From Zophobihabitans entericus (GTDB lineage: Bacteria; Pseudomonadota; Gammaproteobacteria; Enterobacterales; Orbaceae): a DNA stretch of 64,000 bases. The position numbers and the translations under genes were made by a program. Location: the NCBI RefSeq assembly GCF_011745665.1, contig NZ_CP050253.1:905418-969417 (forward strand), in the 5' to 3' direction. Shown here piece by piece: positions 1 to 64,000 of the stretch (the first letter of the stretch is position 1; the number at the start of each line of letters is the position of its first letter). Under the pieces are notes generated by a model. The model had not been told where the DNA came from. It worked only from the letters and a program-made list of their open reading frames with translations, and made no database searches.

Positions 1-277
1 ATATTTATTTATATTTACAATAGTAATGGATTTTTAATATTAATTTATCCGATAATACACAAATTTGTAATCGGTTTTTTGTATAAAAAGAATCTTTTTG
101 TGTGGAAGTAATTTAATTTATTTATTCTTATTCGAATAAGGTTATTTTTTTAGCAAGTATAAGTGATTTATTAATAGAAATATTTTTATTGTAAAAGAAA
201 TGTGAAAAGAAAAGTACAGTATGGATATTAAATTTTGCGAAAAATACGCTGATTAGTTGCAAAAGAGAGTAAAAGGA
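1..277. other. AT-rich stretch without a recognisable gene
   Basis: This very AT-rich left edge lies beyond the 3' end of the minus-strand nitroreductase gene. I see no open reading frame of useful length, no RNA gene and no convincing terminator in it. It may hold regulatory DNA for a gene to the left of the window, which cannot be judged from here. Confidence 0.5.
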
Positions 278-314
278 AGACATAATTTTATTGAGTTTGA
301 ATAAGATTATGTCT
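278..314. repeat. Imperfect inverted repeat downstream of nitroreductase
   Basis: A 15-bp stem (278-292 with 300-314, loop of 7) is complementary except for one position that pairs as G-U only when the plus strand is transcribed. On the minus strand it follows the nitroreductase stop codon and is followed by a mixed pyrimidine run, so it might act as a weak terminator. The missing clean T run and the strand of the wobble pair argue against a strong one. Confidence 0.4.
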
Positions 315-333
315 GGTCAGAGAGGGTATGTAA

Positions 334-981
334 TTAGATATAAGTGATGATGTCTGATGGAGCAAAACGGTACTTTTTAGGTTGTTGGTTCGCCCGGTAA
401 CCAAAAGTTAAACCAAGAGCTATGCCAAATTCGCGAGGATTAAACATCGTAACATGCTCTGTCAGAACTTGTTCTAAAGACTGATATTCAAAGCCACCAA
501 TGGCACAGGAATCAATCCCTATATAAGCAGCAGCTGTCATCATATTAGCAGCAGCAATATAACACTGCATCTCTGCCCAGTTTTCTACATTATTATTGTT
601 CGAAAGAGCCTGAGTATAGTAATCAATGAAATACTGGCAGGACTTATCCAATAAGGTATCACTGTTGGCTGGCAGACGACGAGCAAAGGCACTTCTCAAA
701 AAATGGCTATCTAACTGAAACTGACTTGCTTTACGGAAGAGAATAATCATTGCATGTGAACAGGAGGTTAATTGTATCTGATTTCCACAGGCTTTGCGTA
801 TTGCGGCTTTTACTTCTTTGTTGGTGACAACTAAAAAGTGCCATGGTTCAAGTCCAAATGACGAGGGAGACAGACGGCCTGCTTCTAAAACTTCCTGAAA
901 GTCCTGAGCGGGAATAGTTCGTTTATCATCAAATAATTTGCAAGCGTGACGGAAATTAAGTGCTTCTGTAAATTTATTCAT
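334..981 (-). CDS. NAD(P)H-dependent nitroreductase family protein (NfsB-like)
   Basis: A 215-residue protein of the FMN-dependent nitroreductase fold, cytosolic, which would reduce nitro, quinone or similar electrophilic compounds with NAD(P)H. Visible family features are the N-terminal FMN-phosphate-binding stretch RHACK at residues 11-15, the SPSSFGLEPWHFLVV segment near residues 38-52, and a GxxxxxIGGFE stretch around 155-165. Length matches the NfsB group (about 217). An AGGAG ribosome site sits 8 bases before the ATG. It lies 30 bp downstream of the AmpG-type gene on the same strand, so the two are probably co-transcribed. The true substrate cannot be read from the sequence. Confidence 0.85.
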   Translation of the reverse strand: MNKFTEALNFRHACKLFDDKRTIPAQDFQEVLEAGRLSPSSFGLEPWHFLVVTNKEVKAAIRKACGNQIQLTSCSHAMIILFRKASQFQLDSHFLRSAFARRLPANSDTLLDKSCQYFIDYYTQALSNNNNVENWAEMQCYIAAANMMTAAAYIGIDSCAIGGFEYQSLEQVLTEHVTMFNPREFGIALGLTFGYRANQQPKKYRFAPSDIITYI

Positions 982-1011
982 AGATGTTTCTCCTGCAAAA
1001 TAATGCGAAGT

Positions 1012-2322
1012 TTATTTGGATAGTTTATTGTTCCATGGCGCAACTTTAGGTAATAACATCATTCCTGGCAGAGCTAAAATGACACAAAGCCAGAAGAAGT
1101 GTGTCCAGCCCAGATGCTCGACCATGACTCCTGTCGTAGAGTTAATGATGGTTCTTGGAATCGAAGCAAAACTGGTAAATAGCGCAAACTGTGTTGCGGT
1201 GTAAAGTGGATTAGTCGTTTTAGCAATAAAAGCGACAAAGGCTGCAGTGCCAAGACCAACGCCTAAGGCTTCAAAACTGATGACAACTGCCAGCATAACC
1301 TTTTCTTTACTCCCAATCCAAAGGAAAGGCCCTTCCATAGAGAGCCAGACAAAGCCCAAAATGGAGACAACCTGCACGATACCAAATAACCATAATGCGC
1401 GGTTAATTCCCAGCTTTATCATAAAGATACCACCCAGCAGCGCACCAATAACACTTGGCCAGAGCGAGGCATTCTTTGCAATCAATCCAATCTCTATTTT
1501 GCTAAACCCCATCTGAAGATAAAAAGGTGTAGCAAGGGACGTTGCCATACTATCGCCCAGCTTGTATAAGAAGATAAATGACAGAATCAGTAGGGCTGTT
1601 TTCCAGCCATTACGTTGCATAAAATCTGCCAAAGGTTTAATAAAGATATCTTCAATACTACGTGGTCGAGGTTGCTGATTCTGCGGCTCTTTGACCAGTA
1701 ATGTCATCACGATAGCGGGTGCCATAAACAAGGCTGTAATAATAAAGACAGAGTGCCAGGAGAAGTAATGAGATAAGATCAAAGATAAAGAACCCGGCAC
1801 TAAACCAGCAATCCGGTAAGCATTAATATGGATACTGTTACCCAGCCCCAGTTCCTGATCGGTTAATAGCTCCCGTCGGAAAGCATCCAGCGCGACGTCC
1901 TGCGTGGCAGAAAAAAGGGCGATAGCAAAACAAAGACCAGAGATAAGCCAGATATTTAAATTGGGTGAGAAAAAGCCTAAAGAAGCAATCAAAAAGAATA
2001 AACCAACCTGAGTAAGTAGCATCCAGCCCCGGCGGCGGCCAAGACCGAATGGGGAGATATTATCCATCAGTGGTGCCCAGCAGAACTTCCAGACATAGGG
2101 AACCTGAGTTAAGGTAAAGGCACCAATGGTTTTAATATTCACACCTTCACTTTCCAGCCACGCAGGTAATAGCTGCAATAGCAAGTAAAGAGGTAAACCA
2201 GAAGCAAAGCCAGTAAAAATACAGATCAACATTTTGGTATTTAAGACTGTATTTAATATGCTCTTTGATGTTTGTGGATCCTGCTCCGGATTGTCTTTAT
2301 GGTCAGTTAGCGGTTTATTCAT
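1012..2322 (-). CDS. ampG: AmpG-type muropeptide permease (MFS)
   Basis: A 436-residue inner-membrane MFS protein with about 12-14 predicted membrane segments. The segment GFASGLPLYLLL near the first helix, the downstream GRRRGWML loop, and the SATQDVALDAFRRELL motif around residues 140-155 are typical of AmpG, which imports GlcNAc-anhydroMurNAc peptides released during wall turnover so they can be recycled. It is a little shorter than E. coli AmpG (491). It is divergent from ldhA and leads the pair with the nitroreductase downstream. No strong ribosome site precedes the ATG. An AmpG paralogue with another anhydro-muropeptide or sugar substrate is possible. Confidence 0.85.
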   Translation of the reverse strand: MNKPLTDHKDNPEQDPQTSKSILNTVLNTKMLICIFTGFASGLPLYLLLQLLPAWLESEGVNIKTIGAFTLTQVPYVWKFCWAPLMDNISPFGLGRRRGWMLLTQVGLFFLIASLGFFSPNLNIWLISGLCFAIALFSATQDVALDAFRRELLTDQELGLGNSIHINAYRIAGLVPGSLSLILSHYFSWHSVFIITALFMAPAIVMTLLVKEPQNQQPRPRSIEDIFIKPLADFMQRNGWKTALLILSFIFLYKLGDSMATSLATPFYLQMGFSKIEIGLIAKNASLWPSVIGALLGGIFMIKLGINRALWLFGIVQVVSILGFVWLSMEGPFLWIGSKEKVMLAVVISFEALGVGLGTAAFVAFIAKTTNPLYTATQFALFTSFASIPRTIINSTTGVMVEHLGWTHFFWLCVILALPGMMLLPKVAPWNNKLSK

Positions 2323-2513
2323 TGAGTTCTATTGTTTCTTCTATTTTAGCTATCGTTTAACAGTACTTGTTTTATGTCATAATTGTCGCTATAACATACA
2401 TATCATATATTAAAAAACCATCTGTTGGATAACTTTAAATTACAGCACGAGTAGGGATTGTAAAGATCGTGCAATAGTTGCGCAAGAGCAGGAGAGTGAC
2501 TATGTAATAATAG

Positions 2514-2542
2514 TTGAGTTTTTTAGTAGGATTTTATATCTT
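2514..2542 (+). promoter_or_regulatory. Putative sigma-70 promoter of ldhA
   Basis: TTGAGT at 2514-2519 and TATCTT at 2537-2542 are separated by 17 bp and lie about 35 bp before the ldhA start. Each hexamer differs from consensus at one or two positions. This is a sequence match only. Confidence 0.4.
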
Positions 2543-2577
2543 AACTGTATTGTCTTACCATTTAAAAGGATGTGAAT

Positions 2578-3570
2578 ATGAAAATCGCCATGTACAGTAG
2601 TAAACACTATGATCGTGAGCAGTTTGAGTGCGCCAATAAAGCGTTTAATTATGAGTTTGAGTTCTTCGACTTTAAGCTCAATAAGACGACGGCAAAAGCA
2701 GCAGAGGGAGCAGACGCAGTTTGTATTTTTGTTAATGATGAAGCAGATGCTAAGGTTTTAGCTGAACTGGAAAAAGTAGGGGTAAAAATCTTAGCGTTAC
2801 GTAACGCCGGTTTTGATAATGTCGATCTGCAAGCGGCTAAAAAACACGGTATTACTGTTGTGCGTGTTCCGGCTTATTCGCCAGAAGCAGTGGCGGAGCA
2901 CGCGGTTGCTCTGATGATGACACTAAATCGCCATATTCATAAAGCTTATCAACGTACGCGTGATGCGAACTTTTCTTTAGAAGGGTTAACTGGTTTCAAT
3001 ATGCATAATCGTACTGCCGGTATTATTGGTACTGGTAAGATTGGCTTAGCACTCGTGCGTATTTTAAAAGGTTTTGGCATGAAAATCTTAGCCCATGACC
3101 CTTATCCAAGTCAGGCAGCTCTTGACCTTGGTGTTGAGTATGTTGATTTAGATACACTTTATGCTAAATCTGATGTGATCTCTTTGCATAGTCCGTTAAC
3201 TAAAGAAAATTACCATATGTTAAATAAAGAAGCATTTAGCAAAATGAAAGATGGTGTGATGATTATTAACACCAGTCGTGGTGGTTTGCTTGATTCCAGC
3301 GCAGCGATTGATGCACTGAAAAAACGTAAAATCGGCGCTTTAGGTATGGACGTGTATGAAAAAGAACGTGATCTATTCTTTGAAGATAACTCAAATGAAG
3401 TGATTGAAGATGATATCTTCCGTCGTTTATCAGCATGCCATAACGTTATTTTTACCGGGCATCAGGCTTTTTTAACAGAAGAAGCACTATTAAATATTTC
3501 AGAAACCACACTGAATAATATTAAGTTGATTGCTGAAGGCAAACCTTGTCCAAATATTGTTGAAGCTTAA
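2578..3570 (+). CDS. ldhA: D-lactate dehydrogenase, fermentative
   Basis: A 330-residue NAD-dependent 2-hydroxyacid dehydrogenase that reduces pyruvate to D-lactate, regenerating NAD+ during fermentation in the cytosol. It tracks E. coli LdhA (329 residues) closely along its length. The dinucleotide-binding glycines are in GIIGTGKIG (about 150-158). The catalytic Arg, Glu and His are in NTSRGG, VYEKERDLFFED and FTGHQAFLT. The ATG at 2578 is chosen over an in-frame GTG at 2572 because the AAGGA ribosome site at 2566-2570 is 7 bases from the ATG and only 1 base from the GTG. A strong terminator follows, so the gene is probably transcribed alone. Confidence 0.95.
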   Translation: MKIAMYSSKHYDREQFECANKAFNYEFEFFDFKLNKTTAKAAEGADAVCIFVNDEADAKVLAELEKVGVKILALRNAGFDNVDLQAAKKHGITVVRVPAYSPEAVAEHAVALMMTLNRHIHKAYQRTRDANFSLEGLTGFNMHNRTAGIIGTGKIGLALVRILKGFGMKILAHDPYPSQAALDLGVEYVDLDTLYAKSDVISLHSPLTKENYHMLNKEAFSKMKDGVMIINTSRGGLLDSSAAIDALKKRKIGALGMDVYEKERDLFFEDNSNEVIEDDIFRRLSACHNVIFTGHQAFLTEEALLNISETTLNNIKLIAEGKPCPNIVEA

Positions 3571-3588
3571 TTTATTATTTCTGCCTAT

Positions 3589-3618
3589 AAAAACGCCTGC
3601 TTAGTCAGGCGTTTTTTT
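3589..3618 (+). terminator. Rho-independent terminator of ldhA
   Basis: A-tract, stem CGCCTG/CAGGCG with flanking A-T pairs and a 6-base loop, then seven T residues, starting 18 bp after the ldhA stop codon. Confidence 0.9.
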
Positions 3619-3723
3619 ATGTCAACTCCCTTGTTTTTATAAGGATATCTCATTAATTTTAATCAATTTTACGATCTTAATCATATTTTCTATGGAAATA
3701 TAAAAATTTTTCAATTTTGTTAT

Positions 3724-3744
3724 TGATAATCATTCTCATTATTA
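3724..3744. promoter_or_regulatory. Fur box upstream of TonB-dependent receptor
   Basis: The sequence TGATAATCATTCTCATTA at 3724-3741 is a close match to the Fur operator consensus (repeats of GATAAT and its complement). It lies about 85-105 bp before the receptor start codon. It predicts derepression of the receptor gene under iron limitation. Confidence 0.8.
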
Positions 3745-3828
3745 ATATCATTAGCAACTCAATTTTACCCTTGCTTAAAATATTTAATATCACTAAGACG
3801 TGATTTATATCGATGATAGGAAAAAGAT

Positions 3829-5976
3829 ATGATGAGAAGTACTTCTCCTAAGTTAGTCAAATTGCTATTACTACTACCTGTATTATCGCTAAGCCTGCCG
3901 GCAATGGCTGATGAAAGCGAGCAAGCCTACACTAAAGGTGATGTGATGGTTGTCACGGCTTCTGCTATTGAGCAGAGTCTTAAAACAGCACCAGCCAGTA
4001 TCTCGGTTATTACTCGTGAAGATTTAGATAATGATATCGGTAAATCGGCAACCGATTTAGTGGATGTGCTGGAGCGTGTAACAGGTATTTCTAAAGCAAT
4101 TGGTACCGACGTGAGTTCAGGGGTACAAATTCGTGGTATGCCTGCTGCTTATACCTTAATTCTGGTTAATGGTCGTCGTATGGGATCAAGTAATGGTACC
4201 AAAACGACACAACAAAACTATTTTGATGATATTAACTGGATTCCGGTTGATTCTATTGAACGTATCGAAGTTGTGCGTGGTCCGATGTCATCGCTTTATG
4301 GTTCTGATGCGATGGGTGGTGTTATCAATATCATCACTAAAAAAGAAACTGATGAATGGCGTGGATCATTTACAGCGGGTGTTCGCGTACCGGAAGAAGA
4401 TAACCGTGGTAAAACTCAAACCTATACCGGTTCAATTGCAGGGCCTTTGGGTAATGGATTCCATGTGCGTTTAGGAGGTTCATGGAATGAGCGTAAACCA
4501 GATACTTCTGAAACCAGTGCACTACGCTGGGGGAGTGGTACTGAAGGTAAGAGACGTTATAACTATGAAGCTGAACTTGGCTGGGATATTAATGATAATC
4601 ATCAGGTAAGTATCGGAACTACTCAGGGGCAAGAAAAAGGTTTGGAAGGTGAAACTGAAAGTGGTACAGAAATTAATCTTCGTGGTGCGACTTTGGTTAA
4701 ACGTGAAAGCTACTTTGTAAACTACCAAGGTCTGTTTGACTTTGGTAATGTAAAACTTACAGCATATCAAAATAAATATCGTAATCAGGCCAGTAATATT
4801 CCTGAGATTATTGGTGGTGCGTTGACAGGTAATACCTATGAATCCGATCTTTGGAGTAAAGATCAGATTATTGAAGGAAGTATTAGTATTCCATTTGAAC
4901 TGTTGGTTGAACATGATCTTACCGTTGGTGCCCAGTGGATGAAAGAAGAGCTATATAATCCTCGTTCAATTGGTACGACAGCAAGTTCAGATACTTTTGG
5001 TCAACACACTAATGATGCGATAAGTAAATCAATATTTTTTGAAGATCAAATGTATTTACGAGACGATTTAACATTAACTCTTGGTCTGCGTTTTGATGAC
5101 ACTAAATATGGTAATGAAACAACACCAAGAGCGTATTTGGTCTATAACCCAACAGATGAATGGACATTTAAAGGCGGTTATTCAGAAGGTTTTAAAGCGC
5201 CAAGCTTACGTCAGTCAAGCCCTGGCTTTATTGAAACCTCAAAGGGGGCTGGCTGTAATGGCTATGCTGACTATACCGGAGGCGGTTGCTATACTGTGAG
5301 TAACGCAAATTTAAAAGCTGAACGGTCAGAAAACTGGGAACTTGGTGCAAGTTATGATCACCAAGGTTGGCATGTCGAAGTGACGTTCTTTGACAGTCGC
5401 TTTAAAGATAAAATTGCAACCTCACCTGTTGGTTATATTCCAGGAGACCCGACTGGGCGTTACTGGTTAGAGCGTATCAACTTAGATAGTGCAAGAACAC
5501 AAGGTATTGAAGCACGGCTTGATATTCCATTAATTAGTCAGCCAGTTGGACCAATTCTAAAAAGCCTGACTTTACGTAACAACTTTACTCGTATGATTAA
5601 AGCTGAAGATGATCGGGGGGTAATGCTGGTAACAACACCTAAATTTACCTCTTACTCAACACTTGACTGGCAATTAAATGATGCTTTTGGTATGTCATTA
5701 TCAGCCAAGTATTATAGTAAAATGTTAGGTCTAAATAGTGATGCAGATCAGGCTTCACGTGGTAATACGGCAACGGCACGTATCCGCTCTGGTTACTTTG
5801 TTTATGATCTGGCTGCAAATTATAAAGTGACAGAGAATTTAAGATTTAATATCGGTGTAGATAACTTATTTGATAAAGATCCGGTGACAGATACTCCATC
5901 AGGTTCTGCAACGACAGGTAATAACTACTATATTCCGGGACGTACATTCTATGCGTCACTGACAGCTTCTTTCTAG
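3829..5976 (+). CDS. TonB-dependent outer-membrane siderophore receptor (catecholate type)
   Basis: A 715-residue outer-membrane receptor that would take up an iron chelate using TonB energy. A signal peptide covers about residues 1-27, ending LPAMA. A TonB box-like DVMVVTAS follows near 39-46, then a plug domain (about 45-165) with IRGMPAAYTLILVNGRR and VVRGPMSSLYGSDAMGGV, and a 22-strand barrel ending in a terminal Phe (ASLTASF). The plug resembles the CirA/IrgA/FepA group, so a catecholate or related siderophore is the likely ligand, though substrate cannot be proved from sequence. A ribosome site AGG lies 8 bases before the first of two adjacent ATG codons. The Fur box upstream supports iron regulation. 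No transport genes are adjacent. Confidence 0.9.
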   Translation: MMRSTSPKLVKLLLLLPVLSLSLPAMADESEQAYTKGDVMVVTASAIEQSLKTAPASISVITREDLDNDIGKSATDLVDVLERVTGISKAIGTDVSSGVQIRGMPAAYTLILVNGRRMGSSNGTKTTQQNYFDDINWIPVDSIERIEVVRGPMSSLYGSDAMGGVINIITKKETDEWRGSFTAGVRVPEEDNRGKTQTYTGSIAGPLGNGFHVRLGGSWNERKPDTSETSALRWGSGTEGKRRYNYEAELGWDINDNHQVSIGTTQGQEKGLEGETESGTEINLRGATLVKRESYFVNYQGLFDFGNVKLTAYQNKYRNQASNIPEIIGGALTGNTYESDLWSKDQIIEGSISIPFELLVEHDLTVGAQWMKEELYNPRSIGTTASSDTFGQHTNDAISKSIFFEDQMYLRDDLTLTLGLRFDDTKYGNETTPRAYLVYNPTDEWTFKGGYSEGFKAPSLRQSSPGFIETSKGAGCNGYADYTGGGCYTVSNANLKAERSENWELGASYDHQGWHVEVTFFDSRFKDKIATSPVGYIPGDPTGRYWLERINLDSARTQGIEARLDIPLISQPVGPILKSLTLRNNFTRMIKAEDDRGVMLVTTPKFTSYSTLDWQLNDAFGMSLSAKYYSKMLGLNSDADQASRGNTATARIRSGYFVYDLAANYKVTENLRFNIGVDNLFDKDPVTDTPSGSATTGNNYYIPGRTFYASLTASF

Positions 5977-6004
5977 CGTTTCATCAATCTTCCTCGCTAT
6001 TTTG

Positions 6005-6037
6005 CCGAATCTCTGATGACAGGGATTCGGTTTTTTT
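6005..6037 (+). terminator. Rho-independent terminator of the receptor gene
   Basis: An 11-bp stem (CCGAATC plus CTG, with one G-U pair, against CAGGGATTCGG) closes a 4-base loop and is followed by seven T residues. Confidence 0.9.
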
Positions 6038-6050
6038 GTCATAGATGTAT

Positions 6051-6093
6051 TTTAAATGTTAACTTTAAATTTAAAATTTAGTTTACATTTAAA
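6051..6093. promoter_or_regulatory. Putative BirA (biotin repressor) operator
   Basis: Two 14-bp arms (6051-6064 and 6080-6093) form an inverted repeat with 13 of 14 positions matching, around a 15-bp spacer. The inner part, ATGTTAACT then 15 bp then AGTTTACAT, closely resembles the proteobacterial BirA site (TTGTAAACC, spacer of about 15, GGTTTACAA). It overlaps the -35 hexamer of the bio promoter, as expected for a repressor site. The assignment rests on pattern and on the bio genes downstream. Confidence 0.7.
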
Positions 6094-6110
6094 GTTGTTG
6101 TTTCTATAAT
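6082..6110 (+). promoter_or_regulatory. Sigma-70 promoter of the bio remnant-bioB unit
   Basis: TTTACA at 6082-6087 and a perfect TATAAT at 6105-6110 with a 17-bp spacer. The -35 hexamer lies inside the right arm of the proposed BirA operator. Transcription from here would run through the bioD remnant into bioB. Confidence 0.75.
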
Positions 6111-6178
6111 TCCTGCAAAATATCGACCGTGAAATTGTGTTTATAACAATCGTATTTATAAGAACTAAGAAGAGAAAA

Positions 6179-6310
6179 ATGTCAAAAATAGCTGCTTGCT
6201 TTATTTGTGGTACGGATACTGATGTAGGTAAAACGATTGTCTGTTCCGGATTATTAAAAAATCTGCCTGATGCACAAGTGCTTAAGGTAATACAAACAGG
6301 TAGGAGGTAG
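6179..6310 (+). pseudogene. bioD: Truncated bioD (dethiobiotin synthetase) remnant
   Basis: A 43-codon reading frame starts MSKIAACFICGTDTDVGKT, which contains the BioD P-loop signature GTDTxVGKT. It continues to IQTG, matching the conserved KPxQTG of BioD, and then ends at once in Arg-Arg-stop. Full BioD is about 220 residues, so roughly four fifths is missing. The last codons contain AGGAGG, the ribosome site of bioB, and the stop lies 5 bp before the bioB ATG. The simplest reading is an internal deletion that joined the bioD start to the bioB ribosome site. It cannot be a working synthetase. It may survive as a translated leader that couples ribosomes to bioB. Confidence 0.8.
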
Positions 6311-6315
6311 AAAAC

Positions 6316-7353
6316 ATGACATCAAATTCAAGACATATCTGGACATATGACGAAGTAGCGCACATTTTTACCCAACCGTTTAATGATTTGTTATTTCAGG
6401 CACATACTGTTCACCGGCAATACTTTCAGCCTAATCAGGTGCAAGTGTCGACACTGTTATCAATTAAAACCGGCGCCTGTCCTGAAGACTGTAAATATTG
6501 CCCACAATCAGCACATCATAAAACCGGTTTAAAATCAGAAAAAATTCTGGAAGTACATAGGGTGTTAGAAGCAGCTAAGAATGCAGCTAAAGCAGGTTCC
6601 ACAAGATTTTGTATGGGTGCAGCCTGGAAACACCCCTCTAAAAAAGATATGCCATACATTATTGAGATGATTAAAGGTGTTAAAAGTCTGGGACTGGAAA
6701 CCTGTATGACGCTGGGGCAATTGGATTTAGAACAAAGTCGGCAACTGGCTGAAGCGGGGCTGGATTATTACAATCATAATCTGGATACATCTGCAGAATT
6801 TTATGGGCAAATTATCACCACACGGACTTATGCAGATCGTCTGAATACGATTTCTCACGTCCGGCAGGCAGGAATTAAGGTGTGTTGTGGTGGTATTTTA
6901 GGGATGGGAGAGAGCCATCAGGATCGTTTAAAACTTTTAATGCAACTGGCAAATTTACCACAGCATCCGGAAAGTGTGCCTATAAATATGCTGGTTAAAG
7001 TGAAAGGCACCCCTTTAGCTGAGACTGAATCAATTGATGATTTTGAGTTTATTCGGGCGATTGCAGTTGCGCGTATCCTGATGCCAAAATCGTATGTACG
7101 ACTATCAGCCGGACGGGAAAATATGAACGAACAGATGCAGGCACTGGCTTTTTTTGCCGGTGCTAATTCGATTTTCTATGGCGAGAAGCTATTAACGACA
7201 ACTAACCCTCAAATTGAAAAAGATCAGAATTTACTGAAGAAACTGGGTATCGAGTTTGAAAGAAGAGAAGACTATACCGATGAAGCACATCAAACAGTGA
7301 TTGCAGAAAGTATTATTCTTAGTGAAAAGAAGAATCCTTGTACGCATTTTTGA
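6316..7353 (+). CDS. bioB: Biotin synthase
   Basis: A 345-residue radical-SAM enzyme that inserts sulfur into dethiobiotin to form biotin, the last step of the pathway. The cluster-binding motif is Cys55-x3-Cys59-x2-Cys62 in [14 protein letters not shown]. Later family landmarks include YYNHNLDTS, the [12 protein letters not shown] segment, LVKVKGTPL and RLSAGRENM. Length equals the E. coli enzyme (346). AGGAGG lies about 8 bases before the ATG, inside the bioD remnant. A BirA-type operator sits upstream. No other intact biotin genes are in the window, so the dethiobiotin source is not visible here. Confidence 0.97.
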
Positions 7354-7367
7354 TTTTTTAACTATTT

Positions 7368-7500
7368 GATTTTATTGAAGAATAATGGTGGATCGTGAAG
7401 GATATCATTCGTATCATCCTGATACTCACCCTTCGGGCGTTGCTTCGCAACATGCAAAATTGTTCCTACAATTTTGTCGAACGAAAGGTTCGAATCTTAT
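7368..7500 (-). repeat. Partial tRNA-Lys 3' end followed by a cluster of five short hairpins
   Basis: Positions 7366-7403 nearly repeat 7531-7568: the 3' flank, CCA, acceptor strand and part of the T arm of the tRNA-Lys gene, with few differences. Similarity then stops. Bases 7411-7492 are filled by five consecutive perfect short hairpins: GTATCA/TGATAC, CCC/GGG, GTTGC/GCAAC (TTC loops), CAAAATTGT/ACAATTTTG and CGAAC/GTTCG. A T-arm-like sequence in inverted sense closes the segment at about 7486-7498. It looks like a broken extra tRNA copy or a tRNA-associated element. No integrase is adjacent. Confidence 0.6.
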
Positions 7501-7549
7501 TGATTGGTTTTTTAAGTATAGTGTAAATTATTGATTTTATTGAATATAA

Positions 7550-7625
7550 TGGTGGGTCGTGAAGGATTCGAACCTTCGACCAACGGATTAAAAGTCCGCT
7601 GCTCTACCGACTGAGCTAACGACCC
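7550..7625 (-). tRNA. tRNA-Lys (TTT)
   Basis: 76 nt on the minus strand including encoded CCA. The acceptor GGGTCGT pairs with ACGACCC, and the anticodon loop CTTTTAA gives anticodon TTT. The D-loop and the T-loop (GGTTCGAATCC) are canonical. It is the last intact gene of a Val-Val-Lys transcription unit. Confidence 0.97.
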
Positions 7626-7631
7626 AAGATA

Positions 7632-7707
7632 TGGTGGGTGATACCGGGATCGAACCAGTGACCCCCTCCTTGTAAGGGAGGTGCTCTCCCAACTGAGCTA
7701 ATCACCC
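7632..7707 (-). tRNA. tRNA-Val (TAC)
   Basis: 76 nt on the minus strand with encoded CCA. The acceptor stem is GGGTGAT/ATCACCC, and the anticodon loop CTTACAA gives anticodon TAC. It is identical to the neighbouring copy at 7742-7817, indicating a recent or gene-converted duplication. Confidence 0.97.
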
Positions 7708-7741
7708 CAAAATCTTTGGTTACTACATTACACGGTAAGGT

Positions 7742-7817
7742 TGGTGGGTGATACCGGGATCGAACCAGTGACCCCCTCCTTGTAAGGGAGGTGCTCTCCC
7801 AACTGAGCTAATCACCC
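7742..7817 (-). tRNA. tRNA-Val (TAC), first gene of the tRNA unit
   Basis: 76 nt with encoded CCA, identical to the 7632-7707 copy. It is the promoter-proximal member of the Val-Val-Lys unit. A strong promoter lies just upstream on the minus strand. Confidence 0.97.
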
Positions 7818-7834
7818 GTACCGTGTGGATGTGC

Positions 7835-7862
7835 ATTATAGAGTACTCAGCTCCTCAGTCAA
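7835..7862 (-). promoter_or_regulatory. Promoter of the Val-Val-Lys tRNA unit
   Basis: On the minus strand, TTGACT (7857-7862) and a perfect TATAAT (7835-7840) are spaced by 16 bp and precede the first tRNA by 17 bp. The short leader between them is relatively GC-rich. Confidence 0.75.
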
Positions 7863-7922
7863 CTTTTTTTTATGTTTTTACTGAAATTATTAGGCTTTCG
7901 TTCTAAATTTAATCAATTACTT

Positions 7923-7938
7923 TTCGAGCCATTTCACA
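7923..7938. promoter_or_regulatory. Candidate CRP-S type site upstream of the hof/com operon
   Basis: TTCGA, 6 bp, TCACA. The right half is a perfect CRP half-site. The left half has the CGA core seen in competence (Sxy-dependent) CRP-S sites, whose half is TGCGA, and one mismatch to it. It lies about 85 bp before the first hof gene. The position suits activation of a competence operon, but this is a weak motif match. Confidence 0.35.
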
Positions 7939-8023
7939 TTATTTTGTTTTTAGGACGGTTTAAGTTCTTTATCTGTACTACTTTTATCACCGGATAAATT
8001 TTAATTTTCATCAGGATAAAAGA

Positions 8024-9103
8024 ATGGTGCAATTTTGGCCTAAAGGCAGAATAAAATATCAAATAGGAATTGAAGTGCAGGCTCAGCAGATCACCTTTGC
8101 GGTCGCTTCTTACCAGTCTCAGCAACTTATCAAAGTAGAACAACATCATCTTTATACAGATAAAACTTTGATTCAATACGGTGCGATTGACAGTAATGAA
8201 TCATTAATCCATTTGCTTGCCCAAATTAAGCGGCAAGTTCCGAACCTTGCCTGTTGTTATATTGCGTTACCTGAAGAGCAATTTTTACAGCAGTCATTTA
8301 AATTACCGCAGGTCAAACTTTCTGAATATGATACCGAGCGTTTTATTCAGGCTGCATTACCACAGTTATTCCTGATGCCAGCAGAAGAGTTGGCTATTGA
8401 TTACCCTGTAAATCAGACTGAATTTACTATTACTGCTGCTAAAAAAGAGCAGATTGAACAGTGGCAAACCGTTTTTAAGCGAGCAGGGCTGGCTTTATCT
8501 GGCATTGATATTGTTATACCAGAAACAAGTTATGAACAGGCCTATTTACTGGCGACTAGTGTACCCAAAGTGAATTTATTGCCGTGGCGGGAGCAATGCC
8601 GGAAACGTAAAGTCAGACAGCTATATATCAGTATCACTTGTTGTGCTTTATTGTGTATTTTGGGTTTGTTATTTACGTATCAGTACTACTCAGGAATAAG
8701 GCAAATACTAACTGAGCAGGTAAGGCTGCAAATAGCTGAAAATGATAATTCACAGCAGTTTTTGGTTGCTTTAAAGCAGCTTAATCAAAAAGTCACAGCA
8801 CAATATCAGCTGCGAGTTAAAAATCAGCAAGGGATGATGATTATTGATTCATTATCAAAATACCTTGATTTAATTCAAATGGTTATTCCGAATGAGATCT
8901 GGCTGGATGAACTCATATTTGATACTAAAAATCTGGAACTTTTTGGACAAAGTTTTACTTATCCGGCTATTGTTGAATTTATTCAGAAGTTAGACGAATC
9001 CAGTTACGTCAGGCAGGCAATGCTACAGCGTATTCATTATCAGCAGGCATTCTGGCGTTTTCAGACAGAGTTAACCCTTACAGAGTACCTGACGCATGAA
9101 TAA
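8024..9103 (+). CDS. Fused HofM-HofN (PilM-PilN-like) DNA-uptake pilus assembly protein
   Basis: A 359-residue protein that appears to join two normally separate components of the type IV pilus-like DNA-uptake machine. Residues 1-180 resemble a shortened actin-like PilM/HofM (E. coli HofM is 259). From residue 182 the sequence NLLPWRE, which usually marks the N-terminus of PilN/HofN, is followed by basic residues, a membrane helix (about 201-220), a periplasmic coiled region and a PilN-like C-terminus. An AGGA ribosome site precedes the ATG. The following gene overlaps by 8 bp. The role as inner-membrane assembly platform for the HofQ secretin is inferred from operon order. I saw no frameshift at the junction. 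Confidence 0.75.
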   Translation: MVQFWPKGRIKYQIGIEVQAQQITFAVASYQSQQLIKVEQHHLYTDKTLIQYGAIDSNESLIHLLAQIKRQVPNLACCYIALPEEQFLQQSFKLPQVKLSEYDTERFIQAALPQLFLMPAEELAIDYPVNQTEFTITAAKKEQIEQWQTVFKRAGLALSGIDIVIPETSYEQAYLLATSVPKVNLLPWREQCRKRKVRQLYISITCCALLCILGLLFTYQYYSGIRQILTEQVRLQIAENDNSQQFLVALKQLNQKVTAQYQLRVKNQQGMMIIDSLSKYLDLIQMVIPNEIWLDELIFDTKNLELFGQSFTYPAIVEFIQKLDESSYVRQAMLQRIHYQQAFWRFQTELTLTEYLTHE

Positions 9104-9638
9104 CTTCTCTTTTGAGTTGGAATCTTTATTGAGCAGGCCCGTCTGGCTACAGCAATTATTTATTTTTGGCATCGGCTGTGTGATGAGCCTACTGCTGGGA
9201 TACTGGGTGATTAATCCCGTTACTACAGAGATTGAAACTGCATCTCAGCAACTTATCAATGAAACCGAAAAAAGCCAGCAATATGCCCGGCTGATTGAAC
9301 AATATCCACCAATGGCTTTGCTGAACGAACAATGGCAACAGTTACAGGAGCAACAGCTAATCTGGTTAACGGCGAAACAGATAGAAGTCATTTTAACCAG
9401 ACACATTGAGCATTCATCTTTGACATTACTCTCTTTTCAGCAATATTTTGAACCGGAGCGAACCCACTGGCAGATTAGTTTACAGGGGCGTTATTCAGAT
9501 TGGTTGGGTTTTCTGGAAGCTGCAATGAATCAAAATACGCCATGGGTTATTGAAACACTAACCATACAAAAATCCGGTGAACAATTGCAATTTTTATTGC
9601 GGGTTTATTACGATAAAACAGGCGGTGTAGCAACATGA
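9096..9638 (+). CDS. HofO/PilO-like inner-membrane assembly protein
   Basis: A 180-residue protein with one N-terminal membrane helix (about residues 20-40), a glutamine-rich coiled region and a small periplasmic domain. Sequence conservation in this family is low. The call rests on size, topology and its place third in an M-N-O-P-Q operon. PilO-type proteins heterodimerise with PilN in the periplasm and link the inner-membrane platform to the secretin. It overlaps the upstream gene by 8 bp and the downstream gene by 4 bp, implying translational coupling. Confidence 0.65.
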   Translation: MNNFSFELESLLSRPVWLQQLFIFGIGCVMSLLLGYWVINPVTTEIETASQQLINETEKSQQYARLIEQYPPMALLNEQWQQLQEQQLIWLTAKQIEVILTRHIEHSSLTLLSFQQYFEPERTHWQISLQGRYSDWLGFLEAAMNQNTPWVIETLTIQKSGEQLQFLLRVYYDKTGGVAT

Positions 9639-10009
9639 TAAAACCACTTATTTTGATGATGGTCATCATTAGTATTACTGCGCGAGCAACGCTGCGTCTG
9701 GATCCTTTTAACCCACCTTATACCATGACTTGCCAGAGTATTACTGAGCAGCTACAACAACAAATGGCTTTGTGGCAATTTTATGGTGTTTTTGGGCCAT
9801 ATAATGAGAACTCGATAGCAGATAATCAGCAAATTTGGTTAAAACATCAGGACGGTCGCTGGCAGTCCTTATCTGCGGAAACCGAGAGTAATCTATTTCT
9901 ACCATGGCGACTACAGACTTTTACTGACCATCAATTAATCTGGCAAGCCGAATTACCTAAATATTGTTTGGATATACCTACTTTTTTAATGCCGCTGGAA
10001 GGGAAATAA
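9635..10009 (+). CDS. HofP/PilP-like periplasmic protein
   Basis: A 124-residue protein with an N-terminal hydrophobic signal or anchor (residues 1-18) and the RLDPFNPP motif near residue 21-28, reminiscent of the DPFxPP start of HofP/PilP mature proteins. E. coli HofP is about the same length. Two Cys residues (about 33 and 111) could form a disulfide. PilP-type proteins connect the PilN-PilO pair to the secretin. It starts in a 4-bp ATGA overlap with the preceding gene and ends directly against the secretin start codon. The call depends strongly on context. Confidence 0.6.
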   Translation: MIKPLILMMVIISITARATLRLDPFNPPYTMTCQSITEQLQQQMALWQFYGVFGPYNENSIADNQQIWLKHQDGRWQSLSAETESNLFLPWRLQTFTDHQLIWQAELPKYCLDIPTFLMPLEGK

Positions 10010-11269
10010 ATGAAAAAGAAGTTAACCCGTTTATTGCTACTGGGATTATTGAATTTGTGTTTACTGTTTCCTAAATCAGGTTATGCTCAGGACGATTTAG
10101 TTTCGTTAAATTTTTATCAAACGGATACTCATATTATTCTGCAGGCACTGGCAGATTTTAAACAACTGAATCTGGTCATTGTTGATCCTGTTCAAAATGT
10201 ACAAACCATTAATTTAAAAAAGATTCCGTGGTCAACAGCGCTGGATATCGTCCTGAAATTAGCCCGGTTGGAGGCAGAAATAAGAAATAATGTTTTATAT
10301 ATTCAGGCTGAACCTGACAAGCAAACATTACAACAACAGGAAGATAAGCTAAAGCTGGAGTGGCTTTATCAGCAGCCTTTACTATTTTTACCTATTGCAC
10401 TCAATCACAGTGATCCTCAGCAAATGATGACGATGATTCAACAACAAGGTCTATTGTCTGAACGAGGGAAAGTTTTTATTGATAGTCGTAGTGGCATGTT
10501 GATGGTACAGGATATCAAGGAACAATTTGCGACCATTGAATCGTTAATTGAAACATTTGATCAGCCTGCTTCACAAATTCATATTGCTGCACATATTGTC
10601 ACCATGAGTAGTGAAAGTCTGACTCAGCTTGGGGTGAGGTGGGGATATACTGGTCATTCTTCTCAGCTGGTTAATCAGGCAACTATCGGTATGCCGGTGA
10701 CAAATCCAACGACATCGGTCGGTTTTACTCTGGCGAAACTAACCGGGGGGCTGCTTAATCTTGAATTATCAGCTCTCGAAGCTGAAAATCAGGTACAAAT
10801 TGTTGCCAGCCCGAATTTACTCACATCAAACCAACATCCGGCTTCAATTAAGCAAGGCACAGAAATCCCTTATGAAGTTTCTAGTGGTAACAACAGTAAT
10901 ACGACAATTGAATTTAAACAAGCAGTACTGGGTTTAGAAGTCACACCAAGAGTTTTGAGTAATGGCAGATTAGAGCTTAATCTGCAGATTAGCCAAAATA
11001 CCGTCGGGCAATCGATCAAGCGGAGTGATGGCGGAGAAGCACTGGCAATTGATACTCAGGAAATTAAAACTCAAGTGATTGTAAGTCATGGTGAAACACT
11101 GGTTCTGGGAGGTATTTTTCAGCAACTGAACAAACTGGATAATAGTCAGGTGCCAGGACTCAGTCAGGTACCTCTCATTGGAAATTTGTTTAAATATCAG
11201 GGTAAACAGCAACAACGGCGGGAGCTGGTAATATTTATCACACCACAAATTATCCAATCGCTCAAATAG
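10010..11269 (+). CDS. hofQ: HofQ/PilQ/ComE-like secretin
   Basis: A 419-residue outer-membrane secretin that would form the pore for DNA uptake or a type IV pilus. A signal peptide spans residues 1-26 (ending GYA). An STN-like domain (about 30-105) and a secretin N-domain precede the C-terminal secretin domain. That domain shows TEIPYEVSSGN, AVLGLEVTPRVLSNG, LVLGGIF and VPGLSQVPLIGNLFK, and ends VIFITPQII. Its length matches HofQ (412) and Haemophilus ComE rather than the longer PilQ with AMIN domains. It is the last gene of the operon, which lacks the ATPase and pilin genes. Those must be elsewhere if the system works. Confidence 0.9.
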   Translation: MKKKLTRLLLLGLLNLCLLFPKSGYAQDDLVSLNFYQTDTHIILQALADFKQLNLVIVDPVQNVQTINLKKIPWSTALDIVLKLARLEAEIRNNVLYIQAEPDKQTLQQQEDKLKLEWLYQQPLLFLPIALNHSDPQQMMTMIQQQGLLSERGKVFIDSRSGMLMVQDIKEQFATIESLIETFDQPASQIHIAAHIVTMSSESLTQLGVRWGYTGHSSQLVNQATIGMPVTNPTTSVGFTLAKLTGGLLNLELSALEAENQVQIVASPNLLTSNQHPASIKQGTEIPYEVSSGNNSNTTIEFKQAVLGLEVTPRVLSNGRLELNLQISQNTVGQSIKRSDGGEALAIDTQEIKTQVIVSHGETLVLGGIFQQLNKLDNSQVPGLSQVPLIGNLFKYQGKQQQRRELVIFITPQIIQSLK

Positions 11270-11290
11270 CTGATAACGCAGGTGGAATAT

Positions 11291-11319
11291 TTGAGTGTTT
11301 TAGTCAGGTAGTGTAGAAT
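11291..11319 (+). promoter_or_regulatory. Putative promoter of yigL
   Basis: TTGAGT (11291-11296), 17 bp, TAGAAT (11314-11319), about 45 bp before the yigL start. Both hexamers are one or two changes from consensus. Confidence 0.45.
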
Positions 11320-11363
11320 GAACAGGTTATTTCCTCGCCACTTTAAGAATAAAGAGAGTTGTT

Positions 11364-12179
11364 ATGTATCAAGTCGTTGCTTCTGATTTAGACGGCACAT
11401 TGTTAAACAGTGATCACCGCTTATCTGCGTATACAAAAAAAGTTTTACAGGCTCTTACCAGACAAAATATCCACTTCATTTTTGCGACCGGCCGTCACCA
11501 TATTGACGTGGCGCAAATGCGTGAAAATATGGAAATCGATGCTTACATGATCACCTCAAACGGTGCGCGTGTACATAATAGTCATGGTGATCTGATTATG
11601 AGTCGCAACGTGTCTGAAAATGTAGCGGCAGAAGTAGCTAAAATGGCGATGGATGATAAATTAATTTACACTCATATCTACCGTGGTGATGACTGGTTAA
11701 TTAATAAAGAAGATGCTTATTCGATGACCTTTTTCGAAGAATCTGATTTTAAATATGAACTGTTTGATCCAAAAGGTTTTCCAACTGATAACATCGCTAA
11801 AGTTTATTTCACTACAACGGCTGATGTTGAGCATGAACATTTGGTTGAGCTAAAAAATAATATTGAAGCTCAATATGGTGATCATCTAAATGTCGCGTTC
11901 TCAACACTAAACTGTCTGGAAGTGATGGGTAAAGGTGTATCAAAAGGCAGTGCTTTACAATATGTCACCGAAAAACTCGGGTATACGCTAAAAGACAGTA
12001 TCGCTTTTGGTGATGGTATGAATGATTATGAGATGCTGTCTATGGCGGGTAAGGGCTGTATTATGCGTAATGCTCCAATGATGCTGAAGTCTCGTCTACC
12101 GAATCTGGAAGTGATTGGTTCTAACGCGGATGATGCAGTGCCTCATTATTTAAATCGTTTATTCATTGAAAAAGCTTAA
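11364..12179 (+). CDS. yigL: HAD-family phosphatase YigL (sugar and pyridoxal phosphatase)
   Basis: A 271-residue cytosolic Cof-type HAD hydrolase. The start [15 protein letters not shown] is nearly that of E. coli YigL (266 residues). Motif I is DLDGT with the nucleophile Asp8, motif II is in ATGRHH, and motif IV is [11 protein letters not shown] (about 216-226). YigL in E. coli dephosphorylates phosphosugars and pyridoxal phosphate. The rest of the protein ([31 protein letters not shown]) also tracks YigL rather than YidA. tusA follows 17 bp downstream. Confidence 0.92.
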
Positions 12180-12196
12180 GTAATTACGATAAAGTT

Positions 12197-12433
12197 ATGA
12201 CTACTCTTGCTGACAAAGAATTAGATACATTGGGGCTACGTTGTCCGGAGCCGATTATGCTAATTCGTAAAACCATGCGAGAACTCAATATTGGCGATAT
12301 TCTCTATGTTATCGCCGATGATCCTGCCACAGTTCGTGATATTCCCGGTTTTTGTTTACATATGGAACATGAGTTAGTTGATTCTCAAATCAACAATAAG
12401 CCATATCATTACTGGATTCGTAAAAAACATTAA
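12197..12433 (+). CDS. tusA: Sulfur carrier protein TusA
   Basis: A 78-residue cytosolic sulfurtransferase that accepts persulfide sulfur from IscS and passes it to TusBCD for 2-thiouridine synthesis in tRNA. The reactive Cys is in GLRCPEP (about residues 13-19). The [13 protein letters not shown] and HELV segments match E. coli TusA (81 residues). It lies 17 bp after yigL and was probably transcribed with it. The long gap downstream carries an AT-rich palindrome directly after the stop codon. Confidence 0.95.
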
Positions 12434-12436
12434 AAT

Positions 12437-12495
12437 CTTCAAATAAATCAATAGGTTAAAATCAGCATTTATCTTTTAATTATTTGATTTATAAG
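12437..12495. repeat. AT-rich palindromic dispersed repeat, copy A
   Basis: Left arm 12437-12461 (begins CTTCAAATAAATCAATAGG) and right arm 12474-12495 (ends TATTTGATTTATAAG) form an imperfect palindrome directly after tusA. The core CTTCAAATAAATCAA recurs at 42605 (copy C) and, in both arms of a palindrome, at 20061-20126 (copy B). It has no coding potential. Confidence 0.6.
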
Positions 12496-12912
12496 CGTTT
12501 TTATATTGATATTGATGCTGGTTTTATAGTAAATCGATTAGAGCCAGAAATCCCTATTTCAATTTTACTTTCCAAACTCAGATGCTTTTTATCAGATTGC
12601 GCGACAGAGTCTCGCTCTTTAGGTTATTCATAATATTTACCTTAGTGAGAAGAAAGCAGAGTCCAAAATATCTGTTTTGATTTTCAGTGCACAAATGTTG
12701 AATTTGATGGAGAGCATACCATGAAGGTCTGAGTACGGGTGCCTTCGTGGTGTGCTAGGCCATCAAACCCACTGGTGTTTGTTCATTCTCTTAAAAACGA
12801 CGAGGTCAGTTAAATCCAACGCTCTGTCAACAGCTCCAATCAGAATAAACACGCAGAGCGGGGCGTGCTCCCCGCCAAAAACCCTGCTAATACATCACCA
12901 AACCCTTAAAAC
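12496..12912. other. Long gap between tusA and pgl with structured-RNA candidate
   Basis: No protein gene is convincing here. Base composition becomes more GC-rich than in neighbouring gaps from about 12700 onward. It holds the strong hairpin at 12703-12767. A possible long-range closing pair is GACAGAG (12603-12609) with CTCTGTC (12822-12828). A second small GC-rich hairpin (GCGGGG/CCCCGC) lies near 12857-12874. Confidence 0.55.
12703..12767 (+). ncRNA. Candidate structured RNA: long hairpin of unknown family
   Basis: TTTGATGG (12703-12710) pairs perfectly with CCATCAAA (12760-12767). Inside a small AG/AGG internal loop, the 15-base arms 12713-12727 and 12742-12756 pair completely, with a 14-base loop. 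Two of those pairs are G-U on the plus strand and would be A-C mismatches on the minus strand, so the RNA is most likely transcribed from the plus strand. I do not recognise the family. An inverted-repeat DNA element is the alternative. Confidence 0.5.
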
Positions 12913-12942
12913 AAAAAAACGCCCAATCACAGGCGCTTTTAA
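12913..12942 (-). terminator. Rho-independent terminator of zwf-pgl
   Basis: On the minus strand, an A tract, stem GCGCC/GGCG extended by A-U and one G-U pair, an 8-base loop and seven T residues, 17 bp after the pgl stop codon. Confidence 0.85.
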
Positions 12943-12958
12943 GAAAACAACATAATAC

Positions 12959-13657
12959 TTATGCGGTCCAGAAAATCGTCACCGGGACTTTGTCCTGTTG
13001 CAGAATACTTCTTACCGGCATTTCTACCACATCTTTGCCTTGTTGTGCTTTAGTCAGAACCTCTTTCTTACTTGCGCCAACTAAATGCAGATAAATATTA
13101 TTACTACTTAAAATCGCCGGCAGTGTTAACGTAATACGTTCCAGCGGAGCAGTTAATGGCATCATCCCGACAAGTAGCTTACCTGATGTCATATTCAGAC
13201 CATTTTTAAGGTTCTCAGCATGAGGGAATAGTGATGCTGTATGGCCATCTTCACCCATACCTAAAATCAGCACATCAAAAGGTAACGGAATCTTATCGCG
13301 AAGATTTTTTTCTGCCTGAGCAGCACCATCAAATGGATTGCTGGTAGAGTTTTTTAAACCGACAAAATGAGCTGACTTAGCTTTGTTTTGTAGTAAATAA
13401 GTATTCACCAGCTTCTCATTACTGGCATCATCATGAGAATCCACCCAGCGATCATCAACTAAAGTGATATAAACTTTATCCCACTCCAGTGATTGCTGAC
13501 TGAGTAACTGAAATAAACCAATTGGCGTTTTACCGCCAGAAACAGCCAGCGTGCCATGACCTTTGCGAGCAATTGCCAGTTTCAGTTGTGCCACAATATT
13601 AGTGGCCAGATCCTGATTAAGTTTTTCGGGTGAAGCATATTCGTTAAGTTTATACAT
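12959..13657 (-). CDS. pgl: 6-phosphogluconolactonase
   Basis: A 232-residue cytosolic enzyme of the DevB/SOL type that hydrolyses 6-phosphogluconolactone to 6-phosphogluconate, the second step of the oxidative pentose phosphate pathway. Family motifs are SGGKTPIGLF near residue 40, VDDRWVDSHDDASNE near 65-80, and LGMGEDGHTASLFPH near 135-150 with the catalytic His. The ATG at 13657 is preferred over an in-frame GTG at 13666 because AGGTG lies 6 bases before the ATG. It follows zwf by about 30 bp in the same operon. This is not the unrelated E. coli beta-propeller Pgl. Confidence 0.93.
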   Translation of the reverse strand: MYKLNEYASPEKLNQDLATNIVAQLKLAIARKGHGTLAVSGGKTPIGLFQLLSQQSLEWDKVYITLVDDRWVDSHDDASNEKLVNTYLLQNKAKSAHFVGLKNSTSNPFDGAAQAEKNLRDKIPLPFDVLILGMGEDGHTASLFPHAENLKNGLNMTSGKLLVGMMPLTAPLERITLTLPAILSSNNIYLHLVGASKKEVLTKAQQGKDVVEMPVRSILQQDKVPVTIFWTA

Positions 13658-13688
13658 CGTTATCACCTAATAAGTTATCACCAGTTAA

Positions 13689-15161
13689 TTATTCAAATTC
13701 ATTCCATGAACGGCCATCTTTAGTAATCAGAGCAACTGATGCAACAGGGCCCCAAGTACCAGCCTGATAAGGTTTTGGTGCTTCATGTTCAGACGCCCAT
13801 GCATTGATAATTGAATCTACCCATTTCCATGCTGCTTCTATTTCGTCACGATGGACAAAGAGTACTTGATTACCACGCATAACTTCCAGTAATAAACGTT
13901 CATAAGCATCGGCGATATGTTGACGGAATGCTTCGTTAAAACTTAAATCCAGTTTAGTGGTTTGTAACTTATGGTTATTTTCCAGACCTGGGACTTTATT
14001 CAGAATTTCAATATCTACACCTTCGTCTGGTTGCAGACGAATAGTCAGTTTATTTTGTGGCAGTTCAGTATAAGAACTCTCAAATAAATTCAGAGCCGGG
14101 CGTTTAAAGTACACCACAACTTCTGATGTTTTTGCCGGTAAACGTTTACCTGTTCTTAAATAGAATGGAACACCTGCCCAGCGCCAGTTATCAATATCAA
14201 CACGTATAGCAACGAAGGTCTCAGTGTTACTTTCTTTATTTGCGCCTTCTTCTTGTAGATAGCCCGGTACTTTATTACCTTTGATAAAGCCTGCGCTGTA
14301 TTGACCACGTACTGCTTTTTCACGGATATTACTTTTATCAATTGGGCGCAGTGCTTTTAATACTTTAATTTTTTCGCTACGAATGCTCTCATCTTTAAGA
14401 TTAGCCGGAGGAGACATCGCAATCATAGTCAGAATCTGTAATAAGTGGTTTTGTAGCATATCGCGCATTTGCCCAGCCTGATCAAAGTAACCCCATCGGC
14501 CTTCAATACCAACATCTTCAGCGATAGTGATTTGGACGTGATCAATAGAGGTACGATCCCAGCGTGAAGCAAAGAATGAGTTAGCAAAACGTAACGCTAG
14601 TAAGTTTAATACAGTTTCTTTACCTAAATAGTGGTCGATACGGTAAACCTGAGATTCATCAAAATACTCAGCAACAGCATTGTTGATCTCCTGAGAAGAA
14701 AGCAGGTCAGTACCCAGTGGTTTTTCCATTACAATGCGGTTTTTAGCTACGTTCATACCTGACGCTGCTAAGCCATGACAGATAGTACCGAATGTACCCG
14801 GGTGCATTGCAAAATAGAAGATAGTTGGGCGGGTCTCGTCGATCTCTTTTTTCAGCTCATTGAATGCTGGTGTGTCGTTTACGTCCAGTTTATGGAAATC
14901 CAGACGGGCGCTAAATTTTTTCCAGATAGCTTCATCAATAGGATCTTTCATAAAAGTAGTCAGCGCTTCTCTGGCTATCTCTTCATAGGCAGCTTTATCC
15001 CAGTCAGCACGACCCACACCTAAAATTTTAGTTTCAGGAGGCAGGTAACCATATTTTTCTAACTGATACAATGAAGGAAGAAGCTTACGACGGGTTAAAT
15101 CGCCTTTAGCACCAAATATTACTAAATCACAAGAAGGGGCAAGCGCATTCTCTTCAAACAT
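13689..15161 (-). CDS. zwf: Glucose-6-phosphate 1-dehydrogenase
   Basis: A 490-residue cytosolic enzyme oxidising glucose 6-phosphate to 6-phosphogluconolactone with NADP+. The coenzyme-binding GAKGDLTRRKLLPSLY is at about residues 17-32, and the active-site signature RIDHYLGKE is at about 173-181. The remaining length agrees with E. coli Zwf (491). It is the first gene of a zwf-pgl operon. No edd, eda or gnd is adjacent, so flux beyond 6-phosphogluconate is not shown here. Confidence 0.97.
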   Translation of the reverse strand: MFEENALAPSCDLVIFGAKGDLTRRKLLPSLYQLEKYGYLPPETKILGVGRADWDKAAYEEIAREALTTFMKDPIDEAIWKKFSARLDFHKLDVNDTPAFNELKKEIDETRPTIFYFAMHPGTFGTICHGLAASGMNVAKNRIVMEKPLGTDLLSSQEINNAVAEYFDESQVYRIDHYLGKETVLNLLALRFANSFFASRWDRTSIDHVQITIAEDVGIEGRWGYFDQAGQMRDMLQNHLLQILTMIAMSPPANLKDESIRSEKIKVLKALRPIDKSNIREKAVRGQYSAGFIKGNKVPGYLQEEGANKESNTETFVAIRVDIDNWRWAGVPFYLRTGKRLPAKTSEVVVYFKRPALNLFESSYTELPQNKLTIRLQPDEGVDIEILNKVPGLENNHKLQTTKLDLSFNEAFRQHIADAYERLLLEVMRGNQVLFVHRDEIEAAWKWVDSIINAWASEHEAPKPYQAGTWGPVASVALITKDGRSWNEFE

Positions 15162-15320
15162 GAAATATCTCCTAAATACTATTCATTATTTAATATCGAA
15201 TAATTATCGTTTATTAGCAAAAAATATCCAGTGGTTTATGATTAATTAATCTAATAGGTGAGAGTAAGTATTAAGTGAAGCTAATAAAATAGAAAGCGGA
15301 GTAAGTACATAAGAGTAAAT

Positions 15321-15348
15321 AAAAAAGGCCACCCGTGGTGACCTTTTG
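15321..15348 (-). terminator. Rho-independent terminator of rplY
   Basis: On the minus strand, AAAGGTCACC pairs with GGTGGCCTTT (one U-G pair), followed by a T run, about 25 bp after the rplY stop codon. Confidence 0.85.
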
Positions 15349-15370
15349 CTATCAATACAACCAGACTCAA

Positions 15371-15655
15371 TTATACGCGAACGAAGTCCATGTGAGCTAA
15401 TTTTGGTTTGTACGGATGGCGTTGAATAGCCTGAACTTTAACTTTAGTTGGTTTACCATCAACAACAATAGTTAGCACTTCTGAATAGAATTCTGCTTTT
15501 TCTTGCATGTTGAATAGTTCGTTGTGATCAAGTTCAATCACTAGTGGAGCTTCGCTTCCACCATAAACGATTGCTGGGAATTTACCAGCGTGACGCAGGC
15601 GGCGGCTCGCACTCTTGCCTTGCTCTTTTCTTGTTACAGCATTAATAGTAAACAT
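15371..15655 (-). CDS. rplY: 50S ribosomal protein L25
   Basis: A 94-residue 5S-rRNA-binding protein of the short L25 form found in enterics (E. coli 94 residues). The start [21 protein letters not shown] and FPAIVYGG near residue 28-35 are characteristic. The C-terminal stress-type CTC domain of longer homologues is absent, as in E. coli. It is monocistronic, with its own terminator. E. coli L25 represses its own translation; nothing in the leader proves this here. Confidence 0.96.
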
Positions 15656-15810
15656 AATCTTTCTCTTTTAGGTTTATTTTCTTCTCAACAGTAAGAAGAA
15701 ACATCAATTACAGGCGACCCAGCAATTGATTTGAAATAAGTTGCTTAAAAAAGCCGGACAATTATATAGAGTTATCGTGGGTGAGGCAAGTGATTTTCAG
15801 CCTTTCAGGT

Positions 15811-16407
15811 TTAGCAATCAGTGATAATTTCTGACAATGGAATATCCCAGGGCTGAGGGATAATCTCTTCTACCTGCTGACAGGTATGAGCAATGCCAAT
15901 AGTTGTTATCTGTGGATTTAAACTTAACATCCGATCATAGTAGCCACCGCCCATACCAATTCGATAGCCTTTATGATCAAAAGCCACTAGTGGGGTAATA
16001 ACGATATCCAGCTGATTAAAAGGAATGACCTGACGGACATCGATTTTTGGCTCTTCAATACCAAAGGTGTTACGGATCATTGAGGTATCCGGATTGTAAT
16101 GTAAAAACAGCAGATAACCTTTACTAAAAGGGTGAATGACCGGTAAGTAAACCGATTTTTGCTGCTGCCATAGTGCCTCAATAATTGGTCTGGTATTGAG
16201 CTCTGCATCAAAAGACTGGAAAATGGCAATATGTTGAGCTTTTTGAATAGCCGGATGAGCCAGAATCTTATGAGTCACTTTTTGGGCAGCAAGAGTTTGT
16301 TGCTCTGGCGTTAACATTTTACGCTTAGCACGAATTTGACTGCGGATTAATTTCTGCTGCTGGTTAATATGATGAGTTACTACAGGTAGTGATGTTTCTT
16401 CTGTCAT
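15811..16407 (-). CDS. fau: 5-formyltetrahydrofolate cyclo-ligase
   Basis: A 198-residue cytosolic enzyme that converts 5-formyl-THF to 5,10-methenyl-THF using ATP. The conserved IGMGGGYYDRML lies at about residues 147-158, and the basic N-terminal region IRSQIRAKRKML is typical. It follows the 6S RNA gene on the same strand, the enterobacterial arrangement zapA-ssrS-fau (ygfA). In E. coli processing of this transcript yields 6S RNA, and the same is likely here by synteny. Confidence 0.92.
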   Translation of the reverse strand: MTEETSLPVVTHHINQQQKLIRSQIRAKRKMLTPEQQTLAAQKVTHKILAHPAIQKAQHIAIFQSFDAELNTRPIIEALWQQQKSVYLPVIHPFSKGYLLFLHYNPDTSMIRNTFGIEEPKIDVRQVIPFNQLDIVITPLVAFDHKGYRIGMGGGYYDRMLSLNPQITTIGIAHTCQQVEEIIPQPWDIPLSEIITDC

Positions 16408-16443
16408 GAATATTATTGAGATTTAAATTATGAAGAAGGTAGC

Positions 16444-16632
16444 AGTAAGGTAGAGCTCCAAGATGCCGTTTCAGGTTGTAACCCTTGAACCCTAGGTTCA
16501 AGGTGAACGATACGCTTTAACTTTTAGGTTTCCCAGTACAAGCTGGGCTTACACACCGGTTAACAATCGTAACATTCTAAGTTTTGGAATATCGGCTCAG
16601 GGGACTGACCGTTCGCGCACACCTCAGAGTTA
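16444..16632 (-). ncRNA. ssrS: 6S RNA
   Basis: The minus strand contains CAGTCCCCTGAGCCGATAT near the 5' side and CCTTGAACC...GGTTCAAGGGTTACA near the 3' side, both diagnostic of gammaproteobacterial 6S RNA. The ends CTCTGAGGTG and CATCTTGGAG can pair to close the rod. 6S RNA binds sigma-70 RNA polymerase and mimics an open promoter in stationary phase. A TATTAT -10 element on the minus strand at 16638-16643 places the 5' end near 16632. The exact ends are estimates. It sits between zapA and fau as in E. coli. Confidence 0.9.
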
Positions 16633-16672
16633 CTACCATAATACAAAATTCTGAGAATGATACAACCGGAAT

Positions 16673-16993
16673 TTAATCTTTTTTCGAGTCAGATCCCAAA
16701 TTTACACTATTTAGCGTATTTTCGAGCATTAACTGTAGGTTTTGTAGGCGGTTAGCATAATCATGACTAAGCTGATTATTGAGTTGGTTGGCTTTGGTCA
16801 GTTCATAAGAGATATTTAAGGCAGCAGTGATAATAAGCTGATCACTATTCATGATTTGAGTCTTACGACGCAGTTCCTGTAAACGATTTTCTAAATCTTC
16901 AGCCGCTTTTTTGAGCGAGGGAATCTCTTCAACCGGACAATTGAGTTTTAGGCTGCGTCCCAAAATATTTAAATCAACAACTTGTGATGTCAT
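16673..16993 (-). CDS. zapA: Cell division protein ZapA
   Basis: A 106-residue cytosolic protein that bundles FtsZ filaments and stabilises the Z ring. The N-terminal domain begins SQVVDLNILGRSLKLNCP, and the C-terminal half is a predicted coiled coil (about 50-100). E. coli ZapA has 109 residues. It begins 3 bp after the dxs stop codon, with its ribosome site inside the end of dxs. It is therefore probably the distal gene of xseB-ispA-dxs-zapA as well as the gene before 6S RNA. Confidence 0.92.
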   Translation of the reverse strand: MTSQVVDLNILGRSLKLNCPVEEIPSLKKAAEDLENRLQELRRKTQIMNSDQLIITAALNISYELTKANQLNNQLSHDYANRLQNLQLMLENTLNSVNLGSDSKKD

Positions 16994-16996
16994 CTC

Positions 16997-18862
16997 TTAT
17001 ACCTTGTCCCTGTTATTGCGAGTTTGAATTTGTTGTAAAATACCCGTCTCATTAAGTCCAAAATCACTACGAATTTCGTTTTGTTCACCCTGTGGAATGA
17101 ATTGATCCGGTAAACCGATGTTTAACATATCACATTTTAAGTTATGTGAAAGGATAAATTCATTAACTGCACTACCGGCACCACCCTGGATGACGTTTTC
17201 TTCAATCGTAACCAGTAAGTCATGAGACTCTGCTATTTGAGTTAACATCTCATTGTCGAGCGGTTTCACAAAACGCATATCAACCACTGTGGCATCAATC
17301 TGTGCAGCCACTTTTAGAGTTTCAGTCAAAAGAGGACCAAAGTTCAGTAGTGCAATGCTGTGTCCCTGACGTTTTAGGGTAGCTTTACCCACCGGAAGTG
17401 GTGTTGCTGCGGTTAGTTCAATACCTGTACCACATCCGCGCGGGTAACGTACGACGGATGGGCCTTGATGGGTATAGCCCGTTGTCAGCATATGACGACA
17501 TTCATTCTCATCACTTGGTGTCATAATCACCAGATTAGGAATAGTGCGCAGATAAGAGAGATCAAACTGCCCCTGATGAGTCGGACCATCAGCACCAACA
17601 ATCCCCGCTCTGTCTACTGCAAATAATACTGGCAGATTTTGAATGGCAATATCGTGAATTAGCTGATCATAAGCCCGCTGTAAAAATGTGGAGTAAATAG
17701 CGACAACCGGTCTGAGTCCACTAATAGCAAAACCTGCAGCCAGAGTTACAGCATGTTGTTCGGCAATTGCAACATCAAAAAACTGCTGTGGATATTTTTG
17801 AGCAAATCTTGTCATGCCAGAGCCTTCACGCATTGCCGGTGTGATTGCTATCAGTTTATTATCCTGCTCTGCAACTTCACATAACCAGTCACCAAAAATA
17901 TCAGAATAGGTTGGTTTACTTTGTTTTGAGGTTGCTATTGTACCTTGTTTCGGGTCAAATTTAGGTACGCCATGCCATAAAATTGGATCCTGCTCTGCCG
18001 GAGCATAGCCTTTGCCTTTTTTAGTAATGACGTGCAGTAGCTGTGGGCCTTTTAAATGACGAATACGTTTTAAGGTACTGACCAGAGTGTCAATATCATG
18101 TCCATCAACTGGTCCAATATAATTAAAGCCAAGCTCTTCAAATAAAATGGCAGGAGTGACCAGTCCTTTTAGATGTTCTTCAGTCTTTTTAAGGAACTCT
18201 TTAATTGGTGGCAAGCCAGATAAGATTTTTTTACCGCTTTCACGCAGTGAAATATATTCTTTACTAGAGAGAATCTGCGCTAAATGTTGACTCAGACCAC
18301 CAACATTTTCAGAGATAGACATATCGTTATCATTTAAAATCACGAGCATATCAGGTTTAGTATGACCAGCGTGATTCATTGCTTCAAATGCCATGCCGGC
18401 GGTCATTGCGCCATCACCAATGATACAGGCCACTTTTTTACCTGATTGCTTGTAGTTTTCAGCCAGGGCAATGCCCAGACCTGCACTGATTGACGTGGAG
18501 GAGTGACCAACACTCAGCACATCAAATTCACTTTCTTCACGCCACGGGAAAGGATGCAGTCCATCTTTTTGGCGGATAGTTAACATCTGATCGCGACGAC
18601 CTGTTAAAATTTTATGAGGATAAGCCTGATGACCGACATCCCAAATCAGCTGGTCAAAAGGGGTATTGTAAACATAATGCAGCGCAGTGGTCAGTTCAAC
18701 GACACCAAGTCCTGAGGCTAAATGCCCGCTTGAGCGACTCACACTATTGAGTAAATAGCGGCGCAGTTCATCACACACTTGTGGTAGTGATTCACGAGGT
18801 AAGCGGCGTAGATCTTCCGGAGAATCAATACGCATAAGTAATGGATAGTCGGCAGCGTTCAC
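16997..18862 (-). CDS. dxs: 1-deoxy-D-xylulose-5-phosphate synthase
   Basis: A 621-residue thiamine diphosphate enzyme that condenses pyruvate and glyceraldehyde 3-phosphate, the first step of the MEP isoprenoid pathway. The ThDP motif is [21 protein letters not shown]-like (glycine-Asp-Gly around residue 145 to the Asn 26 residues on). [17 protein letters not shown] and [15 protein letters not shown] are conserved. The frame is open to a TTG at 18883 with no ribosome site. I choose the GTG at 18862, one base after the ispA stop, because it matches the N-terminus and length of E. coli Dxs (620). Confidence 0.95.
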
Positions 18863-18863
18863 G

Positions 18864-19751
18864 TTAGTTATCTCGTCTGACAATAAAATGAGCTAAAGAG
18901 CGCAGAGCATCACTGTTCATTGGCAGCTGATCCAGAGCACTGATAGCTTGATGATAAAGTTGTTGGGCTGTTTCCTTTGCAGCAGTTAAACCCATCAGTG
19001 ATGGGTAAGTACTTTTTTCTAATTGTTCGTCTGAACCTTGTGGTTTACCCATTTTTTCTGTATTACCGATGACATTTAAAATATCATCCTGAACCTGAAA
19101 TGCCAGTCCAATAGCTTGCGAATATTTATCTAAAATAGGTTGATACTGATGAGCACTTGCCCCAGCGCTGTATAAGCCAAGACGCACCGCAGCCTGAATC
19201 AGCACACCGGTTTTATAGTGATGAATCTGTTTAAGTTGCTCAAGATTAATATGCTGATGCTCTGCTGCCAGATCCATTGTTTGGCCAAGACACATACCAG
19301 AAGCACCGCTGGCCTGAGCTAATTCCTGAATCATCTTCATTCGTGATTCAATAGGAAGTGCTTGTTCTCCGGCTAAAATACTAAAGGCCAGTGTTTGCAG
19401 GCTATCACCAGCTAAAATGGCTGTGGCTTCACCAAACTGGATATGACAGGTCGGTTTACCACGACGCAGATTATCGTTATCCATAGCCGGTAAATCGTCA
19501 TGGATAAGAGAATAAGTATGTATTGCTTCGATCGCACAAGCAGGTGCATCGAGCTTATCTGGTGTTACACCGAACATTTCACCTGTGGCATAAACCAGAA
19601 AAGGACGCACGCGCTTACCGCCAGCCAGCAGACTATACTGCATAGCCAGAGTTAGCTGAGAAGACGAGAGCTGACCAAGATATTGGTTTAACGCGGTTTC
19701 TACCCGATCAGAATAGGATTTCTGGTGCTCGGTAAACAAATTAATCATCAT
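18864..19751 (-). CDS. ispA: Farnesyl diphosphate synthase (geranyltranstransferase)
   Basis: A 295-residue cytosolic prenyltransferase making farnesyl diphosphate from IPP and DMAPP/GPP. The two Asp-rich motifs are DDLPAMDND (first) and DDILNVIGN (second). GGKRVRPFL and the CLGQTMDL segment are typical. Length matches E. coli IspA (299). It lies between xseB (3-bp gap) and dxs (1-bp gap) in the order seen in E. coli. Two adjacent ATG codons (19751 and 19748) are possible starts. Confidence 0.95.
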
Positions 19752-19754
19752 TGA

Positions 19755-19997
19755 TTAGTCGTCTTCATCATCAAAGCTTGCTAGTTCAGCTTCGGCATTT
19801 TCATTGAGTAAAATCTGTACACGTTGTTCTGCGTGTTGCAGTTGTTGCTGTCCCTGACGGGCTAATTTGATACCTTGTTCAAATTCACTTAAAGCCTCGT
19901 CCAGTGAGAGTCCGCCAGATTCTAATCGACCGACGATGGATTCCAGTTCGCCTAGTGTTTCTTCAAATGAAGGTACTTTCGCTGCTTTTTTAGCCAT
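19755..19997 (-). CDS. xseB: Exodeoxyribonuclease VII small subunit
   Basis: An 80-residue helical subunit that binds several-fold to XseA to form exonuclease VII, which degrades single-stranded DNA. The conserved core [19 protein letters not shown] is at about residues 9-27, followed by [17 protein letters not shown] and an acidic tail. Length equals E. coli XseB. It is the first gene of the xseB-ispA-dxs-zapA unit, with a GGAG ribosome site upstream. Confidence 0.95.
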
Positions 19998-20060
19998 ATT
20001 TAACTCCGTTCAATTTGCTGCTTAGTATACATGACTAGAAGAAAAGTGAGTATAGGATAT

Positions 20061-20126
20061 CTTCAATAAAATAATGTATTAAATCAATTAGTTAGTTAAT
20101 ATTATAACTATTTGATTTATTTGAAG
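20061..20126. repeat. AT-rich palindromic dispersed repeat, copy B
   Basis: In the gap between xseB and hpt, AAATCAATTAGTTA (20081-20094) pairs with TAACTATTTGATTT (20105-20118) at 13 of 14 positions. CTTCAA (20061) pairs with TTGAAG (20126). The right half, CTATTTGATTTATTTGAAG, is nearly the reverse complement of the CTTCAAATAAATCAA arm of copies A and C. A separate TAAATAATA/TATTATTTA pair lies at 20152-20197, of unknown meaning. Confidence 0.6.
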
Positions 20127-20257
20127 AAATTATATTTAAGTGACCTGTCGGTAAATAATAATAATTGAGGATAAATCTGCCTACGGACTATTATTTATGA
20201 TGAATAGTTGATAAAATCTCTGTCAATTTAACTACAAGTTAACTACGGGCATTCCGA

Positions 20258-20791
20258 ATGAAAAAACATGTTGTAGATGTCATGATCTCTGAAGAAGAGA
20301 TTAGAAAGCGCGTTACTGAACTGGGTCAGTCAATCAGCCAACATTATAAAGATAGCAATAATGAGTTGGTACTTGTTGGTTTGTTACGTGGTTCATTTAT
20401 TTTTATGGCCGATTTATGCCGGGCAATTACTGTTGGGCACGAAGTGGATTTTATTACTGCCTCAAGTTACGGTAAAAGTATGGATAGTAATCGCGATGTC
20501 AAAATTCTAAAAGATTTAGATGAAGATATTCGCGATAAAGATGTGCTGATTGTCGAAGATATTATTGATACGGGTAATACTCTGAGTAAAGTAAAAGAGA
20601 TTTTAGAGCTACGTGGTCCACGTTCTTTAGAGATCTGTACCTTATTGGATAAGCCTTCTCGACGGGAAGTGGAAGTGCCGGTGAAATATATTGGTTTCTC
20701 TATTCCTGACGAGTTTGTCGTCGGATACGGGATTGATTACGCGCAGCATTATCGTCACTTGCCATATATCGGTCAGGTAACATTGTTGTAG
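20258..20791 (+). CDS. hpt: Hypoxanthine phosphoribosyltransferase
   Basis: A 177-residue cytosolic purine salvage enzyme that makes IMP (and GMP) from hypoxanthine (and guanine) with PRPP. The PRPP-binding loop is [14 protein letters not shown] at about residues 99-112, and the N-terminal GLLRGSFIF and SYGKSM segments are typical. Length matches E. coli Hpt (178). It is divergent from xseB. No PurR-type operator was found in the 260-bp gap upstream. Confidence 0.95.
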
Positions 20792-20844
20792 TACATTGTG
20801 GTAAGGTACTAAAACAATAAAACTTTTAAGGATAGAGGTGAACT

Positions 20845-20873
20845 TTGACAATAATTGAGTGTCAAAGTGTTAT
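20845..20873 (+). promoter_or_regulatory. Putative promoter of tamA-tamB
   Basis: A perfect TTGACA (20845-20850), 17 bp, TGTTAT (20868-20873). The -35 hexamer is part of a small inverted repeat TTTGACA/TGTCAAA. Confidence 0.55.
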
Positions 20874-20878
20874 CTTAG

Positions 20879-20902
20879 CAAGCACATCTGGGATTGTGCT
20901 TG
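20879..20902 (+). promoter_or_regulatory. Perfect 8-bp hairpin in the tamA leader
   Basis: CAAGCACA pairs with TGTGCTTG around an 8-base loop, between the proposed promoter and the tamA ribosome site. No T run follows, so it is not a simple terminator. It would lie at or near the 5' end of the mRNA and could affect its stability. Confidence 0.5.
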
Positions 20903-20935
20903 TGGACTGACGGTCTTTTGTTAGCAGGAGCTAGT

Positions 20936-22669
20936 GTGCTGCGTTTTATTATACTTTTTATCATTGCAACTTTTTTTGCGACTGCGGCAAATGCAGCGAT
21001 GAAGTTGCGTGTTGAAGGTTTAAGCGGAGAGCTTGAAGATAACGTTGAGGCCCGTTTGTCGATAATCGAACCCGATTCAATTGAAGATACGCCTCAATTC
21101 AGACGTTATGTCGAAGCTGAAATCAAAAAAGCCTTACGTGCACTGGGTTATTATTCACCGACTTTTAGTTATAAGACCCGCGATTCACGTAATGGTCTGT
21201 CCAGTAAACAAGTTTTTGAAGTTCATGTTGATCCCGGTCGTCCGATTCTGATCGAGCGAGTGTCTGTCAATATTACCGGCGAAGGCCAAAATGACAGGGA
21301 TTATACCCAGCTCCTCAGGAATCAAACGCCAAGTGTTGGTGATGTACTTAATCATGGTACCTATGATTCATTCAAACGTAGCCTGCTCAATTTAGCACTG
21401 CGTAAAGGCTATTTTGATGCGGACTTAACCCGTCATCAGCTGGCTGTTTCAGATAAAACGTATCAGGGCTTTTGGCGGCTGGATATGGACACTGGTGAGC
21501 GTTATCGTTTTGGTAATGTCCATTTTGAGGAAACACCAATCAGGGAAGAAATCCTGCGTAATATTATTCCTTTTACAGAAGGGGAATATTATACCTCTGA
21601 TCAGTTGGCTCTGTTTAGCCGTCGCCTTTCTGCGACCAACTGGTTTAGTTCTGTGACAACATTACCTGATTTTAGTCATGTGGGTGAAGATAAGACTTTA
21701 CCGGTGAATGTAGTGGCTATTCCCCGTAAAACTAACTTAATTGATGTTGGTGCGGGTTACTCAACGGGCGTGGGTGTCAGAGGTAAACTAAACTGGACTA
21801 AGCCCTGGATTAATGATTCAGGGCACAGCTTTCAAAGTAACTTAGCTTTATCCCGCGTTGAACCAACCATTACCGCCAGTTATAAAATGCCGCTGATGAA
21901 ATCACCACTGGAAGATTACTATCTCCTGCAAGGTGGTTATAAGCGCGAAGATAATAACGATACTGACTCCAACTCCTACACCTTTGGTGCATTCCGCTAT
22001 TGGGATACCTTTGAAGGTTGGCAAAAAGCGATCGGTTTAAATATTAACTATGACCGATTTACTCAGGCAGATGTTAGCTATAATACCTTCTTATTCTATC
22101 CTTCTGTGAGCTTTTCTCGTATTCGTTCTAATGGTGGACTTTTACCAATGTGGGGTGATTCCCAGCGTTATTCTGTTGAAGTTGGTTCTAAAGATTTACT
22201 TTCTGATGTGGATTTTTGGTCATTTAAAACGCAGCAAGTCTGGATTCGTTCTTTATATGATACTCATCGTTTTGTTGCCAGGGTGAATTTTGGTTTTATT
22301 GAAACTAATGAATTTGAGCGTTTACCACCATCAATGCGATTCTTTGCTGGTGGTGATCGCAGTATTCGTGGTTATAGCTATCAGTCAATCTCTCCAGAGG
22401 ATAGTAAAGGTAAATTGACTGGTGCATCCCGCTTATTAACCGGTTCAATAGAGTATCAATATAACTTTAGTGGGGCATGGTGGGGAGCTGCGTTTGTTGA
22501 TTCAGGCGAAGCAATTAATAGTTTTGATAATCATGATTTTCATACCGGTGGTGGTATTGGTATTCGCTGGGTTTCTCCAATTGGACCAATAAAAATGGAT
22601 GTTGCCACACCACTTGATCACAGCAGCAGTTCTATTCATTTCTATATTGGACTGGGAGCTGAATTATGA
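20936..22669 (+). CDS. tamA: TamA, outer-membrane translocation and assembly module protein
   Basis: A 577-residue Omp85-family protein, the same length as E. coli TamA. It forms the outer-membrane half of the TAM complex that helps insert outer-membrane proteins and, with TamB, supports phospholipid transport. A signal peptide (about 1-20, ending ANA) precedes POTRA domains (to about 265) and a 16-strand barrel. The barrel carries FFAGGDRSIRGYSYQSI (the conserved lid-lock RGY-type motif) and ends in GLGAEL. The GTG at 20936 is chosen because AGGAG lies 5 bases before it. An upstream ATG at 20894 would add 14 non-signal residues. It overlaps tamB by 4 bp. Confidence 0.93.
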   Translation: MLRFIILFIIATFFATAANAAMKLRVEGLSGELEDNVEARLSIIEPDSIEDTPQFRRYVEAEIKKALRALGYYSPTFSYKTRDSRNGLSSKQVFEVHVDPGRPILIERVSVNITGEGQNDRDYTQLLRNQTPSVGDVLNHGTYDSFKRSLLNLALRKGYFDADLTRHQLAVSDKTYQGFWRLDMDTGERYRFGNVHFEETPIREEILRNIIPFTEGEYYTSDQLALFSRRLSATNWFSSVTTLPDFSHVGEDKTLPVNVVAIPRKTNLIDVGAGYSTGVGVRGKLNWTKPWINDSGHSFQSNLALSRVEPTITASYKMPLMKSPLEDYYLLQGGYKREDNNDTDSNSYTFGAFRYWDTFEGWQKAIGLNINYDRFTQADVSYNTFLFYPSVSFSRIRSNGGLLPMWGDSQRYSVEVGSKDLLSDVDFWSFKTQQVWIRSLYDTHRFVARVNFGFIETNEFERLPPSMRFFAGGDRSIRGYSYQSISPEDSKGKLTGASRLLTGSIEYQYNFSGAWWGAAFVDSGEAINSFDNHDFHTGGGIGIRWVSPIGPIKMDVATPLDHSSSSIHFYIGLGAEL

Positions 22670-25600
22670 TTCGTTTAAAGAAAAAAGGCATCATATTTCT
22701 CTCTATTTTCGGCTTCTTTGTCTGTTTTATATGGGCATTTATCTATACCAGTTTAGGCCTTAAAATTATCTCCACCGTATTGGAGAAAACCGTACCTGAA
22801 ATTAAAATTGCTCATTTAGATGGCGCTCTGTACGATCTGGAAATGCGCGGTTTCTCGCTCAATATGGAAGGTATTTCGGTCGAAGTTGATCAGGCAACAC
22901 TGGCAATTTCTGGCATGTGCTTATTACAGGGTAAGCTCTGCATTAAAGACTTTTCTGCTGATAACATCAAAGTAGATATTGATACCAGTAAAATGGCATC
23001 AACGGATGAAAACGTTGAACCGGTTGAAGACAGTGGTGAACGCTCGACCATTGATATGCCTATTCCTATTGAACTACGGGCACTTGATTTAGAAAATGTT
23101 GATGTTCGTGTTGATGATATGCAATTTGCACTGGACAGCTTTATTGGTAAGGCTATCTGGATTAAGCATGAGCTAACGATTTTTCCGTCTTCTGCACAAG
23201 GCGTGAAGGCTATTTTTTCTGATAATCCAGCCCCTGCGCCAGTAGCAGAGACCGCTAAATCAAACGTTCCTTTAGAACAGCAAATACAGGCACTCTTTAC
23301 TGAGCCTCTCTTAACTGAGTTACCAACCGTAAATATTCCGCTGGATATTAATGTTATTGAACTAACCGGTACCAACTGGTTACTTCATATGGGAGACGAC
23401 TTCCGTTTTAATGATGTATTAATTCAGGCGCGGACTAAAAATAGCTATGTCGCGATTGATAAACTAAATACTAATGCTGAAACACCTTTTGAAAATGGTA
23501 ATGTCGCCGTAAACGGTTACATTAACCTGGCTAAGCAGTGGCCATTAAATGTCACTTTACAGGTAGACACTAAAGCTAAAAGTCAGCTGATTAATACTGT
23601 TTTGAAAGCTAATGTGAAAGGTGCATTACTAGGGACAGTGAACGCAACGGCCAGTATGGCTGGTGATAATCAGCTGCAACTTGATGCCAGTATCAATATG
23701 ATTGAGAAATACTTACCACTTAAACTCAATTTAAAAGGTTCTCATGTTCAGTGGCCATTGCAGGGCAAACCGGAATATCAGCTCAATCAGTTTAGTGTTA
23801 ATTATGAAGGGAAGATTCACGATTATAAGTTAGATGGAACAGGATTGATTCAGGGTGAGGGTATTCCTGATACGAACTTTTCACTCGGTGCAAAAGGGCA
23901 TAATTCTGGCTTTAATATCGATCATGTTCTGGCACAGTTCCCACAAGGTCAGTTAAATCTGACGGGGAGTCTTGACTGGACAAATCAGATTAAATGGCAA
24001 GCTGATCTTAATCTGGAAAATATCAATCTTACTAACGAGATGCCGGGTTTACCTTTAAAACTTAATGGTTCTATCCAAAACAGTGGTTTTATTAAAGGTG
24101 ACCACTGGCAGATTAATATTCCAACTCTGGATTTAAATGGTTCTCTGAAAAATGCACCGCTTAAGGCCAGTGGCTCAATTTTAGCTGATTCAGATCAGTC
24201 AGCGACAGCTAAAGCGCTTAACTTATCCTGGGGTAATAATACGATTAAGTTAGATGGTACGATGAGCCCATCATCGTCACTGGTTGCTGACATTAATCTG
24301 CTGCAGCTGAATTTAATTCAACCTTCACTATTTGGTAACGTAAAAGGTAACATTAATCTTAGTGGTTCGATGTCTAAGCCACATATGAAAACCGATTTAG
24401 CTTTAAATAATCTGGATTATCAGGGGGTATCGCTGGTTCAGGCTAAGCTGGAAGGGGATATTAAGCTGCAACAACTATTATCTGCTGATATCACGCTGAA
24501 AGTTCAATCGATGAGATTTCAGGATATGACAGTTAGTGAGCTGGATCTTGCTGTCACCGGGACTGAACGTGAGCATAAAGTTAATGTTTTTATCAATGGC
24601 GATCCGATTAGTGGGGAAATCAATCTGGATGGTCAGCTGAATAAAGATCGCACTAAATGGACCGGCAGCTTAGCGAATACCTCTTTTACGACACCGCTGG
24701 ATACCTGGTCACTATCTAAGCCTTTACTGCTTAGTCTTGATATGGAAAAAAATGTGACGACTATCGGTGGACATTGCTGGATTAATACCAATTCTAGTAT
24801 CTGTTTGAGTAAAGATGTGGTGATCACCGATAAAGGCAGCGCGCAAATTGAGTTAAAGAATATTGATTTAGCGTTATTTGACCTGTTCTTAAGCAGTGAT
24901 ACACAAATTGCCGGATATATTTCTGGTGGCGCTGATATTAACTGGAACAATACTCAAACGTTCCCAACGGTATCAGCTAAAATTATTGGTGATAATGTCT
25001 ATATTAAACAATCTGTTGCTGCACAAATGTTGCCGATTAAGTTTGACATTTTTACCATCAACGCTAATTTAAACGATCAGGCAGCTAAACTCGACTGGAA
25101 ATTCGGTCTGGGTGAATATGGTCTATTCTCCGGTAATGTGAATGTCAGTGATCCGGCAAATCATAAAAATCTGAGTGGTCAGGTGATTATGGATAAAATC
25201 TCACTGGCTATCTTTAACTCTTTACTGCGTGATGATGAGTACGCCAGTGGTCTGCTCAATGCTAATCTAAAACTAGGTGGTTCGCTGGAAGATCCAACCA
25301 TTAATGGTAATTTATCTCTAAGTCAAAGTGATATTCAGACTAATCAGTTACCAGTTGATGTTAAATCTATCGGTATGGATATTAAATTCCACGGTAAGTC
25401 ATCTACGCTTGATGGCCTGATTAAAACTCAGGAAGGGGATATTACCTTAAGTGGTAATGCTGATTGGCGTGATATCCACAACTGGAATGCTAAACTAGCT
25501 GTTAAAGGCGCTGGAATGTCCATTGATTATCCACCAATGATAAAAATGACGATCATTCCGGATATTTCTATCACTGCTAATCAGGATGAGATTAATCTTG

Positions 25601-26442
25601 GTGGGCGAATTACGATTCCTAAAGCGCGTATTACTGTTGAAGATTTACCAGAGTCTATTGTTGATGTCTCTTCTGATGAAGTGATGCTGGATGAAAATCT
25701 GGAAGAGGTTGAAGTGCAGCAATTGCCACTACGCATTAACAGTAATTTGTCTATTGTGATTGGTGATAATGTGTTTGTCAGTGCCTTTGGCTTAGTGGCC
25801 AGACTGAAAGGTGATTTACTGGTACGTCAGGATAAGAAAGGTCTTGGTTTACACGGACAGATCAATATTCCTAATGGGCGTTTCCACGCTTATGGACAAG
25901 ATCTGGTGATTCGTAAAGGTGAGCTTACTTTTGCCGGTCCGGTTGATCAGCCACAGCTCAATATTGAAGCGATCCGTAATCAGGACTCAATTGAGAATAA
26001 CGTTGTGGCTGGTATTCGTGTGACAGGACCTGCTGATGAGCCTTATGTTGAAATCTTCTCTGATCCGGCAATGTCACAACAAGAAGCACTTTCTTATTTA
26101 TTACGTGGTCAGGGCTTAGATGGCAGTGAGCAGAGTGATAATGACATGATGACAGCTATCTTAATTGGTCTTGGTACGGCACAAAGCGGTAAATATATCG
26201 GTAGTATTGGTGAAGCATTTGGTATCAGAAACTTAGCGGTTGATACACAAGGCGTAGGTGAAGACTCTAAAGTGGTTGTGAGTGGTTATATTCTGCCTAA
26301 TCTACAGCTAAAATATGGTATTGGTATTTTCGACTCTTTAGCAACGTTTACTTTGCGTTATCGCTTAATGCCAAGACTTTATTTAGAAGCGGTATCCGGG
26401 CTTGATCAAACCGTCGATCTGCTTTATCAATTCGAGTTTTAA
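22666..26442 (+). CDS. tamB: TamB, inner-membrane translocation and assembly module protein
   Basis: A 1258-residue protein with one N-terminal membrane helix (about residues 9-30) and a long periplasmic beta-taco region that bridges to TamA. The C-terminal DUF490/TamB domain (about the last 350 residues) is recognisable, with QEALSYLLRGQGLDGS and VVSGYILPNLQLKYGIGIFD. Size equals E. coli TamB (1259). Repeated hydrophobic-alternating strands through the middle suit a lipid-conducting groove. Its ATG overlaps the tamA stop (ATGA), so translation is probably coupled. Confidence 0.95.
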   Translation: MIRLKKKGIIFLSIFGFFVCFIWAFIYTSLGLKIISTVLEKTVPEIKIAHLDGALYDLEMRGFSLNMEGISVEVDQATLAISGMCLLQGKLCIKDFSADNIKVDIDTSKMASTDENVEPVEDSGERSTIDMPIPIELRALDLENVDVRVDDMQFALDSFIGKAIWIKHELTIFPSSAQGVKAIFSDNPAPAPVAETAKSNVPLEQQIQALFTEPLLTELPTVNIPLDINVIELTGTNWLLHMGDDFRFNDVLIQARTKNSYVAIDKLNTNAETPFENGNVAVNGYINLAKQWPLNVTLQVDTKAKSQLINTVLKANVKGALLGTVNATASMAGDNQLQLDASINMIEKYLPLKLNLKGSHVQWPLQGKPEYQLNQFSVNYEGKIHDYKLDGTGLIQGEGIPDTNFSLGAKGHNSGFNIDHVLAQFPQGQLNLTGSLDWTNQIKWQADLNLENINLTNEMPGLPLKLNGSIQNSGFIKGDHWQINIPTLDLNGSLKNAPLKASGSILADSDQSATAKALNLSWGNNTIKLDGTMSPSSSLVADINLLQLNLIQPSLFGNVKGNINLSGSMSKPHMKTDLALNNLDYQGVSLVQAKLEGDIKLQQLLSADITLKVQSMRFQDMTVSELDLAVTGTEREHKVNVFINGDPISGEINLDGQLNKDRTKWTGSLANTSFTTPLDTWSLSKPLLLSLDMEKNVTTIGGHCWINTNSSICLSKDVVITDKGSAQIELKNIDLALFDLFLSSDTQIAGYISGGADINWNNTQTFPTVSAKIIGDNVYIKQSVAAQMLPIKFDIFTINANLNDQAAKLDWKFGLGEYGLFSGNVNVSDPANHKNLSGQVIMDKISLAIFNSLLRDDEYASGLLNANLKLGGSLEDPTINGNLSLSQSDIQTNQLPVDVKSIGMDIKFHGKSSTLDGLIKTQEGDITLSGNADWRDIHNWNAKLAVKGAGMSIDYPPMIKMTIIPDISITANQDEINLGGRITIPKARITVEDLPESIVDVSSDEVMLDENLEEVEVQQLPLRINSNLSIVIGDNVFVSAFGLVARLKGDLLVRQDKKGLGLHGQINIPNGRFHAYGQDLVIRKGELTFAGPVDQPQLNIEAIRNQDSIENNVVAGIRVTGPADEPYVEIFSDPAMSQQEALSYLLRGQGLDGSEQSDNDMMTAILIGLGTAQSGKYIGSIGEAFGIRNLAVDTQGVGEDSKVVVSGYILPNLQLKYGIGIFDSLATFTLRYRLMPRLYLEAVSGLDQTVDLLYQFEF

Positions 26443-26444
26443 AC

Positions 26445-26468
26445 AAGCTGTACTGTTTAGTACAGCTT
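26445..26468. terminator. Hairpin between tamB and the yecH-like gene
   Basis: A perfect 10-bp stem AAGCTGTACT/AGTACAGCTT with a 4-base loop lies just after the tamB stop codon, between convergent genes. The following sequence is AT-rich but not a clean T run, so it is a likely but not strong terminator. Confidence 0.55.
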
Positions 26469-26501
26469 ATTAACTATTTATTATTCACTCTTTAAAGCGA
26501 A

Positions 26502-26738
26502 TTAGTGACGACAAATTTTACGACTATCAACAGTAAATTGCTGTTCACCGGCAGGTTTAAACTTACCTTTATGTTTTAATAGCGCAATCAATTCCTGAGC
26601 GGTCATATCCTCTTTTGAACAGGTATGAAATCTGGCGTTTTCACCAAATTTTTGATTGATTGCTGTCAGTAGAGAATCTTCAGTATAATTTTGTTCGTGC
26701 ATCATGTGTAAAACTTCATGGCCGTGGATTGATGACAT
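26502..26738 (-). CDS. YecH-family putative metal-binding protein
   Basis: A 78-residue cytosolic protein matching the YecH/DUF2492 family: it starts MSSIHGHEVLHMMHE, has FHTCS in the middle, and ends RKICRH. The regularly placed His and Cys residues suggest metal binding, but no biochemical role is established to my knowledge. The ATG at 26738 is chosen over one at 26759 because AAGGA lies 7 bases before it and the family begins MSSIHGHEV. It converges on tamB and is divergent from the yfcZ-like gene. Confidence 0.85.
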   Translation of the reverse strand: MSSIHGHEVLHMMHEQNYTEDSLLTAINQKFGENARFHTCSKEDMTAQELIALLKHKGKFKPAGEQQFTVDSRKICRH

Positions 26739-26825
26739 CTTGAATTCCTTATTTTTCATACCAACATGATAGATATTATAGCTGTGTAAATTATCGATGC
26801 AAATACCTCTAAATGAGGAGAAAGA

Positions 26826-26854
26826 TCGTCACCAGTCAGGAAATCATCTATAAT
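26826..26854 (+). promoter_or_regulatory. Putative promoter of the yfcZ-sixA-recB unit
   Basis: TCGTCA (26826-26831), 17 bp, perfect TATAAT (26849-26854). The leader of about 105 nt contains a TGTGA/TCACA inverted repeat with a 5-bp centre (26878-26892). Confidence 0.5.
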
Positions 26855-26967
26855 AGAGCAAAATTTATAGCTATTGATGTGAGTGAATCACAAAAATCGG
26901 TTTTTATTTAATAGGATGAGCGTAGAATAGCGCTATAGAAAACAAATCCAGCAGAGAGGTGAGTATT

Positions 26968-27270
26968 ATGTCTGATTCAAATACCTTAAATAAGTGTAGT
27001 GCTAATGAAACTGCAGCATGTTGTTGTGTTGATGTGGGAACGATTATTGATAATGAAGATTGTTCTTCTGTGACTGAGCGTGTTTTTGCATCACAAAAAG
27101 AGGCTGAAGCAGCACTGGCTAAAATGACTGAACTTGCTCGTAGTGTCGAGTCAGACCCTGCGATCATTGACAGCAAAATTGAAAATAGTAATGGTCAATT
27201 TTTACTGAAAGCCACTGTTAAATTCTCTTGCGAAGCAGAAAATCTGATTTTCCAGTTAAAGAATCGCTAA
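26968..27270 (+). CDS. YfcZ/YiiS-family protein of unknown function
   Basis: A 100-residue protein of the DUF406 family. The N-terminal region KCSANETAACCCVDVGTIIDNEDC aligns with E. coli YfcZ, and the C-terminal FSCEAENLIFQLKNR is nearly the same. The cluster of Cys residues (about 9-33) could bind metal or be redox active; this is inference. The ATG at 26968 is chosen because AGGTG lies 6 bases before it; an in-frame GTG at 26959 overlaps that site. sixA starts 3 bp after the stop, and in E. coli yfcZ and sixA are also in the same chromosomal neighbourhood. Confidence 0.85.
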   Translation: MSDSNTLNKCSANETAACCCVDVGTIIDNEDCSSVTERVFASQKEAEAALAKMTELARSVESDPAIIDSKIENSNGQFLLKATVKFSCEAENLIFQLKNR

Positions 27271-27273
27271 TTG

Positions 27274-27732
27274 ATGTATGTTTATATCATGAGACATGGT
27301 GAAGCAGGTTACTCTGCTTCATCTGACAGTGCCAGAACGTTAACTCTGTTTGGTAAACAGCAGAGTCAGCAAATGGGATTATGGCTTAAAGATAAATTAG
27401 TGCATTTTGATTATGCGCTGGTGAGTCCTTATATCCGTGCTCAGCAAACTTTAGCCGAAGTTTGCACTGTATTGCCTGTACCTAAAACAGAAACCAGTGC
27501 AAGTCTTACGCCAGGTGGTTCTTCATATCATGTGATGGAGCGTCTGCAGGAGCTTGCTAAAAAAGGTTATAAATCTGTTTTTATTGTGTCTCATCTGCCT
27601 TTAGTGGGTTACTTAGTTAGTGATCTCTGCCCTTCTGTGTATCCGCCGATGTTCTCTACTGCAGCTATTGCTTGCGTCTCACTTTCTTCTGACGGAGTAG
27701 GAAAGTTAGAATGGATGCATGCGGAGCAGTAA
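27274..27732 (+). CDS. sixA: Phosphohistidine phosphatase SixA
   Basis: A 152-residue cytosolic phosphatase of the histidine phosphatase superfamily. In E. coli it removes phosphate from histidine on phosphotransfer proteins such as ArcB and NPr. The catalytic RHG is at about residues 7-9 (MRHGEAG). The second His is in VSHLPLVGYLV (about 110-120), nearly identical to E. coli SixA (161 residues). The reading frame opens with TTG, but the ATG at 27274 is the likely start. No clear ribosome site is present and it begins 3 bp after the upstream stop, suggesting coupling. It overlaps recB by 22 bp. Confidence 0.9.
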   Translation: MYVYIMRHGEAGYSASSDSARTLTLFGKQQSQQMGLWLKDKLVHFDYALVSPYIRAQQTLAEVCTVLPVPKTETSASLTPGGSSYHVMERLQELAKKGYKSVFIVSHLPLVGYLVSDLCPSVYPPMFSTAAIACVSLSSDGVGKLEWMHAEQ

Positions 27733-30700
27733 CTATTTCAGATAACCAGCCTAAAGTACTATCTCCTTTGGTAGTACCATTACTTGGTCGAACATTGATA
27801 GAAGCATCGGCCGGTACAGGTAAAACATATACTTTATCTATACTCTATTTACGATTACTGCTTGGTATTGGCGAGCATAATTATTCTCGTCCATTAACCG
27901 TCGATGAAATTTTAGTCGTAACGTTTACTAAAGCGGCGACCGAAGAACTGCGTTACCGTATCCGTGAAAATATTCACCAGCTACGTATTGCCTGTATTCG
28001 TGGTAGCCATCGGGATCCTGTTTATCAAAAATTATTATCTCTGATTAAAGATAAACAATATGCTATTCAGACACTGCTATTTGCCGAACAGCAGATGGAT
28101 GAGGCCGCGATTTATACGATTCATAGCTTTTGTCAGCGCATATTAACTACGCATGCTTTTGAGTCAGGAATCTTATTTGAACAAAAACTGGTTAAAGATG
28201 AAAACCCGCTAAAACAGCAGGTAGCTGAGGATTTCTGGCGTCGTTATTTTTATCCTTTATCTGAAGAACTGGCTGGCGTTGTTCAGCAAATCTGGCGTAA
28301 TCCGGAGATGCTACTAAAAGAGATAACCCCTTTTCTGCACAATAAAGTGACTGCTGATTCTTTACTCACTCCTGGTGAGTTTTCTGTAAAAATTTCTGAC
28401 TTCCATACTCAGGCGATTAAGAGTATTACCGGTATTAAACAGCAGTGGTTACAGCATCAGTCAGGTCTGGCCGAACTTATGGATAAATCAGATGTCAGCA
28501 AACAATCCTATGGGCGCTTTGTGACAGGCTGGGTTGAGATCATTACCGACTGGGCCAATATGCCAACCATTGATTATCTGCTGCCTGAACCTTTAATCCG
28601 TTTTAGTCAGTCAAGACTACAGGAAAAAACTAAAAAAGGTGTAGCGCCAGAACATCCACTATTTGTTGCGATTGAGCAGCTATATAGCCGGTCTTTTGCA
28701 TTAAAAAACGTGATCTTTCCCGATATTTTACAAATTATTAGTCAGATGCTGATGGATGAAAAGTTGCAACGTGCTGAAATGGGCTACGATGATTTACTTG
28801 GACAGCTGCATCATGCTTTGCATTATGTGAGTGGCTCGCAACTCAAACAGATGATTGCAAGGCGTTATCCGGTGGCTATGATTGATGAGTTTCAGGATAC
28901 CGCTCCTATTCAATACCAAATCTTTGATCAGATTTACCAGGACAAAACACAAACCGGATTACTGCTTATTGGCGATCCTAAGCAGGCCATTTATGGTTTC
29001 CGTGGTGCGGATATTTTTACTTATATTCAGGCTAAATCACATGTTGATCATCACTTTACAATGGAGATTAACTGGCGCTCATCACAATCGGTGGTGAGTG
29101 GCATAAATCAGTTATTTAGCCAGCATGAACAGCCATTTATTTTTAATGAGATTCCCTTTATTCAGGTGAGAAGTGCTGATAAAAACCAGCAAAAGCAATT
29201 TGAAATCAATGAGCAGAAAATACCTGCTGTACAGCTTTGTGTATTGCCGGAGACGATAACCAGTCAATCTGATTATCAGCAGGCAATGGCGGAATATACC
29301 GCCCAAGAGATTTTACAGTGGCTTACCGCTGGGCAACAGCAACAAGCCTGGCTAATTGATGGTGAAAATCAGCGTAGAGTGGTGACTTCTGCTGATATTG
29401 CTGTGCTGGTTAAAACCGGTAGTGAAGCTGATTTGATTCAAAAAGCACTGGCAAAATATCAGATTCGTTCTGTTTACCTATCTAATCGAAAAAGTGTGTT
29501 TGAATCATCAGAAGCGAAAGAGATTCTGTGGATTTTGCAAGCCGTGCTGATGCCGGAAAATGAGCGTTATTTACGTACTGCTCTGGCAACACAACTACTT
29601 GGTTCCAGCATGACGGAGCTGGATAGCTACACCAGCGATCAGAGCGAGTGGGAAGAGATTGTTGAAGAGTTCCAGCAATATCAATATTATTGGCATCACT
29701 TCGGTATTTTAGTCATGCTACGCCGATTGATGGCAAAACGACATATTGCAGAAAATCTGTTAGCTCAGGTAGCCGGTGAGCGAATTTTAACTAATCTGAT
29801 GCATTTGGGGGAGTTGTTGCAGGAAGCAACCGTTAATCTGGATAGTGAGCACGCGCTATTGCGCTGGTTATCCCAGCAAATTGATGAACCTGATCCCAAT
29901 TTAGAAAACCAGCAACAGCGTCTGGAAAGTGATGAAAATCTGGTAAAAATCATTACAATTCATAAATCAAAAGGGCTTGAGTATCCGCTGGTCTGGTTAC
30001 CCTTTGCCAGTCATTATCGTGAATCAAGCAGCAAAACTTATCACGACAGAGCAACCTACCAATCGCACTGGCAATTAGTGCCAGACGAAGAGACTAAAAA
30101 GTTAATTGAAGAAGAACGACTGGCTGAAGATCTGCGTTTACTCTACGTTGCTTTAACCCGCTCTATTTATCACTGTAGTGTGGGTTTAGCCGGGTTAAAA
30201 ACTCGTAAAGGGGAGTTAACCTCACTGCATAGCAGTGCTCTGGGTTATTTGCTCCAGCAGGGAGAAGCCTGTAGTTATGCTGACTTAAAATCGCGTTTAA
30301 CACAGCTGGCTGATATCCATACAGTGGATATTGTGTTACAAGATAGTGAACTGGTCCAGTTAACACCAGAATTTGTCACAACAGAGCTCAGCGCTAATGT
30401 TTTTCAACGACATTTAACCAGTAATTGGCAGGTAACCAGTTATTCAGGTTTACAGTCCGCACATTCCCATAATCAGCCCATTTTTAGTGAGTTATTACCT
30501 AAGTTCGACGAAGATTCCCTTGAAGTTACTACAAATAGCGATCTTAATGATAAAGATACTGAGTTAGTATCAGATGAGTTGACTATCCACCGCTTTCCAA
30601 AAGGTGCTTTAGTTGGAACAGCACTGCATACTATTATGGAGCGGATTGATTTTACTTCTGAAAATCTGGACCAGCCTGTGCAGCAAATGCTGGACAATCT

Positions 30701-31286
30701 ACACGAATCAGATGAGTGGCTGCCGGTGTTAACCAGCTGGTTGCAGCAGGTATTAAAATCACCACTTAATGGCGATGGTTTAGCGTTAAATCAGATTACA
30801 GGTTCACAAAAACTGATTGAACTGCAGTTCTATTTGCCTATCGCTCAGACAATGACGGCTAAAGCGTTGGATGATGTCTGTAAACAATATGATATCTTAT
30901 CAGCGCGCTGTACGGCACTTAGTTTTGATGATGTTAAAGGGATGCTGAAAGGCTTTATTGATTTAGTGTTTGAGTGGCAGGGGCGTTTTTATATTCTGGA
31001 TTATAAATCCAACTGGCTGGGACAATCTGTCAGCGATTATTCTCCACAGGCTGTAGAACAGGCAATGTGTGAGCATCGCTACGATCTGCAATATCAGCTC
31101 TATACACTGGCGCTACACCGCTATTTAAAACATCGTTTACCTGACTATGACTACCAAATACACTTTGGTGGTGTTTATTATCTGTTCTTAAGAGGAATGG
31201 ATCAAAATTATCCGGGTCATGGTATTTTTTCAACTCGCCCATCAATGGAATTTGTTGTTGCACTGGATCAGCTATTTGGCTCTTAA
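27711..31286 (+). CDS. recB: RecBCD enzyme subunit RecB
   Basis: A 1191-residue 3'-5' helicase and nuclease subunit (E. coli 1180) that, with RecC and RecD, resects double-strand ends up to Chi and loads RecA. Walker A is ASAGTGKTYTL at about residues 32-42, the DEFQDTAPIQ motif II lies near residue 392, and TIHKSKGLEYPLVW is motif V. The C-terminal nuclease domain retains GFIDLVFEWQGRFYILDYKS with the metal-binding Asp and Lys. Its start lies within the end of sixA, with AGGA about 9 bases upstream. recD and recC do not flank it, unlike the enteric recC-ptrA-recB-recD order. Confidence 0.95.
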   Translation: MDACGAVTISDNQPKVLSPLVVPLLGRTLIEASAGTGKTYTLSILYLRLLLGIGEHNYSRPLTVDEILVVTFTKAATEELRYRIRENIHQLRIACIRGSHRDPVYQKLLSLIKDKQYAIQTLLFAEQQMDEAAIYTIHSFCQRILTTHAFESGILFEQKLVKDENPLKQQVAEDFWRRYFYPLSEELAGVVQQIWRNPEMLLKEITPFLHNKVTADSLLTPGEFSVKISDFHTQAIKSITGIKQQWLQHQSGLAELMDKSDVSKQSYGRFVTGWVEIITDWANMPTIDYLLPEPLIRFSQSRLQEKTKKGVAPEHPLFVAIEQLYSRSFALKNVIFPDILQIISQMLMDEKLQRAEMGYDDLLGQLHHALHYVSGSQLKQMIARRYPVAMIDEFQDTAPIQYQIFDQIYQDKTQTGLLLIGDPKQAIYGFRGADIFTYIQAKSHVDHHFTMEINWRSSQSVVSGINQLFSQHEQPFIFNEIPFIQVRSADKNQQKQFEINEQKIPAVQLCVLPETITSQSDYQQAMAEYTAQEILQWLTAGQQQQAWLIDGENQRRVVTSADIAVLVKTGSEADLIQKALAKYQIRSVYLSNRKSVFESSEAKEILWILQAVLMPENERYLRTALATQLLGSSMTELDSYTSDQSEWEEIVEEFQQYQYYWHHFGILVMLRRLMAKRHIAENLLAQVAGERILTNLMHLGELLQEATVNLDSEHALLRWLSQQIDEPDPNLENQQQRLESDENLVKIITIHKSKGLEYPLVWLPFASHYRESSSKTYHDRATYQSHWQLVPDEETKKLIEEERLAEDLRLLYVALTRSIYHCSVGLAGLKTRKGELTSLHSSALGYLLQQGEACSYADLKSRLTQLADIHTVDIVLQDSELVQLTPEFVTTELSANVFQRHLTSNWQVTSYSGLQSAHSHNQPIFSELLPKFDEDSLEVTTNSDLNDKDTELVSDELTIHRFPKGALVGTALHTIMERIDFTSENLDQPVQQMLDNLHESDEWLPVLTSWLQQVLKSPLNGDGLALNQITGSQKLIELQFYLPIAQTMTAKALDDVCKQYDILSARCTALSFDDVKGMLKGFIDLVFEWQGRFYILDYKSNWLGQSVSDYSPQAVEQAMCEHRYDLQYQLYTLALHRYLKHRLPDYDYQIHFGGVYYLFLRGMDQNYPGHGIFSTRPSMEFVVALDQLFGS

Positions 31287-31424
31287 TCCTCTCGCTATCT
31301 GATTTTTTCTCACTTTGACAGCTTCTTCTGATAAATTTTTATCGGCTAAAATTTAGCTCCATCCCATCTTAATAATCTTTTTAAACTATTTTTGTGTAAT
31401 TTACTATCAAAATGTTACGTTTTG

Positions 31425-31449
31425 TGGTAAAAAGTGGGTAATTGTGGAG
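31425..31449. promoter_or_regulatory. MraZ operator (three TGGNN repeats) upstream of mraZ
   Basis: TGGTA, TGGGT and TGGAG begin at 31425, 31435 and 31445, exactly 10 bp apart. This is the MraZ box pattern (TGGGN repeats separated by 5 bp). They lie just upstream of a perfect TATAAT at 31461-31466. MraZ is therefore expected to repress its own cluster by covering the promoter. Confidence 0.8.
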
Positions 31450-31507
31450 TAAAAAAATACTATAATTTAACTATTTAATTTATTTAAATTTATTTTCAAG
31501 GTGAAAT

Positions 31508-31954
31508 ATGTTTCGTGGTGCAACAGCAGCGAATCTCGATAATAAGGGTCGGTTAGCTATTCCAACTCGTTATCGGGAAGCGTTAACAAATGGGTTAGTT
31601 TGTACGGTTGATTTATATCAGCCGTGCCTGTTGCTATATCCGTTAGCTGAGTGGGAAGTGATAGAACAAAAACTCGCGACATTATCATCTATGAACCCGG
31701 TTGAACGTCGTATTCAGCGTTTACTGCTTGGTCATGCAACTGAGTGCCAAATGGATAATGCTGGTCGAATTCTGATCGCCGGGACTCTGCGCCAACATGC
31801 AAATCTGGATAAATCGATCATGCTGGTTGGGCAGTTAAATAAATTTGAACTTTGGGATGAAACTCGCTGGCAGCAACAAATTGCGCAGGATATTGCTCTC
31901 GCGCCAGAAGATCTTCATCAGTTATCAGATAAACTACAAAATTTAACGATCTAG
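31508..31954 (+). CDS. mraZ: Transcriptional regulator MraZ
   Basis: A 148-residue DNA-binding protein (E. coli 152) that forms a ring and represses the division and cell-wall cluster. The two AbrB-like repeats each carry the DxxxR motif: [11 protein letters not shown] near residues 10-20 and [10 protein letters not shown] near 80-90. An AAGGTG ribosome site precedes the ATG. The upstream MraZ boxes support autoregulation. It is the first gene of a 16-gene run on one strand. Confidence 0.96.
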
Positions 31955-31966
31955 TGTTGGCTAAAT

Positions 31967-32902
31967 ATGACATCTTTTCAGCATCAAACGGTACTATTAA
32001 ATGAAGCTGTTGACGCTTTAAATATTAAAGCGGATGGAACATATATTGATGCGACATTTGGACGTGGCGGGCATTCTGGTTTAATTCTGTCGAAACTAGG
32101 TGCAAATGGTCGCTTGATTGCTATTGATAGAGATCCAAAAGCGATTGAAGCGGCTCAGAAAATAACAGATCCACGTTTTAGTATTATTCATGGTGCTTTT
32201 TCCCATATTGAACAATATGTGAGGGATTTGAATTTACTGGGGCAAATCGATGGGATTTTGATGGATCTTGGTGTCTCTTCACCTCAGCTGGATGATGCTG
32301 AGCGTGGATTTTCGTTTATGCGTGATGGACCACTGGATATGCGTATGGATACAACAACAGGATTATCAGCCGCGCAGTGGCTGGCACAAACCAGTGCCGA
32401 AGATCTGGCCTGGGTACTGAAGACATTTGGTGAAGAGCGTTTTGCCAAACGTATTGCCCATGCTGTGGTTGAACAAAATAAAATTGCTCCATTAACCCGC
32501 ACTCATGAACTTGCTGCACTGGTTGATAAAGCCAGTCCCAGAAAAGAGAAGCATAAACATCCGGCGACTCGTACTTTTCAGGCCATTCGAATTTATATCA
32601 ATAGTGAACTGGAAGAAGTAGAACGTGCACTTAACGCCAGTATTTCAGTTTTAGCGCCTGAGGGCCGTTTATCTGTGATTAGTTTCCACTCGCTGGAAGA
32701 CCGTATCGTTAAACAATTTATCGCTAAACAAAGTAAAGGGCCAGAAGTGCCAGCGGGACTGCCATTAACCGAAGAGCAAATGAAACGCTTTGGTTCAAGA
32801 ACCTTTAAGTCGCTGGGTAAAGTGAAGCCTTCTGATATGGAAATCGAACAAAATCCACGTTCTCGTAGTGCGATTTTACGAATAGCTGAACGGATAGTAT
32901 AA
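31967..32902 (+). CDS. rsmH: 16S rRNA (cytosine-1402-N4) methyltransferase
   Basis: A 311-residue S-adenosylmethionine-dependent enzyme that methylates N4 of C1402 in 16S rRNA. The SAM-binding region is [14 protein letters not shown] near residues 25-38. [14 protein letters not shown] (about 100-113), the [13 protein letters not shown] segment and [11 protein letters not shown] are characteristic. Length matches E. coli RsmH (313). It follows mraZ by 12 bp, as in nearly all dcw clusters. Confidence 0.97.
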
Positions 32903-32917
32903 AGCGGAATAGATAAA

Positions 32918-33241
32918 ATGAGGAAGCAAAGAACAGGACTACTTGGCGTTATTTTTGATGATTTTATTCATCATCAAAAGCTGTCCTTATTTTTGCTGGT
33001 ACTTGTTATGGTGTCTGCTATGTGTGTACTGATTACTACACAACAGACCAGATTGTTACTTAATCAACGAGAACGGCTGTTACTGGAAAGAGACGTACTT
33101 GAGAGCGAATGGCGTAACCTGATTCTGGAAGAGAATGTACTGGCAGATCAAAAACGTATTGAACGTCAGGCTATTAGTCAGTTAGGTATGCAAACAGTGA
33201 CACCAAAAACAGAAACGATTATCGTGATTAAGAGTAGATAA
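32918..33241 (+). CDS. ftsL: Cell division protein FtsL
   Basis: A 107-residue bitopic inner-membrane protein: a basic cytoplasmic N-terminus, one membrane helix (about residues 22-42) and a periplasmic coiled coil (about 45-95). FtsL forms the FtsQLB complex that activates FtsWI. The family is poorly conserved, but the size (E. coli 121) and the place between rsmH and ftsI make the call firm. Confidence 0.93.
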   Translation: MRKQRTGLLGVIFDDFIHHQKLSLFLLVLVMVSAMCVLITTQQTRLLLNQRERLLLERDVLESEWRNLILEENVLADQKRIERQAISQLGMQTVTPKTETIIVIKSR

Positions 33242-33249
33242 TAAATAGT

Positions 33250-34971
33250 ATGAAGCCGGAAAAGAAATTTAAACGACAGGAGAAGAAAAGTTTTTTCACC
33301 GAATGGCGATTTTACATTGTCTACGGTTTTATCTTTGTCGCGATGTTTGGTCTGGCTGTCAAACTGGCTCTTTTACAAATAGTTGATCCTGATCGCCTTA
33401 TTGCAGAAGGCGATAAGCGTTCTATTCGTCATCAGGAAGTGGAAGTTCCACGTGGAATGATTACCGATCGTTCCGGGCGAGCACTGGCCGTGAGCGTACC
33501 GATGGAAGATGTCTGGGTTGATCCTAAAGTAATTCAGCAAAAAGGTGGCGTGGATGTTAATGACTCCCGCTGGCAGGCATTTGCAGAAAGTGTAGGTGTG
33601 CCCGTTCATGATCTGGCGCAGCGTTTAAATAATACGAGTTCCCGGTTTGTGCGTTTAGCCCGCCAGATTACGCCAGCCATGGCTAATTATATTCGTCAGC
33701 TAAAACTGACCGGTGTTTATTTTGATGGTTCTTCTAAGCGTTTTTATCCGGCCAGTGAAAGTGTTGCTCAGCTTATTGGTTTTACCGATATCGAGGGTAA
33801 AGGTGCAGAAGGTATTGAACGCAGCTTAAACTCATGGCTGACTGGTGAGTCCGGGCAACGTACCGTTCGTCGTGACCGTTTTGGGCGTGTAATTGAAAAT
33901 TTAGGTCAGATTGACGGTGAAGCCGCACAAGATCTGGTGTTAAGTATTGATGAGCGTTTACAAACATTAGCTTACCGGGAAATCAGTCAGGCTGTAGCAT
34001 TTAATAAAGCGGATTCCGGTACGGCTGTGGTGGTTGATATTCAAACTGGTGAAATTTTGGCGATGGCAACCAGCCCATCTTATAACCCAAATAACCGTAT
34101 TGGTATCACTGGTGAACTATTACGTAACCGTGCTGTCACTGATGCATTTGAACCAGGATCAACAGTAAAACCGTTAGTGGTTATTGCTGCTTTAGAAAAT
34201 AAAGCAGTCCAACCAACAGAGATTATTGATACCAGACCGTTTTATGTGAACCGTTATGAAGTAAAAGATGTATCACCACAAAGACAACTCAGTCTGGAAG
34301 GGATTTTACAAAAATCCAGTAACGTTGGGGTGAGTCGTTTAGCACTGCGTATGGAGCCACAAACGTTAGTGGATTATTACTCTAAAGTAGGCCTTGGACA
34401 ACCAACGAATTTAGGTCTTGGTGGTGAATCAAGAGGGACTATTGCTGCTAACAGAGCACGCTGGTCGGATATTGAAAGAGCCACATTTGCTTTTGGTTAT
34501 GGCTTGATGGCAACACCACTACAACTGGCACGGGCATATGCAACAATTGGCAGTTTTGGTATTTATCGCCCGTTATCAATAACACGTGTGGATGAGCCGG
34601 TACCAGGTGTACGAGTACTGAATGAAAGAATTACCCGTGATGTGGTTAAAATGATGGAATCTGTAGCAGTCAGTGGTGGTGGTGTCAGAGCAGCAGTTCC
34701 GGGTTATAGCGTAGCGGTTAAGACCGGTACAGCTAAAAAAGTAGGGGAAAGCGGTAAATATATTAATGAATATATTGCGTATACAGCAGGTATAGCACCA
34801 GCCAGTAATCCGCGTTATTCACTGGTTGTAATTATCGACAATCCAAAAGCAGGGCAGTATTACGGTGGTACAGTTTCAGCACCCGTATTTAGTCACATTA
34901 TGGGGGGAGTTCTAAGAACTATGAATATCGAACCTGATCGTCAGGCCGAAAATCCCCTGATTGTACATTAA
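33250..34971 (+). CDS. ftsI: Peptidoglycan D,D-transpeptidase FtsI (PBP3)
   Basis: A 573-residue class B penicillin-binding protein that cross-links septal peptidoglycan with FtsW. A membrane helix spans about residues 21-43. The pedestal starts with the EVPRGMITDRSGRALA segment. The transpeptidase motifs are Ser304-Thr-Val-Lys307, Ser356-Ser-Asn358 and Lys491-Thr-Gly-Thr494, each with spacing close to E. coli FtsI (588 residues). It starts 8 bp after ftsL. Confidence 0.97.
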   Translation: MKPEKKFKRQEKKSFFTEWRFYIVYGFIFVAMFGLAVKLALLQIVDPDRLIAEGDKRSIRHQEVEVPRGMITDRSGRALAVSVPMEDVWVDPKVIQQKGGVDVNDSRWQAFAESVGVPVHDLAQRLNNTSSRFVRLARQITPAMANYIRQLKLTGVYFDGSSKRFYPASESVAQLIGFTDIEGKGAEGIERSLNSWLTGESGQRTVRRDRFGRVIENLGQIDGEAAQDLVLSIDERLQTLAYREISQAVAFNKADSGTAVVVDIQTGEILAMATSPSYNPNNRIGITGELLRNRAVTDAFEPGSTVKPLVVIAALENKAVQPTEIIDTRPFYVNRYEVKDVSPQRQLSLEGILQKSSNVGVSRLALRMEPQTLVDYYSKVGLGQPTNLGLGGESRGTIAANRARWSDIERATFAFGYGLMATPLQLARAYATIGSFGIYRPLSITRVDEPVPGVRVLNERITRDVVKMMESVAVSGGGVRAAVPGYSVAVKTGTAKKVGESGKYINEYIAYTAGIAPASNPRYSLVVIIDNPKAGQYYGGTVSAPVFSHIMGGVLRTMNIEPDRQAENPLIVH

Positions 34972-34989
34972 ACAACAGTAGGTAAAACA

Positions 34990-36531
34990 ATGAATCGTTA
35001 TTTGAGTGAACTACTTCAATATTTAGGTCTTGAATCATCAAGCCTGAAGGAGTCTTTACGTCAATTAACTTTGGAAAATTTGCGCATGGATAGCCGCATG
35101 ATTAAGCCTAATGATGTATTTGTGGCAGTGAAAGGTTACCACGTAGACGGACATAGTTATATTGATCAGGCTGTTGCGTCTGGTGCTGTTGCAGTATTAA
35201 GTAGTACAGATGACGCCGGGCAAGATAAATCTATTCAATATATTGAATATCAAACAAAATTAATTCCACAAATTCGTATCTATCAGCTGTCTGAAAAATT
35301 ATCAGATATTGCTGATTATTTTTACCATTCTCCGTCAACCCATATGCAACTGGTTGGTGTAACCGGAACCAACGGTAAAACAACTGTGGCACAATTACTG
35401 GCGCAGTGGGCTTCACTTTTTGACCAAAAAAGTGCCGTGATGGGAACAATTGGTAACGGTATTTATGGTCAGGAAAAGCCATCAGAAAATACCACGATGT
35501 CAGCAGTAGATGTGCAGTCTACACTGGCTGAGTTTGTGCAACAAAATGTGCAGTTTACTGCTATGGAAGTGTCTTCTCATGGGCTGGTGCTTGGCAGAGT
35601 AAAAGCGCTCTCTTTTGTAGCAACCATTTTTACTAATTTGAGTCGTGATCACCTTGATTTTCATGGCTCAATGGAAAATTATGCAGAAGCAAAATGGTCT
35701 CTGTTTGACCATGTAAGCCCGGCGGTTAAACAACCGGGTAAAAATATTATCAATTATGATGACCCGGTGGGTTTAAAATGGCTTGATCGTTTACCTGATG
35801 CGGTGGCAGTGTCAGTTAAGCAAGAGAACTTGGTCAAACTTAATCGTTGGCATCACCGTTATGTATGTGCAACTCAGGTTGCATATCATACCCGTGGTGC
35901 CACGATTTCGTTTGCATCAAGCTGGGGTGAAGCAACAATTGAAAGTCAGTTAATTGGTGAGTTTAATGTCGCTAATTTATTGGCAGTACTGGCAACTCTT
36001 TTAACTCTGGATTACCCGTTAGCTGAGTTGGTGAAAACCACCAAACAACTTCGTCCAATTTGTGGACGTATGGAAATTTTTGCAGCTAAACATAAACCGA
36101 CGGTGATTGTGGATTATGCCCATACGCCGGATGCACTTGAAAAGGCGATCCAGGCTGCGCGTAAACACTGTGATGGCAATTTATGGGTGATTTTTGGCTG
36201 TGGTGGAGATCGGGATCGTGGTAAGCGCCCACTCATGGCGGCCACAGCAGAACAATTTGCTGATAACGTGGTAGTTACTCATGACAATCCAAGAACAGAA
36301 GACAGCAACCAAATTATTACTGATGTGTTAGCGGGCTTTTTAGATGCCGGGCGTGTGCAGGTTATTTTAGATCGTAAACAAGCTATTATCAGCGTCATTA
36401 ATCAGGCACAAGAAAACGATATGATTCTTGTTGCCGGTAAAGGTCATGAAGATTATCAAATTATTGGTACACAAAAATATCACTATTCAGACCGTGAAAC
36501 AGCCATCCAACTATTAGGAGTGCCAGTATGA
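34990..36531 (+). CDS. murE: UDP-N-acetylmuramoyl-L-alanyl-D-glutamate--2,6-diaminopimelate ligase
   Basis: A 513-residue ATP-dependent cytosolic ligase adding meso-diaminopimelate to the peptidoglycan precursor. The P-loop [10 protein letters not shown] is near residues 119-128, and the C-terminal DNPRTED motif (about 434-440), which recognises diaminopimelate, separates it from lysine-adding MurE. Length is slightly above E. coli MurE (495). It overlaps murF by 4 bp (ATGA). Confidence 0.97.
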
Positions 36532-37883
36532 TTCCATTATCATTGACACAACTTACAGATGTTTTAAGCGGTGAGTCGGTTAATATTCATGATCCTAACC
36601 TGATGGTTCGTGATATTAGTACCGATACACGTAAGATTGAAAAAGGTAGTGTGTTTTTTGCGCTAGTTGGTGAGCGTTTTGATGGCCATGATTTTGCCCA
36701 GCAAGCCATTGAAAAAGGCGCTTGCGCTGTTGTTGTCAGTAAAAAAATCACTGCTGATATTCCGCAAATTATTGTCAAAGATACTTTAAAAGCTCTTGGA
36801 CAAATTGGTCACTGGGTCAGAACTAAAGTTCAGCCAAGAATTGTGGCGTTGACTGGCTCTTCAGGTAAAACATCGGTAAAAGAAATGACCGCAGCTATTT
36901 TAAAACAATGCGGCCAAACTCTTTACACACAAGGTAATTTAAATAACGATATTGGTGTGCCACTCACGTTATTGCGTTTAACATCTGAAGACCGTTATGC
37001 AGTTATTGAGCTTGGTGCAAATCATATTGGTGAGATTGCTTATACCACGCAGCTAGTGCAACCTGAAAGTGCATTAATTAACAATATTGCCGCAGCCCAT
37101 CTGGAAGGATTTGGCTCACTTGAAGGTGTTGCTAAAGCGAAAGGAGAGATCTTTTCCGGTTTACCTTATTCTGGCGGGACTGCAATTATTAACTGCGAAA
37201 GTTACTCAATGAACTGGCTTGAGCATCTTTCCCGCCAACAAGTTTACTCTTTTGCATTGAACTCATCTAAAGCAGATTACTATGCGTCAAATATTGTGCA
37301 ATCAGCTTATACTGAGTTTGAATTACATACACCAAATCATGGCCATTTTCCGGTTCGTTTACCACTAATTGGTTTGCATAACGTGTCTAATGCCTTAGCA
37401 GCAACGGCGCTGGCACTGTCTGTTGGCGCGACAATTACCGCAGTACAACAAGGTTTGTTGACGTTACAACCGGTTAAGGGGCGTCTTTTCCCGATCCAGT
37501 TAACACCAACCCAACATATTTTAGATGATACTTATAATGCCAACGTAGGTTCAATGACTGCGGCGGTGAATGTTCTGGCAACTCAACCCGGATATCGAGT
37601 GCTTGTTGTTGGTGATATGGGGGAACTTGGTGATGAAGCTGTTGCCTGTCACCAGCAGATTGGTGAAGTAGCTAAAAAAGCAAAATTAGAAAAAGTATTA
37701 AGTGTTGGCCAGTTAAGTCAACATATCAGCCAGACCAGTGGAGCTGGACAACATTTCACAGATAAAAATGAATTAGTGAAAACGTTAAAACAAATTCTGG
37801 CAGAACATAACATCGTATCCATTCTGGTTAAGGGCTCACGTAGCGCCAGAATGGAGCAAATTATCGAACAATTAGTGCAGTAG
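36528..37883 (+). CDS. murF: UDP-N-acetylmuramoyl-tripeptide--D-alanyl-D-alanine ligase
   Basis: A 451-residue Mur ligase that adds D-Ala-D-Ala to the UDP-MurNAc tripeptide. The P-loop is [14 protein letters not shown] near residues 106-119. [11 protein letters not shown] and the later [11 protein letters not shown] segment are MurF-specific. Length matches E. coli MurF (452). Its start overlaps the murE stop. A 66-bp gap separates it from mraY, where E. coli has almost none. Confidence 0.97.
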
Positions 37884-37893
37884 GCATCGACAT

Positions 37894-37956
37894 ATGAATC
37901 AAACAATGATGAGCAAACAAGTTATGAATAATCAAGAAGGATCAGCATCATGTTAG
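37894..37956 (+). CDS. Tiny open frame between murF and mraY
   Basis: A 20-codon frame, [20 protein letters not shown], ends in a TAG that overlaps the mraY start by 7 bp and contains the mraY ribosome site AGAAGG. No clear ribosome site of its own is seen. It may be chance, a degraded murF tail region, or a leader that couples ribosomes to mraY. I have no evidence that it is translated. Confidence 0.2.
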
Positions 37957-39032
37957 TCTGGCTATCCGAGTATTTAGTAAAATATATCACCGTTTTTAAT
38001 GTCATCTCTTACTTATCAGTAAGAGCTATTTTTGCGTTATTAACTGCCCTCATTATTTCCCTTTTAATGGGACAACGTGTTATTGACTGGTTGCAAAAAT
38101 TACAGTTAGGACAAGTGATTCGTAATGATGGCCCGCAATCGCATTTAAGTAAAAAAGGTACGCCAACTATGGGAGGGACGTTAATTTTATCGTCTATTAC
38201 CATCTCTGTGCTACTTTGGGCTGATTTACGTAATCCTTATGTATGGACTGTGTTATTTGTGCTGATTGGCTATGGCATCGTTGGTTTTGTTGATGATTAT
38301 TTAAAAGTAGTGCGTAAAAACACCGATGGCTTAATTGCCCGCTGGAAGTACTTCTGGCAATCAGTCATTGCGCTGATTGTAGCATTTACTTTATATGCTT
38401 ATGGTAAAGATACTGCGGTAACTCAATTAGTTGTGCCTTTCTTTAAAAATGTGATGCCACAACTTGGGATTATGTATATTTTACTAACCTATTTTGTTGT
38501 GGTTGGTGCGGGTAATGCGGTTAATTTAACTGATGGACTTGATGGTTTAGCGATTATGCCAACTGTTTTTGTAGCGGGTGGATTTGCTCTGGTCTCCTGG
38601 GCAACCAGTAACATGAACTTTGCTGATTATTTGCATATTCCTTATATCAAATATAGTGGTGAAGTGATGATTGTCTGTACTGCTATTGTTGGTGCCGGTC
38701 TTGGTTTCCTTTGGTTTAATACTTATCCGGCTATGGTTTTCATGGGGGATGTGGGCTCGCTCGCACTTGGCGGTTCTTTAGGGATTATTGCCGTATTACT
38801 ACGTCAGGAATTTTTACTCCTCATTATGGGCGGTATTTTTGTAGTGGAAACACTGTCGGTTATTCTACAGGTTGGCTCGTACAAACTACGTGGTAAACGT
38901 ATTTTCCGTATGGCACCACTGCATCACCATTATGAATTAAAAGGCTGGCCGGAACCGCGGGTTATTATCAGATTCTGGATTATTTCTTTAATGTTGGTCC
39001 TGATTGGACTGGTAACACTAAAACTACGTTAA
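37950..39032 (+). CDS. mraY: Phospho-N-acetylmuramoyl-pentapeptide transferase
   Basis: A 360-residue polytopic inner-membrane enzyme (E. coli 360) that moves phospho-MurNAc-pentapeptide onto undecaprenyl phosphate to make lipid I. About ten membrane helices are predicted. Catalytic and metal residues are in GFVDDYLKV (the Asp pair near 114-115), [13 protein letters not shown] and the [13 protein letters not shown] loop. AGAAGG lies 9 bases before the ATG. Confidence 0.97.
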
Positions 39033-39062
39033 AGAAAATGTATCAAGTTGTTGGGGGATAAC

Positions 39063-40385
39063 ATGAATTATCAAGGCAAAAATATCGTTATCATTGGGCT
39101 GGGAATCACAGGACTTTCTTGTGTAAACTATTTTCTGGCACAAGGCGTTATCCCTAAAGTGATAGACACACGCACAGAACCAGCTGGGCTGGATAAATTA
39201 GATAAACGTGTTGCATATCATTTAGGTAGTTTACGTTTAGACTGGTTACTGGAAGCTGACTTAATTGTATCGAGTCCGGGTATTGCTTTAGCAACACCAG
39301 AGCTACAAAAAGCGGCAGAGCAAGGCGTAGAAATCGTTGGTGATATTGAATTGTTTTGTCGTGAAGTGAATAAACTGGGTAATAAAAAAATTGCTGCGAT
39401 TACCGGCGCTAATGGTAAAACGACGGTCACTACACTAGTTGGTGAGATTGTCAAAGCTTCAGGCATTTCGGTTGGTGTTGGTGGTAATATCGGTCAGGAC
39501 GCCTTATCGCTGCTTGAACACGATTATGATATTTATGTACTTGAACTCTCCAGTTTTCAACTGGAGACAACCAGCAGCTTAAAAGCTACCGTCGCGACTA
39601 TTTTAAATATTACTGAAGACCATATGGATCGCTATCCGTTAGGTATTGCTCAGTATACCGCCGCCAAACAACGAATTTACCATCAGGCGATGCATTGTTT
39701 GATCAATGCTGATGACCCATTAACTGTCCCGGAAACGGGTTTTAGCGATCGTTGTATCGAATTTGGTCTGCATCAGGGTGATTACTCACTGGATACCAGA
39801 TACCAGCATTTACTGGTTGATGGAGAAGCAGTGTTTGATACGGCTGATATGCAACTTATTGGTTTACATAACTACACCAATGCTTTAGCTGCTCTGGCGA
39901 TTGCGGATAAATTAGGTATTGATCGTGCTGTAACTTATTCGGTATTAAAACAATTTAAAGGCTTACCGCATCGCTTTGAGCTTGTACATGAGCATCGTGG
40001 TGTGCGCTGGATTAACGACTCTAAGGCAACCAATGTAGGTAGTACTGAGGCCGCTTTGCGTAGCTTAGTTTATCAAGGTCATCTCTATTTGCTACTTGGT
40101 GGTGATGGTAAAGCAGCGGATTTTTCTCCACTGATTCCTTATTTACAAAAAGACAATATCACGATTTATAGTTTTGGCCGTGATCGTCAATTGCTGGCAA
40201 AATTAAAACCAGAAAGTACAGTCGTAGTTGAAACTATGGCTGAAGCGATGAAAGAGATCGCAACCAAAGTGAAACCGGATGACGTGGTGCTGTTATCGCC
40301 GGCTTGTGCCAGTTTAGATCAATTTAAAAATTATGTAGAGCGGGGCAATGTATTTGCTCAGTTGGCAAAGGAATTTGATGCATGA
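39063..40385 (+). CDS. murD: UDP-N-acetylmuramoylalanine--D-glutamate ligase
   Basis: A 440-residue Mur ligase adding D-Glu (E. coli 438). The N-terminal nucleotide-binding fold starts [14 protein letters not shown], the P-loop is [16 protein letters not shown] near residues 107-122, and NDSKATN lies near 318-324. The ATG at 39063 is chosen because GGGGGA lies 4-5 bases before it; a TTG at 39048 is also open in frame. It overlaps ftsW by 4 bp. Confidence 0.97.
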
Positions 40386-41533
40386 AACTGCCAGGGCTAA
40401 ATAAAACAGTCGATTCAAATACGATGGCATACGACAGTAGCTTACTGTGGTGTGTGATCGGCTTAATGAGCGTTGGTTTTATTATGGTGACTTCAGCCTC
40501 TATGTCGATCATTGATTTCCGTCCATTTTTCTATGCTCAGCGGGAACTCATAAACCTTGGTTTAGCTGTTGTTTTAATGATGATTACTTTTATGATTCCG
40601 GTTGGTCGCTGGCAGCAAGGCAGCGGTGTTTTACTACTGATTACTGTGTTAATGCTTGTTGCAGTACTTTTTACCGGGGCGACGATTAAAGGGGCTTCCC
40701 GCTGGATTCCGCTGGGTGTGTTTAACTTTCAGCCGGCAGAGCTGGCTAAGCTGGCACTGTTTTGTTATTTAGCCAGTTATTTAGCACGTAAGTCAGATGA
40801 GGTTCAGCGTAGTTTATGGGCATTTTTAAAGCCGATGACGGTTATGCTGGTATTATCAGTATTGCTACTACGCCAGCCTGACCTTGGAACTGTGATCGTG
40901 ATGTTTACGGTGACACTGGGGATCTTATTTATTGCCGGTGCACGCTTATGGCAATTTGCAGCAATTGTGCTGAGTGGTTTGTCTTCTGTTATTTTATTAA
41001 TTATTTTTGAACCATATCGGATAAAACGTGTCTTATCTTATTTAGATCCGTGGCAGGATCAGATGGGAGCTGGTTATCAATTAACCAGTTCTTTAATGGC
41101 AATTGGTAACGGTGGCTTATTTGGACAAGGTTTAGGTAACTCAGTCAGAAAACTGGGATATCTGCCGGAAGCGCATACTGACTTTATCTTTTCTGTGATC
41201 GCAGAAGAGCTTGGATATGTTGGTGTTATTGGTTTAATTGCACTGCTATTCTTTTTGTCATTAAAAGCGATGTCAATTGGTTACCGTGCACTGAATGCCG
41301 GATTACAGTTTTCAGGTTATTTAGCCTGCCAGATTGGTTTATGGTTTGGTTTTCAGTCTTTTGTGAATGTTGGTGTAACGTCAGGAATGTTGCCAACTAA
41401 GGGTTTGACACTACCATTTATTAGTTATGGTGGCTCAAGTTTATTAATTATGAGTGTTGCAATTGCGATTTTATTACGTATCGATTTTGAGTATCGTCAG
41501 TTGCAAAATCAAGCACGAACAAGGAGTGCTTAA
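40382..41533 (+). CDS. ftsW: Septal peptidoglycan polymerase FtsW
   Basis: A 383-residue SEDS-family glycosyltransferase with about ten membrane helices that polymerises lipid II at the septum in partnership with FtsI. Family motifs include [10 protein letters not shown] (about 100-109), [30 protein letters not shown] and [10 protein letters not shown]. Length is near the E. coli value (414), with a shorter N-terminus. The start overlaps the murD stop (ATGA). Confidence 0.96.
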
Positions 41534-42601
41534 GTGTCAGGAACAACGCCTAAAAAACTTTTAGTCATGGCTGGTGGTACAGGTGGGCATGTGTTCCCGG
41601 GACTGGCTGTGGCTCATTATCTTATGGAACAGGGTTGGCAGGTTCGCTGGCTTGGAACGGCAGATAGAATGGAAGCTGACTTAGTACCAAAACACGGTAT
41701 TGAGATTGATTTTATTCAGATTTCCGGACTCCGTGGAAAAGGAATTAAAGCACTATTACAGGCACCGCTAAGAATTTATAAAGCGCGTGCGCAAGCGAAA
41801 AAGATTATTAAGGCATATCAGCCGGACGTAGTTTTAGGCATGGGCGGATATGTTTCTGGTCCGGGAGGGCTGGCAGCAAAATCTTGCGGTATCCCAATTG
41901 TGTTACATGAACAAAATGGTATTGCCGGGTTAACTAATAAGTGGTTAGCCAAAGTAGCTACTAGAGTATTACAAGCCTTTCCAACAGCTTTTCCAAATGC
42001 TGAGGTCGTAGGTAATCCGGTACGTGCAGATGTGCTTGCGTTACCACTCCCGGAAGCGCGTTTAGTTGATCGTAAAGGTGCGACTCGGGTGCTGGTGATG
42101 GGCGGTAGTCAGGGAGCTCGTATTTTAAATACTACGATTCCTGATGTGTATAAAGCGCTGCAAGGTAAGATCGTGGTCTGGCATCAAACTGGTAAAGGGG
42201 CTTTAGAAACGGTTAATGCAGCCTATGCTGGTTGTGATATGACAGATTGTAAAGTGACTGAATTTATTGATGACGTAGCAGATGCTTATGCCTGGGCTGA
42301 TGTGGTGATTTGCCGTTCTGGTGCACTGACAGTAAGTGAATTGGAAGTTGCAGGACTTCCTGCGATTTTTGTCCCCTTTCAGCATAAAGATCGTCAGCAA
42401 TACTGGAATGCAAAACCCATGGAAGACGCGGGAGCTGCAACCATTGTTGAACAAGCAGATTTTACGGCTGCCAAAGTGGTGGATATTTTAAGCCACTGGG
42501 ATAGAAGAACGCTGTTTTATATGGCCAATCAGGCGAGTTCTTTGGCCATTATTGATTCAACAGCAAGAGTAGCAGAAGTTATTAAGCAAGTGGCTAAATA
42601 A
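41534..42601 (+). CDS. murG: Undecaprenyldiphospho-muramoylpentapeptide beta-N-acetylglucosaminyltransferase
   Basis: A 355-residue peripheral membrane glycosyltransferase (E. coli 355) that converts lipid I to lipid II. The loop [12 protein letters not shown] is at about residues 12-23. [19 protein letters not shown] and [22 protein letters not shown] (donor site) are conserved. It starts with GTG directly after the ftsW stop, with AAGGAG 7 bases upstream. A palindromic repeat lies in the gap that follows. Confidence 0.97.
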
Positions 42602-42604
42602 TTT

Positions 42605-42652
42605 CTTCAAATAAATCAAAGGGTTATAAATTAATAATTTGATATTATTCAA
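42605..42652. repeat. AT-rich palindromic dispersed repeat, copy C
   Basis: Between murG and murC, the left arm CTTCAAATAAATCAAAGGG (42605-42623) faces an imperfect right arm ending TTTGATATTATTCAA (42652). The first 15 bases are identical to copy A downstream of tusA. It interrupts an otherwise tightly packed essential cluster. Confidence 0.6.
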
Positions 42653-42673
42653 TAACTTAAAGAGATAAATAAC

Positions 42674-44113
42674 GTGAATGCAACAAAATTAGCAGAACTA
42701 AGAACCATGATTCCTGAGATGAAACGTGTCAGACACATTCATTTTGTTGGTATTGGTGGTGCAGGGATGGGCGGGATTGCCGAAGTCCTGGCTAATGAAG
42801 GTTATGAAATTAGCGGTTCGGATATCGCTGAGAATGCGGTCACACAACATTTACAAACACTGGGAGCAAGTATCGCTCTTGGGCACAGGGCAGAAAATAT
42901 TGCTGGTGCTAGTGTGGTGGTTATTTCATCCGCTATTTCACAGGATAACATTGAAGTTGTCGCTGCGCGTGAATCGCGTATTCCTGTGATTCAGCGCGCT
43001 GAAATGTTGGCTGAACTTATGCGCTTCCGCTACGGAATTGCTATTGCCGGTACACATGGTAAGACTACGACAACCGCCATGGTGACCTCAATTTATGCAG
43101 AAGCAAAACTTGACCCGACATTTGTTAATGGTGGTTTGGTTAAAGCAGCTGGGACGCATGCTCGTTTAGGTAGCAGTCGCTATCTTATTGCTGAAGCGGA
43201 CGAAAGTGATGCATCATTCCTGCATCTACAACCGATGGTTTCAATTGTGACCAATATTGAAGCCGACCATATGGATACCTATCAAGGTAATATTGAGAAT
43301 TTAAAAAGAACGTTTATTACGTTTTTAAGAAATTTACCCTTCTATGGTTTAGGTATTATGTGTATTGATGATCCCATCAATCGGGAGCTGATCTCAATTG
43401 TGGGTCGTAAAATTATCACATACGGTTTTAGTGAAGATGCTGACGTTGTGATTAAAGATTATCGTCAGGAACGTTCAACCGGATATTTCACTGTTTGTCG
43501 TCCGGGGCGTTCTGAACTTAATGTTGAGCTGAGTGCACCGGGTCATCATAATGCACTTAATGCAACTGCAGCAATTATTGCAGCGACAGAAGATGGCATT
43601 GAAGATAGTGCAATTTTAAGTGCGCTGGCTAAATTTGCCGGAACTGGTCGTCGTTTTGATTTTCTGGGAATGTTCCCGCAAGACGATGGTGGTGATGTGA
43701 TGCTGGTGGATGATTATGGCCATCACCCAAGTGAAGTGGATGTAACGATTAAAGCAGCACGTAATGGCTGGCCGGATCGTCGTTTAGTCATGGTATTCCA
43801 GCCGCATCGTTATACCCGAACGCGCGATCTGTATGATGATTTTTCTCGGGTTCTGTCTCAGGTTGATGAACTGGTGATGCTGGATGTTTATCCGGCTGGT
43901 GAAAAGCCAATTACCGGCGCAGATAGTCGTTCACTGTGTCGTACTATTCGTAATCGCGGTAAACTTGATCCAATTTATGTATCAGATACCAATTCTGTAC
44001 CAAAAGTGTTAGCAGAAGTACTAAAAGGTGGAGACCTTTTATTGATTCAGGGAGCTGGTAGCGTTGGGCGTGTCGCTAAACAACTGGCTGAATTAAAATT
44101 ATGTTTAAAATGA
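42674..44113 (+). CDS. murC: UDP-N-acetylmuramate--L-alanine ligase
   Basis: A 479-residue Mur ligase adding L-Ala, the first amino acid of the stem peptide (E. coli 491). The N-terminal fold shows [17 protein letters not shown], the P-loop is [12 protein letters not shown] near residues 127-138, and [13 protein letters not shown] and [12 protein letters not shown] are characteristic. The start is GTG at 42674; a weak AGAGA ribosome site lies upstream. Confidence 0.96.
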
Positions 44114-44129
44114 GTGCGTAAGGTTCATC

Positions 44130-45032
44130 ATGAGTAAAGTTGCAGTCTTATTTGGTGGTACATCAGCGGAGCGGGAAGTTTCGTTGAAATCAGGCAATGC
44201 GGTTCTACAAGGTTTAAAAGAGGGGGGGATCGATGCTCACGGGATTGATACTAAAAACTATCCGCTCACTCAGTTAAAAGCAGATGGTTTTGATAAGGTT
44301 TTTATTGCGCTGCATGGTCGTGGTGGTGAAGATGGTATTACTCAGGCGGTACTGGAATATTTAGGCATTGCTTATACCGGTAGTGATGTGCTCTCTTCGG
44401 CTTTGACGATGGATAAACTAAAAACGAAATTAGTCTGGCAGTCACTAGGCTTACCTGTGACGAATTATGTGTTTTTAACTAAATCACAACCTATTGATAA
44501 AAAAACAATTATTGATAAAGTGGGCTTGCCGTTAATCGTTAAACCAAGCCATGAAGGCTCAAGTGTTGGTATGAGTAAGGTTTCTCTGGAAAGTGAACTG
44601 CAATCAGCATTAGATGAAGCCTTTAAATTTGATGATACAGTGCTACTTGAAACCTGTTTAACCGGACCTGAATATACGGTCGGTATTGTCGGTGGCGAGG
44701 TGTTACCTTCAATCCGCATTAAGCCGGCAGCAACGTTTTACGATTATGAGGCTAAGTATTTATCTAACGACACACAATATTTTTGTCCAAGTGGTTTAGA
44801 TGCTAAGCAGGAAGCTGAAATGGCTAAACTAGCTCTGGATGCTTATAATGCCGTGGGGTGTTCTGGCTGGGGGCGCGTGGACATTATGATGGATAGTGCC
44901 GGTAAGTCTTATTTGCTGGAAGTAAATACTGCACCGGGTATGACCGATCATAGTTTAGTACCAATGGCAGCAAAACAGCGTGGATGGTCATTTAGTCAAT
45001 TAGTTTGTAAGATTTTATCGCTGGCAGATTAA
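44130..45032 (+). CDS. ddl: D-alanine--D-alanine ligase
   Basis: A 300-residue ATP-grasp cytosolic enzyme of the DdlB type (E. coli DdlB 306) that makes D-Ala-D-Ala for MurF. It starts [16 protein letters not shown], has HGRGGEDG near residues 63-70, [17 protein letters not shown] near 138-155, and the C-terminal [17 protein letters not shown] metal-binding segment. It lies 16 bp after murC and 8 bp before ftsQ, as in E. coli. Confidence 0.96.
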
Positions 45033-45040
45033 TTCAGATT

Positions 45041-45907
45041 ATGAAAAAAAGTCGTCAGGCGGCACCTAAAAAGGCGCCAGTTAAGAAAAAAAGGCTAGGC
45101 ATTTTTCACAGTCTGGAACAATGCATCGGTTTAGTATTTTTCTTAATCGTTCTGATGGTAGGTGGCTGGATTGTATATACTATAGTGAACTGGATGGATA
45201 ATCCTGAGCGAGTGGTGTTATCTCAACTGATTGTGACAGGTGAGAAAACGTATACGAGCGATCAGGATATTCAACAAGCGATTCAGTCACTGGGTCTGAT
45301 GGATACGTTTATCGGGCAGGATGTAAATACGATTCAACAAGAAGTGTTACGAATTCCCTGGATTAAGCAGGTTAGCGTGCGTAAACAGTGGCCGGATAAG
45401 TTGATTCTTAATATTGTTGAGTATAAACCGACAATGTATTGGAATGATGTATTTTTACTTGATGAGCACGCGACCGTATTTAGTTTACCAGCTGAGCGTA
45501 CACAAGAGTTGATTCTACCGGCGTTACACGGACCGGAAGGTAAAGAGGTACTGGTTTTAGATGAATATCGTAAACTGAATGATATTTTGAAAAATAACCA
45601 GCTAAAAAATGGATTAGTTTTAGTAATCACAACAATTAGTGCAAACGAAAGATATTCCTGGCAACTTATGGTAAAACAGTGCATTAGTGGGAATTCTGGT
45701 GATGCCATGCTGTGTAATGATGACGAAAACATCAAATTAGTTCTTGGTCGGGAAAAAATCGAAGAGCGTTTTAAACGATTTATAGAGTTATATCCGGAAA
45801 TTCAGGCTAAAACAGCTGAAAATGAACGTATTGTTGCGGTAGATTTGCGCTATAATAATGGGATATCTGTACAACGGAATGTACTTAATAAAATAACGAA
45901 TAATTGA
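45041..45907 (+). CDS. ftsQ: Cell division protein FtsQ
   Basis: A 288-residue bitopic inner-membrane protein (E. coli 276). A lysine- and proline-rich cytoplasmic tail (residues 1-24) precedes one membrane helix (about 29-50). A POTRA domain starts VVLSQLIVTGEKTYTSDQDI, with a following beta domain (VDLRYNNGISVQ at the end). It forms the FtsQLB complex with FtsL and FtsB. Confidence 0.94.
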   Translation: MKKSRQAAPKKAPVKKKRLGIFHSLEQCIGLVFFLIVLMVGGWIVYTIVNWMDNPERVVLSQLIVTGEKTYTSDQDIQQAIQSLGLMDTFIGQDVNTIQQEVLRIPWIKQVSVRKQWPDKLILNIVEYKPTMYWNDVFLLDEHATVFSLPAERTQELILPALHGPEGKEVLVLDEYRKLNDILKNNQLKNGLVLVITTISANERYSWQLMVKQCISGNSGDAMLCNDDENIKLVLGREKIEERFKRFIELYPEIQAKTAENERIVAVDLRYNNGISVQRNVLNKITNN

Positions 45908-45924
45908 AGTAATGAAGGCTAAAC

Positions 45925-47178
45925 ATGAAATCAGCAGATAGGAAATTAGTAGTTGGTGTCGAGGTCGGAACCTCTAAAGTACTCGCTTTAGTTGGTGAAG
46001 TGCTCCCTGATGGTATTGTCAATGTCATCGGTGTCGGCCATTGTCCGTCAAAAGGTGTCGATAAAGGCGGCGTCAATGACTTAGAGTCAGTGGTAAAGTC
46101 ACTTCAACGTGCTATTGATCAGGCTGAACTGATGGCAGATTGCCAGATTTCTTCCGTTTACCTTGCATTATCAGGTAAGCATATTCGCTGCCAAAATGAA
46201 ATTGGCATGGTGCCGATTGCTGAAGAAGAAGTCACCGCTGATGATGTTGAAAATGTGGTACATACAGCGAAATCAGTACGAATTTTAGATGAACACCGAA
46301 TTTTACATGTGATTCCACAAGAGTATTCGATCGATTTACAAGAAGGGATCAAAAATCCAATCGGTCTGTCTGGTGTTCGTATGAAAGCGAAAGTGCACTT
46401 GATTACCTGTCATAATGATATGGCAAAAAATATTGTGAAAGCGGTTGAGCGTTGTGGTTTAAAAGTTGATCAGTTAATTTTCTCTGGACTGGCATCAAGT
46501 TATGCAGTACTGACTGACGATGAGAAAGAACTGGGTGCCTGTGTGATCGATATGGGTGGCGGTACGATGGATATTTCGGTTTATACCGGTGGTGCGTTAC
46601 GCCATTCTGCAGTGATTCCTTATGCAGGAAACGTAGTAACAAGTGATATCGCTTACGCGTTTGGTACACCGCCAATGGACGCAGAAAATATTAAGATCCG
46701 TTACGGTTGTGCGGTTGGTTCTTTGATCGGTAAAGATGAAGTGATCGATGTACCAAGCGTCGGCGGTCGTCCATCTCGAGCCCTGCAACGTCAGACATTG
46801 GCAGATGTGATTGAGCCTCGTTATACAGAGCTTCTAAATTTAGTGAATAAAGAACTTCAGATCTTACAAGAAAGTTTGAAGCAACAAAATGTCAAACATC
46901 AGTTAGCAGCAGGGATAGTCTTGACTGGTGGCGCGGCACAAATTAAAGGATTGGTTGAGTGTGCGGAAAAAGTTTTCCACACACAAGTGCGGGTCGGACA
47001 ACCTTTGAATATTTCTGGCTTAACTGATTATGTCCAGAAGCCTTATTGTTCAACTGCTGTCGGCTTATTACATTATGGTAAACAGAGCTTGTTAAGTGGC
47101 GATCAGGAAGGGAAGAATAAATCTTCCGTGACAGGATTTATTAAACGCGCAACAAGTTGGTTTAAGAAAGAATTTTAA
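45925..47178 (+). CDS. ftsA: Cell division protein FtsA
   Basis: A 417-residue actin-like ATPase (E. coli 420) that tethers FtsZ to the membrane. It shows VVGVEVGTSKVLALVGE at the N-terminus, ACVIDMGGGTMDISVYTGG as the phosphate-binding loop (about 205-223), VLTGGAAQIKGL, and a C-terminal amphipathic membrane-targeting helix (KRATSWFKKEF). Confidence 0.97.
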   Translation: MKSADRKLVVGVEVGTSKVLALVGEVLPDGIVNVIGVGHCPSKGVDKGGVNDLESVVKSLQRAIDQAELMADCQISSVYLALSGKHIRCQNEIGMVPIAEEEVTADDVENVVHTAKSVRILDEHRILHVIPQEYSIDLQEGIKNPIGLSGVRMKAKVHLITCHNDMAKNIVKAVERCGLKVDQLIFSGLASSYAVLTDDEKELGACVIDMGGGTMDISVYTGGALRHSAVIPYAGNVVTSDIAYAFGTPPMDAENIKIRYGCAVGSLIGKDEVIDVPSVGGRPSRALQRQTLADVIEPRYTELLNLVNKELQILQESLKQQNVKHQLAAGIVLTGGAAQIKGLVECAEKVFHTQVRVGQPLNISGLTDYVQKPYCSTAVGLLHYGKQSLLSGDQEGKNKSSVTGFIKRATSWFKKEF

Positions 47179-47200
47179 TGCAAAACGTGACAATTAACTG

Positions 47201-47229
47201 ATGACATTGTATCGACATAACTGTACAAT
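47201..47229 (+). promoter_or_regulatory. Putative ftsZ promoter
   Basis: ATGACA (47201-47206), 17 bp, TACAAT (47224-47229), each one change from consensus, about 40 bp before ftsZ in the 91-bp gap after ftsA. It would give ftsZ expression independent of the upstream cluster. Confidence 0.55.
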
Positions 47230-47269
47230 ATCAGCGAGCGTTATGTAGGGCGTAAATTGGAGATTAATT

Positions 47270-48424
47270 ATGTTTGAACCTATGGTGGCAACTAACGAAC
47301 CGGTAATTAAGGTCATCGGTGTCGGTGGTGGTGGTGGTAATGCTGTAGAGCATATGGTGGTAGAGCACATTGAAGGTGTGGAATTTTTTGCTGCCAATAC
47401 AGATGCTCAGGCATTAAGAAAATCAAAGGTAGGTCAAACAATTCAGATCGGTAGTAATATCACTAAAGGCCTTGGTGCTGGTGCGAATCCGGAAGTCGGT
47501 CGTACATCTGCTCAGGAAGATCGTGATACTATTCGCAGCGCGCTTGAAGGTGCTGACATGGTATTTATTGCCGCTGGTATGGGTGGCGGTACTGGTACTG
47601 GTGCTGCTCCGGTTGTTGCTGAAATTGCTAAAGAACTTGGAATTTTAACCGTTGCTGTTGTCACTAAACCTTTTAGTTTCGAAGGTAAAAAGCGTATGGC
47701 TTTTGCTGAGCAAGGTATTTCTGAACTGGCAAAGCACGTTGACTCCCTGATTACGATCCCAAATGATAAGCTCTTAAAAGTACTTGGCCGCGGTGTAACT
47801 TTATTAAATGCTTTTTCAGCAGCAAATGGCGTTTTAATGGGTGCGGTGCAAGGTATTGCAGAATTAATTACACGTCCAGGTTTAATCAACGTGGACTTTG
47901 CAGACGTTCGTACAGTAATGTCTGAAATGGGTTATGCCATGATGGGTTCCGGTAAAGCATCCGGTGATAATCGTGCAGAAGAAGCTGCTGAAATGGCAAT
48001 TTCCAGCCCATTACTTGAAGATATCGATCTTTCTGGTGCTCGTGGTGTGTTAGTTAACGTGAGCGCTGGTATGGATTTAAGTCTTGAAGAGTTTGAAACA
48101 GTAGGTAACACCGTCAAAGCATTTGCTTCAGACAACGCTACTGTTGTTATTGGTACTACACTTGATCCAGAAATGTCTGATGAAATTCGTGTAACAGTTG
48201 TTGCAACGGGTGTTGGTATGGATAAGCGTCCTGAAATGAAAATGGTTTCTCCAAACCATCGTCCGGTTCAGGAACAAAGATATCAGCCACAACCAACAGC
48301 GCCTGTAACACAATCTCAACCAGAGATCAGACCAGCACAAGTTGTGAACGATCAAACAGTAGCACCAGTGAGTAAAGAAGATTATTTAGATATTCCTGCT
48401 TTTTTACGTAAGCAAGCTGACTAA
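47270..48424 (+). CDS. ftsZ: Cell division protein FtsZ
   Basis: A 384-residue tubulin-like GTPase (E. coli 383) that forms the Z ring. The GTP-binding tubulin signature GMGGGTGTG is at about residues 103-111. [11 protein letters not shown] contains the catalytic-loop Asp. A Gln/Pro-rich linker (about 317-368) leads to the C-terminal conserved peptide [13 protein letters not shown], identical to that of E. coli, which binds FtsA and ZipA. Confidence 0.98.
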
Positions 48425-48492
48425 AATGGAACTAAATCCTATTTGTCAGGTCAAATGTAGTGACACAGTAGAAAAGCTGGGGAGAGGGTAAA

Positions 48493-49410
48493 ATGGTAAA
48501 ACAAAGAACACTTAAACAAACGATCCAAACAACGGGTGTTGGTTTGCATACGGGTAAAAAAGTCACCTTGATTTTACGCCCTGCGCCAGAAAATACCGGT
48601 GTGGTGTATCGTCGTACGGATCTAAACCCTCCGGTCGATTTCCCAGTTGATGCGAAATCAGTTAGAGACACGATGCTATGTACATGTTTAATCAATGAAG
48701 ATAATGTACGTATTTCAACTGTTGAACACATCAATGCAGCATTAGCAGCACTTGGTATCGATAATATTGTGATTGAAGTTGATGCACCAGAGATTCCAAT
48801 TATGGATGGTAGCGCAAGTCCTTTCATTTACTTATTACTTGATGCGGGTATTGAAGAGCTAAATGCACCGAAGAAATTTATTCGCGTGAAAGAGAAAGTT
48901 CGCGTTGAAAATGGTGATAAATGGGCTGAAATTGAGCCTTACAATGGCTTTAAGCTAGACTTTACTATTGATTTTAATCACCCAGCGATTGATAGCAGTT
49001 CACAGCGTTATCAAATGGAATTCTCTGCTGAAGCATTTATGCGTGAAATCAGCCGTGCGAGAACATTTGGCTTTATGCGTGATATTGAGTATTTACAGTC
49101 ACAAGGTTTATGCCTTGGTGGTAGTCTTGATTGTGCGATCGTAGTTGATGATTATCGTGTATTAAATGAAGACGGTTTACGTTTTGAAGACGAATTTGTT
49201 CGCCACAAAATGTTAGATACCGTTGGTGATTTATATATGTGTGGTCATAACATTATCGGTTCTGTAACTGCGTATAAATCAGGTCATGCTTTAAATAACA
49301 AACTATTACAAGCGCTACTTGCTAATCAGGAAGCCTGGGAATATGTTACATTTGAAGATGAACAAAGCGTACCGGTTGCTTTAGGCACACAATCGCTAGT
49401 TCTGGCTTAA
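48493..49410 (+). CDS. lpxC: UDP-3-O-acyl-N-acetylglucosamine deacetylase
   Basis: A 305-residue zinc hydrolase (E. coli 305) performing the committed step of lipid A synthesis. Zinc ligands are the His in VEHINAAL (about residue 79) and the HKMLDTVGD motif (about 238-246). MDGSASPF is conserved. It is the last gene of the dcw cluster, with a strong terminator after it. Its presence confirms a Gram-negative envelope. Confidence 0.98.
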
Positions 49411-49423
49411 GAATATAATTGAT

Positions 49424-49456
49424 AAAACGCTTTTGCCGAGAGGTGAAAGCGTTTTT
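49424..49456 (+). terminator. Rho-independent terminator after lpxC
   Basis: AAAACGCTTT pairs with AAAGCGTTTT around a 12-base loop and is followed by further T residues. It closes the mraZ-lpxC cluster. Confidence 0.85.
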
Positions 49457-49508
49457 CTTTTCTGCTAAATTAATTTGTCTAATTGATAATTATAAGTTGA
49501 GTACTACT

Positions 49509-50099
49509 ATGAAACAGAGTCACTTTTTTGCTCATCTTTCTCGCTTAAAGCTAATTAGTCGTTGGCCGCTGATGCGTAACGTCCGGACTGAAAATGTGTC
49601 TGAGCATAGTTTGCAAGTGGCATTTGTGGCTCACGCACTGGCTGTGATTAAAAACAGAAAATTTGCAGGTACTGTTAATGCCGAACGTGTTGCTTTAATG
49701 GCGATGTATCATGATGCATCAGAAGTATTAACCGGAGATATGCCAACACCTACTAAATATTATAATCCGCAAATCACGGTAGAATATAAAAAGATTGAGA
49801 AAATTGCCCAGCATAAATTAATTGATATGTTACCAGAAGAGCTGAGAGATGATTTCCGTCCATTTATCGATGACGACTTTTATGCTGAAGATGAACGGCA
49901 TTTAGTTAAACAAGCTGATGCGTTATGTGCCTATTTAAAAACAATCGAAGAGATGAGCGCCGGTAATAATGAATTTAAACTGGCAGAACAAAGACTGAAA
50001 AAGACCTTATCGGAAAGAAATAGCCCGGAAATGGAATATTTTATGTCAGTCTTTGTGCCAAGTTTTAGCTTGTCTTTGGATGAGATAACATTGGATTGA
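49509..50099 (+). CDS. yfbR: 5'-deoxynucleotidase YfbR
   Basis: A 196-residue HD-domain phosphohydrolase that dephosphorylates deoxyribonucleoside 5'-monophosphates. It starts [21 protein letters not shown] and continues very close to E. coli YfbR (199 residues). The metal ligands are in [21 protein letters not shown] and [10 protein letters not shown]. The frame is open to 49419, but the ATG at 49509 matches the family start; the longer frame would run through the lpxC terminator. Confidence 0.94.
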
Positions 50100-50134
50100 T
50101 AACACTTGATTTATAACACTTAATTTATAACAAC

Positions 50135-50161
50135 AAAAAAGAGGCAATGAGCCTCTTTTTT
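50135..50161. terminator. Bidirectional terminator between yfbR and the MFS gene
   Basis: AAAAAAGAGGC/GCCTCTTTTTT with a 5-base loop between convergent genes, with A and T tracts on both sides, so it can serve both strands. Confidence 0.9.
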
Positions 50162-50163
50162 AT

Positions 50164-51468
50164 TTAAGCGATTTTACGTATTAGCCAGATACATAACGCT
50201 GATATGATTAGTGGTAAACCAAGAGCTGTAAAATAGGACTCCATAGACCAGTTAGCTGCAATCAGTATTCCTGCCAGATAAGGTCCAATTGTGGCACCAA
50301 GTCGTCCGATTCCTAGTACAAAACCTGTTCCGGTCGTTCTGATTTCGGCCGGAAATACTTTTGGCGCTGTAGCATAAAGCCCAGCCATGGCACCAAAGAG
50401 TGTAAAGCCGATAAGAGTAATTAAACTGAGCAGAATAATTAAAACATTCTGGCTAAAACCAAATAATACTACAGCGACAAATCCAACAATTAGCATCACT
50501 GCGGTTACGACTTGTACTGAGTAACGTCGTGATAACCATCCGAGCGACAGACCACCAACAATTCCGCAGAGATTCATTAAAATAGAACCGGTGATACTAG
50601 TTTGTGTTGAGTAACCGAGGTTAACCAGAATTTTTGGTGTCCAGTTGGTTAAAAAGTAGAAGGAACACATCAACATAAAGTAGCTACAGCAGAGTAATAA
50701 GGTCGTTTTTAACATAGCCGGAGTAAACAGTAATTTAAAGGCATTCTGCGATTGCTTATTTGTTCTGCAGGTAACTTCCGGATAGCTTGTTTGTGTCGGT
50801 AGTCCTAATCTGACTAGTAATTGATTTAGTTTAGTTAAACGTTGTTTATTTTGGCTGTTTAATAAAAAATCTAATGATTCTGGTAACTGATAAATCACAA
50901 TGGGAATTAACAGTAATGAGAATGCACCACCAAAAAAGAATACATAACGCCAGCCATAACTATTAATCAGATATATTGATAAAATCCCTCCAACCATCGC
51001 ACCAACTGTATATCCGGCCGCCATTATACTAATAGCCAGTGAACGATATTGGTTAGATGAGTACTCTGCAACGACAGTATTTATGGCGGGTAAAATAGCC
51101 CCCATTCCAAGACCGGTAATAATTCTTAGCGTAATGAGCTGTTCATAACTATCGGAAAGACCGGAAGCAAACATACCTAAACTTAAAATCGCCAGACATG
51201 TTAAGACGATAAAGCGACGACCAAATTTATCAGCCAGCGGAGAGAGCAGCAAAGCACCTGCTACCATGCCGGCTAGTCCTGAACTAAATAATAATCCTAA
51301 CTGCTCAGGAGAAAGCCCCCATTGTGCTGTGATTGATGGGCCTGTAAAAGCAATAGCCAGAACATCAAATCCATCAATAAAGCTGATTAAAACACAGACT
51401 GTGACAGCAACAATCTGAAACAGGTTCATAGAACCTGTATGTAAACTCTGTCTGATATCAATATTCAC
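50164..51468 (-). CDS. MFS transporter, aromatic acid:H+ symporter (AAHS)-like
   Basis: A 434-residue inner-membrane transporter with about 12 helices. DGFDVLAIAFTGPSI in the first helix and LADKFGRRFIVL in the loop after helix 2 are AAHS-type motifs (PcaK, BenK, MhpT). IITGLGMGAILPAINTVVAEY is also typical. The start is GTG at 51468 behind a modest AGG site; an in-frame ATG at 51426 is an alternative. It lies about 30 bp downstream of the MetE-like gene and is probably transcribed with it, hence possibly under MetJ. Its substrate might be a methylated or aromatic compound linked to methionine supply; that is inference. Confidence 0.85.
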   Translation of the reverse strand: MNIDIRQSLHTGSMNLFQIVAVTVCVLISFIDGFDVLAIAFTGPSITAQWGLSPEQLGLLFSSGLAGMVAGALLLSPLADKFGRRFIVLTCLAILSLGMFASGLSDSYEQLITLRIITGLGMGAILPAINTVVAEYSSNQYRSLAISIMAAGYTVGAMVGGILSIYLINSYGWRYVFFFGGAFSLLLIPIVIYQLPESLDFLLNSQNKQRLTKLNQLLVRLGLPTQTSYPEVTCRTNKQSQNAFKLLFTPAMLKTTLLLCCSYFMLMCSFYFLTNWTPKILVNLGYSTQTSITGSILMNLCGIVGGLSLGWLSRRYSVQVVTAVMLIVGFVAVVLFGFSQNVLIILLSLITLIGFTLFGAMAGLYATAPKVFPAEIRTTGTGFVLGIGRLGATIGPYLAGILIAANWSMESYFTALGLPLIISALCIWLIRKIA

Positions 51469-51501
51469 AATATAAACCTATAACACTTTGTTAAAACTTA
51501 A

Positions 51502-52629
51502 TTACTTCTTGATTTCCAGATTACCCCAGACATCTTTAGCAATATCAACAACCAGTTGTAGTTTGGCGCGTTGTTCCGCTACTGTAATGTTATTGCCGTG
51601 AACTGTACTACTAAATCCACATTGTGGGGATAGAGCCAGTTGTTCAAGCGGAACATATTTTGCAGCTTCTTCTAGACGGCGCTTAATGTCATCCGGATTT
51701 TCAAGTTGTGGGAACTTGCTTGAGATCAGACCTAGTACCGCAATTTTACCTTTTGGAAGGAAACGTAATGGCTGGAAATCACCACTGCGTTCATCATCAT
51801 ATTCCAGGAAGTAAGCATCTAATTTCATTTCACTCAGTAGTGCTTCTGCCACAGGTTCATAATGGCCACTAGCGGCGTGAGTACTTCTGAAATTACCACG
51901 GCAAAGATGAATTGAAAGTGTAAGATCTTTTGGTTTTAAAGCCACGACTTTATTGATAAATTCAGCGTACTGATAAGGTAGTTTTTCCGGGTCATCACCA
52001 CGCGAACGTGCAGCCTCTCTCATTTTGTTATCACATAAATAAGCCAGATTGGTATCATCCATTTGTACGTGACGACAGCCTGCGTTATAAAGTGAAGTAA
52101 GTTCATCGGCATAAGCCTTTGCAACGTCGTCATAAAAATCTGGCTCCAGTTTTGGATAAGCACGATAATCAATACCTGCACGTCCGCCACGGAAATGTAA
52201 CATGGTTGGTGAGGGGATTGTTACTTTAGGTATTGAAGTTGGTGCAGCCTGACTTTTTAAATATAAGAAATCTGATAGCTGAATATCTCTGATATGCTTA
52301 ACACGGCTGGTTACTTTAATAGTTGGTGGGGATAGCTCTTCTTTACCATCAGCATTTTTAACAATCACTGGAATATCTGTAGTTACACCACCAAGTTGTT
52401 GTAAGAAATCAAGATGGAAATAGGTTCTGCGAAATTCACCATCAGTTACACTGTGAATGCCAACTTCTTCCTGAAATTTTACGATTTCGGTAATGGCCTT
52501 ATCTTCAACTGTTCTTAGTTGATCAAATGTAATGGCGTTATTAGCATATTGTTGACGCACCTGTAACACGTAGTCAGGTCTAAGAAAACTGCCTACATGG
52601 TCAGCACGAAAAATAGGTGATTGGCTCAT
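51502..52629 (-). CDS. Short MetE-like cobalamin-independent methionine synthase family protein
   Basis: A 375-residue protein resembling only the C-terminal catalytic barrel of MetE (full MetE is about 755), like Bacillus YxjG/YxjH. The complete zinc and homocysteine site is present: His241-x-Cys243 in SIHLCRG, Glu276 in FLEYDD and Cys337 in SPQCGF. DHVGSFLRP at residues 10-18 is a family start. Four tandem MetJ boxes lie just before the gene, so it belongs to the methionine regulon. The likely reaction is methyl transfer to homocysteine. The methyl donor is unknown because the N-terminal domain needed for folate polyglutamate use by MetE is absent. The following MFS gene may supply it. Confidence 0.85.
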   Translation of the reverse strand: MSQSPIFRADHVGSFLRPDYVLQVRQQYANNAITFDQLRTVEDKAITEIVKFQEEVGIHSVTDGEFRRTYFHLDFLQQLGGVTTDIPVIVKNADGKEELSPPTIKVTSRVKHIRDIQLSDFLYLKSQAAPTSIPKVTIPSPTMLHFRGGRAGIDYRAYPKLEPDFYDDVAKAYADELTSLYNAGCRHVQMDDTNLAYLCDNKMREAARSRGDDPEKLPYQYAEFINKVVALKPKDLTLSIHLCRGNFRSTHAASGHYEPVAEALLSEMKLDAYFLEYDDERSGDFQPLRFLPKGKIAVLGLISSKFPQLENPDDIKRRLEEAAKYVPLEQLALSPQCGFSSTVHGNNITVAEQRAKLQLVVDIAKDVWGNLEIKK

Positions 52630-52651
52630 TTTTTTATCCTTACAATTTATA

Positions 52652-52683
52652 AGACTTCTAGGTGTTTAGACGTCTAGATGTAT
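52652..52683. promoter_or_regulatory. Four tandem MetJ operators (met boxes)
   Basis: Four contiguous 8-bp units, AGACTTCT, AGGTGTTT, AGACGTCT and AGATGTAT, match the met box consensus AGACGTCT at 7, 5, 8 and 6 of 8 positions. They begin 23 bp upstream of the MetE-like start codon. MetJ binds such arrays cooperatively with S-adenosylmethionine. Confidence 0.85.
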
Positions 52684-52769
52684 TTAATCATATCGAAACA
52701 ATTTTATGAATGCAAATAAAATATTCATTTATTTATGAAAAGAGTTGAGTAGAAAAATAAAATAAAAAA

Positions 52770-52798
52770 TTGGCATCTTCGCTAAAACTGTATATAAT
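52770..52798 (+). promoter_or_regulatory. lexA promoter
   Basis: TTGGCA (52770-52775), 17 bp, perfect TATAAT (52793-52798). The -10 hexamer lies inside the first SOS box. Confidence 0.75.
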
Positions 52799-52803
52799 CA
52801 CAG
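52788..52803. promoter_or_regulatory. LexA (SOS) box 1
   Basis: CTGT, 8 bp (ATATAATC), ACAG, a perfect match to the conserved ends of the gammaproteobacterial SOS box, covering the lexA -10 element. Confidence 0.85.
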
Positions 52804-52806
52804 CAT

Positions 52807-52822
52807 CTGTATAAAAAAACAG
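52807..52822. promoter_or_regulatory. LexA (SOS) box 2
   Basis: CTGT, 8 bp (ATAAAAAA), ACAG, just upstream of the lexA ribosome site. Two closely spaced boxes match the arrangement at E. coli lexA. Confidence 0.8.
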
Positions 52823-52831
52823 GAATAGGAC

Positions 52832-53452
52832 ATGAAACCATTAACAGAGCGTCAACAGCAGATTTATGATCTGATTCGTGACAATATTGCCCAAACAGGG
52901 ATGCCACCAACCCGAGCTGAAATTGCCAATCAATTAGGCTTTCGTTCTGCTAATGCGGCAGAGGAGCACTTAAAAGCGCTAGCACGTAAAGGTGCAATTG
53001 AAATGATTGCCGGTTCATCTCGTGGTATTCGTCTACTGCTGGAAGATGATAAGGTGGAAGAAGAAGGCTTACCTTTAATTGGACGTGTTGCAGCAGGCTC
53101 TCCAATCTTAGCTCAGGAACATATCGAAGGTCACTATCAGGTTGACGCCGGTTTATTTAAACCGCACGCAGACTTTTTATTACGTGTGAATGGGATGTCC
53201 ATGAAAGATATTGGTATCTTAGATGGTGATTTACTTGCTGTACATAAAACACAAGATGTGCGTAATGGTCAGGTAGTGGTTGCACGTATTGACGAAGAAG
53301 TGACAGTTAAACGCCTTGATCGTAAAGGGAATAAAGTTCGTCTGCTGGCAGAAAATCCGGAGTTTTCACCAATTGAAGTTGATTTAACTTCAGCTGATTT
53401 TAGTATTGAAGGACTAGCTGTTGGTGTGATTCGTAATGGTAGCTGGATGTAG
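52832..53452 (+). CDS. lexA: SOS repressor LexA
   Basis: A 206-residue repressor and self-cleaving protease (E. coli 202). The winged-helix DNA-binding domain spans about residues 1-70. The autocleavage site is Ala88-Gly89 in VAAGSP, and the catalytic Ser123 (GMSMKD) and Lys160 (TVKRLD) are present at a constant offset of four from E. coli. AGGA precedes the ATG. The two SOS boxes predict autoregulation. Confidence 0.98.
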
Positions 53453-53490
53453 TTAGTATTTGTGTTATTGGTAGTAACATTATTTCAAAT

Positions 53491-53522
53491 AAAAAGGTTA
53501 GTAGAGATACTAACCTTTTTGT
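53491..53522. terminator. Bidirectional terminator between lexA and the AspT-like gene
   Basis: A 13-bp perfect stem AAAAAGGTTAGTA/TACTAACCTTTTT with a 4-base loop, located between convergent genes. Confidence 0.9.
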
Positions 53523-53533
53523 TTTTTAATTCA

Positions 53534-55228
53534 TTAACTTAGTAACATAATAAGTACCATACCCCAAATAGTTAGCAAGGTATTACCAATTGCATAAGTA
53601 ATGGTATAGCCAAGTCCTGGTACGTTGCTTTTTGCTCTTTCACAAATCATACCCAGTGCTGCCGTTGTAGTTCTGGCGCCAGCACAACAACCAAGTACTA
53701 AAGCAGGGTGGAATCTAAAGATATATCTGCCAACAAGCACACCAAGAATGAGCGGAACACTGGTTGCTACAATACCCCATAGGAATAGGCTAATGCCAAG
53801 TTGTTCAAGACCAATAATAAATTTAGGGCCTGCAGATAAACCAACCACGGCAATAAACACGTTTAAACCAACAGAATTCATAAACCATACAGTTGGTTCA
53901 GGAATACGACCAAGTTTTGGTCTGATGGAACGCAACCAGCCAAAAATAAGGCCAGCGATTAAGGCACCACCAGCGGTTGACAAAGTGATGGGTACGCCAC
54001 CTATTTTAATTACAACTGCGCCAATAAGTGCACCGATTGCTATGGCACCCGCTAAGAAGGCGACATCAGTCACGCTGGTCTGACGATCAACATAACCTAA
54101 ATCTTTAGCGAGTTTCTCTACGTCTTTAGTTAAACCCGTTAGTGTGACAATATCACCACGATGAAGCTGTGTTTTGGCCAGTACCGGAATTTCGGTTGCT
54201 ACTGCACCACGGCGAATTCGGCGGATAAATACACCTCTGGCTTCGATACTTTTTGAAATATCTTCTAATGTTTTACCGTCAAATTTCTTATTGGTAATAA
54301 AGACATCAATACCTTCAATCGGTTGTTTTAAGAGTTCCGGATTAGCAATTTCAATGGCATCTTCCTGATTATCAAAAATACTGACAATCTTTTGATGATC
54401 ACCGCCGATAATTAAAATATCGTTACTTTGCAGAACTTGTGAGGAGGTTGCAGTAACGGGTTTTCCTTGTCGTTCTAATCCTTCAATAAACATCATATGA
54501 TCAGGGAATTTTGCTTCCAGCTGTTTTATCGTCAGTCCTACAGCATAGTGATCCTGAGTGATTTTATAAGCTCTGAGCTCATAATCATGCCAGGCCGTTT
54601 CCTGACTCTCTGTATTTGATGTACTGCCAAATTCTTTCTCATAATCCTGACAGGCTTTGGCGATATCCACTCTTAAAAGGATAGGACCTAAGTAGGTGAG
54701 TAGTAGAGCAGAACCGACAGTACCAAAGATATAGCTAACGGCGTAAGCAACCGGGATTGAACTATTGATTTTTTCCAGTTCATCAGCAGAGAGATTCAAG
54801 CGACTAATCGCATCACTTGCCAAGCCAATGGATGCTGACATTGTTTGTGAACCAGCAAAAAGACCTGTAGACGCGCCAAGATTGTAACCAACTAATTTAG
54901 CAATGATAACCACAATCGCTAAGCTGAATATACACTGTACAATGGCAAATAGTGCCTGAGGAATCCCATTCTTGGCAACGCTTTTGACAAACTGTGGACC
55001 TATTCCATAACCAACAGCAAATAAGAAGAGAAGAAAGAAAATACTTTTTACGTTATCGGAAATGGTGATATCCCATTGCCCGATAATAATTGCACATATT
55101 AGTGTTGAGGTCACCGCCCCTAAACTAAAACCTTTATAGCTTTTGCCACCAAACCAATAACCAAAAGCGAGAGCTAAAAATACAGCAATCTCTGGGTAGG
55201 TTTGTAATGTTGACTTTAGCCATTCCAT
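53534..55228 (-). CDS. AspT/YidE/YbjL-family transporter (aspartate:alanine exchanger type)
   Basis: A 564-residue inner-membrane protein with two groups of about five helices flanking a cytosolic region. That region carries two TrkA-C (RCK_C) domains (about 210-285 and 300-375). FLLFLFAVGYGIGPQFV and LGCCAGARTTTAALG near the C-terminus resemble the repeated AspT motifs. AspT exchanges aspartate for alanine and consumes cytosolic protons when paired with a decarboxylase. The ATG at 55228 is chosen because GGAGG lies 5 bases before it; the frame is open to 55255. It is divergent from a glutamate decarboxylase, so an amino-acid exchange role in acid resistance is plausible but not proven. Confidence 0.8.
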   Translation of the reverse strand: MEWLKSTLQTYPEIAVFLALAFGYWFGGKSYKGFSLGAVTSTLICAIIIGQWDITISDNVKSIFFLLFLFAVGYGIGPQFVKSVAKNGIPQALFAIVQCIFSLAIVVIIAKLVGYNLGASTGLFAGSQTMSASIGLASDAISRLNLSADELEKINSSIPVAYAVSYIFGTVGSALLLTYLGPILLRVDIAKACQDYEKEFGSTSNTESQETAWHDYELRAYKITQDHYAVGLTIKQLEAKFPDHMMFIEGLERQGKPVTATSSQVLQSNDILIIGGDHQKIVSIFDNQEDAIEIANPELLKQPIEGIDVFITNKKFDGKTLEDISKSIEARGVFIRRIRRGAVATEIPVLAKTQLHRGDIVTLTGLTKDVEKLAKDLGYVDRQTSVTDVAFLAGAIAIGALIGAVVIKIGGVPITLSTAGGALIAGLIFGWLRSIRPKLGRIPEPTVWFMNSVGLNVFIAVVGLSAGPKFIIGLEQLGISLFLWGIVATSVPLILGVLVGRYIFRFHPALVLGCCAGARTTTAALGMICERAKSNVPGLGYTITYAIGNTLLTIWGMVLIMLLS

Positions 55229-55587
55229 AGCAGCCTCCAAATAAGAGAGATTCAAACATTAAAACTATTGTAATTCAAGATTGGGATTGGACAGGGACAT
55301 TATAAAAAATGAATGTTCGAGAGCAACCTTTGTATAATATAAAGTAATCTGATATTTTATCAATGAGCTTTTAGTGTGAAAATAAAGGAGGATAAAACAG
55401 GAAAATACACGTTTTAGCTATTTATGCGGTTCATCTATTCGACTTTATTTTTTACAATAAAAAAATAAACAAGTTTATGTAAGAGGCATATGATAGAAGA
55501 GATGTTACATCATCATAGTTTTAATGAGGTAACAAAATTCTCAAAGTTGTACCAATCAAATGAAATTTATTCAAGGAGGTGAATATC
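55229..55587. promoter_or_regulatory. Divergent control region between AspT-like gene and gadB
   Basis: About 360 bp, very AT-rich. It contains a 10-bp inverted repeat TTTATTTTTT/AAAAAATAAA (55444-55453 with 55460-55469) and a small frame that ends on the gadB ribosome site (55490-55582). A TACAAT (55453-55458) could be a -10 element for gadB but has no good -35. I cannot assign a regulator. Confidence 0.45.
55490..55582 (+). CDS. Possible 30-residue leader peptide of gadB
   Basis: The frame begins [11 protein letters not shown] and ends EIYSRR, with its TGA overlapping the gadB ribosome site AAGGAGGT, 5 bp before the gadB ATG. AAGAGG lies only 3-4 bases before its ATG, a tight spacing. Stop-on-ribosome-site geometry suggests translational coupling. 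Without comparison to relatives, chance cannot be excluded. Confidence 0.3.
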
Positions 55588-56970
55588 ATGTCATTATATG
55601 TTGCTGATACAGATGTATATGGAGATGCCGATGCTACGAAAGTCCTACCAAAATATCGTATGCAGGAAAAAGGGATCGAAGGCGATGAAGTCTATCACTT
55701 TATTAAGGATGAACTCTTACTCGACGGTAATGCCAAACAGAATTTAGCCACATTCTGCCAAACCTGGATGGAAGATAATGTCCACAAGATCATGGATGAT
55801 TGTATTGATAAGAATATGATCGATAAAGATGAGTACCCGGCTACAGCAGAACTCGAAAATCGTTGTGTTCATATGTTGGCTGATTTGTGGAACTCTCCTG
55901 CCGCTAAAAAAACGACCGGATGCTCAACAACAGGTTCAAGTGAAGCAGCCATGCTTGGTGGTTTAGCAATGAAATTCCGCTGGCGTGAAAAACGTAAAGC
56001 TGAAGGCAAACCTTTTGATAAACCCAATATTGTGACCGGACCAGTACAGGTTTGCTGGCATAAATTCGCTCGTTATTTTGATGTTGAGCTAAGAGAGATC
56101 CCGGTTGAACATGGTCGTTTAGGCTTAGATTCTAAAGTTATTTTAGATTACATTGATGAAAACACTATCGGTGTGGTACCAACATTTGGTGTGACTTTTA
56201 CCTGTCACTATGAACCAGTTGCAGAAATTTGTGCTGCTCTGGATAAATATGAAAAAGAAACTGGTATTGATATTCCGGTCCACGTTGATGCTGCTTCAGG
56301 TGGCTTTATCGCACCGTTTGTTGAACCAGATATTGTCTGGGACTTCCGTTTACCGCGTGTTCTTTCAATTAATGCCTCAGGCCACAAATATGGTTTAGCG
56401 CCACTTGGTGTGGGCTGGATCGTCTGGAGAGAGTGGAAAGATTTGCCTGAAGATCTGATTTTCTGGGTAAATTATTTAGGTGGTAACATGCCAACATTCG
56501 CCTTGAACTTCTCCCGTCCTGGCGGGCAAATTGTTGCTCAGTACTATCTGTTAAGCCGTTTAGGTAAAGAAGGTTATCGTGCAATTATGAATAACCTTTA
56601 CCGCTCAGCTCAACATATTGGTAAAAAAATCACTGCACTGGGTGATTTTGAGATTTTCTTTGATGCAGACCCGAAAAAAGGGATTCCGGCTGTGTCATGG
56701 ACACTCAAGAATAAAAACGCTAAATATAGTTTATACGATCTTTCTGATCGTCTGAGAATGCGTGGTTGGCAGGTGGCGGCTTATTCAATGTTACCAAATA
56801 TGCAAGAGACTGTGGTTATGCGTTTAGTTCTGCGCCATGGTTTTAGTATGGATACCGCAGAGTTATTCCTTGAAGATGTTAAACGTTCTTTAGCCTATTT
56901 TGAAAAACATCCAGTGAGTGTGATTCAAACTTCAGGTGAAGTGAATGCGTTTAATCATGGTGGTAAATAA
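55588..56970 (+). CDS. gadB: Glutamate decarboxylase
   Basis: A 460-residue PLP enzyme converting glutamate to GABA with uptake of a proton, used in acid resistance (E. coli 466). The PLP lysine is Lys267 in [20 protein letters not shown] holds the Asp that contacts the PLP ring nitrogen, and [19 protein letters not shown] is typical. The C-terminal NAFNHGGK retains a His at the position of E. coli His465, which closes the active site at neutral pH. The ATG at 55588 has AAGGAGGT 7 bases upstream; the open frame extends to a GTG at 55579. No GABA antiporter gadC is adjacent, but an AspT-like exchanger is divergent. Confidence 0.95.
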
Positions 56971-56984
56971 GATTATTCTGTAAA

Positions 56985-57022
56985 GTGACAATCTTATGGT
57001 ACATTAATCACAAGATTGTCAC
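56985..57022. repeat. Perfect 11-bp inverted repeat after gadB
   Basis: GTGACAATCTT (56985-56995) and AAGATTGTCAC (57012-57022) frame a 16-base loop, 15 bp after the gadB stop. No T run follows, so it is more likely an mRNA-stability or attenuating hairpin, or a regulator site for the next gene, than a complete terminator. Confidence 0.5.
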
Positions 57023-57046
57023 ATACTTAATATTGAGAGGATATCT

Positions 57047-57412
57047 GTGATTTGGTTTGCATTATTTGAGTTTCTGGGACTTATCGGTGCTTTACTTTTA
57101 ATTTACTTATATTGCCGTATTCGCAAACAAGCCTTTTGGTCATTTATTTGGCAGTATTTGAAGTGGGTTCTTTTAGGTATTTTAATTGTCTGGGCCATTA
57201 TCGCTTTAATTTGTATGAAGCCTCTTTATAATACGGCTCAGTGTTATTTTAGAGGTGTGAGTATGCACGCTGATACTAAGTATTCATGGTATTTAGGTGA
57301 ATGTCAGATTAAGACTAAGAGTGGCTCTTATGTCCCACTTGGCAGAAGCCGGGGCCTTCCGGAAGGTCCGGATGGTGAGCCAGCAGATGACTCTGATTTT
57401 TATGGTTACTAA
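57047..57412 (+). CDS. Small two-helix membrane protein of unknown function
   Basis: A 121-residue protein with two membrane helices (about residues 3-23 and 38-60) joined by a short basic loop. A hydrophilic C-terminal half of about 60 residues follows, with two Cys and a Pro/Gly/Asp-rich, acidic tail (GLPEGPDGEPADD). I do not recognise the family. It starts with GTG, with GAGAGG 6 bases upstream, 76 bp after gadB on the same strand and before a strong terminator. It may therefore be co-transcribed with gadB. Topology suggests the tail faces one side of the inner membrane; which side is uncertain. Confidence 0.65.
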   Translation: MIWFALFEFLGLIGALLLIYLYCRIRKQAFWSFIWQYLKWVLLGILIVWAIIALICMKPLYNTAQCYFRGVSMHADTKYSWYLGECQIKTKSGSYVPLGRSRGLPEGPDGEPADDSDFYGY

Positions 57413-57430
57413 TTAAGTGCTATTAATGAA

Positions 57431-57457
57431 AAAAAGCGAGGGATACCTCGCTTTTTT
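57431..57457. terminator. Bidirectional terminator between the small membrane protein and yfgD
   Basis: AAAAAGCGAGG/CCTCGCTTTTTT with a 4-base loop, between convergent genes, with A and T tracts on both sides. Confidence 0.9.
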
Positions 57458-57476
57458 ATTGTCTGCTTTTTTAGGT

Positions 57477-57830
57477 TTAAAGTATTTCTAATACTTGCTC
57501 TGGTGGTCTGCCTAAACGAGCCTTTTGACCAACTACCACAATGGGGCGCTCAATAAGTTTTGGATTATCTGCCATAGCCTGAATGAGTTGAGCTTCTGTC
57601 AGGGACTGATTACCTAAACCTAATTCCTGATAAAGCTCTTCTTTAGTACGCATCAATTCTCGTGCTGAACTGAACTTTAACTGTTTTAGTAAGGTTTTTA
57701 GTTCATCAATAGTTGGTGTCGTCTCAAGATATAAAATGATTTCAGGTTCAATCCCTTTTTCATTAAGCAGAGCTAATGTCTCACGGCTTTTTGAGCATCT
57801 TGGATTATGGTAAATAGTGACTTTTTTCAT
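57477..57830 (-). CDS. yfgD: ArsC-family protein YfgD
   Basis: A 117-residue thioredoxin-fold protein of the ArsC family (E. coli YfgD 119). VTIYHNPRCSKSRETL at residues 3-18 carries the single Cys, and RELMRTKEELYQELGL and LIERPIVVVGQKARLGRPPEQVLEIL follow E. coli YfgD closely. Arsenate reduction is not established for this subgroup. The ATG at 57830 lies 2 bp after the zur stop, with AGGA inside the end of zur, so the two are probably translated together. A longer frame to 57869 would overlap zur. Confidence 0.9.
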   Translation of the reverse strand: MKKVTIYHNPRCSKSRETLALLNEKGIEPEIILYLETTPTIDELKTLLKQLKFSSARELMRTKEELYQELGLGNQSLTEAQLIQAMADNPKLIERPIVVVGQKARLGRPPEQVLEIL

Positions 57831-57832
57831 TA

Positions 57833-58336
57833 TTACTGTCCTACAATTTGATTGGCACAGTGCTGACAAGTGCCATGAATTTCCAGCACGCTATGCTGAA
57901 TAATAAACATATTCTTTTGAGCTAAAGATTGGAGTTGAGCCTCAATAATAGGGGAATGCTCTTCTATAATACTCTGGCATTTATCACAAATGAATAGAAT
58001 CGAAATATGACTTGGATCATCAAAATGTGGACAAATGATGTAGCAGTTAATTGATTCTACTTTATGGACAAAACCTTGCTCTATTAAGAAGTCCAGCGCG
58101 CGGTAAATTGTGGGTGGCTTAGCTTGTGGCTCAATTTCTTTTAATTGATCAAGTAAGTCATAAGCGCTCATCGCTTTATCAGCATTTAGCATCAACTGAA
58201 TCACTGTTTTACGCTGTGGGGTTAAGCGAATATTACGTTTAGCACACAGCTTTTCGATAGTCTGCATGGTGTGTTCATAGCAGAGCTGATGATTATGCTT
58301 AGAATGGTGATGTGCTTCGTTAGTACATTTTTCCAT
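57833..58336 (-). CDS. zur: Zinc uptake regulator Zur (Fur family)
   Basis: A 167-residue zinc-sensing repressor. The DNA-binding domain (about 28-95) includes RLTPQRKTVIQLM, EPQAKPPTIYRALDFL and GFVHKVES, all close to E. coli Zur. The structural CxxC pairs are FICDKC and HGTCQHC. The N-terminus carries a His-rich stretch, EAHHHSKHNHQLCYEH (about residues 7-22), not present in E. coli Zur, which might bind extra zinc. The ATG at 58336 (MEKC) has the better ribosome-site spacing; 58342 is also possible. It overlaps or abuts rnfH at its start and is coupled to yfgD at its end. Confidence 0.92.
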   Translation of the reverse strand: MEKCTNEAHHHSKHNHQLCYEHTMQTIEKLCAKRNIRLTPQRKTVIQLMLNADKAMSAYDLLDQLKEIEPQAKPPTIYRALDFLIEQGFVHKVESINCYIICPHFDDPSHISILFICDKCQSIIEEHSPIIEAQLQSLAQKNMFIIQHSVLEIHGTCQHCANQIVGQ

Positions 58337-58338
58337 AA

Positions 58339-58614
58339 TCATTTCCTCTTCATGACACCGCGTCGGCGTCGAATTTCTTTGGGGTCATCAAGCAGTTCAC
58401 GATAGATCTCGATACGATCACCATCTTTGACCAAATCTTCTAACTGCGCTCTGCGTCCCCAGATACCAACAGCGTAGGGTGGTAGCTCAAGGTGAACTTG
58501 TTGCAATATTCCTGATTGGGTAATCGCATCTTGTATTGTACAACCTTCATTAACCTGTAAGGTTTGTGCATAAGATTGCTCAGGCAGAGCGTAAATCACT
58601 TCAATATTTATCAT
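58339..58614 (-). CDS. RnfH/RatB-family protein (PasI)
   Basis: A 91-residue beta-grasp protein. It starts INIEVIYALPEQSY and contains YAVGIWGRRAQLEDLVKDGDRIEIYREL, the signature of the RnfH/YfjF family (E. coli RatB 96). It is encoded with ratA; the pair has been described as RatAB or PasTI. Whether it works as an antitoxin is disputed in the literature. It lies 3 bp after ratA, and zur begins at its stop codon. Confidence 0.88.
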   Translation of the reverse strand: MINIEVIYALPEQSYAQTLQVNEGCTIQDAITQSGILQQVHLELPPYAVGIWGRRAQLEDLVKDGDRIEIYRELLDDPKEIRRRRGVMKRK

Positions 58615-58617
58615 AAG

Positions 58618-59049
58618 TTAACCATAAACTTGCTGAGCGCGTCGGCTAAAAGCTTTAACCATGTTAGTCATGATATCTTTAAATATCGGGCTAAATGCAG
58701 CTTCAAGTAGTCTGCTTTTAAATTCGAATTTTAGATTAAATTCAATTGTACAGCTATTATCCGTTACAGGAGTAAATGACCACTGACCTTTAAGCTCGTT
58801 AAATGGGCCTTCCACCAGTTCCATCAAAATTTGTGAATGTGGAACCTGAATATTTTTAGTAATAAAACGCTTCTTAAAGCCTAGTTTTTCAACTTCAATA
58901 TAAGCGCGCATCTCATTGCCCATTTGTTGAATAATGCCTGTTTTTTTACAATCAGGTACAAACTCAGGATAAGCGTTGATGTCATTAACCAGCGCATACA
59001 TTTGTTGCGCACTAAATGGTTCGGTCACGGTATAACTAACTTGCTGCAT
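58618..59049 (-). CDS. ratA: RatA/PasT-family START-domain protein
   Basis: A 143-residue protein of the coenzyme Q-binding Coq10/START fold (E. coli RatA 145-158). It starts QQVSYTVTEPFSAQQMYALVNDINAYPEFVPDCK and has the family's LVEGPFNELKGQWSF segment. In E. coli it has been reported to block 70S assembly and separately to affect stress persistence and ubiquinone metabolism. It is divergent from smpB, the enterobacterial arrangement. Confidence 0.9.
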   Translation of the reverse strand: MQQVSYTVTEPFSAQQMYALVNDINAYPEFVPDCKKTGIIQQMGNEMRAYIEVEKLGFKKRFITKNIQVPHSQILMELVEGPFNELKGQWSFTPVTDNSCTIEFNLKFEFKSRLLEAAFSPIFKDIMTNMVKAFSRRAQQVYG

Positions 59050-59179
59050 AACGATATATGATATTATTAATAAATTATCCCATAATTATAGCATAACTAC
59101 AGTTATGATTTCTCTATAAAGCATGGCTGTGTTGTGGCATAATAAAATTATTACATTGAAAATGAAATAACTATTCATA

Positions 59180-59662
59180 ATGACTAAGAAAAATACGTAT
59201 AAACCCGGTTCAGCCACCATAGCTCAGAATAAACGTGCCAGACACGAATATTTTATTGAAGAAGAGTTTGAGGCCGGGCTTGAATTACAAGGCTGGGAAG
59301 TAAAATCACTACGCGCTGGCAAAGCAAATATTAGTGATAGTTATGTATTGCTTAAAAATGGTGAAGCATGGTTGTTTGGTGCAACCATTACGCCACTGAA
59401 CGTGGCATCCAGCCATGTTGTTTGTGATCCAATGAGAACACGTAAACTGTTACTTAACCAACGTGAACTCGATTCTTTATTTGGCCGGGTAAATCGTGAA
59501 GGTTATACTGTGGTTGCTTTATCGATGTACTGGAAAAATGCCTGGGCTAAAATTAAAGTGGGTGTTGCCAGAGGTAAAAAACTCCATGATAAGCGCGATG
59601 ATATTAAAGATCGTGAATGGCAGCTTAATAAAGCTCGAATTATGAAAAACGCAAATCGTTAA
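59180..59662 (+). CDS. smpB: SsrA-binding protein SmpB
   Basis: A 160-residue RNA-binding protein (E. coli 160) that delivers tmRNA to stalled ribosomes. The OB-fold core has [26 protein letters not shown] and ANISDSYV, and the basic C-terminal tail ends in [27 protein letters not shown]-type sequence. The tmRNA gene itself is not in the window. The LacI-type regulator starts 6 bp downstream. Confidence 0.97.
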
Positions 59663-59668
59663 TCATTT

Positions 59669-60691
59669 ATGACCAATAATCGTCAATCAATAAAAAAAGC
59701 AACAATTAGTGATGTTGCCAAATTAGCTAAAACGGGTAAAACCAGTGTCTCTCGTTATTTAAATGGCGAGTTTGGTATACTTTCGGCTACGCTAAAAGAA
59801 CGTATTGAACAGGCGATTAAAGAGCTAAATTACCGGCCTAATCAAATGGCCAGAAGCCTGAAAAAGGGTCAGACTAAGCTAATTGCCTTAATTCTTGCAG
59901 ATATTACCAATCCTTATTCTGTTGAGGTGATGAAAGGGCTGGAAGCAGCCTGTCAGGACAATGGCTATACTTTACTGGTTTGTAACATTAATAAAGAGAA
60001 AGCCAAAGAAAAGTACTTTTTGCAACTGTTAATGGACTACAACGTGGATGGTGTCATCATCCACGCGCTGCGTACACAAGACAGTATCTTGCGTGACCTG
60101 CCGTTCCCAGTCGTCCTTGTTGACCGTCGTATGTCTGATTTAGGCTATGATATTGTTGGTCTGGATAATATTCAGGCAACCACTCTGGCTTCTAATTATC
60201 TTATTGATTCAGGTTTTGAGGCGATTATTTTTATCACTGAATCATTAACCGGTGTTGGTACCCGTCAGGAGCGTGTGAATACCTTTAAGAAGATAGTGAA
60301 ACAGCAAAAAGGAATTGTTGGTGAAGTCGTTGAAATTGAAGATATGAATCAGCAGACAGAACTGCTTGATCAACATATTGTCTCGTTTTGTCAAAAATGT
60401 CGTGGCATGCGTAAAGCGATCGTCACGGTGAATGGTTCTGTGACGTTGCATGTCTCTTTAGCTTTAAAACGTTTAAATATCATCTGGGGCAAAGATATCG
60501 GCTTACTAAGCTTTGATGATCCGGTCTGGGCTTCTGTGGCTGGTGTTGGTATCACTACTCTCCGCCAACCTACTTATAAAATTGGCTATTCCTCTTTTGA
60601 AATGCTGCATCGCCGTATGCAAGGCGATCATTCCGAAGCGAAAGAATATCTCTATCCGGGTGAGCTAATTATTCGGGATTCAACTAACTAA
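59669..60691 (+). CDS. LacI-family transcriptional regulator of the adjacent sugar locus
   Basis: A 340-residue regulator. The helix-turn-helix is at about residues 11-34 (ATISDVAKLAKTGKTSVSRYL) and the hinge helix at about 55-65 (NYRPNQMARSLKKG). A periplasmic-binding-like effector domain runs to the end. It resembles the KdgR/PtxS subgroup, which senses keto-deoxy sugar acids; this is inferred also from the KdgK gene nearby. It starts 6 bp after smpB without a clear ribosome site. Residues 176-340 are repeated exactly in the chimeric gene downstream. The likely operator is the 16-bp palindrome at 60809 and 61706. Confidence 0.88.
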   Translation: MTNNRQSIKKATISDVAKLAKTGKTSVSRYLNGEFGILSATLKERIEQAIKELNYRPNQMARSLKKGQTKLIALILADITNPYSVEVMKGLEAACQDNGYTLLVCNINKEKAKEKYFLQLLMDYNVDGVIIHALRTQDSILRDLPFPVVLVDRRMSDLGYDIVGLDNIQATTLASNYLIDSGFEAIIFITESLTGVGTRQERVNTFKKIVKQQKGIVGEVVEIEDMNQQTELLDQHIVSFCQKCRGMRKAIVTVNGSVTLHVSLALKRLNIIWGKDIGLLSFDDPVWASVAGVGITTLRQPTYKIGYSSFEMLHRRMQGDHSEAKEYLYPGELIIRDSTN

Positions 60692-60769
60692 TTGATTTAT
60701 TTAAATATTTTATTTTTTCGTTCTGATTCTCATCATCTCCATGATTTCTTTCTGAAATAACAAATTTAT

Positions 60770-60785
60770 TGTGATCGAACTCAAA
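60770..60785. promoter_or_regulatory. Putative CRP site, copy 1
   Basis: TGTGA, 6 bp, TCAAA: a perfect left half and a 4 of 5 right half of the CRP consensus, about 25 bp upstream of the LacI-type operator. It suggests catabolite control. Confidence 0.5.
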
Positions 60786-60808
60786 GAATTCTGCTTTTGT
60801 TGTTTTTT

Positions 60809-60824
60809 ATGGAATCGATTCCAT
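60809..60824. promoter_or_regulatory. LacI-family operator, copy 1
   Basis: ATGGAATCGATTCCAT is a perfect 16-bp palindrome with a central CG, the form typical of LacI-family operators. It lies 41 bp before the chimeric gene start and is repeated at 61706-61721. Confidence 0.75.
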
Positions 60825-60865
60825 TTATATTCATCATCACTTATTTAGATACAGGAATATTAACT

Positions 60866-61588
60866 ATGGCTCGGGATATTATCATTGTCTCTTCTGCTTA
60901 TGGATATGAAAAAATTCAACAACTTGGCGGACAGTCTGAAGTATTGGGGATTGTAAAAAAATCAGGGGCAGAAGGTATTGAAATTCGCAGAGAACTCTTT
61001 TCTGAACAGGATTTACAAACATTACCACAATTATCTGAAAAAATTAAAAGTAGTCAGTTAAGCTGTTTTTACTCTGTTCCTTATCCACTTAATTATCTTA
61101 TTGATTCAGGTTTTGAGGCGATTATTTTTATCACTGAATCATTAACCGGTGTTGGTACCCGTCAGGAGCGTGTGAATACCTTTAAGAAGATAGTGAAACA
61201 GCAAAAAGGAATTGTTGGTGAAGTCGTTGAAATTGAAGATATGAATCAGCAGACAGAACTGCTTGATCAACATATTGTCTCGTTTTGTCAAAAATGTCGT
61301 GGCATGCGTAAAGCGATCGTCACGGTGAATGGTTCTGTGACGTTGCATGTCTCTTTAGCTTTAAAACGTTTAAATATCATCTGGGGCAAAGATATCGGCT
61401 TACTAAGCTTTGATGATCCGGTCTGGGCTTCTGTGGCTGGTGTTGGTATCACTACTCTCCGCCAACCTACTTATAAAATTGGCTATTCCTCTTTTGAAAT
61501 GCTGCATCGCCGTATGCAAGGCGATCATTCCGAAGCGAAAGAATATCTCTATCCGGGTGAGCTAATTATTCGGGATTCAACTAACTAA
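60866..61588 (+). CDS. Chimeric gene: isomerase N-terminus fused in frame to LacI-type C-terminus
   Basis: A 240-residue open frame created by the tandem duplication. Residues 1-75 equal the start of the TIM-barrel isomerase (MARDIIIVSSAYGYEK to VPYPL). Residues 76-240 equal residues 176-340 of the LacI-type regulator (NYLIDSGFEAI to the end). It has its own copy of the CRP site, operator and ribosome region, so it is likely expressed when the locus is induced. The isomerase part lacks three of the four metal ligands. The regulator part lacks the DNA-binding domain. It may be inert, unstable, or interfere with regulator dimers; the last is speculation. An assembly artefact must be excluded. 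Confidence 0.75.
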   Translation: MARDIIIVSSAYGYEKIQQLGGQSEVLGIVKKSGAEGIEIRRELFSEQDLQTLPQLSEKIKSSQLSCFYSVPYPLNYLIDSGFEAIIFITESLTGVGTRQERVNTFKKIVKQQKGIVGEVVEIEDMNQQTELLDQHIVSFCQKCRGMRKAIVTVNGSVTLHVSLALKRLNIIWGKDIGLLSFDDPVWASVAGVGITTLRQPTYKIGYSSFEMLHRRMQGDHSEAKEYLYPGELIIRDSTN

Positions 61589-61666
61589 TTGATTTATTTA
61601 AATATTTTATTTTTTCGTTCTGATTCTCATCATCTCCATGATTTCTTTCTGAAATAACAAATTTAT

Positions 61667-61682
61667 TGTGATCGAACTCAAA
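61667..61682. promoter_or_regulatory. Putative CRP site, copy 2
   Basis: Exact copy of the site at 60770-60785, carried by the duplication. It is the copy that serves the intact isomerase-kinase-transporter operon. Confidence 0.5.
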
Positions 61683-61705
61683 GAATTCTGCTTTTGTTGT
61701 TTTTT

Positions 61706-61721
61706 ATGGAATCGATTCCAT
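61706..61721. promoter_or_regulatory. LacI-family operator, copy 2
   Basis: Exact copy of the 16-bp palindrome at 60809-60824, 41 bp before the intact isomerase gene. Two operators 897 bp apart could allow cooperative looping by a tetrameric regulator, if it is one. Confidence 0.75.
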
Positions 61722-61762
61722 TTATATTCATCATCACTTATTTAGATACAGGAATATTAACT

Positions 61763-62512
61763 ATGGCTCGGGATATTATCATTGTCTCTTCTGCTTATGG
61801 ATATGAAAAAATTCAACAACTTGGCGGACAGTCTGAAGTATTGGGGATTGTAAAAAAATCAGGGGCAGAAGGTATTGAAATTCGCAGAGAACTCTTTTCT
61901 GAACAGGATTTACAAACATTACCACAATTATCTGAAAAAATTAAAAGTAGTCAGTTAAGCTGTTTTTACTCTGTTCCTTATCCACTTTTTATGAGTGATG
62001 GAACGGTAAATTCTGAGCTGGATAAATTCTTAGCAGAGGCTAAACAGCTAAGTGCTAAATTAATTAAATTTTCTTTAGGGCACTATCAGGCAGGGACTGA
62101 TTTAACTCAGCTAAAACAGACATTAAGTACTACATCAATACAACTGGTTGTTGAAAACGATCAGACAGAGTGCGGTGTGGTTGAACCTTTTAAATTGTTC
62201 TTCCGTGACGTTATGAGCCAACAGGTTCCCGTCAAAATGACCTTTGATACGGGCAACTGGCTCTGGGTCGGCGGCAATCCAACCGAATCTGCTAAACAAC
62301 TGGCTAAATATGTGGGTTATATTCATGTTAAAGCTGCTGAAATGCGTGGTGGTAAAGCTTGTGCAATCCCACCAACAGGTCTTGATGATGAGTGGATGAA
62401 ACTGGTTAATTACTTATTACCACTTGATGTACCAAGAGGAATTGAGTTTCCACTTGAGGGTAACGATTTAGTGTCTGTTTCAAGTCACTTTGTTAATTTA
62501 TTAAAACAGTAA
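61763..62512 (+). CDS. Sugar phosphate isomerase/epimerase-like TIM-barrel protein
   Basis: A 249-residue protein of the AP-endonuclease-2/xylose-isomerase-like TIM-barrel family. Four metal ligands typical of the fold can be placed: Glu131 (VVENDQ), Asp162 (MTFDTGNW), His188 (GYIHVKA) and Glu228 (GIEFPLEG). It would isomerise or epimerise a sugar or keto-acid substrate in the cytosol; the substrate is unknown. It is the first intact gene of the operon with the KdgK-type kinase (25 bp downstream) and the MFS transporter. The ATG at 61763 has AGGA about 11 bases upstream; the frame is open to 61694, but that would place the operator inside the gene. Confidence 0.8.
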   Translation: MARDIIIVSSAYGYEKIQQLGGQSEVLGIVKKSGAEGIEIRRELFSEQDLQTLPQLSEKIKSSQLSCFYSVPYPLFMSDGTVNSELDKFLAEAKQLSAKLIKFSLGHYQAGTDLTQLKQTLSTTSIQLVVENDQTECGVVEPFKLFFRDVMSQQVPVKMTFDTGNWLWVGGNPTESAKQLAKYVGYIHVKAAEMRGGKACAIPPTGLDDEWMKLVNYLLPLDVPRGIEFPLEGNDLVSVSSHFVNLLKQ

Positions 62513-62537
62513 TTTTATATTTAGACAGAGAATCATT

Positions 62538-63479
62538 ATGCAAAAATCATTAGATGTTATTACATACGGTGAAGCAATGACGATGTTTGTTGCTAATGAA
62601 ACCGGAGAACTGGCTGACGTTAATACTTTTACTAAACGTGCGGCCGGTGCTGAGCTGAATGTGGCTATTGGTCTGGCTCGATTAGGTTTGAATGTGGGCT
62701 GGATGAGTCGTGTTGGTAAAGACTCTTTTGGGCAGTTTATTTTAAATGTATTAAAGCAAGAAAATATTAATACTCAGCACGTTACGATTGATGGTAATTA
62801 TCCAACAGGCTTCCAGCTTAAATCTAAAACGCTTGATGGTACCGATCCCAAAGTAGAGTATTTCCGTAAAGGCTCAGCTGCCAGCCATCTTTCTGTCACT
62901 GATTTTAATGAAAGTTACTTTGCTTCTGCACGTCATCTGCATTTGAGCGGTGTCGCGGCTGCGCTTTCAGCAACTTCTTATCAGTTATCTGAACATATTG
63001 CAGATTATATGCGTAGTGCAGGTAAAACGATTTCTTTTGATCCTAATTTACGTCCGGTGTTATGGAAAAGTGAACAAGAGATGGTGACTCAACTTAATAA
63101 GCTGGCATTTAAAGCTGACTGGGTTTTACCCGGCATTAAAGAGGGCACTATTTTAACTGGTCATAAAGAGCCTGAAGCTATTGCTGATTTTTACCTTAAT
63201 AAAGGGGTGAAATTAGTGGTCATTAAAACGGGTGAAACAGGTGCTTATTTTAAAGATCATAAAGGATATAAAGGTCAAATAGCAGGATTTAAAGTGACTA
63301 ACGTGGTTGATACTGTTGGGGCTGGTGATGGTTTCGCTGTTGGACTTGTTAGCGCTTTACTTGAAGGTAAAACCATTGAACAGGCAGTCACACGAGGTAA
63401 TCGTATCGGCTCTCTGGCAATACAAGTTATTGGTGATAGTGAAGGATTACCAACAAAAGACATTCTTGGTAACTATTAA
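62538..63479 (+). CDS. kdgK: 2-dehydro-3-deoxygluconokinase (KdgK-like, PfkB family)
   Basis: A 313-residue ribokinase-fold sugar kinase (E. coli KdgK 309). The N-terminal GEAMTMFVANETGELADV and the sugar-binding GAELNVAIGLARLG are typical. The C-terminal PfkB signature DTVGAGDGFAVGL (residues 258-270) includes the catalytic Asp264. It would phosphorylate 2-keto-3-deoxygluconate to KDPG, which an Eda-type aldolase (not in the window) would split. It is second in the operon, 30 bp before the transporter. Confidence 0.88.
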   Translation: MQKSLDVITYGEAMTMFVANETGELADVNTFTKRAAGAELNVAIGLARLGLNVGWMSRVGKDSFGQFILNVLKQENINTQHVTIDGNYPTGFQLKSKTLDGTDPKVEYFRKGSAASHLSVTDFNESYFASARHLHLSGVAAALSATSYQLSEHIADYMRSAGKTISFDPNLRPVLWKSEQEMVTQLNKLAFKADWVLPGIKEGTILTGHKEPEAIADFYLNKGVKLVVIKTGETGAYFKDHKGYKGQIAGFKVTNVVDTVGAGDGFAVGLVSALLEGKTIEQAVTRGNRIGSLAIQVIGDSEGLPTKDILGNY

Positions 63480-63509
63480 TAAATATTATTATAAAGTTGG
63501 GAGATATAT

Positions 63510-64000
63510 ATGAGTACAGTTAAGTTAGCTTCAAAAAGATGGTGGTATATCATGCCAATCATCTTTATTACCTATAGCTTGGCGTATCTTGACCGCGCTA
63601 ACTATGGTTTTGCAGCTGCAGCAGGTATTAATCATGATTTAGGTATTACTAAAGGCATGTCATCACTCTTGGGTGCCTTATTCTTTTTAGGTTATTTCTT
63701 TTTCCAAATCCCTGGCGCGATTTATGCTGAGCGTAAAAGTGTTAAAAAGCTCATCTTCTGGTGCTTAATTCTTTGGGGAGCATGTGCCACTTTAACCGGT
63801 ATGGTAAGTAACGTTCCTACCTTAATTGGGATTCGTTTTGCACTTGGGGTGGTAGAAGCTGCTGTTATGCCAGCCATGCTGATTTATATCAGTAACTGGT
63901 TTACCCGAGCGGAGCGTTCCCGGGCAAATACCTTCCTGATACTTGGTAACCCGGTAACCATGCTCTGGATGGCGGTTATTTCAGGCTACTTAATTGAAGC
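63510..64000 (+). CDS. MFS transporter, anion:cation symporter-like (partial at window edge)
   Basis: The first 163 residues of an inner-membrane MFS protein. The segment LAYLDRANYGFAAAAGI in helix 1, FFLGYFFFQIPGAIYAER in helix 2 with the following loop, and LGVVEAAVMPAMLIYISNWF match the ACS family (ExuT, GudP, phthalate-type), which imports hexuronates and related acids. GGGAG precedes the ATG. It runs off the right edge, so the length is unknown. With the KdgK-type kinase it suggests uptake of a sugar acid or keto-sugar. Confidence 0.85.
   Translation, partial: MSTVKLASKRWWYIMPIIFITYSLAYLDRANYGFAAAAGINHDLGITKGMSSLLGALFFLGYFFFQIPGAIYAERKSVKKLIFWCLILWGACATLTGMVSNVPTLIGIRFALGVVEAAVMPAMLIYISNWFTRAERSRANTFLILGNPVTMLWMAVISGYLIE

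Follow-up and report, generated by a model that had tools for sequence, protein, structure and literature searches.

Here, we present an analysis of a half-size metE gene (short metE) of Zophobihabitans entericus and of the 64,000-nucleotide stretch of DNA in which it lies (NZ_CP050253.1, positions 905,418 to 969,417; hereafter, the window). The gene encodes a single MetE catalytic barrel, is preceded by a predicted four-box MetJ operator, and is followed by a gene for a transporter of the aromatic acid:H+ symporter (AAHS) type. We tentatively propose that its product is a SAM-repressed, zinc-dependent homocysteine methyltransferase for which an imported small compound, most likely a methoxy-aromatic acid, would supply the methyl group. 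This proposal derives from comparisons of sequences, predicted structures, and gene neighborhoods. The relevant features are listed in Table 1.

Table 1. Features of the short metE locus (positions are those of the window)
Feature	Position	Strand	Basis or remark
MFS transporter CDS, 434 aa, AAHS type	50164..51468	minus	TIGR00895 best match; adjacency
Short metE CDS, 375 aa, ATG start	51502..52629	minus	ORF call; PF01717, NF005085, AF2 model, 1ypx match
Cys337 codon, zinc ligand (PQCGF)	51619..51621	minus	Invariant in 40 sequences; aligns with Cys of MetE NPDCG
Glu276-Tyr277-Asp278 codons	51796..51804	minus	D278 aligned with zinc-ligand Glu of MetE; E276 invariant too
His241-Leu242-Cys243 codons, zinc ligands	51901..51909	minus	Invariance and alignment with MetE
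Four contiguous 8-bp met boxes (predicted MetJ operator)	52652..52683	minus (gene strand)	26/32 matches; conserved in most orthologues; metJ in genome
Met box 1, AGACTTCT	52652	read on plus	7/8
Met box 2, AGGTGTTT	52660	read on plus	5/8, weak
Met box 3, AGACGTCT	52668	read on plus	8/8
Met box 4, AGATGTAT	52676	read on plus	6/8
Weak sigma-70-like promoter, TTTGCA-18-TATGAT	52687..52716	minus	9/12 matches, a level that chance alone would give

Domain structure and active site of the short MetE

A sequence-only reading of the window had described the protein as the MetE barrel without the N-terminal domain. Consistently, in profile searches PF01717 covers residues 11-365, and the match to the MetE N-terminal domain (PF08267) is below the cut-off. 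The score against NF005085 (442.3 bits versus a curated cut-off of 313) places the protein in the PRK06520 subfamily. TIGR01371, which describes the two-barrel MetE, gives 38 bits against a cut-off of 929.95, and the protein also lies far below the cut-offs of PRK04326 and of PRK09121 (47.5 bits versus 392 for the latter, which we take to be the model of the MesD family). The AlphaFold (AF2) model, which has a pLDDT of 89.8, matches best the Listeria structure 1YPX (Z 39.8, rmsd 1.9, 316 residues, 45% identity), annotated as a putative synthase only; the next match is the C-terminal barrel of MetE (Z about 33).

Among 40 aligned family members, the four residues that had been named as the zinc site (H241, C243, E276, and C337) are all invariant, as are the homocysteine residues S14, E65, and D191 together with D278. 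However, the fourth zinc ligand of MetE (E. coli Glu665) aligns with D278, two residues from E276, rather than with E276 itself. Either residue could serve as the fourth ligand; in MesB, an Asp works as a zinc ligand (PMC7857596). The folate motifs of the MetE catalytic domain fared differently: RCVKPP of MetE is replaced by EELSPP, and the Trp of ILNWS is gone, with MLHFRGG in its place. Altogether, these data support that the short MetE is a single MetE catalytic barrel of the PRK06520 subfamily with an intact zinc/homocysteine site. We consider an XecA-type epoxyalkane:CoM transferase improbable, since the protein has retained the homocysteine residues.

A predicted MetJ operator upstream of short metE

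The met-box array is located 22 bp upstream of short metE. Scored against the reference pattern AGACGTCT, it contains, as the sequence-only reading had noticed, four contiguous boxes of which one is perfect, and its total score exceeds the maximum of 22 that was reached when 6.4 Mb of window-like sequence were simulated with a Markov model. Single met boxes in the window (6 observed versus 15 expected) show no excess over chance; we therefore consider the tandem array to be the signal. Elsewhere in the genome, strong two-box sites, i.e., those in which no more than 3 of 16 bp deviate from the pattern, are present at metK, metNIQ, metB/metJ, and an additional MetE-like ORF. Because a reversed-pattern control gave equally many genome matches at up to 3 mismatches, we rely on the array and on those four sites that deviate at no more than 2 positions.

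The met boxes recur in related genomes, where the sequence-only reading had suggested looking for them. In the window gene and five of its six orthologues in the family, they are located 28-38 bp before the ATG. Three of these orthologues (in genomes G030, G038, and G039) have AGACGTCTATCCATCT (13/16), two others score 12/16 (G029) and 11/16 (G041), and the boxes are lost in the sixth (G001). The orthologues in betaproteobacteria have no met boxes, the best upstream scores being 7-9/16. The host genome encodes MetJ (E 1.6e-54), and both marks by which we recognize a MetJ regulon member, i.e., metJ in the genome and tandem boxes at the promoter, are present. The predicted operator would cover the transcription start, and short metE is apparently under MetJ-SAM repression, as judged from the operator sequence.

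The sequence-only reading regarded these boxes as tying a poorly understood family to methionine biosynthesis. The link to MetJ stands at the level of sequence, but not its novelty: that half-size MetE genes can be under MetJ control has been known since 2011 from metE2a of K. pneumoniae, which encodes a half-size MetE and is strongly repressed by MetJ (repression ratio 0.02; Augustus & Spicer 2011, PMC3228920). In that study, the role of metE2a was unclear, and no conserved neighbor or transporter was reported for the metE2 genes (PMC3228920).

Methionine genes in the host genome and the family

Family profile searches of the genome, which cover the genes that the sequence-only reading had singled out for a search, identified MetH (a 1236-aa frame with no met boxes), MetF, and metA and metB, both with met boxes. 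Short metE is the sole PF01717 match, and a genome-wide search for the MetE N-terminal domain (PF08267) gave none. A split MetE consisting of the barrel and a separate N-terminal domain was rejected on the latter ground. Thus, full-length MetE was not found, and its absence is likely real, albeit not certain because the genome is 91.7% complete. Among the 43 other family genomes, 41 have a full-length MetE match, and the remaining two have completeness values of 67% and 81%; all six relatives that carry short metE have kept full MetE. The B12-binding domain PF02310 was found only in MetH and in a 509-aa protein that looks like a radical-SAM protein, and this search revealed no corrinoid methyl carrier other than MetH.

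The genome also contains, between rnk and murJ, an ORF of 232 aa (L046:776-1471, minus strand; genome C1:858021-858716) that is preceded by three contiguous met boxes, all near-perfect (AGACATTTAGACGTCTAAACATCC). Its product is a zinc-less, truncated, and divergent relative from the same protein family (E 1e-9). We considered this ORF as a conserved partner and rejected it, as it is found in only 1 of 44 genomes, i.e., the host.

Short metE is paired with an AAHS-type transporter gene

The transporter gene begins 33 bp downstream of short metE on the same strand. The best family of its product is TIGR00895, at 380 bits and below the curated cut-off of 418.55. Each of the seven genomes that carry a window-type short metE has an AAHS-type gene immediately after it on the same strand, while the upstream neighbors vary. 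Moreover, among the 44 family genomes searched, the AAHS-type transporter is present in 7/7 with short metE and in 0/37 without it (Fisher p 2.6e-8, a value that ignores the shared descent of the genomes). Because of this shared descent, the co-occurrence shows that the pair has been kept together, not that seven independent events took place.

Two of the family genomes contain a short MetE of a Providencia type without met boxes. In G001, it is a second short MetE, encoded directly after the transporter gene (L036:8745-9917); in G002, it is alone at the same lexA-side locus (L041:5748-6926).

Origin of short metE

In a tree of 89 sequences, the eight Orbaceae rows form a clade (100/100) inside a 38-row betaproteobacterial clade (100/100), with Castellaniella as the neighbor of the Orbaceae clade (97/86). 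The homologues from Klebsiella, Pantoea, Listeria, Priestia, and Moraxella form a separate clade (100/98). The outer clade contains some long branches, so that its inner order is unsure. Because the Orbaceae genes nest inside the betaproteobacterial clade, short metE would most simply have been acquired horizontally from a betaproteobacterial lineage, with MetJ control gained afterwards and separately. The Klebsiella row is a plasmid homologue that we assume to be of the metE2a type and to which the short MetE has 49-50% identity; on this basis, the tree rejects orthology to metE2a. Eleven positions tell the window-type group from the metE2a-type group, the latter represented by five sequences only; among them, Y70, F71, L195, S340, and H344 (W, W, W, A, and E in the metE2a type) flank the homocysteine or zinc motifs. 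E. coli genomes gave no DNA-level match.

Gene neighborhoods of relatives

Neighboring ORFs were called with a GC3-weighted caller, and some starts and overlaps are rough. In the betaproteobacterial loci, the most frequent neighbors by Pfam are VanA-type Rieske oxygenases, components of branched-chain-type ABC transporters, and GntR/FCD regulators (11 each), together with nine 2Fe-2S (VanB-type) reductases. VanA is encoded within three genes of short metE in 11 of 33 of these loci, whereas a VanA that near is expected by chance in about 0.14 of 25 genomes. VanAB is vanillate O-demethylase. Five loci have the order vanA-vanB-short metE on one strand (L069, L071, L078, L080, and L082), and in another five, a divergent vanA lies beside short metE (L075, L077, L087, L091, and L095). 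In three Sphingomonas genomes, the sole VanA of each is at the short metE locus, together with an AAHS gene. At the remaining loci (96 neighbor proteins), MFS (8) and VanA_C (5) are the leading families. The short stretch covered of the Castellaniella sister locus contains no aromatic genes.

The Cytophagales loci have a PRK12582 acyl-CoA synthetase, which we take to be feruloyl-CoA synthetase-like, a crotonase (enoyl-CoA hydratase), and an AAHS transporter around short metE, and further contain an SDR, an esterase-like protein, and an amidohydrolase. Such ferulate-type sets are conserved at L110, L112, L114, L116, L117, L119, and L121. VanA is missing from six of the seven Cytophagales genomes, with one weak match in the seventh, and no VanA was found in any of the 44 family genomes. 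In Pigmentiphaga, short metE begins 4 bp after a full metE on the same strand, and a MetR-like gene is divergent (L093:3600-7107); this arrangement is an independent link to methionine within the same clade.

Sequences related to short metE also occur on plasmids. A short metE of the other clade, carried by a Pantoea piersonii plasmid, lies directly behind a set of gallate-type ring-cleavage genes, namely galB, a gene for a ligK-type aldolase, and an annotated tautomerase gene (L052:2379-7101). On the unannotated 33-kb Klebsiella variicola plasmid CP063895.1 (L150), three places match the short MetE, the best with ~32% identity. On a Rhodococcus opacus plasmid, a divergent short MetE lies beside a limonene-epoxide-hydrolase-like gene, folE, and folP (L055:5432-13098).

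A model for the function of the short MetE and its alternatives

In our model, short metE and the transporter gene would form an operon, with short metE in first place, and MetJ-SAM would shut this operon off via the four-box operator at the promoter. The AAHS-type symporter encoded by the second gene would import the methyl donor, a small methylated aromatic acid that is most likely methoxylated, e.g., vanillate or ferulate. Homocysteine, bound as a zinc thiolate, would then accept the methyl group directly, yielding methionine and the demethylated phenol without folate or cobalamin. The parts of this model differ in strength. Homocysteine methylation is strongly suggested by the conserved zinc/homocysteine residues, the MetJ boxes, and the linkage to metE. 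The transporter pairing and the O-demethylation context of the relatives moderately favor a small imported compound as the donor, most likely a methoxy-aromatic acid. Because the family lacks VanA, the barrel is the only candidate for demethylation in its operon. A precedent for this chemistry is provided by LigM, DesA, and Dmt, enzymes that transfer the methyl group of methoxy-aromatics to THF (PMC9404685). However, VanAB already demethylates vanillate in many relatives, where the barrel could serve another purpose; arguments from gene context are guilt by association; and non-methylated acids, too, are among the substrates of AAHS carriers. Moreover, homocysteine is a stoichiometric acceptor, so that the enzyme would skim methyl groups and could not carry bulk catabolism, and methyl-folate is available in the cell since MetF and MetH are present. 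The broader version of the model, i.e., a direct aryl O-demethylation-to-methionine synthase, free of folate and cobalamin, that occurs throughout a large clade extending from betaproteobacteria to Cytophagales and came under MetJ control after transfer into Orbaceae, is doubtful in our view.

The sequence-only reading had left the donor open between a methyl-folate, a corrinoid protein, and a small methylated compound. We favor the last over methyl-folate, which is the main rival: the protein could be a pared-down MetE whose single barrel takes methyl groups directly from 5-methyl-THF, perhaps in polyglutamylated form, and that backs up MetH without requiring B12, with the transporter acquired separately. 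Such a back-up would be useful in a host with MetF and MetH and without MetE, and both the Pigmentiphaga arrangement and the predicted MetJ control fit it. The lost folate motifs and the missing N-terminal domain argue against methyl-THF; in addition, the relatives with short metE retain full MetE, and the transporter pairing and the vanAB context would be left unexplained. Hence, we consider this alternative unlikely, yet the one to be taken most seriously. Distinctly unlikely as well is a core synthase with a different imported donor, i.e., an N- or S-methyl compound such as a betaine-type compound, S-methylmethionine, or a methylated heterocycle. It would account for the transporter pairing, and mmuPM and the MHT/dpp pairs in the MetJ regulon likewise combine a homocysteine methyltransferase with a transporter (PMC3228920), but the best family of the transporter is that of aromatic acid/H+ symport and the relatives cluster with O-demethylation genes.

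Two further alternatives are improbable. Instead of accepting the methyl group, the barrel could capture or detoxify, via a thiol, a formaldehyde-derived C1 product of O-demethylation in the vanAB operons, and be retained by descent in Orbaceae. While the vanA-vanB-short metE order at five loci and the release of formaldehyde by VanAB (PMC10154247) speak for this idea, the 44 family genomes lack VanA, as do the Cytophagales genomes apart from the one weak match, and the MetJ and MetR-like links point to methionine. The least probable donor in our view is a corrinoid, as thought for MesA and MesB. A core MetE of Dehalococcoides uses methylcobalamin (PMC7005905), and MetH indicates cobalamin use in the host; against this, MetH is the only cobalamin methyl carrier found in the genome, the second B12-binding match being the radical-SAM-like protein. 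We therefore disfavor the corrinoid option and retain the imported methoxy-aromatic acid as the preferred donor.

Comparison with known systems

metE2a likewise encodes a half-size MetE, has met boxes, and apparently belongs to the same PRK06520 subfamily (PMC3228920), but it differs in its separate clade and active-site neighbors, and in having no reported counterpart to the AAHS-type transporter gene that always adjoins the window gene. The half-size YxjG/YxjH proteins of Firmicutes, including Listeria 1YPX, share the fold and the zinc site; however, MetJ regulation and the transporter partner set the window gene apart, and the clade differs. In Lactobacillus, YxjH is methionine-regulated by a T-box (PMC6004538). 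MesA-MesD are also barrel-only MetE relatives with zinc/homocysteine residues and use non-folate donors (PMC7857596); the paper on these folate-independent synthases does not mention YxjG/YxjH or PRK06520. LigM, DesA, and Dmt resemble the proposed enzyme in moving a methoxy-aromatic methyl group to an acceptor without oxygen, but they belong to an unrelated protein family and their acceptor is THF rather than homocysteine. The mmuPM pair (S-methylmethionine permease and homocysteine methyltransferase) is, like the window pair, a MetJ-controlled pair for an imported donor, but the fold family of the enzyme (PF02574) and the transporter family differ. In Phaeobacter, deletion of a core-MetE-like gene still allowed DMSP to shorten the lag phase (PMC12366255). 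In mostly non-subscription literature, we found no paper in which MetE-like enzymes are connected with vanillate, with syringate, or with aryl methyl ethers. The novel elements are the pairing with a transporter gene, the vanAB/ferulate-type context, the position in a separate clade, and an independent recruitment to MetJ.

Half-size MetE genes occur widely, and their routine annotation is that of methyl-THF-dependent methionine synthases, even though the folate domain is missing. The transporter and the vanAB/ferulate-type neighborhoods give this clade a concrete class of donor. If our model is correct, a single step that requires neither folate nor cobalamin nor oxygen would bring the methyl groups of plant methoxy-aromatics into methionine and SAM. 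This would bear on the nutrition of gut symbionts, the use of lignin C1 units, and genome-based calls of methionine auxotrophy.
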